Part shown: one piece after another, positions 1-64,000 of the stretch | How positions within the stretch are numbered: position 1 is the stretch's first letter | How the letters are laid out: each line of letters opens with the position of its first letter | Assembly: GCF_039621855.1 (NCBI RefSeq) | Contig: NZ_CP155071.1 | Coordinates: 1,612,001 to 1,676,000, forward strand | Reading direction: 5' to 3' | Length of the DNA stretch: 64,000 nucleotides | Origin: Erwinia sp. HDF1-3R | Lineage (GTDB): Bacteria > Pseudomonadota > Gammaproteobacteria > Enterobacterales > Enterobacteriaceae | Made by a program: the position numbers and the translations under genes | The notes under the pieces: generated by a model | What the model saw: the letters and a program-made list of their open reading frames with translations, nothing else | Databases searched by the model: none | What the model was told of the DNA's origin: nothing

Positions 1-103
1 GGCTACGGACATCAATTTCTTCCTGGCCTAACGTACCTTTCAGCACATCAAGTTCAATAGGAGCTTCGCCTGGTAGGGTTAGCGTTGCTTTTTTATCAGC
101 CAT
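1..103 (-). CDS. gltA: Citrate synthase, N-terminal fragment cut by the window edge
   Basis: Only the first 34 codons are inside the window, read on the minus strand from ATG at 103 down to base 1. The start MADKKATLTLPGEAP and the following IELDVLKGTLGQ match the beginning of enterobacterial type II (hexameric, NADH-sensitive) citrate synthase, which condenses oxaloacetate and acetyl-CoA at the entry of the TCA cycle. A good ribosome binding site (AAGGAGA on the minus strand) lies about seven bases upstream. The gene diverges from sdhCDAB, as in E. coli. The active-site part lies outside the window, so catalytic residues cannot be checked. Confidence 0.95.
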   Translation of the reverse strand, partial: MADKKATLTLPGEAPIELDVLKGTLGQEEIDVRS

Positions 104-482
104 TTACAGTCTCCTTAGCGCCTTATCGGTGAACCTTTGACAACGGAAATGCCGCTGTATCCGCGGTTGATACTGGTGCGCAGGTGATCGACTCTGTGGC
201 ATCTTTTATCGTGCAGGGTACAGAGCGATGGGCGCGTGCAGGTCGGCGGGTACAATCTGTCTGCGTTTCGCGGTTGTTAAAGATCCGTTCTGGTCATAAC
301 TTGTCGGTGATTATTATCGGGTTCTTTAAGTATAGTTGAAGCCAATGTTACATAACTTGTCATGAGGGGGAAGTGTATCCCCTTAACTTTTGTGCATCAT
401 ATAAATTTCGATCGCTAGTTTGTAACAGGAATGTTGAACTTTTGTCAAATCAGATAATTAAATTTGTATAAATTGTGAAAAA

Positions 483-498
483 TGTGATGATGATCACT
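483..498. promoter_or_regulatory. CRP-like site in the gltA-sdhC divergent region
   Basis: The 16 bases TGTGATGATGATCACT form a near-perfect inverted repeat close to the CRP consensus TGTGA-N6-TCACA. It lies about 70 bp upstream of the best sdhC promoter match, inside the 636-base divergent region 104-739. That region otherwise holds AT-rich promoter DNA for both directions and the sdh leader. CRP control of sdh and gltA is known in E. coli; occupancy here is inferred from the sequence only. Confidence 0.5.
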
Positions 499-535
499 GT
501 TCCACCTAAATGTGACAAGGATGTTTGTAGGGGAA

Positions 536-564
536 TTGTAATGAGTTTGTGAACCCCCTATACT
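536..564 (+). promoter_or_regulatory. Likely sigma-70 promoter of sdhCDAB-sucABCD
   Basis: A -35 TTGTAA (536-541) and a -10 TATACT (559-564) are separated by exactly 17 bp. The start point would fall near 571, giving a leader of about 170 nt before the sdhC GTG. It is the best promoter match on the plus strand in the intergenic region and sits where the single main sdh promoter lies in E. coli. The long leader would allow small-RNA control (RyhB and Spot 42 act on the sdh leader in E. coli), but I did not identify pairing sites. Confidence 0.6.
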
Positions 565-630
565 TCGGCCAGGTCTCCGGAAAACCCTGCTGTAGGAGCC
601 ACCCAGCGTTTTATACGCGTCGTTTTGACA

Positions 631-660
631 CTGGACGTTGAAGTTCTGGACGTTGAAGTT
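631..660 (+). repeat. Perfect 15-bp tandem duplication in the sdh leader
   Basis: CTGGACGTTGAAGTT occurs twice head to tail at 631-645 and 646-660 without mismatch. It lies in the untranslated leader of sdhC, about 80 bases before the start codon. The perfect identity suggests a recent slippage event. Confidence 0.9.
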
Positions 661-739
661 TTAGTGCCTGGCGCAGTGCTTGATTAAACGCTGTCTGACC
701 CGCCCTCAGGACCGGAGGAAGCAAAATAAGAAAGGCTGT

Positions 740-1129
740 GTGGGCAAAACCGTGAAAAAACAAAGACCTGTCAACTTGGATCTCTCCACGATCCGGTTTC
801 CCGTTACTGCAATAGCGTCTATTCTCCACCGCGTATCTGGCGTCATAACCTTTGTGGCCGTTGGAATTCTGCTTTGGTTACTGGGCCTGTCACTCTCCTC
901 TCCCGAGGGCTTCCTGCAAGCCTCAGCCGTTATGGGCAGCTTTTTCGTCAAATTCATCGTTTGGGGCATTCTGACCGCACTGGCGTATCACATCGCCGGC
1001 GGCATTCGCCACATGCTGATGGACTTTGGCTTTCTGGCCGAAACAATGGAGACGGGTAAGCGCTCTGCGCATATTACATTTGTTATTACTGTCGTGCTTT
1101 CAATTCTGGCTGGAGTCCTCGTATGGTAA
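740..1129 (+). CDS. sdhC: Succinate dehydrogenase cytochrome b556 subunit
   Basis: Membrane anchor subunit of succinate:quinone oxidoreductase (complex II); with SdhD it binds heme b and ubiquinone in the inner membrane. I take GTG at 740 as the start. It gives 129 residues, the same length as the E. coli protein, and places [11 protein letters not shown] at the N-terminus; the open frame runs further upstream to 680 but that part resembles no SdhC. The family motif [11 protein letters not shown] is present around residues 23-33, followed by three hydrophobic helices. The C-terminus LAGVLVW overlaps the sdhD start by 7 bp, implying translational coupling. Confidence 0.95.
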
Positions 1130-1470
1130 GCAACGCTTCTGCACTGGGTCGTAACGGCGTTCATGACTGGCTGCTGCTTCGCGCCGCTGCCATGATTATC
1201 ACCCTGTATGTTCTGTATGTTCTCGGCTTTATCGTTATGTCTGGCACGCTGACATATGAGATCTGGCGGGGCTTTTTCGCCTCTCCGTTGACCAAGGTCT
1301 TCACCCTTTTAACGCTGTTCTCCATTCTGGTGCATGGCTGGATTGGGATGTGGCAGGTATTAACAGATTACGTCAAGGCCGTGGCTACACGCCTGATACT
1401 GCAACTGATTGTGGTCGTTGCACTGTTAGTGTATGCAATTTATGGAACCGTTGTTGTGTGGGGTGCGTAA
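1123..1470 (+). CDS. sdhD: Succinate dehydrogenase hydrophobic membrane anchor subunit
   Basis: Second membrane anchor of complex II, 115 residues as in E. coli, beginning [15 protein letters not shown]. Three transmembrane helices are visible (about 15-38, 55-78 and 90-112). The segment [17 protein letters not shown] contains the conserved histidine that serves as a heme b ligand in this family. The gene overlaps sdhC by 7 bp and its stop codon shares a base with the sdhA ATG at 1470, so sdhCDA are tightly coupled. Confidence 0.96.
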
Positions 1471-3236
1471 TGAAGTTGCCAGTAAGAGAATTTGATGCCG
1501 TGGTTGTCGGCGCAGGTGGTGCGGGCATGCGTGCGGCGCTACAGATTTCACAATCAGGACAGAGCTGTGCTCTGTTATCCAAAGTTTTCCCTACCCGTTC
1601 CCATACCGTCTCTGCGCAGGGTGGCATTACCGTTGCCCTGGGCAATACCCATGAAGATGACTGGGAATGGCATATGTATGACACGGTAAAAGGTTCCGAC
1701 TATATCGGTGACCAGGACGCCATCGAATATATGTGTAAAACCGGCCCGGAAGCGATTCTGGAGCTTGAGCATATGGGGCTGCCTTTTTCCCGTCTTGATG
1801 ACGGTCGCATTTATCAGCGCCCCTTCGGTGGACAGTCGAAAAACTTCGGCGGCGAGCAGGCTGCACGTACTGCCGCTGCAGCTGACCGTACCGGTCATGC
1901 CCTGCTGCACACGCTTTATCAGCAGAACCTGAAAAACAAAACCACCATCTTCTCCGAATGGTACGCGCTGGATCTGGTGAAAAACGCCGACGGTGCGATT
2001 GTCGGCTGTACCGCACTCAATATTGAAGACGGTGAAGTGGTCTACTTCAAAGCGCGGGCGACGGTGCTGGCTACCGGTGGCGCAGGACGCATCTATCAGT
2101 CCACCACCAATGCGCACATCAACACCGGCGACGGCGTGGGTATGGCGCTGCGCGCGGGCGTACCGGTGCAGGATATGGAAATGTGGCAGTTCCACCCGAC
2201 CGGTATTGCCGGGGCGGGCGTGCTGGTGACCGAAGGGTGCCGCGGCGAAGGCGGTTACCTGCTGAATAAGCACGGCGAACGCTTTATGGAGCGCTACGCC
2301 CCTAATGCGAAAGACCTTGCAGGACGCGATGTGGTTGCCCGCTCAATGATGATTGAAATTCGTGAAGGGCGCGGCTGTGAAGGTCCGTGGGGACCGCATA
2401 TCAAGCTCAAGCTGGACCATCTGGGCAGCGAAGTGCTGGAAGCCCGTCTTCCTGGCATCCTTGAGCTGTCGCGCACCTTCGCACACGTTGATCCGGTAAA
2501 AGAGCCGATCCCGGTCATCCCGACCTGTCACTACATGATGGGCGGCATTCCGACCAAAGTGACCGGTCAGGCGATTACGGTTAACGAACAGGGCGAAGAC
2601 GTGGTGGTGCCGGGGCTGTTTGCCGTGGGTGAAATTGCCTGCGTCTCCGTGCACGGCTCTAACCGCCTCGGCGGTAACTCACTGCTGGACCTGGTGGTAT
2701 TTGGCCGCGCTGCGGGCCTGCATTTGCAGGAATCCATTCAGGAACAGGGTGAACTGCTGGAAGCGACCGATGAAGAGATCGACGCCTCGCTGGCCCGCAT
2801 GAACCGCTGGAACAACAATACCACCGGGGAAGATCCCGCCGAGCTGCGTAAAGCATTGCAGACCTGTATGCAAAACAACTTCTCCGTTTTCCGCGAAGGC
2901 GAGGCGATGGCGAAAGGGCTGGCTGAGCTTAAACTGCTGCGTGAACGCCTGAAAAATGCCCGTCTGGATGACCGTTCCGCCGACTTTAATACCCAGCGTA
3001 TAGAGTGCCTGGAGCTGGATAACCTGATGGAAACGGCCTACGCCACTGCGGTTGCGGCTAACTTCCGTACCGAAAGCCGGGGCGCACACAGCCGCTTCGA
3101 TTATCCTGAACGTGACGATGCAAACTGGCTGTGCCACAGCGTGTATCTGCCGCAGAGCGAAAGCATGACTCGCCGTGAGGTGAACATGGCGCCGAAGCTG
3201 CGCGCGGCGTTCCCGCCAAAAGCACGTACTTACTAG
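1470..3236 (+). CDS. sdhA: Succinate dehydrogenase flavoprotein subunit
   Basis: Catalytic subunit of complex II that oxidises succinate to fumarate using covalently bound FAD. From ATG at 1470 it has 588 residues, identical in length to E. coli SdhA, starting [19 protein letters not shown] with the dinucleotide-binding glycine motif at 14-19. His45 in the [10 protein letters not shown] stretch is the flavin attachment residue. The substrate-site segments [15 protein letters not shown] and [12 protein letters not shown] are intact. A longer frame reaching back to 1350 is the sdhD region read in another frame and was discarded. sdhB follows after 17 bp. Confidence 0.98.
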
Positions 3237-3253
3237 GTTGCGGAGATAAAACG

Positions 3254-3970
3254 ATGAGACTCGAATTTTCTATTTATCGTTATAACCCGGACGTCGATGA
3301 CGCGCCGCGTATGCAGGATTACAGCCTGGAATCGGATGAAGGGCGCGACATGATGCTGCTGGATGCGCTGATCCGCCTGAAAGAGAAAGATCCGACGCTG
3401 GCGTTTCGTCGCTCCTGCCGGGAAGGGGTATGTGGCTCCGACGGCATCAATATGAACGGTAAAAATGGCCTGGCCTGCATTACACCGGTTTCGGCGCTGG
3501 GCGGCGGTAAGAAAAAGATTGTTATTCGCCCGCTGCCGGGGTTACCGGTAATCCGGGATTTGGTGGTGGACATGGGCCAGTTCTATACTCAGTATGAGAA
3601 GATCAAGCCTTACCTGTTGAATAACGGGGAGAAACCACCGGCGCGTGAGCATTTGCAGGCACCGGAACAGCGTGAAAAGCTGGATGGCCTGTACGAGTGT
3701 ATTCTCTGCGCCTGCTGTTCCACTTCCTGCCCGTCATTCTGGTGGAATCCGGAGAAATTCATCGGCCCGGCAGGCCTGCTGGCCGCCTACCGTTTCCTGA
3801 TTGACAGCCGCGATACGGAAACCGATGCGCGTCTGGATAATCTGAATGACGCTTTCAGCGTTTTCCGCTGTCACAGCATTATGAACTGTGTGAGCGTGTG
3901 TCCGAAAGGGTTGAACCCGACGCGCGCCATCGGCCATATTAAGTCAATGCTGTTGCAGCGCAGTGCCTGA
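3254..3970 (+). CDS. sdhB: Succinate dehydrogenase iron-sulfur subunit
   Basis: Electron-transfer subunit of complex II, 238 residues as in E. coli. The [2Fe-2S] ligands are visible at Cys55, Cys60, Asp63 and Cys75 (SCREGVCGSDG ... GLAC). The C-terminal ferredoxin-like domain carries two cysteine clusters (CILCACCSTSCP and CHSIMNCVSVCPKG) for the [4Fe-4S] and [3Fe-4S] centres. It passes electrons from SdhA flavin to the quinone site of SdhCD. It is the last sdh gene; 283 bp separate it from sucA with no strong terminator, so read-through into suc is expected. Confidence 0.98.
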   Translation: MRLEFSIYRYNPDVDDAPRMQDYSLESDEGRDMMLLDALIRLKEKDPTLAFRRSCREGVCGSDGINMNGKNGLACITPVSALGGGKKKIVIRPLPGLPVIRDLVVDMGQFYTQYEKIKPYLLNNGEKPPAREHLQAPEQREKLDGLYECILCACCSTSCPSFWWNPEKFIGPAGLLAAYRFLIDSRDTETDARLDNLNDAFSVFRCHSIMNCVSVCPKGLNPTRAIGHIKSMLLQRSA

Positions 3971-3981
3971 TTAGCCGTAAA

Positions 3982-4003
3982 CCGGGAACCGAAAGGTTCC
4001 CGG
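3982..4003 (+). other. Inverted repeat between sdhB and sucA, not a canonical terminator
   Basis: CCGGGAACC and GGTTCCCGG flank a GAAA tetraloop, giving a perfect 9-bp GC-rich hairpin 12 bases after the sdhB stop. No uridine run follows (the next bases are ATCGCAG), so it looks like an mRNA-stabilising or processing hairpin, not a terminator. The remaining bases to 4253 contain no gene that I can support. Confidence 0.7.
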
Positions 4004-4253
4004 ATCGCAGATATCAGGTGGCCCTGATGAAAGGTTTCGACAACGCCTAACAGAAACTTTTCACCAGGGTTCCCTTACGGGCCCGGGCGCCAGCAGTTGC
4101 GCACAGCGCTCGTATCGATGAACTTTCAGGCCGCGTCCCGCAGCACGTTGCGGAACACGACCGAGGGCAAGCCGCCTGTGCGGCGTGGGAACTGTAAAGC
4201 TCCCCTTTAAATAAATCACGGCGAAAGAAAGCACAAATGCTTAAGGGATCACA

Positions 4254-7061
4254 ATGCAGAACAGCGCGATGAAACCCTGGCTAGACTCATCCTGGCTGGC
4301 CGGCGCGAATCAGACCTACATAGAGCAGCTCTATGAGGACTACCTGACCGATCCTGACTCTGTTGATGTTGCCTGGAAATCGCTGTTTGAACAGCTTCCA
4401 GGTCAGGGAGTCAGACCTGAACAATTCCATTCGACCACCCGCGAGTACTTCAAGCGCCTGGCGAAAGATGCCACCCGCTACACCGCTTCCGTTAGCGATC
4501 CCGATACCAATGCCAAACAGGTGAAGGTTCTTCAGCTGATAAACGCCTTCCGTTTCCGCGGCCATCAGCTGGCTAACCTCGATCCGTTAGGCCTGTGGCA
4601 GCAGGAATCGGTGCCCGATCTCGATCCGGCCTTCCACGATCTGACCGAAGCGGATTTCCAGGAAACCTTCAACGTGGGGTCCTTTGCGTTTGGCAGGGAC
4701 ACGATGAAGCTGGGCGACCTGTTCGCGATGCTGAAGCAGACCTACTGCGGTTCGATTGGTGCGGAATATATGCACATCACCAACACCGAAGAGAAGCGCT
4801 GGATCCAGCAGCGTATCGAATCGGTGGCGGGCCAGGCTTCATTCTCAACCGATGAGAAAAAGGGCTTTCTGAAACAGCTCACCGCTGCGGAAGGTCTGGA
4901 ACGCTACCTCGGGGCTAAATTCCCCGGCGCGAAGCGCTTCTCGCTGGAAGGGGGCGACGCGCTGGTACCGATGCTGAATGAAATGATCCGTCACGCCGGT
5001 AAAAGCGGCACCCGTGAAGTGGTGTTGGGGATGGCTCACCGTGGCCGCCTGAACGTACTGATCAACGTGCTGGGTAAAAAGCCGCAGGATCTCTTCGATG
5101 AGTTCTCCGGCAAGCACAAAGAGCATCTCGGCACCGGCGACGTGAAGTACCACATGGGCTTCTCGTCCGATGTTGAAACCGAAGGCGGCATGGTTCATCT
5201 GGCGCTGGCGTTCAACCCGTCGCACCTGGAGATTGTCAGCCCGGTAGTAATGGGATCGGTACGCGCGCGTCTGGACAGGCTGGACCAGCCGGGCAGCAAT
5301 CAGGTATTACCGATTACTATTCACGGCGATGCCGCGGTAACCGGTCAGGGCGTGGTTCAGGAAACGCTGAACATGTCTCAGGCGCGCGGCTACGAGGTGG
5401 GCGGCACGGTGCGCATCGTGATCAATAACCAGATTGGCTTTACCACCTCCAATCCGAAAGATGCCCGTTCGACGCAGTACTGTACCGATATCGGTAAAAT
5501 GGTGCTGGCACCGATTTTCCACGTCAACGCTGACGATCCCGAAGCGGTAGCATTTGTTACCCGCCTGGCGCTGGATTTCCGCAACACCTTCAAGCGCGAT
5601 GTGTTTATCGATCTGGTCTGCTATCGCCGTCACGGCCATAACGAGGCCGACGAGCCAAGCGCCACGCAGCCGGTGATGTATCAGAAGATCAAAAAGCATC
5701 CTACGCCGCGTAAGATCTATGCCGACCGCCTGCAGGAAGAGAAGGTTGCCAGCCTGGAAGACGCGACGGAGATGGTTAATCTCTACCGCGATGCGCTGGA
5801 TGCGGGCGAGTGCGTGGTGCCAGAATGGCGTCCGATGAGCCTGCACTCTTTCACCTGGTCACCCTATCTGAATCATGACTGGGATGAGAGCTACCCGGAA
5901 ACCCTGGACTTCCAGCGCTTGCAGGATCTGGCGAAGCGCATCAGCACGGTGCCGGAGTCGATCGAAATGCAGTCGCGCGTGGCGAAGATCTACAACGATC
6001 GCGCTGAAATGGCCGCCGGTAACAAGCCCTTCGACTGGGGCGCTGCGGAAAATCTCGCCTATGCCACGCTGGTCGATGAGGGCATTCCCTGCCGTCTCTC
6101 CGGGGAGGATATGGGGCGCGGCACCTTCTTCCATCGTCATGCGGTGATCCACAACCAGGCTAATGGCTCCACCTGGACTCCGCTTCAGCACGTTCATAAC
6201 GGGCAGGGCACCTTCCGGGTTTGGGATTCTGTCCTGTCGGAAGAAGCCGTGCTGGCCTTTGAATATGGCTATGCGACGGCTGAGCCGCGTACGCTGACCA
6301 TTTGGGAAGCGCAGTTCGGCGACTTCGCCAACGGTGCGCAGGTGGTTATCGATCAGTTTATCAGCTCCGGTGAGCAGAAGTGGGGCCGCATGTGTGGGCT
6401 GGTGATGCTGCTGCCGCACGGCTATGAAGGGCAGGGGCCGGAGCACTCCTCCGCCCGCCTGGAACGCTATCTGCAACTCTGCGCCGAGCAGAACATGCAG
6501 GTTTGCGTACCCTCCACCCCGGCGCAGGTCTACCACATGCTGCGCCGTCAGGCGCTGCGCGGGATGCGTCGTCCGCTGGTGGTCATGTCACCGAAATCCC
6601 TGCTGCGCCATCCGCTGGCGGTCTCTTCTCTTGAAGAGCTGGCGAACGGCGGCTTCCAGCCCGCGATTGGCGAAGTCGACGACCTCGATCCGCAGGGCGT
6701 GAAGCGCGTGGTGCTGTGTGCCGGTAAGGTTTATTACGATCTGCTGGAAAAACGCCGTAAGAACGAGCAGACCGATGTCGCTATCGTGCGTATTGAGCAG
6801 CTCTACCCCTTCCCGCACAAAGTGGTACAGGAAGTGCTTAAGCACTATAAGCACGTCACTGATTTTGTCTGGTGTCAGGAAGAGCCGCAGAACCAGGGCG
6901 CCTGGTACAGCAGTCAGCATCATTTCCGCGAAGCCGTACCCGCTCAGGCTTCATTACGTTATGCCGGCCGTCCAGCTTCGGCCTCGCCGGCAGTAGGTTA
7001 TATGTCCGTTCACCAGCAGCAGCAGCAAGATCTGGTTAATGATGCGCTGAACGTTAATTAA
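4254..7061 (+). CDS. sucA: 2-oxoglutarate dehydrogenase E1 component
   Basis: Thiamine-diphosphate-dependent E1 subunit of the 2-oxoglutarate dehydrogenase complex, which decarboxylates 2-oxoglutarate and passes the succinyl group to the lipoyl arm of SucB. It has 935 residues (E. coli 933) and starts [19 protein letters not shown]. The segments [25 protein letters not shown] and [16 protein letters not shown] are the conserved E1 substrate- and cofactor-binding regions, and the C-terminal transketolase-like domain ([11 protein letters not shown] onward) is complete. sucB starts 14 bp downstream behind AAAGGAAAA, indicating one operon. Confidence 0.98.
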
Positions 7062-7075
7062 TTAAAGGAAAAATA

Positions 7076-8296
7076 ATGAGTAGCGTAGATATTGTCGTTC
7101 CCGACCTGCCTGAATCCGTTGCCGATGCCACCGTGGCGACCTGGCACAAAAAACCGGGCGATGCCGTGCAGCGCGATGAAGTCCTGGTAGAGATCGAAAC
7201 CGATAAAGTGGTGCTGGAAGTTCCGGCCTCCGCAGACGGCATACTGGAAGCCATTCTGGAAGATGAGGGCGCAACGGTGACCTCACGCCAGCCTCTGGGC
7301 CGTCTGAAAGAGGGTAACAGCGGTGGAAAAGAGAGTTCAGCGAAGTCTGAAGCCGCAGCCTCTACGCCTGCGCAGCGCCAGAGCGCGTCCCTGAGTGACG
7401 AGAGCAATGACGCACTCAGCCCGGCCATTCGCCGTCTGATCGCCGAACACGGCCTCGACCCGGCCGCCATCAGCGGCACCGGCGTGGGTGGCAGACTGAC
7501 GCGTGAAGATGTCGAAAAACATCTGGCGAAAAAACCTGCTGCGGCTCCGTCGGAAGCGAAAGCGCCGGAAGGAGCAGCAGCACCCGCGCTGGCCGGACGC
7601 AGTGAAAAGCGTGTGCCAATGACCCGCCTGCGCAAGCGCGTAGCGGAGCGTCTGCTGGAAGCGAAAAACAGCACCGCCATGCTGACCACCTTTAACGAAG
7701 TCAACATGCAGCCGATCATGAGCCTGCGCAAGCAGTACGGCGAGTCGTTTGAAAAACGTCACGGCGTACGCCTGGGCTTTATGTCTTTCTACCTGAAAGC
7801 GGTAGTGGAGGCGCTGAAGCGCTTCCCGGAAGTGAATGCCTCAATCGACGGCGAAGACGTGGTGTACCACAACTACTTCGACGTCAGCATTGCCGTATCC
7901 ACCCCGCGCGGGCTGGTGACGCCGGTGCTGAAAGATGTGGATGCGCTGGGTATGGCCGACATTGAGAAGAAAATCAAAGAGCTGGCGATCAAAGGCCGCG
8001 ACGGCAAGCTGACCGTTGACGAACTGACCGGCGGTAACTTCACCATTACCAACGGCGGCGTCTTTGGTTCCCTGATGTCAACGCCGATCATCAACCCACC
8101 GCAGAGCGCCATCCTGGGAATGCATGCCATCAAGGATCGCCCAATGGCGGTCAATGGTCAGGTGGTTATCCAGCCGATGATGTATCTGGCGCTCTCCTAC
8201 GATCACCGCCTGATCGACGGTAAAGAGTCGGTCAGCTATCTGGTCGCCATTAAAGAGCTGCTGGAAGATCCCACTCGTCTGCTGCTGGACGTCTGA
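7076..8296 (+). CDS. sucB: Dihydrolipoyllysine succinyltransferase (E2 of 2-oxoglutarate dehydrogenase)
   Basis: Core E2 subunit that transfers the succinyl group from lipoate to CoA; 406 residues (E. coli 405). An N-terminal lipoyl domain (about 1-80) carries Lys44 in the [11 protein letters not shown] motif for lipoylation. An alanine/serine-rich linker follows, then a peripheral-subunit-binding domain around 112-150 ([14 protein letters not shown]). The catalytic domain from about 175 ends with [10 protein letters not shown], where His377 and Asp381 are the acyltransferase residues. The gene sits between sucA and sucC in the usual suc order. Confidence 0.98.
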
Positions 8297-8399
8297 ACCC
8301 TGTCGGGCGCGGTGAATGCCGCGCCCACCCTATGAGAGCCAATACTCTGGCACGCTGCCGGATGCGGCTGAGTTTATCCCGACTAAATGGATTAACATC

Positions 8400-9566
8400 A
8401 TGAACTTACACGAATATCAGGCAAAACAGCTGTTTGCACGGTATGGTTTACCGGCACCCACCGGTTATGCCTGCACCACACCACGTGAAGCAGAAGAAGC
8501 CGCCTCCAAGATTGGCGCCGGTCCGTGGGTAGTGAAATGTCAGGTTCATGCCGGAGGCCGCGGTAAAGCGGGCGGTGTGAAAGTGGTGAAAAGCAAAGAA
8601 GAGATCCGCGCCTTTGCCGAGCACTGGCTAGGCAAACGCCTGACCACCTATCAGACCGATGCTCAGGGTCAGCCGGTTAACCAGATCCTGGTGGAAGCGG
8701 CGACCGATATCGACCAGGAGCTGTATCTGGGCGCGGTCGTGGACCGTGGCACCCGTCGCGTGGTGTTTATGGCCTCTACCGAGGGCGGCGTGGAAATTGA
8801 GAAAGTCGCAGAGGAAACCCCGCACCTGATCCACAAAATGGCGCTCGATCCGCTGACCGGTCCGCAGCCGTATCAGGGCCGTGAGCTGGCGTTTAAGCTT
8901 GGTCTGACCGGCAAGCAGGTAGGGCAGTTCACCAAAATTTTCATGGGCCTGGCAAATCTGTTCCTGGAGCGCGATCTGGCGCTGGTTGAGATTAACCCGC
9001 TGGTTATCACCAAAGAGGGCGATCTGATCTGCCTGGATGGCAAGCTGGGTGCCGACGGCAATGCGCTGTTCCGCCAGCCGGATCTGCGCGAAATGCGCGA
9101 CCCGAGCCAGGAAGATGCCCGTGAAGCGCAGGCTGCACAGTGGGAACTTAACTACGTGGCGCTGGAAGGGAATATTGGCTGTATGGTCAACGGTGCCGGT
9201 CTGGCGATGGGCACCATGGACATCGTGAAGCTCAGCGGCGGCCAGCCTGCTAACTTCCTCGACGTGGGCGGCGGTGCGACGAAAGAACGCGTTACCGAAG
9301 CGTTTAAAATCATCCTCTCCGACGACGCGGTCAAAGCGGTTTTCGTTAATATCTTCGGCGGTATTGTTCGCTGCGATCTGATTGCAGACGGCATTATTGG
9401 CGCCGTTGAGGAAGTGGGCGTCAACGTACCGGTCGTGGTGCGTCTGGAAGGAAACAATGCCGAACTGGGTGCCAAAAAACTGGCAGACAGCGGCCTGAAT
9501 ATCATTGCAGCAACCAGCCTGAGCGACGCGGCGCAGCGCGTTGTGGCCGCAGCGGAGGGTAAATAA
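8400..9566 (+). CDS. sucC: Succinyl-CoA synthetase beta subunit (ADP-forming)
   Basis: ATP-grasp subunit of succinyl-CoA synthetase, which makes ATP (or GTP) from succinyl-CoA. The ATG at 8400 gives [20 protein letters not shown] and 388 residues, the standard length; an upstream in-frame ATG at 8316 adds 28 residues unlike any SucC and was rejected. The nucleotide-binding part includes [16 protein letters not shown], and [16 protein letters not shown] and [12 protein letters not shown] are typical C-terminal segments. The TAA shares one base with the sucD ATG, so both subunits are translated together. Confidence 0.98.
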
Positions 9567-10438
9567 TGTCCATTCTGATCGATAAAAACACCAAAGTAAT
9601 CTGCCAGGGCTTCACCGGCGGGCAGGGGACGTTCCACTCTGAACAGGCGCTGGCCTATGGCACGCAGCTGGTGGGCGGCGTAACGCCGGGCAAAGGCGGC
9701 ACAGAACACCTGGGCCTGCCGGTCTTCAATACCGTGCGCGAAGCCGTAGAAGCGACCGGTGCGACCGCATCCGTTATCTATGTTCCGGCTCCTTTCTGTA
9801 AAGACGGTATCCTGGAAGCCATTGAAGCGGGGATTAAGCTGATCATCACCATTACCGAAGGTATCCCTACGCTGGATATGCTGACGGTGAAGGTGAAGCT
9901 GGACGAAGCGGGCGTGCGCATGATTGGCCCTAACTGTCCGGGCGTTATTACCCCCGGCGAATGCAAAATCGGCATCATGCCGGGCCATATTCATAAGCCA
10001 GGACGTATCGGTATCGTTTCCCGTTCGGGTACGCTGACCTATGAAGCCGTTAAGCAGACCACGGATATCGGCTACGGCCAGTCAACCTGCGTTGGTATCG
10101 GTGGCGATCCGATCCCCGGCTCTAACTTTATTGATATTCTGACCCTGTTCCAGGACGATCCACAGACCGAAGCGATTGTGATGATCGGCGAGATCGGCGG
10201 CAGCGCTGAAGAAGAGGCGGCCGCCTTTATCAAGGCAAACGTCACCAAGCCGGTGGTGGGGTATATTGCCGGTGTGACCGCGCCAAAAGGCAAACGTATG
10301 GGCCATGCGGGCGCGATCATTGCCGGTGGCAAGGGCACAGCGGATGAGAAATTTGCCGCGCTGGAAGCCGCAGGGGTGAAAACCGTGCGCAGCCTGGCCG
10401 ACATCGGCGAAGCGGTGAAAGCCGTTCTGCCTCGCTAA
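9566..10438 (+). CDS. sucD: Succinyl-CoA synthetase alpha subunit
   Basis: CoA-binding and phosphohistidine subunit of succinyl-CoA synthetase; 290 residues (E. coli 289). The N-terminal CoA-binding domain contains [16 protein letters not shown] and the C-terminal half contains [11 protein letters not shown] with the phosphorylated His247. It overlaps sucC by one base and is the last gene of the sdh-suc operon. The 3' UTR ends in the strong terminator at 10514-10550. In E. coli this UTR releases the small RNA SdhX; whether an equivalent exists here cannot be judged by eye. Confidence 0.98.
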
Positions 10439-10513
10439 CCCGACGTATTGCATTACTGTGCCGCCGCCCTGAGCTAAGCCTGCGCAGGGGAGGTTGAATC
10501 GGCAGCACCCCCG

Positions 10514-10550
10514 GCCTGAGTTCGCCACATCGGCGGATTCAGGCTTTTTT
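10514..10550 (+). terminator. Rho-independent terminator after sucD
   Basis: A stem of about 13 bp with two G-U pairs (GCCTGAGTTCGCC against GGCGGATTCAGGC) around the loop ACATC is followed by TTTTTT. It lies 75 bases after the sucD stop and ends the sdh-suc transcript. The stretch 10439-11125 holds this terminator and then the AT-rich cydA promoter region; no other gene is supported there. Confidence 0.85.
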
Positions 10551-10755
10551 ATGGCGGGCTGGGCCGTATCCTGTTCAGCATAATCCTGGTCCTTCGTGCT
10601 TCAGCCTTTATTATTCTGTTACCTCGCCTCCCTCCCGCCTGCCGCTTCGGTTAAATAATCCAGGTGATTATTGTTTTATTATTTCCAATGCCGTCCAGAA
10701 AAATACAATAAATTAACAACGAAACCTCGCTAGCATATAAATCAAAGTACACACC

Positions 10756-10769
10756 TTGATTAATATCAA
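10756..10769. promoter_or_regulatory. FNR-type binding site upstream of cydA
   Basis: TTGATTAATATCAA is a perfect match to the FNR consensus TTGAT-N4-ATCAA. It lies in a strongly AT-rich block (10660-11040) about 360 bp upstream of the cydA ATG. In E. coli, cydAB is controlled by FNR (repression without oxygen) and ArcA from a long upstream region, so the position fits. ArcA boxes are too degenerate for me to assign with confidence. Confidence 0.7.
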
Positions 10770-11125
10770 GAAAGTACAATCTATTTAAATTGTTAGTTCT
10801 GGATTAGATGCAGCCTTTTGGATTAAATTGCGTTACATCAAAATGCACCTGTCGGGTGCCTATTTTGAAGAATGATCTTCACGCTGAAATTTATAATTCT
10901 TAATAATTAAGTTTTATTTATCATTAAAGGTGGCCGCTTTCCCTTTTTGCCACGGATATCCCTTTAAGCGCGGGTATTTCAAATAAAGCGCGCTGAAAAG
11001 AGATTAATTATCTTTATTTTACTCACCCGTGGGATCTTTTTTAGTTACTGGCATTGGCCCACCGCCCCGCCTGGCAGGGCGCATCTCAAGGGCCAACACC
11101 CTCGAACGAGGAGCAAGGAGTCAAG

Positions 11126-12694
11126 ATGTTTGATATTGTCGAACTGTCGCGCTTACAGTTTGCTCTGACCGCTATGTATCACTTTCTGTTTGTGCCCTTA
11201 ACGCTGGGAATGGCGTTTTTGCTGGCGATAATGGAAACGGTTTACGTGCTGTCAGGTAAGCAAATCTACAAAGATATGACTAAATTCTGGGGCAAGTTAT
11301 TTGGTATTAACTTTGCCCTGGGCGTGGCTACCGGACTGACCATGGAGTTCCAGTTCGGGACCAACTGGTCCTATTATTCACACTACGTCGGGGATATATT
11401 CGGCGCACCGCTGGCGATTGAAGGTCTGATGGCTTTCTTTCTGGAATCGACCTTTGTCGGGCTGTTTTTCTTCGGCTGGGATCGACTGGGAAAAGTCCAG
11501 CATATGGCGGTGACCTGGCTGGTGGCATTAGGCTCAAACCTTTCTGCGCTGTGGATCCTGGTCGCGAATGGCTGGATGCAGAACCCCGTCGCCTCTGACT
11601 TCAACTTTGAAACGATGCGCATGGAGATGGTCAGCTTCTCAGAGCTTATCTTCAATCCGGTCGCTCAGGTGAAATTCGTCCATACCGTGGCGGCGGGCTA
11701 CACCTGCGGCGCGATGTTTATTCTGGGTATCAGCGCCTTTTACCTGCTGCGCGGCCGCGACGTGGCCTTCGCTAAACGCTCCTTTGCGATTGCGGCAAGC
11801 TTCGGCATGGCGGCAATACTGTCGGTTATCGTGCTCGGGGACGAGTCAGGTTATGAAATCGGCGACGTTCAGAAGACGAAGCTGGCCGCGATTGAAGCCG
11901 AATGGGAAACCCAGCCTGCGCCGGCTCCTTTTACGCTGTTTGGTATACCCGATCAGCAGGCACAGGAAAATAAATACGCTATTCAGATCCCCTGGGCGCT
12001 GGGGCTGATTGCTACCCGCTCACTTGATAAGCAGGTGACCGGGCTGAAAGAGCTGATGGGGCAGCATGAGGTGCGCATCCGTAACGGGATGAAAGCTTAT
12101 CAGCTGCTGGCCGAGCTGCGATCCGGCAACGATGACGCTCAGGTACGCACCGCCTTCAACGCGGTGAAAAAAGATCTGGGCTACGGCCTGCTGCTGAAAC
12201 GCTATACGCCAAACGTCAGCGATGCCACTGAAGCGCAGATTGCCCAGGCGACCAAAGACTCCATTCCTCAGGTCGCGCCACTTTACTTCTCATTCCGCAT
12301 CATGGTCGCCAGCGGCATCCTGATGCTGCTGATTATCGGCGCTGCGTTCTGGGCGGTAGTCCGTAACCGCATTGGCAAAAGTACCTTCCTGCTTAAGTGC
12401 GCGCTCTACGGCATTCCTCTGCCGTGGATCGCCATCGAGTCCGGCTGGTTTGTCGCGGAATATGGCCGTCAGCCCTGGGCTATCGGCGAGGTGCTGCCGA
12501 CGGCGGTGGCGAACTCCTCACTGACGGTTGGCGATCTGCTGTTCTCGATGATTCTAATCTGCGGGCTTTACACGATGTTCCTGGTGGTTGAAATGTATCT
12601 GATGTTCAGGTTTGCCCGACTGGGCCCAAGCAGCCTGAAAACGGGTCGCTATCACTATGAACAGTCTCCCCTTACCACACCGGCAGCACGCTAA
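11126..12694 (+). CDS. cydA: Cytochrome bd-I ubiquinol oxidase subunit I
   Basis: Heme-carrying subunit of the high-affinity terminal oxidase cytochrome bd in the inner membrane; it oxidises ubiquinol and reduces oxygen to water. ATG at 11126 behind GAGCAAGGAG gives 522 residues, the E. coli length; an upstream in-frame ATG at 11054 would add 24 residues with no homology. His19 (AMYHFLF) is the distal heme ligand position. The periplasmic quinol-binding Q-loop segment is present around [19 protein letters not shown]. About nine transmembrane helices are visible. cydB follows after 15 bp. Confidence 0.98.
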
Positions 12695-12709
12695 GACAGG
12701 AGTCTACTG

Positions 12710-13849
12710 ATGATTACTTATGAACTGCTGCGATTCGTCTGGTGGGCACTGATCGGCGTACTGCTGATTGGCTTCGCCGTGGCGGACGGATTTGATATGG
12801 GCGTGGGCATGCTCTCACGCATTCTCGGGCGGACCGATACCGATCGACGCATTATGATCAACAGTATCGCCCCGCACTGGGACGGCAATCAGGTGTGGCT
12901 GATCACCGCCGGGGGAGCGCTGTTTGCCGCCTGGCCAATGGTCTATGCGGCGGCCTTTTCCGGCTTCTACGTGGCAATGATCCTGGTGCTGGCCTCGCTG
13001 TTCTTTCGCCCGGTGGGTTTTGACTACCGTTCGAAGATTGAAGACCCACGCTGGCGTCGTACCTGGGACTGGGGCATTTTTATCGGTAGCTTTGTGCCGC
13101 CGCTGGTGATTGGCGTGGCCTTCGGCAACCTGTTGCAGGGTGTGCCTTTTCATACCGATGAATACCTGCGTCTGTTCTATACCGGCAACTTCTTCCAGCT
13201 GCTGAATCCGTTTGCGCTGCTGGCGGGTATCGTCAGCGTCAGCATGATCCTGACGCAGGGCGCCACCTATTTACAGATGCGCACCACTGGCGAACTGCAC
13301 ATCCGTTCTCGCGGGGCCGCGCAGATTTCAGCATTGGTGATGATGGTGTGCTTTGTGTTGGCCGGCGTGTGGGTGATGAAGGGCATAGAGGGTTACGTGC
13401 TGAGCTCTGTGCTGGATCACAATGCCCCGTCGAATCCGCTGGCTAAGGTGGTGACGCGTGAAGCGGGTGCCTGGCTGGTGAATTTCAACCGTGCCCCAAT
13501 ACTCTGGGCTATCCCGGCGCTGGGCGTGGTACTGCCGCTGCTGACGGTGCTCTGTTCGCGGCTGGAGAAGGGCGCCTGGGCGTTTTTCTTCTCTTCCCTG
13601 ACGCTGGCCTGCGTGATCCTGACGGCGGGGGTGGCGATGTTCCCGTTCATTATGCCATCCAGCACGGTTCCGAATATCAGCCTGACAATGTGGGATGCGA
13701 CCTCGAGCCTGCTGACGCTGAAAATTATGACCGTGGCCGCCATCATCTTTGTGCCGATTATTCTGGCGTACACAACCTGGTGTTATTACAAAATGTTCGG
13801 TCGCATCACGCGTGAGCAGATTGAAAATAACACCCATTCACTCTACTGA
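12710..13849 (+). CDS. cydB: Cytochrome bd-I ubiquinol oxidase subunit II
   Basis: Second integral membrane subunit of cytochrome bd, 379 residues as in E. coli, from MITYELLRFVWW to the conserved C-terminus THSLY. The N-terminal segment GFAVADGFDMGVGML and the following IAPHWDGNQVWLITAGGALFAAWP are characteristic. Eight to nine hydrophobic helices are visible. It stabilises CydA and completes the heme environment. The small subunit gene cydX begins 15 bp downstream behind GAGGAG. Confidence 0.98.
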   Translation: MITYELLRFVWWALIGVLLIGFAVADGFDMGVGMLSRILGRTDTDRRIMINSIAPHWDGNQVWLITAGGALFAAWPMVYAAAFSGFYVAMILVLASLFFRPVGFDYRSKIEDPRWRRTWDWGIFIGSFVPPLVIGVAFGNLLQGVPFHTDEYLRLFYTGNFFQLLNPFALLAGIVSVSMILTQGATYLQMRTTGELHIRSRGAAQISALVMMVCFVLAGVWVMKGIEGYVLSSVLDHNAPSNPLAKVVTREAGAWLVNFNRAPILWAIPALGVVLPLLTVLCSRLEKGAWAFFFSSLTLACVILTAGVAMFPFIMPSSTVPNISLTMWDATSSLLTLKIMTVAAIIFVPIILAYTTWCYYKMFGRITREQIENNTHSLY

Positions 13850-13864
13850 TCGAGGAGCTGCACA

Positions 13865-13975
13865 ATGTGGTATTTTGCCTGGATACTTGGCACGCTGCTG
13901 GCCTGCGCCTTTGGCATCATTACGGCGCTGGCGATAGAGCATATCGAAGAGAGCGAAGTGAAAAACGAACGCTGA
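13865..13975 (+). CDS. cydX: Cytochrome bd small accessory subunit CydX (36 aa)
   Basis: A 36-residue single-span membrane protein starting MWYFAWILGTLLACAFG and ending EESEVKNER. It matches CydX, which binds CydAB and is needed for stable bd oxidase activity. It has a good ribosome binding site (CGAGGAG, 13851-13857) and starts 15 bp after cydB. Its TGA overlaps the ybgE ATG at 13975. It is too short for ordinary gene finding but is supported by position, start motif and hydrophobic profile. Confidence 0.93.
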   Translation: MWYFAWILGTLLACAFGIITALAIEHIEESEVKNER

Positions 13976-14268
13976 TGACAACGGGAATTTTTCGTGCGCT
14001 TAAGGTGATGGACAGCAGCCCAATACGGGCGCTGTCCCTGCTGATGGCACTGCTGCTGGCAGGCTGTATCTTTTGGGAGCCCGCCCGCTTTGCGGCTAAC
14101 AGCGGTGAGCTGGCGGTCTGGCAGGGGCTGTTAGCGATCTGGGCCGTCTGCGCAGGCGTTATACACGGCGTAGGGTTCCGGCCACGGCGGCTGTGCTGGC
14201 AGGCCTTTTTCTTTCCCCCCCTAGCCTGGTGCGTGCTGCTGGCAGGGCTGTTATTCTTTTTTAAGTGA
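13975..14268 (+). CDS. ybgE: Cyd operon membrane protein YbgE
   Basis: A 97-residue inner-membrane protein of the cyd operon, same length as E. coli YbgE, with three hydrophobic segments and the recognisable stretch WAVCAGVIHGVGFRPRR. The ATG overlaps the cydX stop. A longer open frame begins in cydX sequence and was rejected. The function is not established; conservation next to cydX suggests a role with cytochrome bd, which is inference. Confidence 0.92.
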   Translation: MTTGIFRALKVMDSSPIRALSLLMALLLAGCIFWEPARFAANSGELAVWQGLLAIWAVCAGVIHGVGFRPRRLCWQAFFFPPLAWCVLLAGLLFFFK

Positions 14269-14431
14269 GCGTGTCGGGCGGCTTTTACGTCGCCCTTATC
14301 CCGGCTGCGTCAGGTTACGTTTACCCCTCTCTATCTGCTTCAGGCACTGTCATGTTCTGTCTGAAAAGTCTGTCAAAAACAATCAAGTTGTTTCCAAACG
14401 ATAATTATTTTCTCTCCCCTCTGGCAACCCA

Positions 14432-14460
14432 TTCCCAAGGGCATATCTCTTGCGTATAGT
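14432..14460 (+). promoter_or_regulatory. Candidate promoter for the ybgC-tol operon
   Basis: A -10 TATAGT (14455-14460) lies 17 bp after a weak -35 TTCCCA (14432-14437), about 145 bp before the ybgC start. The whole interval 14269-14603 separates ybgE from ybgC. I see no gene in it; a 64-codon frame starting at the ybgE stop has no ribosome binding site or recognisable product. Confidence 0.35.
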
Positions 14461-14603
14461 ACGGCAAGCGTTACGTTAATTTTAAGCCGTTACGCGGGGA
14501 GTTATTGCCTCAGCCGTCTCTACGCTAACGCCAGAGATAGCAACAACGCTACGTCCCCTGGGGATGCAGCCTGACTTTTTAAAAGCCATACCGGGATGTA
14601 GAA

Positions 14604-15691
<1,088 letters not shown>

Positions 15692-15704
15692 CAGCGGAGG
15701 CTCT

Positions 15705-16136
15705 ATGGCCAGAAAGCGTGGTCGCAGCGGTCGCCGCGACATGAAGTCCGAAATCAACATCGTGCCTTTACTGGACGTGCTGCTGGTGCTGCTGCTGATC
15801 TTTATGGCAACGGCTCCCATCATTACCCAGAGCGTGGAAGTTGACCTGCCGGACGCAACGGATTCAAAAACCGTTTCCAGCGATGATAATCCACCGGTGA
15901 TCGTGGAAGTGGCGGGAGTAGGGCAGTACAGCCTGGTGGTCGATCACGACCGCATGGAGCAGCTCCCTCCTGAACAGGTCATTGCTGAAGCGCAGCGTCG
16001 TATCCAGGCGAATCCGAAGACGGTTTTCCTGATTGGCGGTGCGAAGACCGTGCCCTATGACGAGATCATCAAGGCGCTTAACCTGCTGCATCAGGCAGGC
16101 GTTAAGTCTGTTGGCTTAATGACGCAGCCGATTTAA
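15705..16136 (+). CDS. tolR: Tol-Pal system proton channel subunit TolR
   Basis: A 143-residue protein (E. coli 142) with a basic N-terminus, one transmembrane helix at about 18-37 (IVPLLDVLLVLLLIFMA) and a periplasmic domain. The aspartate in PLLDVLLVL is the proton-carrying residue shared with ExbD and MotB. TolR works with TolQ to energise TolA and contacts the peptidoglycan. It sits between tolQ and tolA in the standard order. Confidence 0.97.
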   Translation: MARKRGRSGRRDMKSEINIVPLLDVLLVLLLIFMATAPIITQSVEVDLPDATDSKTVSSDDNPPVIVEVAGVGQYSLVVDHDRMEQLPPEQVIAEAQRRIQANPKTVFLIGGAKTVPYDEIIKALNLLHQAGVKSVGLMTQPI

Positions 16137-16165
16137 TTCATTCGAACCGTTTTTGGGAACCGAGA

Positions 16166-17515
16166 GTGTCGAAGGCAACCGAGCAAAACGATAAGTTAAA
16201 ACGAGCGATTATCATTTCAGTTATTCTGCATATCTTTTTGATTGCACTGCTGATCTGGAGCTCTTTTGACGAACATATCGAAGCCAGCGGCGGCGGCGGC
16301 GGTAGTGATATTGATGCAGTAATGGTTGATCCTGGCGCGGTGGTTGAACAGTACAATCGTCAGCAGAATCAACAGAGCGACAGCAAGCGTGCCGAGCAGC
16401 AGCGTCAGAAGCAGGCAAAACAGCAGGCGGAAGAGCTACAGCAGAAGCAGGCGGCGGAACAGCAGCAGCTAAAGCAGATGGAAAAAGAGCGTTTGCAGGC
16501 GCAGCAGGAAGCGAAGCAGCAGGCGGCCGAGCAGGCAGCAGAACAGAAGCAGGCGCAGGAAGCGGCAAAGCAGGCCCAGGAGCAGCAGAAGCAGGCTGAG
16601 GCTGCTGCGTCCCAGGCTAAGGCTGATGCGAAGGCGCAGGCGGATGAGCAGGCTAAGGCGGCGGCAGACGCGCAGGTAAAGGCCAAAGCTGACGCGCAGG
16701 CTAAAGCTCAGACTGACGCAAAGGCGAAAGCTGACGCGCAGGCTAAAGCGGCGGCTGATGCGCACAAGAAAGCGGAGGCTCAAGCCAAAAAAGCAGCCAC
16801 CGAGGCTAAAAAGCAGGCGGAAGCCGAGGCCAAAGAGGCTGCGGCTGAAGCCGCTAAGGTGAAGGCTGCGCAGGAGGCGAAAGCCAAAGCCGCCGCCGAT
16901 GCGAAAGCGAAGGCCGCCGAAGAGGCCAAAGCGGCGCAGGAAGCCAAACAACAGGCTGCGGAAGAGGCGAAAGCGAAAGCAGAGGCTAAGGCGGAAGCGA
17001 AAGCGAAAGCTGAGGCTCAGGCAGAAGCGAAAGCCAAAGCAGAGGCAAAAGCGGAAGCGAAAGCCGCCGCTGCTGCCAAAGCAAAAGCCGCGGCCGATGC
17101 GAAGAAAAAAGCAGCTGCTGAAGCCGCAAAAGACAGCAGTGATGTTGACGATCTGCTGGGCGGACTCAGTTCTGGCAAGAATGCGCCAAAGCAGGGTAAA
17201 TCCGGTGGCGCGGCGGGGCAGGGTAACCAGAAAAAATCCGGCGCTTCCGGCGCGGCCATTGACAGCTATCTTGGCCAGGTGCAGGGCGCAATTCAGAGTA
17301 AGTTCTATGATTCAGATACGTTCAAGGGCAGAACCTGCGACGTTCGCATCAAACTTGCACCTGATGGTTTGTTAATTTCGGCCGTGCAGTCGGGGGGCGA
17401 TCCGGCGCTGTGCCAGGCGGCAATCAATGCAGCCAGAATGGCGCGGATACCGAAGCCGCCAAGCGCGGATGTTTATCAGGCGGTGAAAGACGCAACGCTG
17501 ATATTCAAGCCATAA
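16166..17515 (+). CDS. tolA: Cell envelope integrity protein TolA
   Basis: A 449-residue protein spanning the periplasm from an N-terminal inner-membrane anchor (about 13-34) to a C-terminal domain III that binds Pal and TolB. It starts at GTG 16166 with MSKATEQNDKLKRAIIIS. Residues about 70-325 are an extremely Ala/Lys/Gln/Glu-rich long helix. This makes the protein about 28 residues longer than E. coli TolA (421). Domain III starts near the SGKNAPK motif and includes the cysteine pair in GRTCDVRIKLAPDG and ALCQAA. The low-complexity DNA is prone to length change. Confidence 0.96.
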   Translation: MSKATEQNDKLKRAIIISVILHIFLIALLIWSSFDEHIEASGGGGGSDIDAVMVDPGAVVEQYNRQQNQQSDSKRAEQQRQKQAKQQAEELQQKQAAEQQQLKQMEKERLQAQQEAKQQAAEQAAEQKQAQEAAKQAQEQQKQAEAAASQAKADAKAQADEQAKAAADAQVKAKADAQAKAQTDAKAKADAQAKAAADAHKKAEAQAKKAATEAKKQAEAEAKEAAAEAAKVKAAQEAKAKAAADAKAKAAEEAKAAQEAKQQAAEEAKAKAEAKAEAKAKAEAQAEAKAKAEAKAEAKAAAAAKAKAAADAKKKAAAEAAKDSSDVDDLLGGLSSGKNAPKQGKSGGAAGQGNQKKSGASGAAIDSYLGQVQGAIQSKFYDSDTFKGRTCDVRIKLAPDGLLISAVQSGGDPALCQAAINAARMARIPKPPSADVYQAVKDATLIFKP

Positions 17516-17636
17516 TAAACCGGTATGTTCCGGCAGGGGGAACCAAAACTCTCGTGCCGGACTCTACATATGCATTCACGGTTCTTTGAAACACTGCTAA
17601 TTATCGTGGACATCGCGTTCAGGTAAGGGAGAAAAG

Positions 17637-18929
17637 ATGAAGCAGGCATTTCGTGTAGCACTGAGTTTTTTACTGCTGTTTGTCGCGGTCGCGCATGCAG
17701 AAGTTCGTATTGAAATCACCCAGGGGGTGAACACCGCGCGTCCAATTGGCGTCGTGCCTTTCAAATGGGACGGTCCGGGTGCCGCACCTGAAGATATCGG
17801 CGGCATCGTGGCGGCAGACTTACGCAACAGCGGGAAATTTAATCCGCTGGATCGCGCCCGTCTGCCACAGCAGCCGACGACGGCGGCGGAAGTCCAGCCT
17901 GCGGCGTGGACCGCACTGGGCATTGATGCCGTGGTAGTGGGTAAGGTACAGCCGGGGGCTGATGGCAGCTATCTGGTCTCTTACCAGCTGGTGGATACAT
18001 CAGGGAATCCCGGTGCTATTCTGGCGCAAAACCAGTATAAGGTAACCAAACAGTGGCTGCGTTACGCCGCGCACACCGCCAGTGACGAATCCTTCGAGAA
18101 GCTGACCGGCATTAAGGGTGCATTCCGTACGCGTATCGCCTATGTCGTACAGACTAACGGCGGTCAGTTCCCGTACGAACTGCGCGTCTCCGACTATGAC
18201 GGCTATAACCAGTTTGTCGTTCATCGTTCACCGCAGCCGCTGATGTCTCCGGCCTGGTCAAAAGATGGCAGCAAACTGGCCTATGTGACCTTTGAAAGCG
18301 GTAAATCAGCGCTGGTCATTCAGACGCTGGCAAACGGTGCTATCCGTCAGGTGGCCTCATTCCCACGCCATAACGGCGCACCGGCTTTCTCACCGGATGG
18401 TACTAAGCTGGCTTTCACCCTGTCGAAGACCGGCAGCATGAACCTGTACGTGATGGATCTGGGTTCCGGTCAGATCCGCCAGATAACGGACGGTCGCTAT
18501 AACAATACCGAACCTACCTGGTTCCCGGACAGCCAGACGCTGGCCTATACCTCCGATCAGGCAGGTCGTCCACAAATTTATAAAATCAGTGTTAACGGTG
18601 GCGCAGCCCAGCGTCTGACCTGGGAAGGTTCTCAGAATCAGAATGCCGACGTCAGCACTGACGGTAAATCACTGGTGATGGTTAGCACCAACGGTGGTGC
18701 GCAGCACATCGCCAGGCAGGATCTGGAAACGGGAGCCGTGCAACAATTAACGGACACGTTCCTGGATGAAACGCCAAGCCTCTCGCCAAACGGCACGATG
18801 GTAATCTACAGCTCTACACAGGGTATGGGTTCCGTTCTGCAGCTGGTTTCGACTGATGGGCGTTTCAAAGCGCGTCTTCCGGCAACCGATGGACAGGTAA
18901 AATCACCTGCCTGGTCGCCGTATCTGTGA
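17637..18929 (+). CDS. tolB: Tol-Pal system periplasmic beta-propeller protein TolB
   Basis: Periplasmic protein of 430 residues, the same length as E. coli TolB. The signal peptide [21 protein letters not shown] is followed by mature [10 protein letters not shown], whose first residues form the TolA-binding box. A D2 alpha/beta domain (to about 165) precedes a six-bladed propeller (repeated [37 protein letters not shown]). TolB cycles between TolA and Pal during outer-membrane constriction. pal follows after 44 bp. Confidence 0.98.
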
Positions 18930-18973
18930 TGCATGTGTAAATATGTATGGCAAACAATAATAGGATTGTAGAA

Positions 18974-19501
18974 ATGCAACTGAATAAAGTGCTGAAAGGC
19001 TTAATGCTGGCACTGCCAGTAATCGCAGTGGCTGCTTGTAGCTCACACAAAAACAACAACAACGACCAGACCAGCGGTATGGGCGATGGTGCAAATAGCG
19101 GCATGAACAGCGGCATGAACGGCGGCGGCAACATGTCTTCTGACGAGCAGGCTCGCCTGCAGATGCAGGAACTGCAGAAAAACAACATCGTTTACTTCGG
19201 TCTGGACAAGTATGACATCCAGTCTGACTTCGCTCAGATGCTGGACGCGCATGCGACTTTCCTGCGTAACAACCCATCATACAAAGTGACCGTAGAAGGT
19301 CATGCGGATGAGCGCGGAACGCCTGAGTACAACATCGCCCTGGGCGAACGTCGTGCGACTGCGGTTAAAATGTACCTGCAGGGCAAAGGCGTTTCTGCCG
19401 ATCAGATCTCTATCGTCTCCTACGGTAAAGAGAAGCCAGCGGTGCTGGGTCATGACGAAGCGGCTTATGCTAAAAACCGTCGTGCCGTACTGGTCTACTA
19501 A
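18974..19501 (+). CDS. pal: Peptidoglycan-associated lipoprotein Pal
   Basis: Outer-membrane lipoprotein of 175 residues starting [11 protein letters not shown]. The lipobox VAAC places the acylated cysteine at position 22. A Gly/Asn/Met-rich linker (about 25-55) follows, then an OmpA-like peptidoglycan-binding domain with [21 protein letters not shown] and the C-terminus RRAVLVY. An in-frame ATG nine codons upstream (18947) was not chosen, because the lipoprotein signal starts at 18974. It tethers the outer membrane to the wall and is recycled by TolB. Confidence 0.98.
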
Positions 19502-19510
19502 GAGAATCAC

Positions 19511-20338
19511 ATGATTAGTAACTTCAGACTTCACCTGTTGGGTCTGTCGTTACTGGTTGGCGTAGCGGCTCCCTGGGCCGCTAATGCCCAGGCGTCAATC
19601 AGTAACGTTGGCTCAGGCTCGGTCGATGACCGCGTCACTACCCTTGAGCGTATCTCGAATGCTCAGGGACAACTTCTCCAGCAGCTTCAGCAGCAGCTCT
19701 CCGACACCCAGCGCGATATCGATTCCCTCCGTGGACAGATTCAGGAAAATCAGTATCAGCTGAATCAGGTCACCGAGCGTCAAAAAAACCTTTATCAGCA
19801 GATTGATACGCTAAGCAGCAGCGCTGGCAGCGCTAATGCTACTGCTGGTGCCAATACAGGTTCTGATGCTCAGGCTCAGCCGACCGTATCGGGTGAGGAT
19901 GCCGCAGCGGCCTCAGGCGGCACGCACGCTAACGGCGGCGCGGCGGCGGCTGGCGTGCAAAGCGGAGATGCCAATACCGATTACAATGCGGCGGTCGCCC
20001 TTGTTCTGGAGAAAAAACAGAACGACCAGGCGATTACTGCTTTTCAGGCATTTGTAAAAAAATACCCGGATTCAACCTACCAGCCAAATGCGAACTACTG
20101 GCTGGGGCAGTTGAATTACAACAAAGGTAAAAAAGACGACGCGGCCTATTATTTTGCCACCGTGGTCAAGAAATACCCTAAGTCACCGAAAAGTCCTGAC
20201 GCACTCTACAAGGTTGGCGTGATCATGCAGGAGAAGGGCGACACGGAAAAAGCGAAAGCCGTCTGGCAGCAGGTGGTCAAACTTTATCCGAACAGTGACG
20301 CGGCGAAAAATGCGCAAAAACGGGCTGGCGCGCAGTAA
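19511..20338 (+). CDS. cpoB: Cell division coordinator CpoB (YbgF)
   Basis: Periplasmic protein of 275 residues with a signal peptide ending ANA (about residue 26). A coiled-coil trimerisation region rich in Gln and Leu follows (about 40-100), then an Ala/Gly-rich linker and tetratricopeptide repeats in the C-terminal half (ITAFQAFVKKYPDSTYQPNANYWLGQ and similar). In E. coli it connects PBP1B activity with the Tol system at the septum. It is the last tol-pal gene, and a weak hairpin (TCACGC...GCGTGA) follows its stop. Confidence 0.95.
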   Translation: MISNFRLHLLGLSLLVGVAAPWAANAQASISNVGSGSVDDRVTTLERISNAQGQLLQQLQQQLSDTQRDIDSLRGQIQENQYQLNQVTERQKNLYQQIDTLSSSAGSANATAGANTGSDAQAQPTVSGEDAAAASGGTHANGGAAAAGVQSGDANTDYNAAVALVLEKKQNDQAITAFQAFVKKYPDSTYQPNANYWLGQLNYNKGKKDDAAYYFATVVKKYPKSPKSPDALYKVGVIMQEKGDTEKAKAVWQQVVKLYPNSDAAKNAQKRAGAQ

Positions 20339-20424
20339 GTGTCACGCTTTGACCTGTTATCGCGTGATTTCTGGTCCATACGCGCGAAAGGTAGTCAGTT
20401 GAACGGGTTAGTTTAAAATAGTGG

Positions 20425-20452
20425 TTGCGCTGAATCGGTAAATCAGTAATAT
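20425..20452 (+). promoter_or_regulatory. Promoter of the tRNA-Lys array
   Basis: A -35 TTGCGC (20425-20430) and -10 TAATAT (20447-20452) are 16 bp apart. A GC-rich discriminator (GCCGCCG) follows, as typical for stringently controlled stable-RNA promoters. The start would fall about 45 bases before the first tRNA. Confidence 0.6.
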
Positions 20453-20502
20453 ATGCCGCCGTTGCCGGGACATATGTTAAAACGTTCTGACAGCACGAAA
20501 GT

Positions 20503-20578
20503 GGGTCGTTAGCTCAGTTGGTAGAGCAGTTGACTTTTAATCAATTGGTCGCAGGTTCGAATCCTGCACGACCCACCA
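20503..20578 (+). tRNA. tRNA-Lys (anticodon TTT), copy 1
   Basis: A complete 76-base cloverleaf from GGGTCGT to ACGACCCACCA. It has a D-arm (GCTCAGTTGGTAGAGC), an anticodon arm TTGA-CTTTTAA-TCAA with anticodon TTT, and a T-arm GCAGGTTCGAATCCTGC. The CCA end is encoded. As far as I recall it is identical to E. coli tRNA-Lys. Confidence 0.98.
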
Positions 20579-20613
20579 CTATCAGATAGTAACAGGCAGT
20601 ACACCGCTTCAGC

Positions 20614-20689
20614 GGGTCGTTAGCTCAGTTGGTAGAGCAGTTGACTTTTAATCAATTGGTCGCAGGTTCGAATCCTGCACGACCCACCA
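20614..20689 (+). tRNA. tRNA-Lys (anticodon TTT), copy 2
   Basis: Identical in all 76 bases to copy 1, with encoded CCA. The 35-base spacer before it (20579-20613) is repeated before copy 3 with only two base changes, so the array grew by duplication of a 111-bp unit. Confidence 0.98.
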
Positions 20690-20724
20690 CTATCAGGTAA
20701 TAACAGGCAGTACACCGCTTCAGC

Positions 20725-20800
20725 GGGTCGTTAGCTCAGTTGGTAGAGCAGTTGACTTTTAATCAATTGGTCGCAGGTTCGAATCCTGCACGACCCACCA
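20725..20800 (+). tRNA. tRNA-Lys (anticodon TTT), copy 3
   Basis: Third identical 76-base copy with encoded CCA, last of the array. A rho-independent terminator begins within ten bases of its end. In E. coli the same position between cpoB and nadA holds seven alternating Lys and Val tRNA genes; no Val tRNA is present here. Confidence 0.98.
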
Positions 20801-20806
20801 ATGTCA

Positions 20807-20830
20807 AAAGGCGCCCTAAAGGCGCCTTTT
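20807..20830 (+). terminator. Terminator of the tRNA-Lys transcript
   Basis: AAAAGGCGCC-CTAAA-GGCGCCTTTT is a perfect stem of ten pairs with a 5-base loop and a uridine tract. The A-tract on the other side could also end minus-strand transcription from the Ada-AlkA gene. Confidence 0.9.
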
Positions 20831-20895
20831 TGCTTTTCTGCATTTGTGCAGGGTGCGAAGCTACAGCAGGTCGGGTCTGATAACGAAGCTCACGC

Positions 20896-22347
20896 TCAGG
20901 GCGCCAGATTTTTCCAGATATGCATAACGGCATAGCCGCGCCATGGACGCCAGGCTTCCGCAAGCGCCTCCGCCTCTCTGGCGGTAACGCCGCCCAGATT
21001 CTTCCTCACGACCACATCCTCTTTGACAAAGGCATCCGGCCAGTGCAGCGCGCGCATGGCGATATAGTGTGCGGTCCAGGGGCCGATGCCGGGCAGGGCA
21101 GTCAGTGCGGCAATAGCCTGCTCCGGATGCGCTACGGCATCAAACGTCAGCGCCCCACTGTCACAGGCCTGCGCGGCGGCGATAAGCGTCCGTGCGCGTG
21201 CGCTGATAATACCCAGGCGGGCAACCTCATCCAGGCTGGCCTGAGCCAAGTCTGCCGCCCGCGGCGTCAGATGCGTAAGCGTCGGCAGCGGGGTGGCGAA
21301 CGGCTCGCCAAAGGCTGCGGCGAAGCGCCCTCCGAGCGTGGTAGCGGCCTTAACCGTAATCTGCTGGCCCAGAACGGCTCTGACCAGCGTTTCAAAGCTA
21401 TCAAACGTGCCGGGAAGCCTGAGCCCCGGGTTTTTTTGCAGGCTTTCCCGCAGCAGCGGGGATTGCTCAAGGTGGGTGGTGATGCGATCGGGATGAGCGT
21501 CCAGATCGAATAAATGTCTCAGCCGCCGGAGCAGTACGGGCAGGACCGGTATCAGGGAGTGTGTAAACTCCACGCGCAAACTGTTCTTATGCGGCTGATG
21601 TGACAGGCGTACCCAGCCCGTATATTGCCCCAGACGCACCGTACGGGCATAACTCTCGTGATCCACGGTCTCTATGCCTTTTAGTGCGCGAAGGCGCAGG
21701 AAGTCAAGCAGGGACGCCCAGTCGTAGGGTGGGCGATAGCTCAGCAGCAGCGTTGAGGTTTCCCCCTGGACCGCGGATCCAGTTTCGCGAACGGTTTTAC
21801 GCAGGCGCCCAGGCGGCATCCGGTACTGCCTGCTGAACACCTCGTTAAACCGCCGCAGGCTGGCGAAGCCGCTGGCATAGGCGATATCGGTGACTGACAG
21901 TGCTGTTTCGGTCAGCAGCTGCTTTGCCAGCAGCAGACGCCGGGTTTGCCGCAGCTCAACGAAAGAAACGCCGAGTTCTTTATGCATGATGCGTCGTAGC
22001 TGCCGGGAGCTGAGCGCAAAGCGGGCGGCAATCTGCTCTAATCCTTCTGCCGCATCGATCTGGCCGTTTTCAATATGCTGGATAAGCAGATTAGCGATTC
22101 GCTGGCCGTTATCGATCGGCGCATTACCCGGTGCCAGCTCAGGCCGACAGCGCAGGCAGGGGCGAAAGGCGGCTTTTTCTGCAGCTTCGGCGCTGTCAAA
22201 AAACAGGCAGTTCTGCTGATGGGGCGGTTTGACCGGGCAGACGGGCCGACAATAAATCCCTGTCGAGGTGACGCCAACATAAAACACGCCGTCAAAGCGG
22301 ACATCGCGTGAGGTCATGGCACGCCAGGCTACGGTACGATCGATCAT
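20896..22347 (-). CDS. Ada-type regulator fused to DNA-3-methyladenine glycosylase II (AlkA)
   Basis: A 483-residue fusion for alkylation damage. The N-terminus (about 1-75) is an Ada methylphosphotriester domain with zinc cysteines 33, 37, 64 and 67 (YCRPVCP ... RPCLRCRP). An AraC-type helix-turn-helix region (about 85-180) follows. The rest is an AlkA N-terminal domain and an HhH-GPD glycosylase with the LPGIGPWTAHYIAMRAL hairpin. Asp444 in VKEDV aligns with the catalytic aspartate of E. coli AlkA. It probably both senses methylated DNA and excises alkylated bases. There is no Ada C-terminal O6-methyltransferase domain; ogt, divergent at 22560, supplies that activity. Confidence 0.9.
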   Translation of the reverse strand: MIDRTVAWRAMTSRDVRFDGVFYVGVTSTGIYCRPVCPVKPPHQQNCLFFDSAEAAEKAAFRPCLRCRPELAPGNAPIDNGQRIANLLIQHIENGQIDAAEGLEQIAARFALSSRQLRRIMHKELGVSFVELRQTRRLLLAKQLLTETALSVTDIAYASGFASLRRFNEVFSRQYRMPPGRLRKTVRETGSAVQGETSTLLLSYRPPYDWASLLDFLRLRALKGIETVDHESYARTVRLGQYTGWVRLSHQPHKNSLRVEFTHSLIPVLPVLLRRLRHLFDLDAHPDRITTHLEQSPLLRESLQKNPGLRLPGTFDSFETLVRAVLGQQITVKAATTLGGRFAAAFGEPFATPLPTLTHLTPRAADLAQASLDEVARLGIISARARTLIAAAQACDSGALTFDAVAHPEQAIAALTALPGIGPWTAHYIAMRALHWPDAFVKEDVVVRKNLGGVTAREAEALAEAWRPWRGYAVMHIWKNLAP

Positions 22348-22559
22348 TCTGCTGCCTTATTGCATCGGGTGGAGGGGAAGAGCATGCAGTTTTCTGCTCT
22401 CCGGAGGCATCGCCTGACACCGAAGATAGCAATGATTCATTTTTATAACTGGCGGTTTTCGGACGGCAAACCGGTTTATTCCCCTGTCCGAAAACGGCTG
22501 GCAGACCCTGCAGGATTAAGGATAATAAGCGTTATTGTTTCTACAAGGCGTAACGCAGG

Positions 22560-23096
22560 GTGAGTATGATGAATTACTTCTTTAAAAGGATATCTTCACC
22601 GGTGGGTGAGCTGACGGCGATCGCCAGCGACAGAGGGCTGGCGGCGGTACTGTGGGAAAATGAAAACCCTAAGCGTGTCCGGCAGATGTCGCCGCAGGAG
22701 GATCCCACGCATCCGGTACTGCTGGAGACGGCGCGACAGCTTAACGAGTATTTTTCCGGTGAGCGTACCCGTTTTAGCCTGCCTCTCGATTTTGTCGGCA
22801 CCGATTTTCAGAAAAAGGTGTGGCAGGCGCTACTGGACATCCCCTTTGGTGAAACCCGCAGCTATGCGCAGATTGCCCGTCAAATCGGCCACCCTGCGGC
22901 GGTGCGCGCAGTGGGCGCGGCCAATGGAAAAAACCCAATCTCAATCATTGCCGCCTGTCACCGTGTGATCGGTGCCAATGGCAAACTGACGGGTTTTGCT
23001 GGCGGGCTTGAGGTCAAGGCGCTGCTGCTACGACTTGAAGCCACCCACTATGGTGATTCAGGCAGCCTGCTGAGCCCTGCCCACACCGGAGAATAA
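22560..23096 (+). CDS. ogt: Methylated-DNA--protein-cysteine S-methyltransferase
   Basis: O6-alkylguanine repair protein of 178 residues that transfers the alkyl group to its own cysteine. The active site is Cys133 in AACHRVIGANG, where the usual PCHRV proline is alanine. The DNA-binding segment SYAQIARQIGHPAAVRAVGAANGKNP is intact. The start is uncertain: GTG 22560, ATG 22566 and ATG 22569 are all in frame and close together. The gene diverges from the Ada-AlkA fusion with about 210 bp between. No clear Ada box or LexA box was seen in that gap. Confidence 0.93.
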   Translation: MSMMNYFFKRISSPVGELTAIASDRGLAAVLWENENPKRVRQMSPQEDPTHPVLLETARQLNEYFSGERTRFSLPLDFVGTDFQKKVWQALLDIPFGETRSYAQIARQIGHPAAVRAVGAANGKNPISIIAACHRVIGANGKLTGFAGGLEVKALLLRLEATHYGDSGSLLSPAHTGE

Positions 23097-23099
23097 CTT

Positions 23100-23289
23100 A
23101 TTGCGAGCGGGAAGCAGCCCATACCGGCAAATAATGCATTGCGAGCGGGAAGCAGCCCACACCGGCAAACAATGCATTGCGAGCGGGAAGCAGCCCACAC
23201 CGGCAAACAATGCATTGCGAGCGGGAAACTGCCCTCAGCCGCAAATATTTCACTGCGAGACGGAGCAGGCCCCTCTCGCCACAGATGAA
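23100..23289 (+). repeat. 38-bp tandem repeat array between ogt and nadA
   Basis: Five consecutive 38-bp units start at 23100, 23138, 23176, 23214 and 23252. Units 2 and 3 are identical, unit 1 differs at two positions, unit 4 at several and unit 5 is strongly decayed. Each starts ATTGCGAGCGGGAAGCAGCC or a variant. The copies are directly adjacent without spacers, so this is not a CRISPR. The period is not a multiple of three, and frames through it have no ribosome binding site, so it is not coding. The array fills most of the 319 bases between the two genes. Confidence 0.95.
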
Positions 23290-23324
23290 AAAACCGACGA
23301 CAGGGAAAAAAAATTCGGCTATCT

Positions 23325-23342
23325 TGTTTAGCATATCAAACA
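23325..23342. promoter_or_regulatory. NadR operator upstream of nadA
   Basis: TGTTTAGCATATCAAACA fits the NadR box TGTTTA-N6-TAAACA with one mismatch. It lies 74 bp before the nadA ATG, where NadR represses NAD synthesis genes in enterobacteria when NAD is plentiful. It begins 36 bp after the tandem repeat array ends. Confidence 0.8.
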
Positions 23343-23415
23343 AAAATCCGAATTTAAGCGTAATGAAGCCTTAATTCTGCTGAATGGGTTAAGTTCCAGA
23401 AACGAGAGTCGCGAT

Positions 23416-24456
23416 ATGAGCCTGATGTTCAATCCTGAGACGGCCTGGTCTTTCCCGGCTAAACCCGCACGACTAACTGCCGATGAGAAGGCTTTCTACC
23501 GGGAAAAAATCAAAGAATTACTGAAAAAGCGTGATGCGGTGATGGTGGCCCACTATTACACCGACCCGGAAATACAGGCGCTGGCGGAAGAGACCGGCGG
23601 CTGCGTGGCCGATTCGCTCGAAATGGCGCGATTTGGCAGCCAGCATAGCGCCTCAACGCTGCTGGTGGCAGGCGTACGATTTATGGGGGAGACGGCTAAA
23701 ATCCTCAGCCCGGAGAAAACCGTCCTGATGCCCACCCTTGAAGCGGAGTGTTCCCTCGACCTTGGCTGCCCGGACGAAGCATTTAGCCGCTTCTGCGATC
23801 TCCATCCCGACCGCACCGTCGTGGTCTATGCCAACACTTCTGCGGCCGTCAAAGCCCGCGCTGACTGGGTGGTGACCTCCAGCATTGCCGTAGAACTGAT
23901 TGATTATCTGGACGGTCTGGGTGAGAAGATCCTCTGGGCGCCGGATCGTCACCTTGGGCAATATGTTGCCAGGCAAACCGGAGCCGATATCCTTTGCTGG
24001 CAGGGAGCCTGTATCGTCCATGATGAGTTTAAAACCCAGGCGCTGCATCGTATGAAGTCGCTCTATCCGGCGGCGGCGGTGCTGGTACACCCTGAATCGC
24101 CACAGGCCATTGTCGACCTGGCTGATGCAGTCGGATCCACCAGCCAGCTTATCCAGGCGGCTAAAACGCTGCCGCATCCGCAGCTTATCGTCGCCACCGA
24201 TCGGGGCATATTCTACAAAATGCAGCAGGCCTGCCCTGAAAAAGAACTGCTTGAAGCGCCGACGGCAGGAGAGGGAGCCACCTGCCGCAGCTGCGCGCAC
24301 TGTCCCTGGATGGCCATGAACGGGCTGAAAGCGATTGCCGACGGGCTGGAACAGGCGGGCGACACGCATGAAATTCAGGTGGCGGTTACACTGCGTGAAG
24401 CGGCGTTGATCCCGCTGAATCGTATGTTAACCTTCGCAGCGGGTTTAAAAAAATAA
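23416..24456 (+). CDS. nadA: Quinolinate synthase
   Basis: Iron-sulfur enzyme of de novo NAD synthesis that condenses iminoaspartate with dihydroxyacetone phosphate to quinolinate; 346 residues. The three [4Fe-4S] cysteines are in ECSLDLGC (Cys112), [12 protein letters not shown] and [28 protein letters not shown] and [20 protein letters not shown] are typical substrate-binding segments. The gene is the first of nadA-pnuC (35-bp gap) and is preceded by a NadR box. Confidence 0.98.
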
Positions 24457-24491
24457 ACGGGCCTCCTTACTGCTCAGCAAAAGGTGTCAAT

Positions 24492-25211
24492 ATGGATTTT
24501 TTCAGCACGCATAATATTCTGGTTCACATTCCCCTCGGCGCAGGCGGTTACGATCTCTCGTGGATTGAAGCCATAGGCACGCTGGCAGGGCTGCTCTGCA
24601 TCTGGCTTGCCAGCCAGGAAAAAATAATTAACTATGCGTTTGGTCTGGTAAACGTCACCCTTTTCGCGGTGATCTTCTTTCAGATCCAACTCTACGCCAG
24701 TTTGTTGCTCCAGCTCTTTTTCCTGGTAGCCAATATTTACGGCTGGTATGCCTGGAGCAGGCAGACGGCGGATCATCAGCAGGCGCTAAAAATCCGCTGG
24801 ATGGGACTGCCGAAGGCGCTGGCCTGGCTGGTGGTCTGCGTTGTCGCTATCGCACTGATGACGCGCTATATCAATCCGGTATTTGCCTGGCTGACCGCCA
24901 TTGCGGTGGAGGGCATGCAGGCGATGGGGCTGGCGGTGACGCAGCCGACGCTGCAGCCGGACGCGTTCCCGTTCTGGGACTCCTGTCTGATGGTGCTATC
25001 CATTGTTGCGATGATCTTAATGACGCGAAAATACGTCGAAAACTGGCTGATCTGGGTGGTCATTAACGTGATAAGCGTAATGATTTTTGCCCGGCAGGGC
25101 GTCTGGGCGATGGCGGTAGAATATGTCATTCTGACGCTGATTGCGCTCAATGGTAGCTGGCTGTGGATCCGGAGCGCCCGGCAGCAGGGTGAGCGGGCGC
25201 TCTCGTTATAA
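24492..25211 (+). CDS. pnuC: Nicotinamide riboside transporter PnuC
   Basis: Integral membrane protein of 239 residues (E. coli 239) with about seven hydrophobic helices and the family stretches YGWYAWSRQ and VNVTLFAVIFFQIQLYAS. It takes up nicotinamide riboside for NAD salvage by facilitated diffusion, with intracellular phosphorylation trapping the substrate. It is cotranscribed with nadA, so salvage and synthesis share the NadR operator. Its stop lies one base from the stop of the converging zitB. Confidence 0.96.
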   Translation: MDFFSTHNILVHIPLGAGGYDLSWIEAIGTLAGLLCIWLASQEKIINYAFGLVNVTLFAVIFFQIQLYASLLLQLFFLVANIYGWYAWSRQTADHQQALKIRWMGLPKALAWLVVCVVAIALMTRYINPVFAWLTAIAVEGMQAMGLAVTQPTLQPDAFPFWDSCLMVLSIVAMILMTRKYVENWLIWVVINVISVMIFARQGVWAMAVEYVILTLIALNGSWLWIRSARQQGERALSL

Positions 25212-25212
25212 C

Positions 25213-26136
25213 TCAGTGGTGATGGTGCGCGTGTCCGGCTGACTCTGCGCTTAGCGTACAGTCCGCTTCCTCACAGTGCTGATACTCCATCTGCACCGTG
25301 GCATGGGCTATCTGATAGTGTTCGTGCAGATACTCATGAATGCGGTGCAGCAATGCATCGTGGTCGTGCGGGGGAATAACCTGCACGTGCAGCGTCATGA
25401 CCGGTTTCTCACCCACCTGCCACAGGTGGATATGATGCACATTGCGCACTTCCGGGATGCCGCGCTTTAGCATCTTCGTGAGCTTTTCCACATCCAGCCG
25501 TGATGGCGCACCTTCCAGCAGTTCATGAAGACTCTCTTTCAGCAGTGCCCAGGCGCTGCGCACCACCAGCAGGGAGACCAGAATGGATAACAGCGGATCG
25601 ATTGGCGTCCAGCCGGTATACATAATAATCAGCGCGGCCGCGACGGCGCCGACCGAGCCGAGCAGGTCGCCCAGTACGTGCAGCGCAGCCGCCCGTACGT
25701 TGAGGTTTTTTTCTTCGCTGCCGTGATGCAGCAGCCAGAAAGAGAACAGGTTGGCAAAGAGCCCGGCCACGCCAATGACCAGCATGACGCCGCCGGCGAC
25801 AGGCTCCGGATGCATAAAGCGGCGAATCGCTTCCCAGACAATCAGTACGGTGATCACCAGCAGGGCGATGGCATTAACAAAGGCTGCCAGCGTGGTCAGA
25901 CGCAGCATACCGAACGTGTGACGCGCGCTCGGTTTACGCCGGGCGAAATGCACCGCCAGAAGCGCCATCAGCAGGGCAGCCGTATCGGTCAGCATATGTC
26001 CGGCATCGGCCAGCAGCGCCAGTGAGCCTGAAAGCAGGCCACCCGCAATTTCTGCCACCATAAATACCGCAGTGACAATAAACGCCGCCAGCAGGCGGTT
26101 TTGGTTGCCCTTATCTTCAGTGTGGGTGTGAGCCAT
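25213..26136 (-). CDS. zitB: Zinc efflux transporter of the cation diffusion facilitator family
   Basis: A 307-residue CDF antiporter (E. coli ZitB 313) exporting Zn2+ from the cytoplasm in exchange for protons. Six transmembrane helices are visible. [17 protein letters not shown] on helix 2 carries the metal-binding aspartate/histidine motif, with a second site in [16 protein letters not shown] on helix 5. The cytoplasmic C-terminal domain includes [21 protein letters not shown], and the tail ends in HAHHHH. It converges with pnuC, with a single base between the stops. Confidence 0.95.
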
Positions 26137-26310
26137 AAATTTCCAGTTCCGTCAGTATACTTCTGCTAATGATATCAATAAATTCAGCGCGGTCATATCA
26201 GGCGGTCGGGCTTTTAGCCGTTGTGGTCCGCGAGGGTTGACTGGGTCAGGGAGAGGTGAAAGCGTTTGCTTACTCCGATGTCGGGCCCGCCGATAAAATC
26301 GCTAAAAATG

Positions 26311-26336
26311 AAAAACCCCACCTGAGAGTGGGGTTT
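26311..26336 (-). terminator. Terminator after ybgS
   Basis: On the minus strand, AAACCCCAC and GTGGGGTTT pair around CTCTCA-like loop bases and are followed by a uridine run (TTTTT). It lies about 50 bases beyond the ybgS stop and ends that transcript. Confidence 0.85.
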
Positions 26337-26387
26337 GTCGGCCAACTAAAGGGAGTATGCAGCGCCCCCTTTTGTCATAAGGACGAA

Positions 26388-26744
26388 TTAGTTGGTGGTG
26401 CCATCGGTTTTAGTATCCGCGCCTGGACCCACTTTTTTGTTCATGTCCGGGCATTTGCCGTCTTTACACTGGGCGTTTTTATCCATCTGGTCAGCGGTCA
26501 TTTTTTTATGATGCTGGGCCTTTTTATGATGCTTTTTCACCGGATGCGTGGTGGTTTCGCTCCCGGTGTTGATTTTGTTGTTATCAACATTATTAGGTGC
26601 AAGGTTATCTTTTGCGCCACCGGCTACCGCGCCCGCTGCGGCGGCGTTGTTGGAATTACCTTCGCCGCTGCCTGCAGCCATTGCTGCGGTGCTGCCGAAA
26701 GTCATTGCGGTTGCCAGAAGTACGATTGCGATCTTATTCATCAT
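26388..26744 (-). CDS. ybgS: YbgS-like small exported protein
   Basis: An 118-residue protein with a signal peptide MMNKIAIVLLATAMTFGSTAAMA. The mature part is hydrophilic and Asn/Lys/His-rich, with NLAPNNVDNNKINTGS, QCKDGKCPDMNKKVG and DTKTDGTTN. These segments match E. coli YbgS, which sits at the same place beside aroG. The start at 26744 puts the signal peptide first; the frame extends a further 49 codons upstream without any recognisable sequence. Its central HPVKKHHKKAQHHKK stretch is more basic and histidine-rich than in E. coli. The function is unknown. Confidence 0.88.
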   Translation of the reverse strand: MMNKIAIVLLATAMTFGSTAAMAAGSGEGNSNNAAAAGAVAGGAKDNLAPNNVDNNKINTGSETTTHPVKKHHKKAQHHKKMTADQMDKNAQCKDGKCPDMNKKVGPGADTKTDGTTN

Positions 26745-27032
26745 TTTGCCCCATTCATTTTGTGTAGTGCCGAAAAGTCGGCATAAAAGCAGTCCAAATA
26801 ACGCTGAGTATGGTGATAAATACCCAGACGCATAACGTTCGCCCGCCTGAAGCTGGTGATCTTTATGCGTTTTTTTTAGGTGTATGCACAATAAAGTGTA
26901 GTTAAGGATGGAAAAACGGCAAATATCCTTATCAGGAATTTCTCTCCGTCGATTTACACCAACCTGTGCACGCGATAAATTGGGCGGGATGCGCCAGGTG
27001 TGCAGTACTGCGACTACGATACTGGAAAGATT

Positions 27033-28085
27033 ATGAACTATCAGAATGATGACTTAAGAATCAAAGAGATAAAGGAACTTTTACCCCCTGTAGCTCTGCT
27101 CGAAAAGTTTCCGGCCACGGAGTTGGCGGCACAGACCGTAGCCCGCTCCCGCCAGGCCATTCACGCTATCCTTAAAAAAGAGGACGATCGCCTTTTAGTG
27201 GTGATTGGGCCGTGCTCCATCCATGACACGGCGGCGGCAAAAGAGTATGCCGGGCGCCTGCTCAGCCTGCGCGAAGAGCTGGGTGATGCGCTGGAAGTGG
27301 TAATGCGGGTCTATTTTGAAAAGCCGCGTACCACCGTAGGCTGGAAGGGGTTAATCAACGATCCGCATATGGATGGCAGCTTCCAGATCAACGATGGGCT
27401 GCGCATTGCCCGTAACCTTCTGGTGGAAATTAACGATTCCGGTTTACCCACCGCCGGTGAGTTTCTGGATATGATCACCCCGCAGTATGTCGCTGACCTG
27501 ATGAGCTGGGGTGCAATCGGTGCCCGAACCACCGAATCGCAGGTTCATCGCGAACTCTCTTCCGGCCTCTCCTGCCCGGTAGGATTCAAAAACGGTACCG
27601 ACGGCACCATCAAGGTGGCGATCGATGCCATTAATGCGGCCAGTGCGCCGCACTGCTTCCTGTCGGTGACCAAATATGGCCACTCAGCCATTGTCGAAAC
27701 CAGCGGAAACGCTGACTGCCATATCATCCTGCGCGGCGGCAAAGAGCCAAACTACAGCGCTGAGCATGTCGATACCGTTAAGCGCGGTCTGGAGCAGGCC
27801 GGGCTGACCCCGCAGGTGATGATCGACTTTAGCCATGCCAACAGCAGTAAGCAGTATCAGAAGCAGATGGACGTTGCCAGTGACGTTGCTCAGCAGATTG
27901 CTGGCGGCGAAGCGGCTATTATGGGCGTGATGATTGAAAGCCATCTGGTTGAAGGCAACCAGAGCCTGGAGAGCGGTGAGCCGCTGGTTTACGGCCAGAG
28001 CGTGACCGATGCCTGCATCGGCTGGGACGATACCACTAAGGTGCTTCGCCAGCTGGCCGAGGCCGTCAGAGTCCGTCGCGGCTGA
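27033..28085 (+). CDS. aroG: 3-deoxy-7-phosphoheptulonate synthase, phenylalanine-sensitive
   Basis: First enzyme of the shikimate pathway, joining phosphoenolpyruvate and erythrose 4-phosphate to DAHP. ATG at 27033 gives MNYQNDDLRIKEIKELLPP and 350 residues, exactly the E. coli AroG length. GPCSIHD, RVYFEKPRTTVGWKG and DFSHANSSKQ are the metal- and substrate-binding segments. The close N-terminal match to AroG, more than to AroF or AroH, suggests phenylalanine feedback. I could not find a convincing TyrR box in the 288-base upstream region. Confidence 0.97.
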   Translation: MNYQNDDLRIKEIKELLPPVALLEKFPATELAAQTVARSRQAIHAILKKEDDRLLVVIGPCSIHDTAAAKEYAGRLLSLREELGDALEVVMRVYFEKPRTTVGWKGLINDPHMDGSFQINDGLRIARNLLVEINDSGLPTAGEFLDMITPQYVADLMSWGAIGARTTESQVHRELSSGLSCPVGFKNGTDGTIKVAIDAINAASAPHCFLSVTKYGHSAIVETSGNADCHIILRGGKEPNYSAEHVDTVKRGLEQAGLTPQVMIDFSHANSSKQYQKQMDVASDVAQQIAGGEAAIMGVMIESHLVEGNQSLESGEPLVYGQSVTDACIGWDDTTKVLRQLAEAVRVRRG

Positions 28086-28130
28086 TGGCAGAAGGGGGTG
28101 ACAGCCGCTGTTGCTCCCGGAAACAGGCAT

Positions 28131-28159
28131 AAAAAAATCCGCCCAAGGGCGGATTTTTT
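28131..28159. terminator. Bidirectional terminator between aroG and gpmA
   Basis: AAAAAATCCGCCC and GGGCGGATTTTTT form a perfect stem with a two-base gap that would open into a small loop. A tracts and T tracts on both sides allow termination of both converging genes. Confidence 0.9.
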
Positions 28160-28184
28160 GTTCCCAAAAGGGAAGGGAGAAAGC

Positions 28185-28937
28185 TTACTTCGCTTTACCC
28201 TGGTTAGCCACGGCGGCTGCCTTAGCGGCAATCTCGTCGGCATCGCCCAGATAGTAGTGTTTGATCGGCTTGAAGTTTTCGTCAAACTCATACACCAGCG
28301 GTACGCCGGTTGGGATGTTCAGCTCGAGGATCTCTTCTTCGCTCATGTTGTCCAGGTATTTCACCAGCGCACGCAGTGAGTTACCGTGAGCAGCGATGAT
28401 CACTTTCTCACCTTTTTTCATGCGCGGCAGAATGGACTCATTCCAGTAGGGCAGCACGCGATCGATGGTCAGCGCCAGGCTTTCCGTGGTCGGCAGCTGC
28501 TCAGCGGTCAGGCCCGCGTAGCGTGGATCGTGGCCCGGGAAACGCTCATCGCTGCGATCCAGTTCCGGTGGCGTAACGGCAAAGCCGCGACGCCACTGCT
28601 TAACCTGGTCGTCACCGTATTTCTGTGCGGTTTCAGCTTTGTCCAGCCCCTGCAGCGCACCGTAGTGACGCTCGTTCAGACGCCATGATTTTTCAACCGG
28701 CAGCCAGACCTGATCAACTTCGTCGAGAATAGCCCACAGGGTATGGATGGCTCGTTTCAGCACGGACGTGTAAGCAAAGTCGAAGGTAAAACCTTCTTTC
28801 TTCAATAACTCACCTGCTGCTTTGGCTTCGGTACGGCCTTTATCGGACAGGTCAACATCGTACCATCCGGTAAAGCGGTTTTCGTTGTTCCACTGGCTTT
28901 CGCCGTGACGTACCAGAACCAGCTTAGTTACAGCCAT
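28185..28937 (-). CDS. gpmA: 2,3-bisphosphoglycerate-dependent phosphoglycerate mutase
   Basis: Glycolytic mutase of 250 residues interconverting 3- and 2-phosphoglycerate. [10 protein letters not shown] at the N-terminus holds the phosphorylated His11, and [15 protein letters not shown] near 180-195 holds the second active-site histidine. The gene converges on aroG across a shared terminator and has a ribosome binding site AAGGAG just upstream of its ATG. Confidence 0.98.
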
Positions 28938-29078
28938 AGCTCAACTCCTTAATCTGACGTTTCTATGATATTGGTAAACTGCAAATTGCCCTGGCAATTT
29001 GATTGTGACCTACCATAGCGGAAATCTTCACGGCACGTAAGCCTGAAGCACTCAGGATGCACGTTTTCATGCGCTTAA

Positions 29079-30116
29079 TCAAACCGCCGTCAGCCGGTAG
29101 CGGGTGACAGACTGAAACGATTCACCCGGTTTAATCCAGCAGTCCGGCTGCGGCCATTCAGGATGATTCGGCGAATCGGGTAAAAACTCGCTCTCCAGCG
29201 CAATACCCTGGTGCGCCGCGTAGACGCCCTGCTCACGCGCGGGCGTTCCCGCCAGATAATTACCGCTATAAACCTGTAGGGCGGGAGCAGAGGTAAATAC
29301 GCTTAGCATCAGCTGCCCATCGGCAGAGCAGAGCTGCGCGGCAGGGGTGGCCGCGTCGCGCGCGTTCAGCAGGAAGGCGTGATCGTAGCCCTTCACCGCG
29401 CGCTGATCTTCATCCTGCATAAAGTCCTTCGCCAGCGTTTTTGCCTGGCGGAAATCAAAGCTGGTGTGGGCGACGGGCTTCAGATCGGCATTGGGGATCC
29501 CCTCGCTGCTGACCGGAAGATAACGATCGGCGCTGACCTGGAGCCGGTGCTCACGTGCATCGCCGTGGTAAGCATCCAGATTAAAATAGGCATGGTTAGT
29601 CAGATTCACCGGACAGGGCGCATCGACCGTCGCGTGGTAGCTTATCGTCAGCGTATTATCGTCCTCCAGACGGTAGACCAGCGAGGCCAGCAGCTGTCCC
29701 GGATAGCCCTGATCGCCCGCTGGTGAGTCCAGGCGATACTCCACTTCCTGCTCAGCCTGACGCACGATCTGCCAGCGGCGATTATGAAAACCATCGGGAC
29801 CGCCATGCAGCTGGTGGGCGCCCTGATTCGCCGCGAGCTGCACCGTCCTGCCGCCGGCGTGAAGGGTCGCATTGGTGATGCGATTGGCATAGCGGCCCAC
29901 GGTCGCGCCCAGATAGGCGGTCTGGATGAGGTAGTCTGACGGTGTGGCGCAGCCGAGCAGTGCTTCACGCACCGAGCCATCTTTCATCGGCACCCGCGCC
30001 GACAGCCAGGTCGCGCCCCAGTCCATAAAAGTAGTGACCATGCCACCCGCATTACGCAGGTGGGTGATCCGCCACGGCTGGCCGTCAGGAGCATGAGAAT
30101 GCGGTTCTGTTAGCAT
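29079..30116 (-). CDS. galM: Galactose mutarotase (aldose 1-epimerase)
   Basis: Interconverts the alpha and beta anomers of galactose before GalK; 345 residues (E. coli 346). The segments [26 protein letters not shown] and [10 protein letters not shown] contain the catalytic histidine and substrate residues, and [16 protein letters not shown] supplies the C-terminal catalytic glutamate. It overlaps galK by 7 bp and is the last gene of galTKM. Confidence 0.97.
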
Positions 30117-31258
30117 TGACCGGCTCCCGCTGAGGCTTTACAGACGTAGAAGGTCTCTTTGATGCCGGATTTCGCCTCGTATTGTTCCGCCACCGCTACC
30201 TGCACGGCATCCACTAACGCCAGCGGGACCAGCGCTACCACGCAGCCGCCGAAGCCGCCGCCGGTCATGCGTACGCCACCGCGCTCACCAATGGTTGCTT
30301 TCACAATGTCTACCAGCGCATCAATGGGCGGGACGGTAATTTCAAAATCATCGCGCATGGAGGCATGGGACGCCGCCATCAGCTCGCCCATCCGCGCCAG
30401 ATCGCCCTTCGCCAGCGCGTCGGCGGCTTCCAGCGTACGGGCATTTTCAGTCAGTACGTGACGGACGCGTTTCGCCACCTGCGGATCCAGCTCATGCTCC
30501 ACCGCTTTAAACTGGTTAAGGTCGACGTCACGCAGCGACGGCTGGCTGAAAAAGCGTGCGCCGGTTTCGCACTGCTGGCGGCGGGTATTGTACTCACTGC
30601 CCACCAGGCTGCGGCGGAAGTTGGAGTTAATAATCACTACCGCCACGTCCGCTGGGACCGGGACCGGGCGCGTTCCCAGGGTGCGGCAGTCCAGCAGCAG
30701 CGCATGATCTTTCTTACCCAGCGCGGAGATAAGTTGATCCATAATGCCGCAGTTACAGCCGACAAACTGATTCTCGGCTTCCTGTCCGTTCACCGCGATC
30801 TCTGCGCCGTCGAGCGGCAGATGCCAGAGCTGCTGGAATACCGTTCCGACCGCCACTTCCAGCGATGCCGAGGAGCTCAGGCCGGCACCCTGTGGCACAT
30901 CACCCGTAATCACCATATCCACGCCGCCAAAATCTTTATGGCGCTGTTGGAGGTGTTTCACCACGCCCCGGACGTAGTTTGCCCACATCCAGTCGCTGTG
31001 GCTGAGGATCGGCTCATCCAGTGAAAAAGTATCCTGCTGATTTTCGTAATCGGCGGCAATCACCCGTACCTGGCGGTCATCGCGGCGTGCGCAGGCAATC
31101 ACCGTCTGATAATTGATGGCGCAGGGCAGGACAAATCCGTCGTTATAATCGGTATGTTCACCTATCAGATTGACGCGACCCGGCGCCTGAATGTGATGGT
31201 CGGCCGCGTAGCCGAAATTGTCCTGGAAGATCTGTTGGGCAGAGGTCTTTAACGTCAT
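30110..31258 (-). CDS. galK: Galactokinase
   Basis: GHMP kinase of 382 residues (E. coli 382) that phosphorylates galactose at C1. The family signature [20 protein letters not shown] is at about 26-45. The ATP-binding motif [15 protein letters not shown] follows near 130, and [17 protein letters not shown] is the C-terminal GHMP motif. It lies two bases after galT and overlaps galM. Confidence 0.98.
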
Positions 31259-31260
31259 GG

Positions 31261-32307
31261 TTATGCTCCCGTCTCGCGGAAATGGATATCACTGACGGAA
31301 CGCAGGCGCTCGGCGGCCTGTTCCGCGGTTAAATCGCGCTGGGTTTCAGCCAGCATCTCGTAGCCGACCATAAATTTACGCACCGTCGCGGAACGCAGCA
31401 GCGGGGGATAAAAGTGCGCGTGCAGCTGCCAGTGTTCGTTAGCTTCCCCGTTGAAGGGTGCGCCGTGCCAGCCCATTGAGTAAGGGAAAGAGCACTGGAA
31501 AAGATTGTCATAGCGGCTGGTCAGTTTTTTCAGCGCCAGCGCCAGATCCTGACGCTGCGCGTCGGTCAAATCCACCAGGCGGCGAACAGGCGTTTTGGGC
31601 AGCAGCAGGGTCTCAAACGGCCAGGCGGCCCACCAGGGCACCACGGCCAGCCAGTGCGCCGTTTCCACGACGGTGCGGCTGCCATCTTTCAGTTCGCGGG
31701 CGGCATAATCCACCAGCATGGGCGATCCGTGCTGCTGATACCAGCGGCGCTGGAGATCGTCTTCGCGTTTGGCTTCATTCGGCAGAAAACTGTTGGCCCA
31801 GATCTGCCCATGCGGGTGCGGATTGGAGCAGCCCATCGCCGCGCCTTTATTTTCAAACACCTGCACCCAGGGATAGTGCTGACCGAGATCGGCGGTTTGC
31901 TCCTGCCAGGTTCTGACTATCTGCTCAAGGGCGGGAAGCGACAGCTCCGGCAGCGTTTTACTGTGATCCGGGGAAAAACAGATCACCCGGCTGGTGCCGC
32001 GCGCGCTTTCACAGCGCATCAGCATATCGTCACTTTCCGGCGCGTCCGGGGTGTCGGTCATCAGTGCCGCATAGTCATTGGTGAACACCCAGGTGCTGGT
32101 GTAGTCCGGGTTTTTGTCACCCGTTACTCGCGTGTTGCCCGGGCAGAGAAAGCAGTCCGGATCGTGGGACGGAAGCTGCTGCTGAGAAGGCGTCTCCTGC
32201 GCGCCCTGCCAGGGGCGTTTAGCACGGTGAGGAGAAACCAGAATCCACTGGTCAGCCAGCGGGTTATAGCGGCGATGGGGGTGATCGACCGGATTAAATT
32301 TTTGCAT
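31261..32307 (-). CDS. galT: Galactose-1-phosphate uridylyltransferase
   Basis: Leloir pathway enzyme of 348 residues exchanging UMP between UDP-glucose and galactose 1-phosphate. The HPH motif at 164-166 ([12 protein letters not shown]) has His166 as the uridylylated nucleophile. Cys52 and Cys55 (CFLCPG) are zinc ligands. Unlike the E. coli galETKM order, galT is the first gene here: no galE lies upstream, and the next gene is modF. Confidence 0.98.
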
Positions 32308-32397
32308 GTTGCGTCCTGATAACCTTCTCTATGCGTCGGAAGCCTTAAAGAAAAATAGCACAGTGGGAAAAAACAAAGCGTGATCAAGTCTGGATAA

Positions 32398-32413
32398 ATG
32401 GAATCGTTTACAC
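32398..32413. promoter_or_regulatory. GalR/GalS operator, downstream copy
   Basis: On the minus strand this is GTGTAAACGATTCCAT, one base different from the E. coli gal external operator as I remember it. It lies about 90 bp before the galT start. With the second copy at 32487-32502 it forms a pair 89 bp apart centre to centre, a layout suited to looping repression. Confidence 0.75.
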
Positions 32414-32486
32414 AAGCTGATAATTCCGAACTTTCGGCTGATAGCACAATATATTTAGCGTTGAGAACGTTGAACAATACCAATAA

Positions 32487-32502
32487 GTGGAAGCGGTTAC
32501 AC
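32487..32502. promoter_or_regulatory. GalR/GalS operator, upstream copy
   Basis: GTGGAAGCGGTTACAC fits the GalR consensus (GTGKAANCGNTTMCAC type) at both half-sites. The 244-base region 32308-32551 between galT and modF holds both operators and AT-rich promoter-like DNA between them (TAAATATATT on the minus strand). Confidence 0.72.
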
Positions 32503-32551
32503 TTCTCCTTCACCCCACGCGGCGGTACTCTATAGCAGGCTATTCAGGCCG

Positions 32552-34027
32552 CTACCGCTGCGATGCCTGCTCGTAGCGGTAGCTATCCCCGTCGGGCACA
32601 AAGGTCAGGCGGTGGGTAATACAGCGTGGCGCATCCTCAGCATGATGAGAAACAAACAGCAGCTGGGTGTCGCCTTCCCCGATCAGCACATCAATAAATC
32701 GCCTGACCAGCTGTCGGTTAATCGGGTCCAGCCCCTGCAAGGGTTCATCAAGGATCAGCAGGGCCGGGTGTTTCACCAGCGCACGGGCAATCAGTACCAG
32801 CCGCTGCTGACCCCAGGAGAGTCCATGAAACGGCGCATCGCCCGCCGCAGGGCTCATTCCCAGCAGATGGAGCCACTGGCCGGCAAGCTGCTGCTGGCGG
32901 TCGGACACCGCCTGATAGATACCGATGGAATCAAAGTAGCCCGAGAGGATCACGTTACGGACGCTACTGCTGACGCGGTATTCAAGATGCAGGCTGCTGC
33001 TGACGTAGCCGATATGCTGTTTGATATCCCAGATAGTTTCCCCGCTGCCGCGACGGCGGCCAAACAGGGTGAGGTCGTTGCTGTAGCCCTGAGGATGATC
33101 GCCCGTCACCAGGCTCAGCAGGGTCGATTTCCCGGCACCGTTGGGGCCGATAATCTGCCAGTGCTGGCCCGGCTTCACCTCCCAGCTAAGATGATTGAGG
33201 ATGGGCTTATCGCTGTAGCTCACCACGCCGTCGCGCAGCACGATGGGGGAGATATCGCCCGCGAGGCGTGGCGCTTCGCTGTCAACGCCGTCCGCTTCCG
33301 GCAGGGCCATGCCCTCCAGCAGTTCGCTATGGGCCAGCTGGGCGACCAGCGCCTGGGCCAGAATCTCCTGCCGCGGCCCGACGTGGGTGAGGGTACATTC
33401 TGCCAGCACGCCGACCTTATCGACAAAGTCGGGAATATCGTCGAACCGGTTTAACACCAGCACCAGCGTATGGCCGTGCTGATGCAGCGCGGCCAGCACC
33501 TCTGCCAGACTGGCGCGGGAAGCAACGTCAAGCCCGTCAAAGGGTTCATCAAGGATCAGCAGGTCCGGCCCGGTCATCAGTGCCTGGCAAAGCAGCGTTT
33601 TACGGGTTTCGCCGGTCGAGAGATATTTGAATCGCCGATCCAGCAGGTGGGTTATCCCAAACAGGCCGGCCAGATGCTGGCAACGGCTGGCATCTCTGAC
33701 CGTTTCCTGAATAATTTCCGCGCTGGTGCGACCGGTATCATCTTCATCCGCACTCAGCAAATCGGTGTTGTTACGCTGCCACTCTTCGGATACCAGCTTC
33801 TGGAGCTGTTCGAGCGAAAGACGGGTGGGACGGGCAAAACCGTTCAGGTATTCCCCTTTGGCGATGCTAAGCTCGCCAGACAGCGCCCGGGCAAGCGATG
33901 ATTTACCGCTGCCGTTGGCCCCAACGAAGGCCCAGCTTTCGCCGGCCGCAAGCGTCAGCGCCGGGAGTGAGAGGGAGCGGGTTGCGCTGAGGTGAAACGT
34001 GCCTTGCGAAATATGCAACGATGTCAT
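32552..34027 (-). CDS. modF: Molybdate-associated tandem ABC ATPase ModF
   Basis: A 491-residue protein (E. coli 490) with two ABC ATPase domains in one chain. The first Walker A is VGANGSGKSSLARAL near residue 35-49 and the second IGPNGAGKSTLLSLV near 293-307. The signatures are LSTGETRK and LSWGQQRL, with Walker B LLILDEPFDGLD and LLILDEPLQGLD. It has no membrane domain. Its role in molybdate metabolism is inferred from linkage to modE, 75 bp upstream on the same strand; the exact function is not established. Confidence 0.94.
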   Translation of the reverse strand: MTSLHISQGTFHLSATRSLSLPALTLAAGESWAFVGANGSGKSSLARALSGELSIAKGEYLNGFARPTRLSLEQLQKLVSEEWQRNNTDLLSADEDDTGRTSAEIIQETVRDASRCQHLAGLFGITHLLDRRFKYLSTGETRKTLLCQALMTGPDLLILDEPFDGLDVASRASLAEVLAALHQHGHTLVLVLNRFDDIPDFVDKVGVLAECTLTHVGPRQEILAQALVAQLAHSELLEGMALPEADGVDSEAPRLAGDISPIVLRDGVVSYSDKPILNHLSWEVKPGQHWQIIGPNGAGKSTLLSLVTGDHPQGYSNDLTLFGRRRGSGETIWDIKQHIGYVSSSLHLEYRVSSSVRNVILSGYFDSIGIYQAVSDRQQQLAGQWLHLLGMSPAAGDAPFHGLSWGQQRLVLIARALVKHPALLILDEPLQGLDPINRQLVRRFIDVLIGEGDTQLLFVSHHAEDAPRCITHRLTFVPDGDSYRYEQASQR

Positions 34028-34102
34028 TATTTATTCCATTTTGTGCAGGGTACCCAAACTAATAATCGTCAGCCGGACTAATGTCAAATCCCTGCATCCC
34101 GA

Positions 34103-34882
34103 TCAGAGCAGCGTCGCGATGATCACCTTATCCGCATCAAAATGTGCGGTTACGGACAGGTCAGGCTGCAGTTTTTGCTGGTCAACCGCCTCATTGCTGA
34201 GCGTGGCACAAAGCGTCTCCCCGCCCGGCAGGGCGATCAGCACCTCGCTATGGGTTTCGCCGCGCAGCACCTCGGCGACGGTACCGCGTAGCTGGTTATC
34301 TGCCGTACTGGCCTCCAGCGTGACCTCAATCCAGGGCGCTTTAATCAATACCAGCACCTCTTTTCCGGCGCTCAGCGCCAGGCGGTTGGCGCTTTGTTCG
34401 GTGATTGCCGCTTTTATACGGGTCTGGCCGTCGGCAAGCTGCACCTCAACGTGCTGTTGGACGCGCATATGGTCACGCCCGACCACCGTTCCCGAAAGCT
34501 GATTGCGCGCGCTGGTTTGCAGTGAAAAGCGCGCAATGGCTCCCAGCAGGCTGCCGAGCGGCACGTCATCCTGTAGCACGTCGAACGCCTTCTGCTGAAT
34601 CTGCTCCATCAGCGCAAACAGCTGCACCAGCCGCTCGCCGTAGGCCGTCAGCTGCGTCCCGCCTCCGCCTTTACCGCCGGTAACGCGCTCGACCAGCGTG
34701 CGATCGGCCAGCTGATTCATCTCGTTGATGGCATCCCAGGCGCTCTTATAGCTGATCCCGGCCAGCTTCGCGCCCTGGCTGATAGATCCGGTATGCTGGA
34801 TCTGCTTTAGCAGCTCAATGCGGCGCGGATCGGCAAACAGGCGCTGCTGCAATTTAAGGGTCAGAGAGATTTCGGCCTGCAT
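34103..34882 (-). CDS. modE: Molybdate-responsive transcriptional regulator ModE
   Basis: Dimeric regulator of 259 residues (E. coli 262) that binds molybdate and represses modABC. The N-terminal winged helix (SISQGAKLAGISYKSAWDAINEMN) is followed by the RVTGGKGGGGTQLT segment typical of ModE. Two tandem Mop/TOBE molybdate-binding domains lie at about 125-255 (SARNQLSGTVVGRD, DNQLRGTVAEVLRG). Its target palindrome is found at 35284-35309 before modA. modF follows in the same operon. Confidence 0.96.
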   Translation of the reverse strand: MQAEISLTLKLQQRLFADPRRIELLKQIQHTGSISQGAKLAGISYKSAWDAINEMNQLADRTLVERVTGGKGGGGTQLTAYGERLVQLFALMEQIQQKAFDVLQDDVPLGSLLGAIARFSLQTSARNQLSGTVVGRDHMRVQQHVEVQLADGQTRIKAAITEQSANRLALSAGKEVLVLIKAPWIEVTLEASTADNQLRGTVAEVLRGETHSEVLIALPGGETLCATLSNEAVDQQKLQPDLSVTAHFDADKVIIATLL

Positions 34883-35026
34883 AGCGGCTCCTGTTAAAAA
34901 CGACGATCTGCAAAGTGTACACCGTCAGGCGGCCGGGGCATAAATTGTGCGGAAACGCACAAAAGAACAGTGCACTTTTCGGCTTGCTGGTTACAATGGC
35001 TTTTTTATTCAGTAAGGGAGGCTTCA

Positions 35027-35182
35027 ATGCTGGAGTTATTAAAAGGCCTGGCCGTCGCGATCCTGATGGTTCCGGTGGTAATGGCGATAATCCTTGGCCT
35101 GATTTACGGTCTGGGTGAAGTCTTTAACGTTATTTCTAAAATTGGTCATCGCCGCGATCGGCAGGCTAAAAACCCTCAGTAA
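35027..35182 (+). CDS. acrZ: Multidrug efflux pump accessory protein AcrZ (51 aa)
   Basis: A 51-residue single-span protein, [19 protein letters not shown] onward with the segment [15 protein letters not shown] conserved. It matches E. coli AcrZ (49 residues), which binds AcrB in the inner membrane and changes substrate preference of AcrAB-TolC. A ribosome binding site AGGGAGG lies 8-14 bases before the ATG. It sits divergent from modE and upstream of modA, the same place as in E. coli. The basic tail [11 protein letters not shown] differs from E. coli. Confidence 0.93.
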
Positions 35183-35194
35183 CGTCTCTCGCCG

Positions 35195-35224
35195 CGCCCG
35201 GCACCCGCCGGGCGCGCTTTTTCC
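35195..35224 (+). terminator. Terminator after acrZ
   Basis: GCGCCCGGC and GCCGGGCGC form a very GC-rich stem around ACCC, followed by GCTTTTTCC. It lies 13 bases after the acrZ stop and separates it from the modA promoter. Confidence 0.85.
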
Positions 35225-35283
35225 TGCGCCTGCTCAACTTCTTCTCATCTCTGCCGATAAATTTCATGACAGTGTTTTTTTTC

Positions 35284-35309
35284 TCGTTATATTATCAACC
35301 ATATAACGA
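35284..35309. promoter_or_regulatory. ModE operator at the modABC promoter
   Basis: TCGTTATAT and ATATAACGA form a perfect 9-bp inverted repeat with an 8-base spacer, matching the known ModE recognition pattern. It ends 18 bp before the modA ATG, where molybdate-bound ModE would block transcription. Confidence 0.9.
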
Positions 35310-35327
35310 AACCCTCTGGAGAACACC

Positions 35328-36101
35328 ATGTCCGTAAAACTACGTCTTTTCTTTGCCGGTGCGGTACTGAGCGCCAGCGTGGCGGGGCAGGCCGTTGCGG
35401 CGGAGAATATCACCGTCTTTGCTGCCGCCTCGTTAACCAATGCCCTGCAGGCCATTGCTGAGCAGTATCAGCAGGGCAAAGAGGTGAAGATTGTCTCGTC
35501 ATTCGCCTCGTCGTCCACCCTTGCGCGGCAGATAGAGCAGGGCGCGCCAGCGGATCTGTTTATCTCTGCCGATCGGCAGTGGATGGACTACGCGGCGCAG
35601 AAGCAAACGATTGATGAGGCCAGCCGCTTTACCCTGCTGGGTAATCAGCTGGTGCTGGTGGCGCCGACGGAAAGTCATGCGCCGCAGGTGACGATTTCTA
35701 AAACTACCGACTGGAAAAACCTGCTGAAAGGGCAGCGCCTCTCCGTGGGCGATCCCGACCATGTACCGGCGGGGATTTACGCTCAGGAGGCGCTGGAGTC
35801 GCTGGGGGCATGGCCAACCGTTTCCCCGCTGCTGGCACGCGGAAACAGCGTCCGTGCTGCGCTGGCGCTGGTCGAACGTAACGAAACGCCGTATGGCATC
35901 GTTTACGGATCTGATGCCGTCGCCAGCAAGAAAGTGACGGTAGTCGGCGTTTTCCCTGAAAACAGCCATAAGCCGGTGGAGTATCCGATGGCCATCGTCA
36001 AAAACCATACCGGCGCCAGCGTAAAGGCCTTTTACGACTACCTGAAAGGCCCGCAGGCGGCGGCTATCTTTAAACAGTATGGCTTCACGCCTGCCTCATG
36101 A
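35328..36101 (+). CDS. modA: Molybdate-binding periplasmic protein
   Basis: Periplasmic receptor of the molybdate ABC transporter, 257 residues. The signal peptide ends AVA around residue 24 and the mature protein begins AENITVFAAASLTNAL. Ligand-contact segments are SFASSSTLARQIEQGAPADLFISAD split across residues 50-75, and the tyrosine-containing GIVYGSDAVAS. Its TGA overlaps the modB ATG (ATGA), so modAB are coupled. Expression is expected to be shut off by ModE at high molybdate. Confidence 0.97.
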   Translation: MSVKLRLFFAGAVLSASVAGQAVAAENITVFAAASLTNALQAIAEQYQQGKEVKIVSSFASSSTLARQIEQGAPADLFISADRQWMDYAAQKQTIDEASRFTLLGNQLVLVAPTESHAPQVTISKTTDWKNLLKGQRLSVGDPDHVPAGIYAQEALESLGAWPTVSPLLARGNSVRAALALVERNETPYGIVYGSDAVASKKVTVVGVFPENSHKPVEYPMAIVKNHTGASVKAFYDYLKGPQAAAIFKQYGFTPAS

Positions 36102-36793
36102 TCCTTAGCGAACCGGAATGGCAGGCCGTCGCCCTCAGCCTGAAGGTCTCGTCGGTGGCGGTGTTGTTTAGCCTGCCGTTTGGGATACTGATGGCCTGGA
36201 TTCTGGTTCGCTGTCGTTTCCCGGGTAAAGCGCTGCTCGACAGTCTGATCCATCTGCCGCTGGTGCTGCCGCCGGTGGTGGTAGGGTATCTGCTGCTGAT
36301 AGGTTTTGGCCGGCGCGGCGTCATTGGTGCCGCCCTGTATGACTGGTTTGGCTTTACCTTCGCTTTCAGCTGGCGCGGGGCGGCGCTGGCGTCGGCGGTG
36401 GTTGCTTTTCCGTTAATGGTTCGCGCCATTCGCCTGTCGCTGGAAGGCGTGGATGCCGGGCTGGAAATGGCGGCGCGCACCCTGGGGGCCGGGCGCTGGC
36501 GGGTGTTCTTTACCATTACGCTGCCGCTGACGCTGCCGGGCGTGATTGCCGGAACGGTTCTGGCCTTTGCCCGCTCGCTGGGTGAGTTTGGTGCGACCAT
36601 TACCTTCGTCTCCAATATCCCGGGTGAAACCCGCACGCTACCTTCCGCCATGTATACCCTGATTGAAACACCCGGTGCGGAAGACGCCGCCGCGCGGCTG
36701 TGCATCATTGCTATTGCGCTGGCGCTGGGCTCGCTGCTGATTTCCGAGTGGCTGGCCCGCTGGGGCCGGAAAAAACTGGGGGGAGAATGTTAG
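36098..36793 (+). CDS. modB: Molybdate ABC transporter permease
   Basis: Inner-membrane permease of 231 residues (E. coli 229) with about five helices, forming a dimer that carries molybdate from ModA. The EAA loop region ([22 protein letters not shown]) that contacts ModC is present around 127-148. It overlaps modA by 4 bp and modC by 7 bp. Confidence 0.97.
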
Positions 36794-37863
36794 AACTCTG
36801 CTTCAGCCAGCGTCTTGGCGACCATCAGCTCGAACTGGACGTTCAGCTCCCTGCGCAGGGGATCACCGCTATCTTCGGCGTGTCCGGCGCGGGAAAAACC
36901 TCGCTGATTAATGCGATTGGTGGTCTGACGCAACCGCAACAGGGGCGCATCGTACTGAATGGCCGGGTGCTGAGCGATGCCGCCGCCGGGGTGCATTTGC
37001 CGCCCGAGCGGCGGCGCATCGGCTACGTGTTCCAGGACGCGCGCCTTTTCCCGCACTATCGCGTGCGCGGAAATCTGCAATACGGTATGGCGAAAAGTAT
37101 GCGCGCCCAGTTTGATGCGCTGGTCGGGCTGCTGGGGCTGGAGGCGCTGCTGACGCGCTATCCGGCATCGCTTTCCGGCGGCGAAAAACAGCGCGTGGCC
37201 ATTGGCCGGGCGCTGCTCACCGCCCCGGAGGTGCTACTGATGGATGAGCCGCTGGCCTCGCTGGATCTGCCCCGCAAGCGTGAGCTGCTGCCCTGGCTCC
37301 AGCGGCTGGCAGGGCAGGTGGCTATCCCGATCCTCTACGTTAGCCACAGCCTGGATGAAATCCTCCAGCTGGCCGATAGCGTGCTGGTGCTGGATAATGG
37401 CCGGGTTAAGGCGTCGGGCCCGCTGGAAAAGGTGTGGGCCAGCAGCGCAATGCGCCCCTGGCTGCCGCGCGCCGATCTGAGCAGCGTGCTGCGCGTCCAG
37501 GTTCTGGAGCAGCATCCCCGCTATGAAATGACCGCGCTGTCGCTGGGCGATCAGCATATCTGGGTCAGCCGGGTAAATGCCCCAGTGAAAACGCCCCTGC
37601 GCATCCGCATTCAGTCCGCTGACGTCTCGCTGGTGCTACAGCCTCCGGTTAACAGCTCGATCCGCAACGTCATCCCGGCGCAGGTGACCGAGCTGCTGAC
37701 GGTGGAGGATCAGATTGAAGTCAAACTGCGCATCGGGCAGAGCGAGCTGTGGGCGCGGATCACGCCCTGGGCACGGGACGAACTGATGATTAAAACGGGC
37801 ATGTGGCTGTACGCGCAAATCAAAAGCGTCTCACTCACCACGGATTACAGCACTTCGCGATAG
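36787..37863 (+). CDS. modC: Molybdate ABC transporter ATP-binding protein
   Basis: ATPase subunit of 358 residues (E. coli 352). ATG at 36787 gives [15 protein letters not shown]; an upstream ATG at 36700 lies within modB and was rejected. Walker A is [10 protein letters not shown] near 31-40, the signature [15 protein letters not shown] near 130, and Walker [12 protein letters not shown]. The C-terminal part (about 280-350) is a Mop/TOBE molybdate-binding domain ([14 protein letters not shown]). Its 3' end overlaps the convergent ybhA by 19 bp. Confidence 0.97.
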
Positions 37864-38663
37864 ATTGTTTCGGCGATGCCCGGTTCCAGGTTGGTGCCAA
37901 TGACCCGGCCCGCCCGGGCTTTAATCGCCTCATCGGCGTTACCCATCGCCACCCCCAGCCCCGCCGTTTCCAGCATGCTGAGGTCGTTGTAATTATCACC
38001 AAACGCCAGTACGTCGCTCATCTGGTAGCCCTCAGCGGCAACCCACTGCGCCAGACGGCGGCCTTTACTGTTGCCCGCCTGGGCAATATCCACCTGATCG
38101 TGCCATGACCATTCACAGGCCAGGCCCAGTTCCTTTTCCACCCGCTGCGCAAACTGCTGGAGCGCGGTGGTGTCGGCGTGGGAGAGGGCAAACTTCCAGA
38201 TTGACTGCGCCTCCGCTGCCGCCTGCGCCAGGCTGGCCACCTGCCTGAAGACCGGACGCTGCGCTTCCGGCAGCGACAGCCCCCAGTTAATGGTGCGGCT
38301 TACATGCCCGGTTTCGTGCTGATAAAGCATCGCATCATCCACGTAGAGCAGCCCATGAATGGCGGCCTCATCCAGCATCTCAGTCACCCGCAGCGCCTGA
38401 GCGGTAGGAAGCGGGTCAGACTGCAAGACCTTTTTCGCCTGATAATCATACAAATAGGCACCGTTGCAGCAGATTGCAGGTGTATTCAGCGCCAGCGCCT
38501 GATAAAAAGGATGGATAGCCACGTGGTGGCGTCCGGTAACGATAACCACCTTTGCTCCTGCCTGCCGGGCCTTGTTTAACGCGTCCAGCGATTCGGGCAG
38601 AATGGTTTTTTGCGGCGTCAGCAGGGTGCCGTCCAGGTCCAGCGCAATAACGCGATAGCTCAT
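37845..38663 (-). CDS. ybhA: HAD-superfamily (Cof-type) phosphatase, YbhA
   Basis: A 272-residue HAD phosphatase, same length as E. coli YbhA, which dephosphorylates pyridoxal phosphate and sugar phosphates in vitro. Motif I is [11 protein letters not shown] (Asp9, Asp11), motif II IVTGRHH, motif III NSKGRRL and motif [17 protein letters not shown] use ATG at 38663; the frame is open 48 codons further upstream without homology. The 3' end overlaps modC by 19 bp on the other strand. Confidence 0.94.
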
Positions 38664-38821
38664 AATCAGTTCCGAATGGGGGTTAAATAAACGCCAGTAG
38701 TCTACACCCTGTGCCGTCCGCCACAAAATCACACGCCCCGCAGAGGGGATCGTCGCGTTATTATTTCCTGAAAATACGCTACGCTTTGCGGCAGCCAGGT
38801 TTCCCACTGAAAGGAGAATTT

Positions 38822-39820
38822 ATGCAACAGATCGTCTATACCGCCAGCCCGGAGAGCCACCAGATCCACGCGTGGCAGCTTGACAGCGAGGGCGCGCTCA
38901 CGCTGCTCCAGGTCGTGGATGCCCCAGGCCAGGTGCAGCCGATGGTGGTCAGCCCCGATAAGCAGTTTCTCTATGTGGGCGTGCGCCCGGGATTTCGCAT
39001 CGTAGCGTACCGCATTGACGCCGGGGGTAAGCTGACCGAAGCCGGACAGGCGCCGCTACCCGGCAGCCCAACGCATATCTCAACCGACAAAGCGGGGCGC
39101 TTTATCTTCGTTGGCTCTTATAACGATGCCTGCGTCAGCGTGTCGCCGATCGGCGCTGATGGCCTGCCGGGCGAGCCGCTCCAGGTGATTAAAGGGCTGG
39201 AGGGCTGCCATTCAGCCAATATCGATCTCAGCAATAAAACGCTGTTTGTTCCGGCGCTGAAGCAGGATCGTATCTGCCTGTTTGACCTGCAAAGCAGCGG
39301 TGAGCTTCAGCCGCACCGCCAGGCGCAGGTGACTACCGTGGAAGGTGCCGGGCCGCGCCATATGGTTTTCCACCCCAATCAGCAGTACGCCTACTGCGTC
39401 AATGAGCTGGACAGTACCGTGGACGTGTGGCAGCTGGCGAATGCGCATGGCACGGTCGAACGCGTGCAGAGTCTGGACATGATGCCTGCCGGATTCAGCG
39501 ACACCCGCTGGGCGGCGGATATTCACCTGACGCCGGATGGCCGCCATCTGTACAGCTGCGATCGCACCGCCAGTATCCTGACGCACTTTAGCGTCAGTGA
39601 AGACGGTGGGTTGCTGACGGTAACCGGCTATCAGCCAACCGAAACGCAGCCGCGCGGCTTCAACATTGATCACAGCGGGAAATATCTGGTGGCGGCCGGG
39701 CAGAAGTCACATCATATCGAAGTGTACAGCATCGACGGCGAGCAGGGCGCACTCACGCCGCGGGCACGCTACGCGGTTGGCCAGGGCCCAATGTGGGTGG
39801 TGATTCACCGGCTTGACTGA
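38822..39820 (+). CDS. pgl: 6-phosphogluconolactonase (beta-propeller type)
   Basis: Hydrolyses 6-phosphogluconolactone in the oxidative pentose phosphate pathway; 332 residues (E. coli YbhE/Pgl 331). It has the repeated seven-bladed propeller strands ([54 protein letters not shown]). ATG at 38822 follows AAAGGAGAA by six bases, and the longer frame from 38711 lacks homology. It is divergent from ybhA and convergent with ybhB. Confidence 0.96.
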
Positions 39821-39827
39821 GAAAGGA

Positions 39828-39851
39828 AACAGGGCAGATATCTGCCCTGTT
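39828..39851. other. Perfect 12-bp inverted repeat between pgl and ybhB
   Basis: AACAGGGCAGAT and ATCTGCCCTGTT are exact reverse complements with no loop. It lies between two converging stops, so it may end both transcripts, but the uridine runs needed for an efficient intrinsic terminator are missing. Confidence 0.6.
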
Positions 39852-39866
39852 GAAGCGCCCTGTTGG

Positions 39867-40343
39867 TTACGCGTAAAGCGCGGTTAGCGAGGCGCTGCCC
39901 AGCTTGTGGAAATGGACGTTGAAGCCGAGCATCGCGCCGCTGGCATGTTCATCCACCTCGAGGTTATCCACGTCCAGCGCATAGACGGTGAAAATATAGC
40001 GGTGGCTCTCGCCTTTTGGCGGCGCGGCGCCGCCGTAGCCCTGGCTGCCGAAATCCGTACGGGTTTGCACCGCACCGGCGGGAAGCGCAGCAACGCCTGA
40101 ACCGGCTCCCTGCGGCAGCGTGTGGGTATCGGCGGAAAGATTCGCCACTCCCCAGTGCCACCAGCCTGAACCGGTAGGCGCATCGGGGTCAAAGCAGGTA
40201 ATGACAAAGCTTTTGGTGCCTTCCGGCACCTCGTCCCAGGCTAAATGTGGGGAGAGGTTATCTCCCTGGTAGCCCATGCCGTTAAACACATGGCGGAGGG
40301 GCAATTTATCGCCATTGTTGAAATCCTGACTGGTCAGTTTCAT
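39867..40343 (-). CDS. ybhB: PEBP-like (Raf kinase inhibitor-like) protein YbhB
   Basis: A 158-residue cytoplasmic protein of the phosphatidylethanolamine-binding family, same length as E. coli YbhB. The ligand-site motifs CFDPDAPTGSGWWHWGVANL and GGAAPPKGESHRYIFTVYAL are intact. The physiological role is unknown. It lies 15 bases after the DJ-1/PfpI gene on the same strand and may share its transcript. Confidence 0.94.
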   Translation of the reverse strand: MKLTSQDFNNGDKLPLRHVFNGMGYQGDNLSPHLAWDEVPEGTKSFVITCFDPDAPTGSGWWHWGVANLSADTHTLPQGAGSGVAALPAGAVQTRTDFGSQGYGGAAPPKGESHRYIFTVYALDVDNLEVDEHASGAMLGFNVHFHKLGSASLTALYA

Positions 40344-40358
40344 TCCATCTCCCTGTTA

Positions 40359-41039
40359 TTATTTGTGAAGCAGTTTTAATAGCTCTTCGGCGGCGGCGGC
40401 CGATGACGCGGGATTCTGACCGGTCACCAGATGCCCATCCGTCAGGGTGAACACGCCCCAGTCATCGGTTTTTTCATAGTCCGCGCCCAGCGCTTTCAGC
40501 ACATCCTCGACCAGAAAAGGTACCACATTTGTCAGGCCGACGGCTTTTTCCTCGCTGTTAGTAAAGCCGGTGACCCGTTTACCGGCGACCAGCGGGGTAC
40601 CGTCAGGTTTTTTAACGTGGCGCAGTACGCCCGGCGCGTGACAAACGGCACCTACCGGCTTGCCGTTGGCATAAAAGTTCTCTATCAGCTCAATGCTTTT
40701 ACGATCCTCTGCCAGATCCCACAGGGGACCGTGTCCACCGGGGTAGAACACCGCATCGAACGTGCTGCTTTCGATATTGGCCAGCATCTGCGTGTTGGCC
40801 AGCGCCTGCTGAGCCACGAGATCCTGGCGAAAGCGTTCGGTGTCCAGGGTCTGGGCGTCTGGCTCGTCGCTTTTTGGATCGAGCGGGGGATGTCCCCCGG
40901 CAGGTGAGGCCAGCACCACGTTTATCCCCGCATCACGGAAGACATACCAGGGCGCGGCGAACTCTTCCAGCCAGAAGCCCGTTTTTTTACCGGTATCACC
41001 CAGCCTGTCATGCGAAGTCAGCACCATTAATACTTTCAT
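40359..41039 (-). CDS. DJ-1/PfpI family protein (Hsp31-like class I glutamine amidotransferase fold)
   Basis: A 226-residue protein with the DJ-1 nucleophile elbow GAVCHAPGVL (Cys133, His134) and the N-terminal KTGFWLEEFAAPWYVFRDAG segment with the partner glutamate. This pattern is typical of the Hsp31-like subgroup, which includes glutathione-independent glyoxalases and deglycase-type stress proteins. I choose ATG at 41039, preceded by GAGGATAG; an upstream ATG at 41063 lies inside the preceding gene. It sits 10 bases after the CurA-type reductase, suggesting a carbonyl-stress pair. The exact substrate is not known. Confidence 0.88.
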   Translation of the reverse strand: MKVLMVLTSHDRLGDTGKKTGFWLEEFAAPWYVFRDAGINVVLASPAGGHPPLDPKSDEPDAQTLDTERFRQDLVAQQALANTQMLANIESSTFDAVFYPGGHGPLWDLAEDRKSIELIENFYANGKPVGAVCHAPGVLRHVKKPDGTPLVAGKRVTGFTNSEEKAVGLTNVVPFLVEDVLKALGADYEKTDDWGVFTLTDGHLVTGQNPASSAAAAEELLKLLHK

Positions 41040-41049
41040 TTTTCTATCC

Positions 41050-42093
41050 TCAGGGTTGGTCACCGGCCACGCGAATCAGTACCTTGCCGAAGTTTTTACC
41101 TTCAAGCATGCCGATAAAGGTCTCCGGCGCATGGTCCAGACCCTCCACACTATCTTCACGGAAAACAAAGCGATCTTCTGCCACCCACTGACTCATCTGG
41201 CTAAAGAATTCGCCGAAGCGGTGGCCATAGTCCTGGGTAATGATAAAGCCCTGAACGCGCAGGCGTTTGCGCAGGATAGTTCCCTGAAACTGTGGCAGCT
41301 GGTTGGGGCCGGCGGCAGGTTCGGTACTGTTATAGTCGGCAATCAGTCCGCAGACCGGTATGCGTCCCTTTGTATTCATCAGCGGCAGTACCGCACTGAA
41401 TACCTTACCGCCAACGCTTTCGAAGTAGACGTCAATCCCCTCGGGACAGTGGCGCCTGAGGGATTCCGCGAAATCGCCGGCGCGGTGATCCAGACAGCGG
41501 TCAAAGCCCAGCGACTCTTCTGCATAGCGGCACTTATCGGCGCCGCCCGCAATTCCCACCACGTAGCAGCCTTTCAATTTCGCAATCTGCCCGACGATGG
41601 ATCCTACCGCGCCGGTGGCGGCGGCAACGACCACCGTTTCACCCGGCTGCGGCTGACCGATATCCAGCAGCCCCATATAGGCGGTGAAGCCCGGCATACC
41701 GAGCATCCCGAGTGCCCATGAGGGGTGCTTTAATACCGGGCCGCTCAGCTTAAACAAATCCTTGCCGTCAGAGAGTGCGAAGTCCTGCCATCCGCTGTTG
41801 CTGACCACCCAGTCACCTTCGGCATAGTCAGGGTGGTCAGAGTGTTCGACAATGGCGACGGTGCCTGCGCCCATAACCTCGTTAATCGCCACGGGCGGGA
41901 CATAGGAGGGGCCCTCGCTCATCCGTCCACGCATATACGGGTCCAGCGAAAGCCAGATGGTGCGCAGCAGAATTTGTCCTGCCGCTGGCGTCGGAACGTG
42001 CCCGGTTTCAAGCCGGAAATTAGCTTCTGTCGGTGCGCCGTGCGGGCGGGATGCCAGTACGATGCGGCGATTAGTCTGTTTATCTTGCGGCAT
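41050..42093 (-). CDS. NADP-dependent medium-chain reductase, CurA/leukotriene B4 dehydrogenase type
   Basis: A 347-residue zinc-independent medium-chain dehydrogenase/reductase. The N-terminal QTNRRIVLASRPHGAPT and SLDPYMRGRM are typical of the CurA/prostaglandin reductase group. The NADP-binding motif is AAATGAVGSIVGQIAK, with the acceptor segment YFESVGGKVFSAVLPLM. Members reduce the double bond of alpha,beta-unsaturated carbonyls, including curcumin in E. coli CurA. It precedes the DJ-1/PfpI gene on the same strand. The real substrate cannot be told from sequence. Confidence 0.88.
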   Translation of the reverse strand: MPQDKQTNRRIVLASRPHGAPTEANFRLETGHVPTPAAGQILLRTIWLSLDPYMRGRMSEGPSYVPPVAINEVMGAGTVAIVEHSDHPDYAEGDWVVSNSGWQDFALSDGKDLFKLSGPVLKHPSWALGMLGMPGFTAYMGLLDIGQPQPGETVVVAAATGAVGSIVGQIAKLKGCYVVGIAGGADKCRYAEESLGFDRCLDHRAGDFAESLRRHCPEGIDVYFESVGGKVFSAVLPLMNTKGRIPVCGLIADYNSTEPAAGPNQLPQFQGTILRKRLRVQGFIITQDYGHRFGEFFSQMSQWVAEDRFVFREDSVEGLDHAPETFIGMLEGKNFGKVLIRVAGDQP

Positions 42094-42189
42094 AATTTTC
42101 TCCTTAATGCGGAATGCGGCCTGGTAAAAGCGTAGTGCATCAGCGGACCTGATGCCTGGCGCCCTGTGCCATTACCGCATCAGAGACCC

Positions 42190-43482
42190 TCAGGCCCCGA
42201 TAAAGTGGCCGGGCTTTTCCAGCGCCCCGGCAATGGCATCCGTCAGGCGCTGCAATGCTTCAGGGCTGATAATATAAGGCGGCATCAGGTAGATCAGCCG
42301 GCCAAACGGGCGTATCCACACGCCGCACTCGACAAAAAATGCCTGCAAAGCGGCCATATTGACCGGCTGATGAGTTTCAATCACCCCGATAGCGCCCAGT
42401 ACGCGCGCATCTTTTACTGCAGGGTGGTCGGCAAGGGGCAGAAGCGAGCGGCGGAGCTGCGCTTCAATATCCGCGACCTGCTGCGGCCACTGGTTCTCCT
42501 GGAGCATCGCCAGGCTCTCGCTGGCGACGGCGCAGGCCAGAGGGTTACCCATAAAGGTTGGCCCATGCATAAAGCAGCCCGCCTCGCCGTTGCTGACGGT
42601 ATCGGCGACGTGACGGGTGGTCAGCGTGGCTGAGAGCGTCATGGTTCCGCCGGTCAGGGCCTTACCCACGCAGAGAATATCCGGCGCGATATCAGCATGT
42701 TCGCAGGCGAACAGCTTACCGGTGCGGCCAAAGCCGGTGGCAATCTCATCGGCAATCAGCAGGATGCCGTACCTGTCGCACAGCGCCCGTACGCGCTGCA
42801 AATAGCGCGGGTGATAGAACCGCATGCCGCCCGCGCCCTGAACCACCGGCTCCAGGATCACTGCGGCGACCTCGCCAGCGTGATGCGTTATCAGCCGCTC
42901 AATGTCATCGGCATCGCTGTCGCGCCACGCTTCATCAAAGCGGCAGGCGGGGGCGGCGGCGAACAGATGGCTGGGCAGGTAGCCCTGATAGAGGCTGTGC
43001 ATCGAATTGTGCGGATCGCACACCGACATGGCAGCAAAGGTATCGCCGTGGTAGCCATTTCGCAGCGTCAAAAAACGCTGCCGCTTCTCGCCGCGTGCCT
43101 GCCAGTATTGCAGGGCCATTTTCATGGCGACTTCTACCGCTACCGATCCCGAATCCGCCAGAAACACGCACTCCAGCACGGCTGGCGTCATGTCGACCAG
43201 CCTGCGACAAAGTGCGACCGCAGAAGGATGGGTAATCCCGCCAAACATCACGTGCGACATCTGTGCTATTTGCGCGGTCATCGCCTGATTAAGCCGGGGA
43301 TGGTTATAACCGTGAATCGCAGCCCACCAGGAGGACATGCCGTCCACCAGCGTACGGCCATCGGCCAGCTGAAGCGAGGTGCCCTGGGCACCGACCACCG
43401 GGTAGACCGGCAGCGGCTGACTCATTGAGGTATAGGGGTGCCAGATGTGGCTGCGATCGAAGGCGAGGTCTGAAGGGGTCAT
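42190..43482 (-). CDS. bioA: Adenosylmethionine-8-amino-7-oxononanoate aminotransferase
   Basis: PLP-dependent class III aminotransferase of biotin synthesis, converting KAPA to DAPA with SAM as amino donor; 430 residues (E. coli 429). [16 protein letters not shown] is the N-terminal substrate segment, [21 protein letters not shown] the family signature and [11 protein letters not shown] contains the Schiff-base lysine. It is transcribed divergently from bioBFCD; the shared BirA operator starts eight bases upstream of its ATG. Confidence 0.97.
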
Positions 43483-43490
43483 AAAATTAC

Positions 43491-43523
43491 TTGTAAACCA
43501 ATTTCAAAAAAATTAGTTTACAA
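43491..43523. promoter_or_regulatory. BirA operator between bioA and bioB
   Basis: TTGTAAACC (43491-43499) and AGTTTACAA (43515-43523) are inverted arms separated by 15 AT-rich bases, matching the BirA binding site of enterobacterial bio operators. Biotinyl-AMP-bound BirA dimer here would repress both bioA and bioBFCD. Confidence 0.93.
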
Positions 43524-43572
43524 GTATAACCGGGCAACGACCCGACACGACAGTACTTTTTTGGAGCAAGCA

Positions 43573-44604
43573 ATGGCAACTCGCTGGACGGTCTCACAGG
43601 CTCAAGCCCTGTTTAATAAGCCTTTTCTCGAACTGATGTTTGAAGCGCAGCAGGTGCATCGTCAGCACTTCGACCCGCGTCAGGTGCAGGTCAGTACACT
43701 GCTGTCGATTAAAACCGGGGCCTGCCCGGAGGATTGCAAATATTGCCCGCAGAGCGCGCGGTACAAAACCGGGCTGGAGTCCGAACGGCTGATGGAAGTG
43801 GAGGAGGTGCTGAGCTCCGCGCGTAAGGCGAAGGCCGCCGGCTCCGATCGCTTCTGTATGGGGGCCGCCTGGAAAAACCCCAACGACCGCGATATGCCTT
43901 ACCTTGAGCAGATGGTAAAAGGCGTGAAGGCGATGGGGCTGGAAACCTGTATGACGCTGGGCATGCTGAGCGACGGACAGGCGCAGCGTCTGGCAGAGGC
44001 GGGGCTGGATTTCTACAACCATAACCTGGACACCTCCCCGGAGTTTTATGGCAGCGTCATCACCACCCGCAGCTATCAGGAACGTCTGGATACGCTGGGC
44101 AAAGTCCGCGATGCCGGAATTAAGGTCTGCTCCGGGGGCATTGTCGGGCTGGGTGAAACCGTCAGCGACCGCGCCGGGCTGCTGGTTCAGCTGGCAAATC
44201 TGCCCACGCCGCCGGAAAGCGTACCGATTAATATGCTGGTCAAGGTCAAAGGCACGCCAATGGCGGACAATGATGACGTCGATCCCTTCGATTTTATCCG
44301 CACCATTGCCGTCGCCCGCATCATGATGCCAGCCTCGCACGTGCGTCTCTCTGCCGGGCGTGAACAGATGAGCGAGCAGACCCAGGCAATGTGCTTTATG
44401 GCCGGCGCAAACTCTATCTTCTACGGCTGTAAATTGCTGACAACCCCCAATCCTGAAGAGGATAAGGATATGCTGCTCTTCCGCAAGCTGGGCCTCAATC
44501 CGCAGCACACCACCACCGAGGCGGGCGATAACGAGCAGCAGCAGTCTCTGGCCGGACAGTTGCTGAACGCCGATACCGAGCAGTTCTATAACGCGGCGGT
44601 CTGA
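43573..44604 (+). CDS. bioB: Biotin synthase
   Basis: Radical SAM enzyme inserting sulfur into dethiobiotin; 343 residues (E. coli 346). The SAM cluster cysteines are Cys51, Cys55 and Cys58 ([13 protein letters not shown]). [13 protein letters not shown] and RLSAGREQM carry residues for the second [2Fe-2S] cluster. I use ATG at 43573, seven bases after TTGGAG; the TTG at 43561 would put the ribosome binding site inside the gene. bioF follows after about 80 bp. Confidence 0.97.
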
Positions 44605-44683
44605 ATGCGTCCTGGATGTGCCTTAAATTCGCGGTGGCCTGTATGAGCCAGACAGGCTGTCGTTTAAATCTGTGGTGGACCCT

Positions 44684-45892
44684 ATGAGCTGGCAGCAACG
44701 GATCGATCTCGCCCTCGCCGAACGCCGGGAGAAGGGGCAGTTTCGCCAGCGGCGGATCAACCAGCAGGGCGATGCGCGGACATTACAGATCGACGGGCGT
44801 CGCTATCTCAACTTTTCCGCCAATGACTACCTTGGGCTGAGTCACGAGCCGCGCATTATTCGTGCCTGGCAGCAGGGGGCGGAACAGTATGGCGTGGGGG
44901 CCGGCGGCTCCGGCCACGTCACCGGCTACAGCGCCCCCTGTGCGGCGCTGGAGACGCAGCTGGCCGCGTGGCTGGGCTTTCCCCGCGCGCTGCTGTTTAT
45001 CTCTGGCTTTGCCGCTAACCAGGCGGTCATTACGGCGATGATGGCGAAAGGGGATCGGCTTTTCGCCGATAAGCTCAGCCACGCTTCGCTGCTGGAAGCC
45101 GCGGTGCTCAGCCCGTCGACGCTGCGCCGCTTCGCGCATAACCAGCCTGACGCACTGAACAGGCTGCTGGCGGGCAACGCAGCGGGGGAAACGCTGGTGG
45201 TCACCGAGGGGGTGTTCAGCATGGATGGCGACAGCGCACCGCTGGCACCGATCCATCGGCTGACCCGTCAGTATGGCGGCTGGCTAATGGTGGATGACGC
45301 TCACGGCATCGGTACCGTCGGAGAGCAGGGGCGCGGCAGCTGCTGGCAGCAAAATGTCCGTCCCGAGCTGCTGGTAGTGACCTTTGGCAAAGCCTTTGGC
45401 GTCAGCGGCGCGGCGGTACTCTGCCAGCAGGACACCGCCGACTACCTGCTGCAATTTGCCCGCCACCTGATTTACAGCACCGCCATGCCGCCCGCGCAGG
45501 CCTGTGCGCTGACTGCCGCACTGACCTGCGTTCAGCAGGGAGACGATCGCCGTCAGCGACTGGCGCAGAATATCCATCAGTTTCGCGACGGCGCGCGCGC
45601 GCGAGGCCTGACGCTGCTTCCCTCTCTCACCGCTATCCAGCCGCTGGTTGTCGGTGATGAGCATCGCGCGCTGGCGCTGGCAGAGAGGCTGCGTCAGCTT
45701 GGCTGCTGGGTGACGGCCATCCGACCGCCCACCGTTCCCCCGGGCACGGCGCGGCTGCGCATTACGCTCAGCGCGGCGCATCAGGCGGAGGATATTGAAC
45801 AACTGCTGGACCTGCTGCATCAGGCGACTTGTCCGGCGGACGGGTTACCGACTGACGCCGCGCCTCACCCGGCGTGCGGAGGAGGAGCATGA
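44684..45892 (+). CDS. bioF: 8-amino-7-oxononanoate synthase
   Basis: PLP enzyme joining pimeloyl-ACP and alanine to KAPA; 402 residues. ATG at 44684 gives [15 protein letters not shown], matching E. coli; a GTG four codons upstream is possible but less likely. [19 protein letters not shown] and [15 protein letters not shown] (Schiff-base lysine) are conserved. The protein is about 18 residues longer than E. coli BioF (384), owing to a C-terminal tail rich in Pro, Ala and Cys. The tail runs into bioC, whose ATG overlaps the TGA. Confidence 0.95.
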
Positions 45893-46647
45893 CGCACGCT
45901 GTCGATAAACAGGCCATCGCCCAGGCCTTTGGTCGCGCCGCAGAGGGTTACAACCAGCATGCTGAACTTCAGCGTCTGAGCGGCGAGGCGCTGGCCGGTT
46001 TTGCCACCCGCCAGCGGGATTTGAACGTGCTGGATGCCGGTTGTGGCACCGGCTGGTTCAGCCAGCGCTGGCGCGAGGCGGGAAACCACGTTACCGCGTT
46101 CGACCTTTCCGCCCAGATGCTGGAGCGGGCGCGAGCCGGAAAGACCGCCAATGACTACCGCCAGGGCGATATCGAAGCGCTGCCCTTTCACGCAGCAGAA
46201 TTTGATCTCTGCTGGAGCAACCTTGCGGTGCAGTGGTGCAGTGATTTGCGCCAGGCCCTGGCTGAACTGTGCCGGGTGACCCGCCCGGGAGGACAGGTTC
46301 TGTTTTCCACCCTGGAAGCAGGTTCACTCGGCGAAGTTCAGCTCGCCTGGCAGCATCTCAACCTTCCCGCGCCGGTTAACCGGTTTTTATCCACCGGGCA
46401 GATTGCCGAAGCGGGAGAGGGGATGGCGCTGACGTTACACCGCCAGACGCTGACGCTGGCCTTCCCCGACGTGCTGAGTGCGCTGCGCTCGCTGAAGGGG
46501 ATTGGAGCAACGCACCTGCATCAGGGGCGGAATGGCGCCCTGCTGACCCGCCGCCATCTTCATCAGCTCGAACAGGTCTGGCCCCGCGACGCGCGCGGCT
46601 GCCTGCTTAGCTACCATCTGATTTATGGAGTAATTAACCGTGACTGA
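45889..46647 (+). CDS. bioC: Malonyl-ACP O-methyltransferase
   Basis: SAM-dependent methyltransferase of 252 residues that methylates malonyl-ACP to start pimelate-moiety synthesis for biotin. Motif [13 protein letters not shown] is at about 45-56 and [11 protein letters not shown] is the post-I region. The segment [16 protein letters not shown] is typical of BioC. ATG at 45889 follows GGAGGAG and overlaps the bioF stop; five extra upstream codons (from 45874) are unlikely. It overlaps bioD by 8 bp. Confidence 0.95.
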
Positions 46648-47314
46648 ACGTTGGTTTATAACCGGAACGGACACCGAAGTGGGGAAAACCGTCGCCAGCA
46701 CCGCCCTGCTACAGGCGGCCAGGCAGGCGGGTTTTCGCTGCGTGGGATACAAGCCCGTCGCTTCCGGCAGTGAGATCACGCCACAGGGGCTGCGCAATGA
46801 GGATGCCTTAGCCCTGCAAAAGGCGTCCGCCGTGGATCTCCCTTACGACAGCATTAATCCGATGGCGTTTGTGGAGCCTACCGCTCCGCATATCCTCAGC
46901 GCGGAGGAGGGCAGGCCTATCGATTTTCAGCAGCTTTCTGCCGGGCTGAAGGCCCTGACGCAGCAGGCGAACTGGGTGCTGACCGAGGGGGCTGGCGGCT
47001 GGTTCACCCCGCTCACCGACAGCGCAACCTTCGCCGACTGGGTGCGGGCTGAACAGCTGCCGGTTGTGCTGGTGGTGGGGATTAAGCTGGGCTGTATTAA
47101 CCATGCGCTGCTGACCGCGCAGGCAATTCTGGCCAGCGGTCTGAGGCTGGCAGGGTGGATAGCAAACGCTGTTCAGCCGCCGGGCAAGCGGCATCAGGAG
47201 TATCTGACCACGCTGGCGCAGCGGCTCCCGGCGCCGATGCTGGGCGAAATTCCCTACCTGACCGAGGCGGAGGACTTTGAACAGCTGGGGCAATACGTCA
47301 GACTGCCGGTGTGA
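46640..47314 (+). CDS. bioD: Dethiobiotin synthetase
   Basis: ATP-dependent carboxylase closing the ureido ring of dethiobiotin from DAPA; 224 residues. It starts at GTG 46640 with [20 protein letters not shown], containing the P-loop GTDTEVGKT. GYKPVASGSE, TEGAGGWFTPL and VVGIKLGCINHALL are the other conserved motifs. It is the last bio gene. The next gene is an ABC ATPase on the opposite strand, not uvrB as in E. coli. Confidence 0.97.
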   Translation: MTERWFITGTDTEVGKTVASTALLQAARQAGFRCVGYKPVASGSEITPQGLRNEDALALQKASAVDLPYDSINPMAFVEPTAPHILSAEEGRPIDFQQLSAGLKALTQQANWVLTEGAGGWFTPLTDSATFADWVRAEQLPVVLVVGIKLGCINHALLTAQAILASGLRLAGWIANAVQPPGKRHQEYLTTLAQRLPAPMLGEIPYLTEAEDFEQLGQYVRLPV

Positions 47315-47385
47315 ATAGCGGCGCCAGACAGCGCAACCGGGGCAGGCAGCATGCTGGAGCGGTATAACGCGCCGCTACAGAGCGC

Positions 47386-48102
47386 TCAAACCGCCAGCCA
47401 GGTGTTAACCATATTCTCATCAAGCTGAGCAACGGTGCCGTGCGCCACGTTGCGGCCCTGGTGCAGCAGGAGAAAGTAGTCGGCCACCCGGCGGATAAAC
47501 GAAATGCGCTGTTCAAGCAGCAGGATGGTCAGGCCGAAGTCATGGTTAAGGCGATGGATAAGATTGCCCATCTCCTCCTCCAGCCAGGAGGACATTCCCT
47601 CCATCGGCTCATCCAAAATCAGCAGCCTGGGCTCCAGCACCAGCGCCCTCGCCAGGGCCAGCTGTTGCTGCTGATCGGCACGCAGATCGCCGCTGCGCTG
47701 GTGGCGCAGGGACCAGAGCGCCGGAAAGAGATCGTACACCACCGGGGGGATGGCCCGATGCCTATCGGGACCCGCACCGGCAAGCAGCGCGATTTGCAGA
47801 TTGGCCTCCACGCTTAGCTGTGAAAAGAGCTGACGCCGCTGCGGAACATAGCCTATCCCCAGCGCGGCCCGCTGTTCTACTGGCTGCAGCAGCAGATCCT
47901 GCGGCGGCAGGCTCCCCTCCTGCCAGATAATCGAGCCGCTGTTAATGGGCAGATTACCCATAATACAGTTAACCAGAGTGGTTTTGCCCATGCCGGGGCG
48001 GCCCAGCACGCCGGTGCAGGTGCCAGGCGGTAATTCGAGATCGACATCCCACAAAATATGGTTTTGTCCGTAAAACTGATTAATTGAACGTAAGCTGAGC
48101 AT
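47386..48102 (-). CDS. Orphan UrtE/LivF-like ABC ATPase with altered signature motif
   Basis: A 238-residue ABC ATPase most like the UrtE (urea) and LivF (branched-chain amino acid) subunits: INQFYGQNHILWDVDLELPPG, then Walker A GRPGMGKTT at 34-42, Q-loop GYVPQ at 84-88 and Walker B LLILDEP at 160-166 with Glu165. The ABC signature, normally LSGGQ, reads LRADQ at 140-144, losing the serine and both glycines. No permease, receptor or partner ATPase is nearby. A good ribosome binding site (AAGGAGA) suggests it is still translated. Transport activity is doubtful; a regulatory or relic role is possible. Confidence 0.8.
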   Translation of the reverse strand: MLSLRSINQFYGQNHILWDVDLELPPGTCTGVLGRPGMGKTTLVNCIMGNLPINSGSIIWQEGSLPPQDLLLQPVEQRAALGIGYVPQRRQLFSQLSVEANLQIALLAGAGPDRHRAIPPVVYDLFPALWSLRHQRSGDLRADQQQQLALARALVLEPRLLILDEPMEGMSSWLEEEMGNLIHRLNHDFGLTILLLEQRISFIRRVADYFLLLHQGRNVAHGTVAQLDENMVNTWLAV

Positions 48103-48619
48103 CTGACACTCTCCTTCAGACAGTTATCGATCGCACCTGATTGCATCCGCTCTCCGTCGTCTGTCAAACAGTCTTCAATGCCTTGTATAAGAAACCTGCG
48201 GCTCTGAGCTTCGTTCTGGTGTAAGGAGCTCGCCGGGTGGTGACCTGCTTCCCGTAGTGTCTTGCAATTGACAGGCCAGGTTGTTAAGTGCTGCACGCAA
48301 TCATGATACCGACAGGCATTTTGCTGCGGTTATTGGTAATGTTTATTTAATAATTACCGGTAGTGATTTGGTGCTGCACTGCGGCGGTGCCCCGTGCAGG
48401 CTGGTGATGGTGCAGTTGCCTGTCTGAGAAGCAGTGAGAGGGGAAAGGATATAAGTAAATAAGGGGTAACCAGGGCTGGCGGCGGCACCAAAACTATGCT
48501 TACTCATCATGCCAATGCTGAAGATTGACAGTGAAAAAAAGCAAAAAAAAATTTTTAGCATCCTTTTTTACCGGCAGCGCAGCTTTATACACAGCAGACG
48601 GTTCGGGCGCTCAAATCAG

Positions 48620-48642
48620 TTATCCACCATTCCTGTGGATAA
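48620..48642. promoter_or_regulatory. Pair of inverted DnaA-type boxes upstream of uvrB
   Basis: TTATCCACC (48620-48628) and TGTGGATAA (48634-48642, reverse complement TTATCCACA, the ideal DnaA box) face each other with five bases between. They lie about 390 bp before uvrB. DnaA sites near uvrB have been described in E. coli as far as I recall; binding here is inferred. Confidence 0.6.
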
Positions 48643-48932
48643 CCATGTGCATGAGCGGCTTAAAACTCACGCCAGGCGAGAGCCAGCGCGGCCTGGGCAC
48701 GAGTTGCTGTGAAACTCATCTTACGGTGAATGCATAACACTATCAACGACTTGATGAAAATCAAGCAGGATAAAAAAACCGGCCGCGCGCTTCCCGCATT
48801 TTGTCAGCCACGCTTGACAAATGTTAAAGTGGCAGACCCTTCTGGGGATAACCTCACTATTCCCTGTTTGATTAAGTATTTAACCGATTATCTATAAGGA
48901 CTTAACGGCAGGTTCACTTTATCATGCAAAAT

Positions 48933-48952
48933 AACTGTGGATATATCCAGTC
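48933..48952. promoter_or_regulatory. LexA (SOS) box of uvrB
   Basis: AACTGTGGATATATCCAGTC fits the SOS box core CTGT-N8-CAG and aligns with the E. coli uvrB operator. It ends 78 bp before the uvrB ATG. The left half also contains TGTGGATAT, one base from a DnaA box. Confidence 0.88.
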
Positions 48953-49030
48953 TTTTTTGCTGGCAAAATCGCCACGGCAGAGTAAAATTAATCTCCTGTC
49001 CGCGAGCATTTATCATCAGGTAGCAATCCA

Positions 49031-51058
49031 ATGAGCAAAGTCTTTAAACTCAACTCCGATTTCCAGCCAGCAGGTGACCAGCCTGAGGCTATTCGCCGTC
49101 TTGAAGAGGGGCTGGAGGATGGGCTGGCTCATCAAACCCTGCTGGGGGTGACCGGATCGGGCAAAACCTTCACCGTGGCCAATGTTATTGCCGATCTGAA
49201 CCGCCCGACCATGGTGCTGGCACCTAACAAAACCCTCGCTGCGCAGCTTTACGGCGAGATGAAGGAGTTTTTCCCCGATAACGCGGTGGAGTATTTCGTC
49301 TCTTACTACGACTATTATCAGCCTGAGGCCTATGTGCCCAGCTCCGATACCTTTATTGAAAAAGACGCCTCGGTGAATGAGCACATTGAGCAGATGCGCC
49401 TGTCAGCGACCAAAGCGCTGCTGGAACGTCGCGACGTGATTGTGGTGGCGTCGGTGTCGGCCATTTACGGTCTGGGCGATCCCGATCTCTATCTCAAAAT
49501 GATGCTGCATCTGACGCGGGGTATGGTTATCGACCAGCGCTCGATCCTGCGTCGGCTCTCCGAGTTGCAATATACCCGCAACGATCAGGCTTTCCAGCGC
49601 GGGACGTTCAGGGTACGCGGCGAGGTGATCGATATCTTCCCGGCGGAGTCCGATGACTATGCCCTGCGCGTAGAGCTGTTTGACGAAGAGGTGGAACGGC
49701 TGTCAATATTTGACCCGCTGACCGGGCAGATCGAATCGGTGATCCCACGCTATACCATCTATCCCAAAACGCACTATGTAACGCCGCGCGAGCGCATTTT
49801 GCAGGCGATGGAAGAGATTAAAGTGGAGCTGGTCGACCGTAAACGCGTTCTGCTGGAAAACAATAAGCTGCTGGAAGAGCAGCGCATCACCCAGCGTACC
49901 CAGTTCGACCTTGAAATGATGAACGAGCTGGGCTACTGCTCGGGGATCGAAAACTACTCGCGCTATCTCTCCGGGCGCGGTCCGGGCGAAGCGCCCCCGA
50001 CCCTGTTTGACTACCTGCCTGCCGACGGGCTGCTGGTTATTGACGAATCACACGTCACCATTCCGCAGATCGGGGGGATGTATCGCGGTGACCGGGCGCG
50101 TAAAGAGACGCTGGTGGAGTATGGTTTCCGGCTGCCGTCCGCGCTGGATAACCGCCCAATGAAATTCGAAGAGTTTGAGGCGCTGGCACCGCAGACCATC
50201 TACGTCTCTGCCACGCCGGGTAATTATGAGCTGGAGAAATCGGGCGGTGAGGTGATCGACCAGGTGGTGCGTCCTACCGGGCTGCTCGATCCCCTGATTG
50301 AGGTGCGCCCGGTCGGTACCCAGGTTGACGACCTGCTGTCTGAAATCCGCAAGCGCGCCGTGATCAATGAGCGCGTGCTGGTGACGGTACTGACCAAAAG
50401 GATGGCGGAAGACCTAACCGAGTATCTCGAAGAGCACGGCGAGCGCGTTCGCTATCTGCACTCGGACATTGATACCGTGGAGCGCGTGGAAATTATCCGC
50501 GATCTGCGGCTGGGCAAGTTTGACGTGCTGGTGGGGATCAACCTGCTGAGGGAAGGGCTGGATATGCCGGAGGTGTCGCTGGTGGCGATACTGGATGCCG
50601 ACAAAGAGGGCTTCCTGCGCTCCGAGCGTTCGCTGATCCAGACCATCGGCCGTGCCGCGCGAAACCTTAACGGTAAGGCAATTCTGTATGGCGATAAAAT
50701 TACGCCCTCCATGGCGCGGGCGATTGGTGAAACCGAGCGTCGTCGGGAAAAGCAGGAGCTGCACAATAAGGAGCAGGGCATCGTACCCCAGGGTCTCAAC
50801 AAGAAAATCGCCGATATTCTTGAGCTGGGGCAGGGCATTAACAAGACCAAAACCCGGGGGCGCGGCGGCAAAACCTCCCATCCTGTTGTTGAGGACGACA
50901 GCCCTTACCTGGCAATGACGCCGCAGGCGCTGCAGAAGAAGATCCACGAGCTGGAGTCGGAGATGCAGCAGCATGCGCAGAACCTGGAGTTCGAGGAGGC
51001 CGCGCGCGTACGCGATCGGCTACACGAGGCGCGCGAGCTCTTTATTGCGGCTTCCTAG
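49031..51058 (+). CDS. uvrB: Excinuclease ABC subunit UvrB
   Basis: Central nucleotide excision repair protein of 675 residues (E. coli 673) that receives DNA from UvrA, verifies damage and recruits UvrC. Walker A is GVTGSGKT at 39-46. The beta-hairpin region that clamps the strand includes [15 protein letters not shown] around 92-106. Helicase motifs DESHVT, YVSATPG and QTIGRAARN are intact. The C-terminal UVR motif ([17 protein letters not shown]) binds UvrC. SOS control is indicated by the LexA box upstream. Confidence 0.98.
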
Positions 51059-51072
51059 CCGCGCGTTTCCGC

Positions 51073-51981
51073 TTAAACAATCGACTGAATAGCATGCTCC
51101 AGCGCAATGTGGAGCAGCTGTCGGTCGTGCCGGTAGCGGATATCTGCCGCCTCAAGCGGCTCCTGGATAATCAGGCGATCGGTGACGTTGTGGGTATCGG
51201 TACCGGGGCCGACGACAACGGCATCAATGACCTTTTTACCGATGTACTCTTCCATAATTGCCAGCTTGTTGGCCAGCGTGAGCTGAGCGGCGGCAGGGCT
51301 CAGCTCTTTACCCAGATTTCCGATAAATACCATCGTGGCTGGCGTACGGCGCAGCGCCTGTGCCATATCGGGCATCAGCAGTACCGGCATCAGGCTGGTG
51401 TAAAAACTGCCCGGCCCAATCAGGATAAGATCGGCCTCGGCGATGGCCTCAACCGCTTCGCGGGTGGCCGTCACCGCAGGAGAGAGCATCAGCTCGCGGG
51501 GGGGACGACACATCCGATCGATTTCCGTCTCGCCGTGCACCCGTTGCCCCTCTTCATCAATGGCCTCCAGGTCCACCGGCTGCTCTGACATGGGGATCAG
51601 AAACGCATCTACCTTAAGCAAATTGCGGATCAGATTAATGGCCTCAATCGGGCGCACGCTGAGGTTATCCAAGGCTACCAACATCAGGTTACCGAGGTTA
51701 TGTCCGGCCAGCTCGCCGTTTCCGGCAAAGCGATACTCAAACATGGCAGAGGCCACGCTCGGTTCGGTAATCAGCTGATTCAGGCAGTTACGCATATCGC
51801 CCCAGGCAATGCCTCCTTCGTCACGACGAATGCGCCCGGTTGAACCGCCATTATCGGTGGTGGTGACGATGCCAGTGAGCCGCGATCCAAGTGGGGAGAG
51901 CGCCGACATCACGCGACCCAGACCATGCCCGCCACCGATAGCCACCACGCGATCGAGATCGGCCAATGTGCGATTACGCAT
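51073..51981 (-). CDS. ybhK: Gluconeogenesis factor YvcK-type protein
   Basis: A 302-residue protein, same length as E. coli YbhK, of the CofD/YvcK fold. [16 protein letters not shown] is the N-terminal nucleotide-binding motif and [16 protein letters not shown] the substrate loop. [16 protein letters not shown] is conserved in the family. Bacillus YvcK is needed for growth on gluconeogenic carbon sources and for cell shape; the role in enterobacteria is not settled. It converges on uvrB with 14 bases between the stops. Confidence 0.93.
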
Positions 51982-52139
51982 AAAATTCCTTCTGTTTTGA
52001 AGCGGTTTATTGACCCGAAACGGGCCACATGCATTTGTGCCATTTTACCCTAAACTGGCAGGGAACAGGCGGCTAAAATACGTTATATATCAAAATACAT
52101 AGCGAAAGATGATGTTGGAATCCCGGACGGTTTAGCGGT

Positions 52140-52287
52140 AGAATTTCCAGACCATGGTTTACCGGTGTCGGTAGACCACACTTAGCCCTGGCACCTACGT
52201 CTTTGGATAGGGTGCCCTGGCCGCAACGATACGTTGCCAGGGTGCAGAAAGAAATGCCTGCATCTCCCGAATTGGAAAGGTGTTCTG
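52140..52287 (+). ncRNA. Molybdenum cofactor (Moco) riboswitch leader of moaA
   Basis: The 148 bases before the moaA GTG fold into consecutive hairpins. GGCACCTA pairs with TAGGGTGCC (52191-52217). CCCTGG pairs with CCAGGG around CGCAACGATACGTTG (52215-52242). GGGTGCAG pairs with CTGCATCTCCC (52240-52268). The order, the GCAACG element and the tail with GGAAAGG next to the start resemble the Moco motif known upstream of moaA in enterobacteria. Moco binding would hide the ribosome binding site GAAAGG. Exact ends are approximate. Confidence 0.75.
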
Positions 52288-53274
52288 GTGCAACAATTTA
52301 CTGATAGCTTCGACCGCAGTTTTTATTATCTGCGTCTGTCGATCACTGACGTCTGCAATTTTCGTTGCAGCTACTGCCTGCCCGACGGCTATAAGCCCCA
52401 GGGTACAACCAACAAAAGCTTCCTTACGCTGGATGAAATCCGGCGGGTTACCCGTGCCTTCGCGGCAGCCGGGACGGAAAAAGTCCGCCTTACCGGCGGT
52501 GAGCCTTCACTGCGCCGCGACTTCACCGACATTATCGCTGCCGTTCGCGAGAACGCCGCCATCCGCCAGCTGGCGGTTACCACCAATGGCTACCGGCTGG
52601 CCCGCGATGTCGCTGCATGGCGCGCCGCCGGGCTGACCGCGCTCAACGTCAGCATCGACAGTCTGGATGCTCGCCAGTTTCATGCCATCACCGGGCAGGA
52701 TAAATTTCATCAGGTCATGAGTGGGATTGATGCCGCCTTTGATGCGGGATTCAGCAAGGTGAAGGTGAATACCGTGCTGATGCGCGACATCAACCATAAC
52801 AGCCTGGAGACATTCCTGAACTGGATCCGTGACCGGCCCATCCAGCTGCGGTTTATCGAGCTGATGGAAACCGGCGAGGGCGGGGCGCTGTTTCGTCAGC
52901 ACCATATCTCCGGCGAGGTGATCCGCGACCGTCTGCTGCTCCAGGGCTGGGTTCGTCAGTCGCGCGCGCGAAGCGATGGCCCGGCGCAGGTCTTCACCCA
53001 TCCCGATTATCAGGGTGAAATCGGCCTGATCATGCCTTATGAAAAAGATTTCTGTGCCAGCTGTAACCGCCTGCGCGTCTCGGCGGTCGGTAAGCTGCAT
53101 CTCTGCCTGTTTGGCGACGGCGGCGTGTCACTGCGCGATCTGCTGCAAAGCGACGATCAGCAGGATGCGTTGCAGGCGCGTATTGCAGCCAGCCTGCGAA
53201 CCAAAAAGCAGACGCACTTCCTGCATCAGGGCAACACCGGCATTACGCAGAATCTCTCATTTATCGGCGGTTAA
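52288..53274 (+). CDS. moaA: GTP 3',8-cyclase MoaA
   Basis: Radical SAM enzyme that starts molybdopterin synthesis from GTP; 328 residues (E. coli 329). I choose GTG at 52288, eight bases after GAAAGG, giving [20 protein letters not shown]; the longer frame from ATG 52234 would cover the riboswitch. Cluster cysteines are Cys23, Cys27 and Cys30 (CNFRCSYC) and the C-terminal cluster is CASCNRL ... LHLC. The essential C-terminal GG (SFIGG) is present. Confidence 0.96.
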
Positions 53275-53288
53275 GTAAGGAGCTCAAC

Positions 53289-53804
53289 ATGGGTAAACCC
53301 ACAGCAGAATTCATCGCGCTTAACGCAGCGGTCCTCACCGTCTCTGACAGCCGCGACGCCGCCAGTGACACCTCCGGGGACTATCTGCGTGAAGCGCTGA
53401 CCGGGGCAGGCCACCGCGTCTGCGACCGGGCCATAGTAAAAGACGACCGCTACCGCATCCGTGCGGTGGTATCCAGCTGGATCGCCAGTACGGACGTGCA
53501 GGTGGTGTTGATCAACGGCGGCACTGGCTTTAACAGCAAAAACAGCACCCCGGAAGCGCTTCTGCCGCTGTTCGATCGCGAAATTGAGGGCTTTGGCGAG
53601 CTGTTTCGCATGGTCTCCTGGGAGGAGATCGGCAGCTCAACCATCCAGTCGCGCGCGGTCGCGGGCATGGCGAATCAGACGCTAATTCTGGCCATACCCG
53701 GCTCGACCGGGGCCTGCCAGAGCGCCTGGGAACGGATCATTCAGGATCAGCTTGATGCCCGCACCCGCCCCTGCAACTTTGTTTCACACGTAAAGAAGCC
53801 CTGA
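53289..53804 (+). CDS. moaB: Molybdenum cofactor biosynthesis protein MoaB
   Basis: A 171-residue MoaB/MogA-like protein (E. coli 170) with the fold that binds molybdopterin. [35 protein letters not shown] and [13 protein letters not shown] are the conserved segments. Proposed to adenylylate molybdopterin; in E. coli its role is redundant with MogA. It lies 14 bp after moaA and 4 bp before moaC. Confidence 0.96.
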
Positions 53805-53808
53805 ACAG

Positions 53809-54294
53809 ATGTCACAACTCACACATATTAATGCTGCCGGTGAGGCGCATATGGTGGATGTTTCCGCCAAAACGGAGAGCGTACGCGAAGCCCGGGCAGA
53901 AGCCTTTGTGGTGATGCATGCCGATACGCTACAGATGATTATTGATGGCAGCCACCATAAGGGCGATGTCTTTGCCACCGCGCGCATTGCCGGTATCCAG
54001 GCGGCTAAACGCACCTGGGAGCTGATCCCCCTCTGCCATCCGCTACTGCTCAGCAAGGTTGAAGTCACCTTAACGGCTGACGTTGCCAGGCAGCGGGTGA
54101 GAATTGAATCCCTCTGCCGCCTGACCGGTAAAACTGGCGTAGAAATGGAAGCGCTCACCGCGGCGTCGGTCGCCGCGTTGACCATCTACGATATGTGCAA
54201 AGCGGTGCAGAAGGATATCTCCATCGAGCATTGTCGACTGCTGAGTAAAAGCGGCGGCAAGTCGGGTGACTTCAGGGCGGCTGACCATGATTAA
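53809..54294 (+). CDS. moaC: Cyclic pyranopterin monophosphate synthase MoaC
   Basis: Converts 3',8-cyclo-dihydro-GTP from MoaA into cyclic pyranopterin monophosphate; 161 residues as in E. coli. [18 protein letters not shown] begins the protein. [14 protein letters not shown] and [21 protein letters not shown] carry the active-site residues. It overlaps moaD by 8 bp. Confidence 0.97.
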
Positions 54295-54532
54295 CGTGCT
54301 GTTTTTTGCCCAGGTCCGCGAGTTAACCGGCACCGACAGCCTGAGCCTGCCGCAGGAGTACGCCACGGTTGAGGCGCTGCGGGCTGCGCTGGCTCAGCGC
54401 GGCGATCGCTGGGCGCTGGCGCTGACCACCGGTAAGCTGCTTTCCGCCGTGAATCAAACGCTGGTGGCGCCTCAGCATCCGCTTCAGGATGGTGATGAGG
54501 TGGCTTTTTTCCCACCGGTCACCGGAGGATAA
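54287..54532 (+). CDS. moaD: Molybdopterin synthase sulfur carrier subunit MoaD
   Basis: Ubiquitin-like sulfur carrier of 81 residues, ending in the required Gly-Gly (FFPPVTGG), thiocarboxylated by MoeB. I use ATG at 54287 ([13 protein letters not shown]); a start seven codons upstream (54266) lies in moaC. The stop is directly followed by the moaE ATG. Confidence 0.96.
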
Positions 54533-54985
54533 ATGGAAACGCGGATCCGGGTCGGCCAGGCCCCGTTTGATATGGCAGAAGAGTACCGCTGGCTGGCAGC
54601 CTGTGATGAAGATGGCGCCGTAGTGACCTTTACCGGCAAGGTGCGCAACCATAACCTCGGCGATAACGTCTCCGCGCTCACGCTGGAACACTATCCCGGG
54701 ATGACGGAAAAGGCGCTGGCAGAAATTGTCGCCGAGGCGCGTGAGCGCTGGCCCATGCAGCGCGTAACGGTAATTCACCGCACTGGCGAACTGTTTCCCG
54801 GTGATGAAATTGTGATGGTAGGGGTAAGCGGAGCCCACCGTGGCAGCGCCTTTGCCGCCGCCGAGTTTATTATGGACTATCTTAAAACCCGAGCGCCTTT
54901 CTGGAAGCGTGAAGCCACGCCCGGCGGCGACCGCTGGGTTGAATCCCGCGATAGCGACCACCAGGCTGCCTCGCGCTGGAAATAA
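54533..54985 (+). CDS. moaE: Molybdopterin synthase catalytic subunit MoaE
   Basis: Catalytic subunit of molybdopterin synthase, 150 residues, which dimerises and binds two MoaD to insert the dithiolene sulfurs. VVTFTGKVRNHNLGD, LEHYPGMTEKAL and HRTGELFPGDEIVMVGVSGAHR are typical, and FWKREATPGGDRWV holds the active-site lysine region. It begins immediately at the end of moaD. Confidence 0.96.
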   Translation: METRIRVGQAPFDMAEEYRWLAACDEDGAVVTFTGKVRNHNLGDNVSALTLEHYPGMTEKALAEIVAEARERWPMQRVTVIHRTGELFPGDEIVMVGVSGAHRGSAFAAAEFIMDYLKTRAPFWKREATPGGDRWVESRDSDHQAASRWK

Positions 54986-55000
54986 ACCACAAGGAAAGTC

Positions 55001-56095
55001 ATGATCCGTTCCCCCCTGAAGCGCGGACTGCTGCTGGCACTGCTGGTGCTGGCAGGCTGTAGCAGCCAGCCGCACAAAAACCTTCCCGAGCGGCGGCCCG
55101 CCGACGTCAAAGCGCAGATTGTCCGGCTGATCCCCGCCGGAGTGAACGACAGGCAGGGCTGGGCAAACGATATCTTTGCCGCCTTCAACAGCCAGGGCAT
55201 TGATGCGTCCCCCGACAATCTCTGTGCGGTCATTGCGGTGACCGATCAGGAGTCCAACTTCAATGTAGATGCCACGGTGGCGGGCTTGCCTAAAATCGCC
55301 TGGGGTGAGATTGACCGGCGCGCCGCCAGCCTGCATATTCCAGCCTTTGTGGTCCGTACCGCGCTGATGATTAACTCACCCAGCGGAAAAAGCTACGCCT
55401 GGCGGCTGGATCACGTACGCAGTGAAAAAGAGCTAAGCGCCATTTTCGATGACTTTATCAATATGGCCCCGATGGGACAGAGGCTGTTTGGCAATCTGAA
55501 CCCTATCCATACCGGTGGGCCGATGCAGGTGAGTATTGACTTCGCGGAGGCGCAGTCAAAAGGCTACCCTTATCCGGTCGACGGCACGCTGCGCCATGAG
55601 GTATTTACCCGGCGCGGCGGAGTCTGGTTTGGCACCCGCCACCTGCTGGGGTATCCCACCCACTACAGCAGGCCGCTCTATCGCTTTGCCGATTTCAATG
55701 CGGGCTGGTACGCCAGCCGCAACGCGGCTTTCCAGGCCGCGGTGGCGCAGCTGACCGGCATTAAGCTGGCGCTGGATGGCGATGTGATCCGCTATGGTAC
55801 AGACACGCCGGGTGCCACTGAGCTGGCCGTCCGTACCCTGAGCAGGCAGCTGGACATGAGCAATAGCAGTATCCGGCGCGCGCTGGAGCAGGGGGAAACC
55901 CTGGCATTTGAGAAAAGCGCGCTGTGGGAGAAGGTGTTCACCCTGGCTGATAAAAATGCCGGCGTGCGCCTGCCGCGTGAAAGGCTGCCCGGCATCCAGC
56001 TGGAAAGCCCGAAAATCACCCGTAATCTCACCACCGCCTGGTATGCCCAGCGGGTCGACGGACGCTATCAACGCTGTCTGACGCGGGCGAAATAG
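55001..56095 (+). CDS. DUF1615 lipoprotein, YaiW-like
   Basis: A 364-residue lipoprotein with signal and lipobox LAGC (Cys20) followed by Ser-Ser, which predicts outer-membrane sorting. The mature part contains AVIAVTDQESNFNVD and GPMQVSIDFAEAQSKGYPYP, matching the DUF1615 family represented by E. coli YaiW, a surface lipoprotein linked to SbmA-dependent peptide uptake. The glutamate in DQESNF resembles a lysozyme-like fold, but activity is unproven. The gene starts 15 bp after moaE behind AAGGAAAG, so it probably rides on the moa transcript, unlike E. coli where yaiW is elsewhere. Confidence 0.88.
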   Translation: MIRSPLKRGLLLALLVLAGCSSQPHKNLPERRPADVKAQIVRLIPAGVNDRQGWANDIFAAFNSQGIDASPDNLCAVIAVTDQESNFNVDATVAGLPKIAWGEIDRRAASLHIPAFVVRTALMINSPSGKSYAWRLDHVRSEKELSAIFDDFINMAPMGQRLFGNLNPIHTGGPMQVSIDFAEAQSKGYPYPVDGTLRHEVFTRRGGVWFGTRHLLGYPTHYSRPLYRFADFNAGWYASRNAAFQAAVAQLTGIKLALDGDVIRYGTDTPGATELAVRTLSRQLDMSNSSIRRALEQGETLAFEKSALWEKVFTLADKNAGVRLPRERLPGIQLESPKITRNLTTAWYAQRVDGRYQRCLTRAK

Positions 56096-56152
56096 CGCAG
56101 TGATACGCCCGGCCACAGGCGAGCGAAATAGCGCGGTGATACGCCCGGCCAC
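56087..56152 (+). repeat. 30-bp direct duplication across the 3' end of the YaiW-like gene
   Basis: A 30-base segment starting GCGAAATAGCGCAGTGATAC (56087-56116) is repeated at 56123-56152 with one mismatch, a period of 36 bp. The first copy contains the stop codon of the gene; the second lies just beyond it. Confidence 0.9.
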
Positions 56153-56167
56153 GAGCGGCCGGGCGTG
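56141..56167. terminator. GC-rich hairpin between the YaiW-like gene and the chemoreceptor gene
   Basis: ACGCCCGGCC and GGCCGGGCGT form a perfect 10-bp stem with a short loop, in the gap of two converging genes. No uridine run follows in either direction, so it may only be a weak terminator. Confidence 0.5.
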
Positions 56168-56178
56168 TTCACCCGCGG

Positions 56179-58125
56179 CTAACCCGCACCCAGCTGAAAG
56201 CGTTCGACCGTCTCCGCCAGCTGCTTCGCCTGATTTTCCAGCGAAGCAGCGGCGGCCGACATCTGCTGAACCAGCGCCGAGTTCTGCTGGGTGGTGCCAT
56301 CCATCTGGTTAACCGCCACCGTCACCTGACCAATGCCCTGCGACTGCTCGTCAGAGGCGTGGACAATTTCGGTAATAATGGTTTTTACCGAGTCTACCGC
56401 CGCACTCATCTCCTGCATCGTTTTTCCGGCATCCTGAACCAGAGAAACGCCCTGGCCCACGCGCTGGGTTGATTCGCCAATCAGCGCAGAAATATCCTTT
56501 ACCGCATTGGCGCTGCGCTGGGCCAGGCTGCGGACCTCGGCGGCCACCACGGCAAAACCACGGCCCTGTTCTCCGGCACGCGCCGCCTCTACCGCCGCAT
56601 TCAGCGCCAGAATATTAGTCTGGAAAGCGATACCGTTAATGATGCTGGTGATGGCGCCAATTTTCCGTGAGCTGTCGTCGATCTGCTGCATGATCTGCAC
56701 CACCTGAAGTACCAGATCCTCGCCGCGCCTGGCGATATCCGTCGCGGTACTGGTGAGGGCGGTCGCCTGATGCGCGTTATCCGCATTGTGCTTCACGGTG
56801 GCGGTGAGCTGTTCCATGCTGGCAGCCGTTTCTTCCAGCGCGGCGGCCTGCTGTTCGGTCCGCGAGGCGAGATCCAGGTTACCGGTGGCAATCTCACCGG
56901 CACCCTGCCTGACCGCGTGACTGGCGGAGATAATTTCCCCCACCATGGTACGCAGCTGCTGCTGCATGGTGTGCATGGCGAAAAAGATGCTCTGCCGATC
57001 CTGTGCCGCAACCGGAATGGCCGCGCTCAGGTCTCCCCGCGCGACGCCCAGCGCAATCTCTGCCGCCTGCAAAGGCTCCCCACCAATAGGCCTGGCAACT
57101 TTACGGCTGAAAAGCAGACCCAGTACGGTACAGACGATTATGATGCTGAGCAGCATCATAATTAGCGCAGAGTAAAGCTGACGGTTTGCTTCCGCCATCA
57201 CCGCGCTCACCGGCGCGACAATCCCCAGATACCAGGGGCTGTCGCTGTTACCAATGGTCACCGGACGCCAGGTCTCCAGCACCTTCTCCCCCAGCGCGCT
57301 GTCGTAATGTTCCACAATAGCCTGCGTACGCGGCCCGCGATTTCCGGTATAGGGCTTCCCGGCCTGCGCTTTATCGGTGCCGGACACCACCAGCCCACCA
57401 TGAGAAATCAGCAGCGCATAGCCGGTTCCCCGCCAGGGGTGAATGGCACCGATGGTTTTTTGCAGCGAGGCAAGAGAAATATCTGAGGTGACCACCGCTT
57501 TAAGCCTGCCGTCGTCGATGATCACGGCGGCAACGGAGGTGAGCAGGGTATCGACGCCGTTGTAGGCGTAGGTATAAGGTTCAATTAACACATCTTTCTG
57601 GCGTTTTTGCGGGATAAGGTAGTAGTCCCCCTCGCCTGGCGTGAGAAAGGAGTCCAGATTGTGCATTGCAAAGTTACCGGACTTATCGCGATCGACAAAG
57701 CGTGCAAAGCGGCCCTGCGGCGCGGCACCGGGCAGTTTGGCGATCTCTGCATCTTTTCCATCCCAGGCGTTCGCTTCAAAGATCACCGACATCGAGAGGT
57801 AGTCGGGATTCTGCTTAAGCGAATATTTCATCAGGTTTTCAGCAGTGGTACGGTCGGTTATGCCTGAGGGCGGCAGGGCAATCAGGCTTTGCCCGAGGTC
57901 TTTTGCTACCGTGCGGGCATAATCCAGCTCTTTTTGCACGCTGAGGGCCTGGCTTTCGGCAATCTGCCCCAGATACTCTCCGGCCAGCATGCGCTGCTGC
58001 CTGGCTGACTGCCAGCTCAGCAGTCCAATGGTAATGGTAAAGCCGAGCGTGATGGTTAGCGCCCCGGTCACGAGCATCAGCGTGCGGGTGCTCATCTTCC
58101 GTTTATGGTTTGATTTCGTTTTCAT
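56179..58125 (-). CDS. Methyl-accepting chemotaxis protein with Cache sensor
   Basis: A 648-residue chemoreceptor. An N-terminal transmembrane helix (about 12-35) is followed by a long periplasmic sensor of the Cache type (about 40-310; [48 protein letters not shown]). A second helix near 318-342, a HAMP region and a cytoplasmic signalling domain follow. The hairpin tip is [29 protein letters not shown]. It ends [11 protein letters not shown] without the NWETF pentapeptide that tethers CheR. No che or flagellar genes lie in the window. The ligand is unknown; Cache sensors often bind amino or carboxylic acids. Confidence 0.92.
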
Positions 58126-58375
58126 TCAGGTTCCCCGGCGTAAAAAGGTGCAGCATAGGCATACTTCCTGTTTAGCGATCTCCCTGTGTACGTTCTATCG
58201 GCATAAACTGGCGCTTCTTTAAGCACGGCTGAACCGATTTTGCAGTCTGACCGTACGGCAGGGGTTCCAGGGTGAAGAAAAAGGTGAGTGCGGGGCTGGC
58301 TTAATCTCCCCGGACTGTGCCAGACTTGCGGTTACCTTGTGGTAATTCCGTTCACGTGAGAATAAGGAGAAAATC

Positions 58376-59086
58376 ATGGATCGATACCCACGCTCTAATG
58401 GGTCAATCGTATCGCAGGCCAGCAGTGGCGTTCAGACCTACATGGCGCAAGTCTATGGCTGGATGACCTGCGGCCTGCTGCTGACGGCGTTTGTGTCATG
58501 GTTTGCGGCCAATACGCCAGCCGTTATGGAACTGGTTTTTGCTAATCGCATTACCTTCTTTGGCCTGATTATTGTCCAGCTTGGCCTGGTGTTTGTGCTG
58601 TCAGGTATGGTGCACAAGCTGAGCGGGGCGGCGGCAACCGGGCTGTTTATGCTCTATTCAGCGCTTACCGGGCTGACCATGGCGAGTATTTTCCTGGTCT
58701 ATACCTACTCTTCCATCGCCAGCACCTTCCTGGTGGCCGGTGGTATGTTTGGTGCCATGAGTTTCTGGGGCTACACCACTAAACGCGATCTGAGCGGTAT
58801 GGGCAGCATGCTGTTTATGGCCCTGATTGGTATTGTGCTGGCGTCGGTGGTGAATATCTGGCTGAAGAGTACGGCGCTGATGTGGGCCGTAACCTATATT
58901 GGCGTGCTGGTGTTCGTGGGTCTGACCGCCTATGACACGCAGAAGCTAAAAAATATTGGTGAAGGCATCAACGTTGAGGATAAAGAGAATCTGCGTCGCT
59001 ACTCAATCATGGGTGCGCTGACGCTGTATCTGGACTTCATCAACCTGTTCCTGATGCTGCTACGCATTTTCGGCAACCGTCGCTAA
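58376..59086 (+). CDS. ybhL: Bax inhibitor-1 family membrane protein YbhL
   Basis: A 236-residue inner-membrane protein (E. coli YbhL 234) of the BI-1/UPF0005 family, with about seven helices. VQTYMAQVYGWMTCGLLLTA at the N-terminus is typical. VGLTAYDTQKLKNIGE near the C-terminus carries the aspartate of the proposed pH/calcium-sensing pair. Relatives act as calcium leak channels; the function in enterobacteria is uncertain. A strong terminator follows. Confidence 0.94.
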   Translation: MDRYPRSNGSIVSQASSGVQTYMAQVYGWMTCGLLLTAFVSWFAANTPAVMELVFANRITFFGLIIVQLGLVFVLSGMVHKLSGAAATGLFMLYSALTGLTMASIFLVYTYSSIASTFLVAGGMFGAMSFWGYTTKRDLSGMGSMLFMALIGIVLASVVNIWLKSTALMWAVTYIGVLVFVGLTAYDTQKLKNIGEGINVEDKENLRRYSIMGALTLYLDFINLFLMLLRIFGNRR

Positions 59087-59183
59087 GACGGCACCCATGC
59101 TGCCTGAGCAGGCGCTGTTCTGTTAGCGCCCGCATGGTGTTGCTAAGGTAAGAACCTGCTGCCTGAGGCAGCATTGTGATAAG

Positions 59184-59218
59184 AGAGGTGCCCGCTTTGC
59201 AGCTGGCACCTCTTTTTT
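59184..59218 (+). terminator. Terminator after ybhL
   Basis: AGAGGTGCC and GGCACCTCT pair as a 9-bp stem followed by TTTTTT, about 100 bases after the ybhL stop. Confidence 0.85.
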
Positions 59219-59325
59219 ATCGCTTATTGTGCGGCCATCATCCGAATATCAGATATGTCTCTTCTGCCCATCAACGCCCCAACAGGTCTGGACCTGCCGA
59301 TGGCGATGACTTTTCCATCCCAGCG

Positions 59326-60291
59326 TCAGGTCTTTTGCATCGCCTGCTGGTTTTTCTGCCGCAGGCCTTTCGCGCGGCTCTCCAGCCACAGATAAAGCAC
59401 CAGCGCCAGCAGCAGCGGGGCGATAAAATAGATCACCCGGTAGGCGAGCAGCGCCGCAATAATCGCGCCGTGAGTGAGGTGCTCACCGCTCAGCAGTGCT
59501 AGGAATACCGCTTCCAGCACGCCGATCCCGGCTGGGATATGAATAATCACCCCCGCGATACTGCTGATCAGCAGCACGCCCAGCACCTGCGGGTAATCCA
59601 CTCTCTGCCCCAGCAGGAGCCAGATAATAGCGCCCATGACCAGCCAGTTTGCGCTGGATACGCTGAACTGTAGCAGGGCCATACGCAGAGAGGGGAGTGC
59701 CAGCGTATGGCCCTTTACCGTCCAGCGCCGCCGGCGTGAAAAAGCGCAAAATGCCAGATAGACCAGCACAAACGCCAGCAGGCAGACGCCTGTCGCTCTA
59801 AGCGTGCCTTCCCCAATAAACCAGCCTGACGGGACAGGCACCAGACCCATACTGAACACCACGCCCGCCACCAGCACGTAGCCCAGCCAGTTGGTGGCGA
59901 TGCTGAGCGAAAAAATACGCGTAATAGTGCTGCCGTCCAGCCCCAGCCGTGAGTAAAGGCGATAGCGCATCGCCACGCCGCCAACCCAGGTACTGAGCGT
60001 CAGATTAAAGGCATAGCAGATAAAGGAGACCAGCATCACCTGGCGCTTTTGCAAACGATGCCCGCAGTAGGCCTGACCAATCAGGTCGTACACGCCGTAG
60101 GTCAGATAGCTGACGATCACCAGCGCGACCGAGGAGAGAATGGCCAGCCGGTTATAGTGGGTGATCACCTCTGCCACATCGTGCCAGTTGACCTTACGGG
60201 CATAAATCACCAGCAGCACAACCACGGCGACAAAAAACAGCCCGGTGAGGATCTTCTTTATCCACCGCCAGCGAGGGTGCGAATCTGACAT
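59326..60291 (-). CDS. ybhN: Lysylphosphatidylglycerol-synthase-TM-like membrane protein YbhN
   Basis: A 321-residue integral membrane protein (E. coli YbhN 318) with about eight helices, of the UPF0104 family that resembles the flippase part of MprF. SYLTYGVYDLIGQAYCGHRL and NLTLSTWVGGVAMRYRLYSRLG are conserved, as is IPAGIGVLEAVFLALL. Its ATG overlaps the clsB TGA by one base, so it is coupled to cardiolipin synthesis. A lipid-transport role is an inference from family and context. Confidence 0.92.
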   Translation of the reverse strand: MSDSHPRWRWIKKILTGLFFVAVVVLLVIYARKVNWHDVAEVITHYNRLAILSSVALVIVSYLTYGVYDLIGQAYCGHRLQKRQVMLVSFICYAFNLTLSTWVGGVAMRYRLYSRLGLDGSTITRIFSLSIATNWLGYVLVAGVVFSMGLVPVPSGWFIGEGTLRATGVCLLAFVLVYLAFCAFSRRRRWTVKGHTLALPSLRMALLQFSVSSANWLVMGAIIWLLLGQRVDYPQVLGVLLISSIAGVIIHIPAGIGVLEAVFLALLSGEHLTHGAIIAALLAYRVIYFIAPLLLALVLYLWLESRAKGLRQKNQQAMQKT

Positions 60292-61697
60292 CAGCGCTTC
60301 ACCTTTTCGTTCTCAGGCTTCACAATCTCATGCTCATGCTCATGCTCATGCTCATGCTCATGCTCATGCTCATGCTCATGCTCATGCTCATGCTCATGCT
60401 CAGGTTTCACCGTTTTATGCTCATGTTCAATTTTGATGGTTTTATGCTCCGGTTTGACGCGATCCTGGGTTTCCAGCTCGCTTTGTACCGGGGAGTCAGC
60501 CTGATCCGATTTCGCGGGCGCGGTAACCTGCGCCAGCTTTGGCGTATGGGCGGGCAGCCAGCCTGCAATCGCCGGGAAATGGCGCAGGAAGTGAAACACC
60601 AGCATGCTCTTCATAAACTGCCAGCCGTTTTTCTTCGGCAGTTCGCTTTTCTGCACGCGTCGGCAGTCCTGGGTCAGCAGATGATTCAGCGTGCCGCGCA
60701 TGACCTCGTTAAAGGTGCGGTCGTGGATCATCAGGTTGGCTTCCAGATTCAGTGACAGGCTTAGCGGGTCAAGGTTGCTGGAGCCAACGGTAGACCAGTG
60801 GGTATCCTGCACGGCAATTTTGGCGTGCAGTGGGCGCCGGGTGTATTCATAAATCTCCACGCCGCCTTCGACCAGAAAGTTATACAGCAGCTCGGCACCC
60901 GTCTTCACAATCGGCATATCCGGCTCGCCCTGCACGACAAGCTTAACGGAAACGCCGCGCTGAGCAGCGTTGCGCATCTCGCGCAGCAGGCGGTAGCCGG
61001 GGAAAAAGTAGGCGTTAGCGATAATCACCTCATTTTTGGCCTCGCGCAGCATATCAATATAGTGCTGTTCTATATCGTCACGATGCTCGTCATTGTCGCG
61101 CCAGACAAACAGGACCTGAGCGTCGCCGGGTTTGGTGTTTTGCGCCGAACGATGGGAGCGCCCCCCCCACCAGCGGCGCGTGACCTGTTCGCTGTTGATA
61201 GCCTGCTGCACAAACAGGGCAATGTCCTCAACGATCGGACCTTTCACCTCAACGGCATAATCCTGTTTGGCTGCCGGACCATAGCTGGTGTTGTGTTCCG
61301 AGGAGAAATTGATACCGCCGACGAAGGCAATCTCATTATCGCAAACGACGATTTTACGATGCAGGCGTCGGAAGATATTGGTGCGCATGCCTAGCACCAG
61401 CGGGCGGGGATCGTAATAGATAAAGCGTACGCCCGCGGCGGTTAGCTGGTGGATAAAGTTTTCCGACAGATTATTGGAGCCATAGCCGTCCAGCAGCATT
61501 TCGACTCTCACGCCGCGCTTTGCCGCATCATAAACCACCTGATGCAGTTCATTACCGACCTCATCCTCAAAGAGGATAAAGCTTTCAAGCAGCACGCTGC
61601 TTTTCGCCCGACGAATGGCCTCAAACACGCGGGGAAAATAGTTTTCACCATTCTCCAGCAGTTTCAGCCGATTACCTTCACGCCAATGCATTTTCAT
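60291..61697 (-). CDS. clsB: Cardiolipin synthase B with a His-Glu repeat tail
   Basis: Phospholipase D superfamily enzyme that joins phospholipids to cardiolipin at the inner membrane. Both HKD motifs are intact: [16 protein letters not shown] in the first half and [18 protein letters not shown] in the second. The protein has 468 residues, about 55 more than E. coli ClsB (413). The core ends around ETQDRVKP. The extra tail (415-468) has EHKTIK and EHKTVK repeats, then PE(HE)12IVKP at 432-461 and a final basic ENEKVKR. The tail is encoded by a pure hexanucleotide repeat. The gene overlaps ybhP by 4 bp and ybhN by 1 bp. Confidence 0.95.
60327..60398 (+). repeat. (CTCATG)12 hexanucleotide microsatellite inside clsB
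   Basis: Twelve perfect CTCATG units run without interruption for 72 bp, followed by a thirteenth altered unit (CTCAGG). On the minus strand each unit encodes His-Glu. Because the unit is two codons, gain or loss of copies changes tail length but keeps the frame, including the downstream stop and coupling to ybhN. Confidence 0.98.
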
Positions 61698-62455
61698 AAG
61701 TGAATCTCCACGGCCAGAGGGGCATGATCGGACAGGTGCGACCAGGGCCGGAGCGGTATAGTCTGTGGGTGGCTGACCGTGGCATTTTTCACGTAAATGC
61801 GGTCCAGCCGGAGCAGCGGAAAGCGGGCGGGAAAGGTTCGGGCCGGGCGACCATAGTGCTGGCTAAATACCTCATCCATGCCCGCCTCCCGATGCAGGAT
61901 CCTGTTAGCTTTTTGCTGCCAGTCATTAAAGTCACCCGCCACAATGACTGGCGCATCGGCGGGAAGACTGTTAATCAGTTCAGACATCATCATCAGCTGC
62001 GCATGACGGTGTGCCTCGCGAAGCCCCAGATGCACGCAGATGGCGTGCAGCGTAATATCGCGATGGGGGAGGGTCACCTTACAGTGCAGCAATCCGCGCT
62101 TCTCCGTACCCTCGACGGAGATATCCCGGTTCTCATACTCCACAATGGGAAAGCGGGACATCACCGCGTTGCCATGGTGTCCCTCGGGATAGACGGCATT
62201 GCGGCCATAGGCAAAATCATTCCACATGGTATCAGCCAGAAATTCGTAATGAGGTGTGTCAGGCCAGTCTTCAATCTGCAGCTGATTGACGGCGTGACTG
62301 CCCATCACCTCCTGTAAAAAAACAATATCCGCCGAGGTGGCCCGAACTGCATCGCGCAATTCTGGCAGGATAAAGCGACGGTTGAAGGCGTTGAAACCCT
62401 TATGCGTATTGATCGTCAGGACTTTTAATGAAAATCCTTGCGGTTTTTGTGACAT
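61694..62455 (-). CDS. ybhP: Endonuclease/exonuclease/phosphatase family protein YbhP
   Basis: A 253-residue protein, same length as E. coli YbhP, of the DNase I-like EEP superfamily. [29 protein letters not shown] and [14 protein letters not shown] are the catalytic motifs in order. I take ATG at 62455 ([14 protein letters not shown]); the frame is open for 102 more codons upstream with no homology. It is the first gene of ybhP-clsB-ybhN. The substrate is unknown; the linkage suggests phospholipid or headgroup processing. Confidence 0.93.
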
Positions 62456-62636
62456 ACTGTGCGCGCTCTCCTTTTCGTCGTGCGAAGAATAAAGTGTAGT
62501 CTTTGTCACAAAATAGTGCCGGGCAGCCTCATTATTTGCGGCATTATCCGAAAAGTGGGGTAGTCTGAAGAATGCGCTATCGCTTACTGTGATAGCCAAA
62601 CTGGGCGACCGATGTTGGGTGTGCCAGGAGAAGAAA

Positions 62637-63032
62637 ATGAAATGGTCTAATCGTATCCAGATTGTCACCGGACAAGCCTGCGTACATATCATGTTGCACC
62701 TGCTGCTGATTGCAGCGCTGGTGTGGGGATGGAAACACCAAAGCCTGCTGCATGTCACCATGGTTTTACTGGCGCTTTATGCCTGCGTATTTACCGCCAT
62801 GTTGTTGACACAGCGTCTGCCGCATCTGCGCCGCGTTGGCGACTTCCTTGAGGATGTCACCACCACCTACTATTTTGGGGCGGCCATGCTGGTACTCTAC
62901 CTGCTGTCACGCGTTGTTCACCATAACCTGCTGCTGGGCTGTGTGGGTGTACTGATGCTGACCGGGCCCGCGCTGGTTTCACTGCTGGCGAAAGAGCCGG
63001 TTCGTCGTGCCGTCAGGCCACGCCACCGCTGA
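62637..63032 (+). CDS. ybhQ: Inner-membrane protein YbhQ
   Basis: A 131-residue membrane protein (E. coli YbhQ 136) with four hydrophobic helices. [34 protein letters not shown] (as residues 71-92) and [10 protein letters not shown] match the family. ATG at 62637 has CAGGAGAAG just upstream; an in-frame ATG at 62589 is less likely. The function is unknown. It diverges from ybhP. Confidence 0.9.
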
Positions 63033-63036
63033 GACG

Positions 63037-63066
63037 AAACGGGCCGCATACGCGGCCCGTTTTATT
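63037..63066 (+). terminator. Terminator after ybhQ
   Basis: AAACGGGCCGC and GCGGCCCGTTT pair as an 11-bp stem with the loop ATAC, followed by TATT. It begins four bases after the ybhQ stop. Confidence 0.88.
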
Positions 63067-63111
63067 AAAGCCATTTTACGACTTCATGCTACTGCATCAG
63101 ACCTCATCCCC

Positions 63112-63229
63112 CCGCTAACGTTTACACCTCGCTGCATAAGCCTTATCACCTCCGCTAACGTTTCCACTCGCTGCATAAGCCTGATCACCCCTGCGAGCGT
63201 TTATACCTCGCTGCATAGGATCTCACCCT
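63112..63229 (+). repeat. Degenerate 40-bp tandem repeat upstream of rhlE
   Basis: Three units of about 40 bp begin at 63112, 63152 and 63191, each with the core CTCGCTGCATAAGCCT or a variant preceded by CGCTAACGTTT or GCGAGCGTTT. A fourth, badly decayed unit may precede them at 63073. The interval 63033-63492 holds this repeat, the ybhQ terminator and the rhlE promoter; no gene is supported there. Confidence 0.8.
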
Positions 63230-63362
63230 ACGACTGGCGTATATATGCCGCATCAGACGCAGAATGCCGGTCCGCCCTTAGGGGGACGGGGCGTTTCTGG
63301 TGTAAAAATGCCGTTTTTATCGGCTCGCAAAGAAACGCTCTCTGTGAGGGGATAACATCTGT

Positions 63363-63368
63363 TATAAT
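63363..63368 (+). promoter_or_regulatory. Probable -10 element of rhlE
   Basis: A perfect TATAAT lies 125 bp before the rhlE ATG. I found no convincing -35 at the right distance, so the promoter may depend on an activator or have a long leader (about 115 nt). Confidence 0.45.
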
Positions 63369-63492
63369 CTGCCGCTTACGCACCGTGGTTTGTGCTCCCT
63401 TTCAAACGTCTGGCGAAGCCTGACGTCATATTCTCCCCCTGGAAACTACACCCTTAAATGCGGTCAGGGCGGATCCGGAGTCAGTCAATTTT

Positions 63493-64000
63493 ATGTCATT
63501 TGATTCTCTCGGCCTTAATGCCGACATTCTGCGTGCTGTTGCAGAGCAGGGTTATAACGAGCCAACGCCAATCCAGCGTCAGGCGATCCCGGTTGTCTTA
63601 GCTGGTCGTGACCTGATGGCCAGCGCCCAGACCGGTACCGGTAAAACGGCCGGCTTTACGCTTCCCCTGCTGCAAATGCTGAGCAGCGCGACCCCCCATC
63701 CTAAAGGGCGTCGTCCGGTTCGTGCGCTGATTTTAACCCCGACCCGCGAACTGGCGGCTCAGGTGGGTGAAAACGTGCAGGACTACAGTAAATACCTTGA
63801 TATTCGTTCGCTGGTGGTTTTCGGCGGCGTCAGCATCAACCCGCAGATGATGAAGCTGCGCGGCGGCGTTGACGTACTGGTCGCTACGCCGGGTCGTCTG
63901 CTGGATCTGGAACATCAGAATGCGGTAGACCTGTCTCAGGTTGAGATTCTGGTCCTGGATGAAGCTGACCGTATGCTGGATATGGGCTTTATTCACGATA
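63493..64000 (+). CDS. rhlE: ATP-dependent RNA helicase RhlE, N-terminal part
   Basis: The first 169 codons of a DEAD-box RNA helicase, running off the window. The start [21 protein letters not shown] is followed by the Q motif EPTPIQ, Walker A AQTGTGKT (45-52), motif Ia PTRELAAQ and [11 protein letters not shown]. Motif [15 protein letters not shown] is near the end. It matches E. coli RhlE closely and acts in RNA remodelling during ribosome assembly and with the degradosome. The glycine/arginine-rich tail is outside the window. ybhRSF-cecR, which separate ybhQ and rhlE in E. coli, are absent. Confidence 0.96.

Follow-up and report, generated by a model that had tools for sequence, protein, structure and literature searches.

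Background

A pure hexanucleotide repeat within a coding sequence has been described in Erwinia amylovora, in which the gene of a SAM-dependent methyltransferase carries 3–15 AACAAT units; on that account, a coding hexamer of variable length is already known in this species (PMC10587187). Short repeats with slippage-type length changes also characterize the phase-variable contingency loci described in Haemophilus (PMC7015867) and Neisseria (PMC7371114), and, according to the former source, E. coli K-12 lacks pentanucleotide repeats and has just three hexanucleotide ones. The alternating His-Glu sequence also occurs in man-made molecules, namely (HE)3 tags (PMC6599047) and HE model peptides (PMC11938343), which do not imply any natural function. 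The gene considered here, clsB, belongs to an operon named ybhP-clsB-ybhN in the cited Salmonella work (PMC9241728).

In a 64,000-nt stretch of DNA (the window), the gene of cardiolipin synthase B (ClsB) was found to contain a CATGAG array encoding His-Glu pairs. As far as the cited report describes the E. amylovora repeat, the two are alike in being pure, in-frame, strain-variable coding hexamers in what appears to be the same genus, but the former encodes poly-Asn in a genomic-island gene, whereas the clsB array belongs to a membrane-lipid gene of a different species, whose genome is array-rich, and specifies His-Glu. The array shares a short repeat and slippage-type length change with the contingency loci, as these are described in the two sources, but its 6-nt unit keeps the frame, so that no on/off switch results. 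A search of the open-licence literature found no report of a tandem repeat in a cardiolipin synthase of Erwinia, a weak indication that the locus is unreported. We consider it highly probable that the array is a hypermutable in-frame coding microsatellite in the C-terminal tail of a ClsB that is otherwise ordinary, located at a length-tolerant site, and that the tail length is near-neutral.

The clsB locus and its hexamer array

The features of the locus are as follows.

59326–60291, minus strand: ybhN, named by position and domain, with an LPG_synthase_TM domain (MprF-like flippase domain)
60289–60293, minus strand: TGATG, the clsB stop overlapping the ybhN start, an overlap shared by most loci compared
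60291–61697, minus strand: clsB, cardiolipin synthase B, 468 aa (ORF; NF008427; PLDc_2)
60294–60311, minus strand: the last six usual codons of clsB, here NEKVKR, containing AAAAGGTGAAG
60312–60446, minus strand: the whole insert, approximately residues 418–462, composed of degenerate 27-nt units and the hexamer array (exact borders estimated)
60327–60402, minus strand: the perfect (CATGAG)12.7 array, with twelve His-Glu pairs at residues 434–457 (codons 60327–60398)
60399–60404, minus strand: the variant unit CCTGAG, one base off (Pro432-Glu433), which adjoins the 5′ end of the array in the mRNA sense and is missing from the genome G147

Apart from its tail, the enzyme shows the usual features of its family. 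ClsB scored 674 bits against NF008427, an NCBIfam equivalog model with a cut-off of 281 bits, over residues 1–401. Its two HKD motifs (H113/K115/D120 and H291/K293/D298) are intact and were invariant among the 38 sequences of alignment A1. The window ClsB resembles the ClsB of Enterobacterales in its NF008427 membership, both HKD motifs, the overlapping ybhN-like gene, the upstream endonuclease/exonuclease/phosphatase-like ORF (whose scores were below the model cut-offs) and its last residues. It differs in possessing approximately 45 extra residues before the last six, together with a second, smaller extra stretch around KSDQADS, located upstream. The protein appears otherwise ordinary and is presumably a working enzyme. 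For ybhN, the LPG_synthase_TM domain scored 53 bits against a Pfam cut-off of 33.4 bits, and the NCBIfam MprF model remained under its cut-off. The stop/start overlap of the two genes (TGATG or TAATG) was present in 44 of the 46 loci L009–L054, a count that takes in the window and a few near-duplicate genomes; L012 and L050 were the exceptions. The sequence AAAAGGTGAAG within the last codons of clsB is likely to be the ribosome-binding site for ybhN.

Read on the plus strand, the array was identified in the window by TRF as (CTCATG)12.7 with a 100% match. On the minus strand, twelve CAT GAG codon pairs encode H434–E457 of the 468-aa ORF, confirming the original prediction that CTCATG units give rise to a (His-Glu)12 run at this position of ClsB. 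No other site in the 4.85-Mb genome possesses at least three consecutive CTCATG units. With its pure tandem unit of 3n nt within an ORF, the array has the structure of a VNTR or microsatellite. Decayed relatives of the unit had also been proposed in the earlier tail segments, and these are real: TRF detected a degenerate 27-nt unit at 60390–60449 (2.2 copies, 81% match), and the parts preceding the array can be read as older copies of this unit. A chance origin of the array was excluded because no perfect hexamer run of at least three copies occurred in 400 kb of G021, a related genome. An antisense ORF encoding (Met-Leu)n at 60330–60755 on the plus strand was taken as a mere complement of the array.

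Comparison with the tails of relatives placed the insert between the conserved ETQDRV(KPE) and the terminal NEKVKR. The end of the window ClsB accordingly runs ETQDRVKPE, 16 further residues, (HE)12IVKPE and NEKVKR-stop, with estimated residue limits, and the tail is probably disordered. Among the enterobacterial relatives, most ClsB proteins terminate near residue 414 with ...PVQPEMETQDRV followed by approximately eight residues, the last of which are often VKP, VKS or AKS. The statement that E. coli ClsB stops about where the tail begins was therefore correct with respect to length, which is approximately 413–414 aa for the E. coli type, but the idea of a tail added after this end was ruled out, because the usual terminal residues NEKVKR-stop follow the repeat.

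Comparison with a second strain

A codon-pattern search of 37 genus genomes, which misses shorter runs, found at least four consecutive His-Glu pairs in two genomes only, this one and G147 of the same species. These two genomes constitute the species sample, and G147 is a draft of approximately 70 contigs. In G147, the array consists of five pure units with no CCTGAG, versus 12 pure units and CCTGAG here. The clsB length difference is exactly 48 nt, or eight units, in frame, and the G147 ClsB has 452 aa. The region around the array is otherwise approximately 99% identical between the strains. In clsB, the 1293 nt that precede the array showed three synonymous and no non-synonymous differences, the last 36 nt of clsB are the same in both strains, and ybhN showed nine synonymous and no non-synonymous differences. 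With this purifying pattern in clsB between the two strains, the ClsB protein looks conserved while its tail length moves. The slippage-type, in-frame length variation that had been anticipated was thus observed: between the two genomes, the copy number differs and the frame is kept, as in a VNTR, and the array, with a 6-nt unit within an ORF and its frame intact in both genomes, is not of the on/off phase-variable type. Comparison of the whole window with G147 revealed eight indels of at least 3 nt. Five of these lie in tandem arrays listed by TRF, and the clsB indel is the largest.

An error of assembly or sequencing, in either genome or in both, could underlie the strain difference, since the comparison relies on assembled sequences, one of them a draft. 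However, G147 carries other arrays of 11.6–11.7 copies, which are longer by flank distance than the same-place arrays here, arguing against a simple collapse in its assembly. The CCTGAG variant is also gone in G147, although a simple collapse of identical units would not remove a variant, and the frame is kept. We regard an artefact as hardly probable.

Other tandem repeats of the window were also noted. Three tRNA-Lys genes, repeated in tandem every 111 nt, are located at 20503–20800, with a 30-nt difference from G147 inside. Tandem repeats of 38, 36 and 39 nt occur at 23079–23259, 56083–56152 and 63092–63217, respectively; at each of them, the two strains differ by an indel that is one unit long.

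Predicted RNA structure of the array

The array might instead act in cis at the RNA level: self-complementary CAUG units would form a hairpin, and its length would adjust the translation of clsB-ybhN or the stability of the mRNA. The predicted fold of the array had a free energy of −32.2 kcal/mol (z = −3.64), which none of 200 shuffles matched, and z was −2.73 with the ybhN start included. Each unit added approximately 3.3 kcal/mol of stability. The strength of this hairpin results from the palindromic nature of CATG. In contrast, the predicted openness at the ybhN start, scored over a region one base off the ATG, was 0.45–0.57 for n = 0–15; masking of the ybhN start was ruled out because the openness of the start region barely depends on n. 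Of the 12 array units, 4 contain a palindromic 4-mer, a proportion close to that expected by chance (0.27–0.42), which ruled out a preference for palindromic units for the sake of hairpins. Folded as DNA, the array was no better than shuffles, and translating ribosomes would be expected to open the hairpin. A regulatory role of the RNA is very unlikely in our estimation, and the coding microsatellite is the reading followed below.

Short arrays elsewhere in the genome and genus

Perfect arrays with 5–8-nt units and at least four copies were counted in 864 kb of this genome (400 kb sampled, the window and another 400 kb, about a fifth of the genome). Thirteen were found, two of which are copies within one dispersed element (L127). 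One G147 contig contained five such arrays at four places in 400 kb, clsB included. There were none in 400 kb of G021, and two in total across 100 kb each of G030, G028, G002 and G033. The difference between 13 arrays in 864 kb and two in 800 kb of the five other genus members gave a binomial P of 0.006. This value was unchanged without the non-randomly chosen window (12 vs 2, 800 kb each; P = 0.006), and P was 0.011 when the L127 arrays were also counted once (11 vs 2). G028 and G002 each possess one array of more than 10 copies. The array wealth is a matter of degree, as other Erwinia species are also above zero; still, the genome looks rich in 5–8-nt repeats for an enterobacterium.

Between this genome and G147, length differed at six of the seven arrays compared. 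The seven were not a random choice, four having been picked as long here and three as long in G147, so that which strain appears longer depends in part on how the arrays were selected. An in-frame hexamer encoding Ser-Ala has 11 units here versus three in G147, and an in-frame hexamer encoding Pro-Met in a tmcA-like gene has 7.5 copies here versus 3.0. The GCTGAC/T, CCAGACT and TATCAG arrays are longer in G147 by 36, 14 and 18 nt, respectively, measured flank to flank, and (CTTCATG)7 has seven units in both strains. The original prediction had singled out ClsB. This emphasis does not fit the many other 5–8-nt arrays, nor the strain difference at two more in-frame gene hexamers. The clsB array is one of many hypermutable 5–8-nt arrays in this genome, and their frequency rules out a ClsB-specific origin.

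Some further details of these loci were recorded. The Ser-Ala run is located at L129:4947–5672 on the minus strand (G000:C1 ~3944947–3945672), in the apparent signal peptide of a protein that lacks an NCBIfam match, and the locus had no match in six other genus genomes. The tmcA-like gene at L164:8000–10315 (minus strand) scored under the cut-off of the tRNA-Met cytidine acetyltransferase model. The (CTTCATG)7 array at L131:1156 (G000:C1 ~4421156) is flanked on each side by the 3′ end of one of two convergent ORFs. L127:9600–10700 belongs to a large dispersed repeat family with 145 matches in G147 and none in G021, and both of the copies here carry (CAGCTAAC)6.4 arrays.

Proposed origin of the array

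As an explanation for the insert, we propose that a segment of approximately 27 nt near the clsB end was duplicated first, and that the CATGAG hexamer inside the duplicated segment then expanded by slipped-strand mispairing. As each unit has 6 nt, units could be gained or lost without disturbing the frame, the C-terminus in its usual form or the overlap of clsB with ybhN, and selection would for this reason tolerate the change in length. From the sequences compared, we infer that slippage was the process, in what order the events took place and that the tail length is near-neutral. Because comparable expansions occur in unrelated proteins, no cause specific to ClsB is needed. Bacterial mismatch repair fixes loops of up to approximately 3–4 nt and 6-nt slips mostly escape it; thus, no mutator is needed either. 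With regard to mutS and sbcC, the two repair genes surveyed, an obvious repair defect was rejected, as both are open and over the model cut-offs in all six genomes searched.

The array is a striking, probably near-neutral coding microsatellite whose strain difference is seen in two assemblies. It offers a clean natural case of a length-variable, frame-safe repeat in a membrane-lipid gene, a ready marker for strain typing and, in its natural range of (HE)n lengths, a means of asking whether low-complexity tails are of consequence. If the tail length proves to alter the ClsB output, the array would represent a graded alternative to on/off phase variation.

ClsB ends in relatives and a possible function of the tail

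The tail may alternatively be an adaptive, tunable arm whose (His-Glu)n stretch binds Zn, Ni or Cu, or alters its charge at around pH 6. Such an arm would modulate ClsB at the membrane, and slippage would set its length. A metal or pH function of the HE run is chemically possible, but the analysis produced no evidence for it. The twelve His-Glu pairs form a His-rich stretch as would be expected of a metal-binding tail, and the length of (His-Glu)n differs between strains. In the reported data for a synthetic His-Glu peptide, Kd values of 1.25e-4, 1.88e-5 and 1.49e-7 can be assigned to Mn(II), Fe(II) and Zn(II), respectively, if the column order is as we read it, giving a Kd of ~1.5e-7 for Zn(II) (PMC11938343); (HE)3 tags are reported to have been labelled with [99mTc]Tc(CO)3 (PMC6599047).

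Comparison of ClsB C-termini across relatives argues against such an arm. When 147 genomes were searched at the protein level, close ClsB orthologues of 407–416 aa were obtained from 28 of the 35 other genus genomes, and none of these 28 tails, all of which were read, contains an HE run. HEHE, HEH and EHE were also absent from the last 90 residues of the 71 readable ends among 72 loci outside the own genome; L072 is frameshifted, and 43 of the 72 came from a related-locus search that reached relatives in Pseudomonas and Burkholderia. The 18 further family loci likewise showed no HE run (L093 and L094 repeat genomes of the 72-locus set, and L110 is a broken copy). The HE run is thus absent from every readable ClsB end examined outside the species, and the conservation in orthologues expected of a functional His-rich metal-binding tail was not found, the same-species G147 having a shorter run. 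The ClsB comparison gave no sign of selection for metal binding. In addition, similar expansions are present in unrelated proteins with unrelated residues (Ser-Ala and Pro-Met). A sub-micromolar affinity for zinc is weak beside the buffered zinc of the cytosol, which also counts against a metal-binding arm.

An adaptive tail could look the same as a neutral one in two genomes, and we assign the tunable arm a small chance. The same idea may be extended to the 6-nt arrays as species-wide rheostats, in which slippage would vary the metal- or pH-sensitive ClsB arm together with the Ser-Ala and Pro-Met arms, and the population would hold graded activities rather than on/off states. This extension we consider a slim prospect. 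The near-neutral microsatellite at a length-tolerant site agrees with the ClsB of Buttiauxella agrestis (L044/L094; 428 aa), which has a 14-residue insert at the same spot as the window insert, indicating that this site of ClsB tolerates length.

Two minor observations concern the relatives. A 456-aa ClsB relative from a Burkholderiaceae MAG (L077) ends in a stretch with many His, Asp and Glu residues; along with the Buttiauxella insert, this independent resemblance comes closest to the HE tail. The protein search found no close ClsB orthologue in seven of the 35 other genus genomes.
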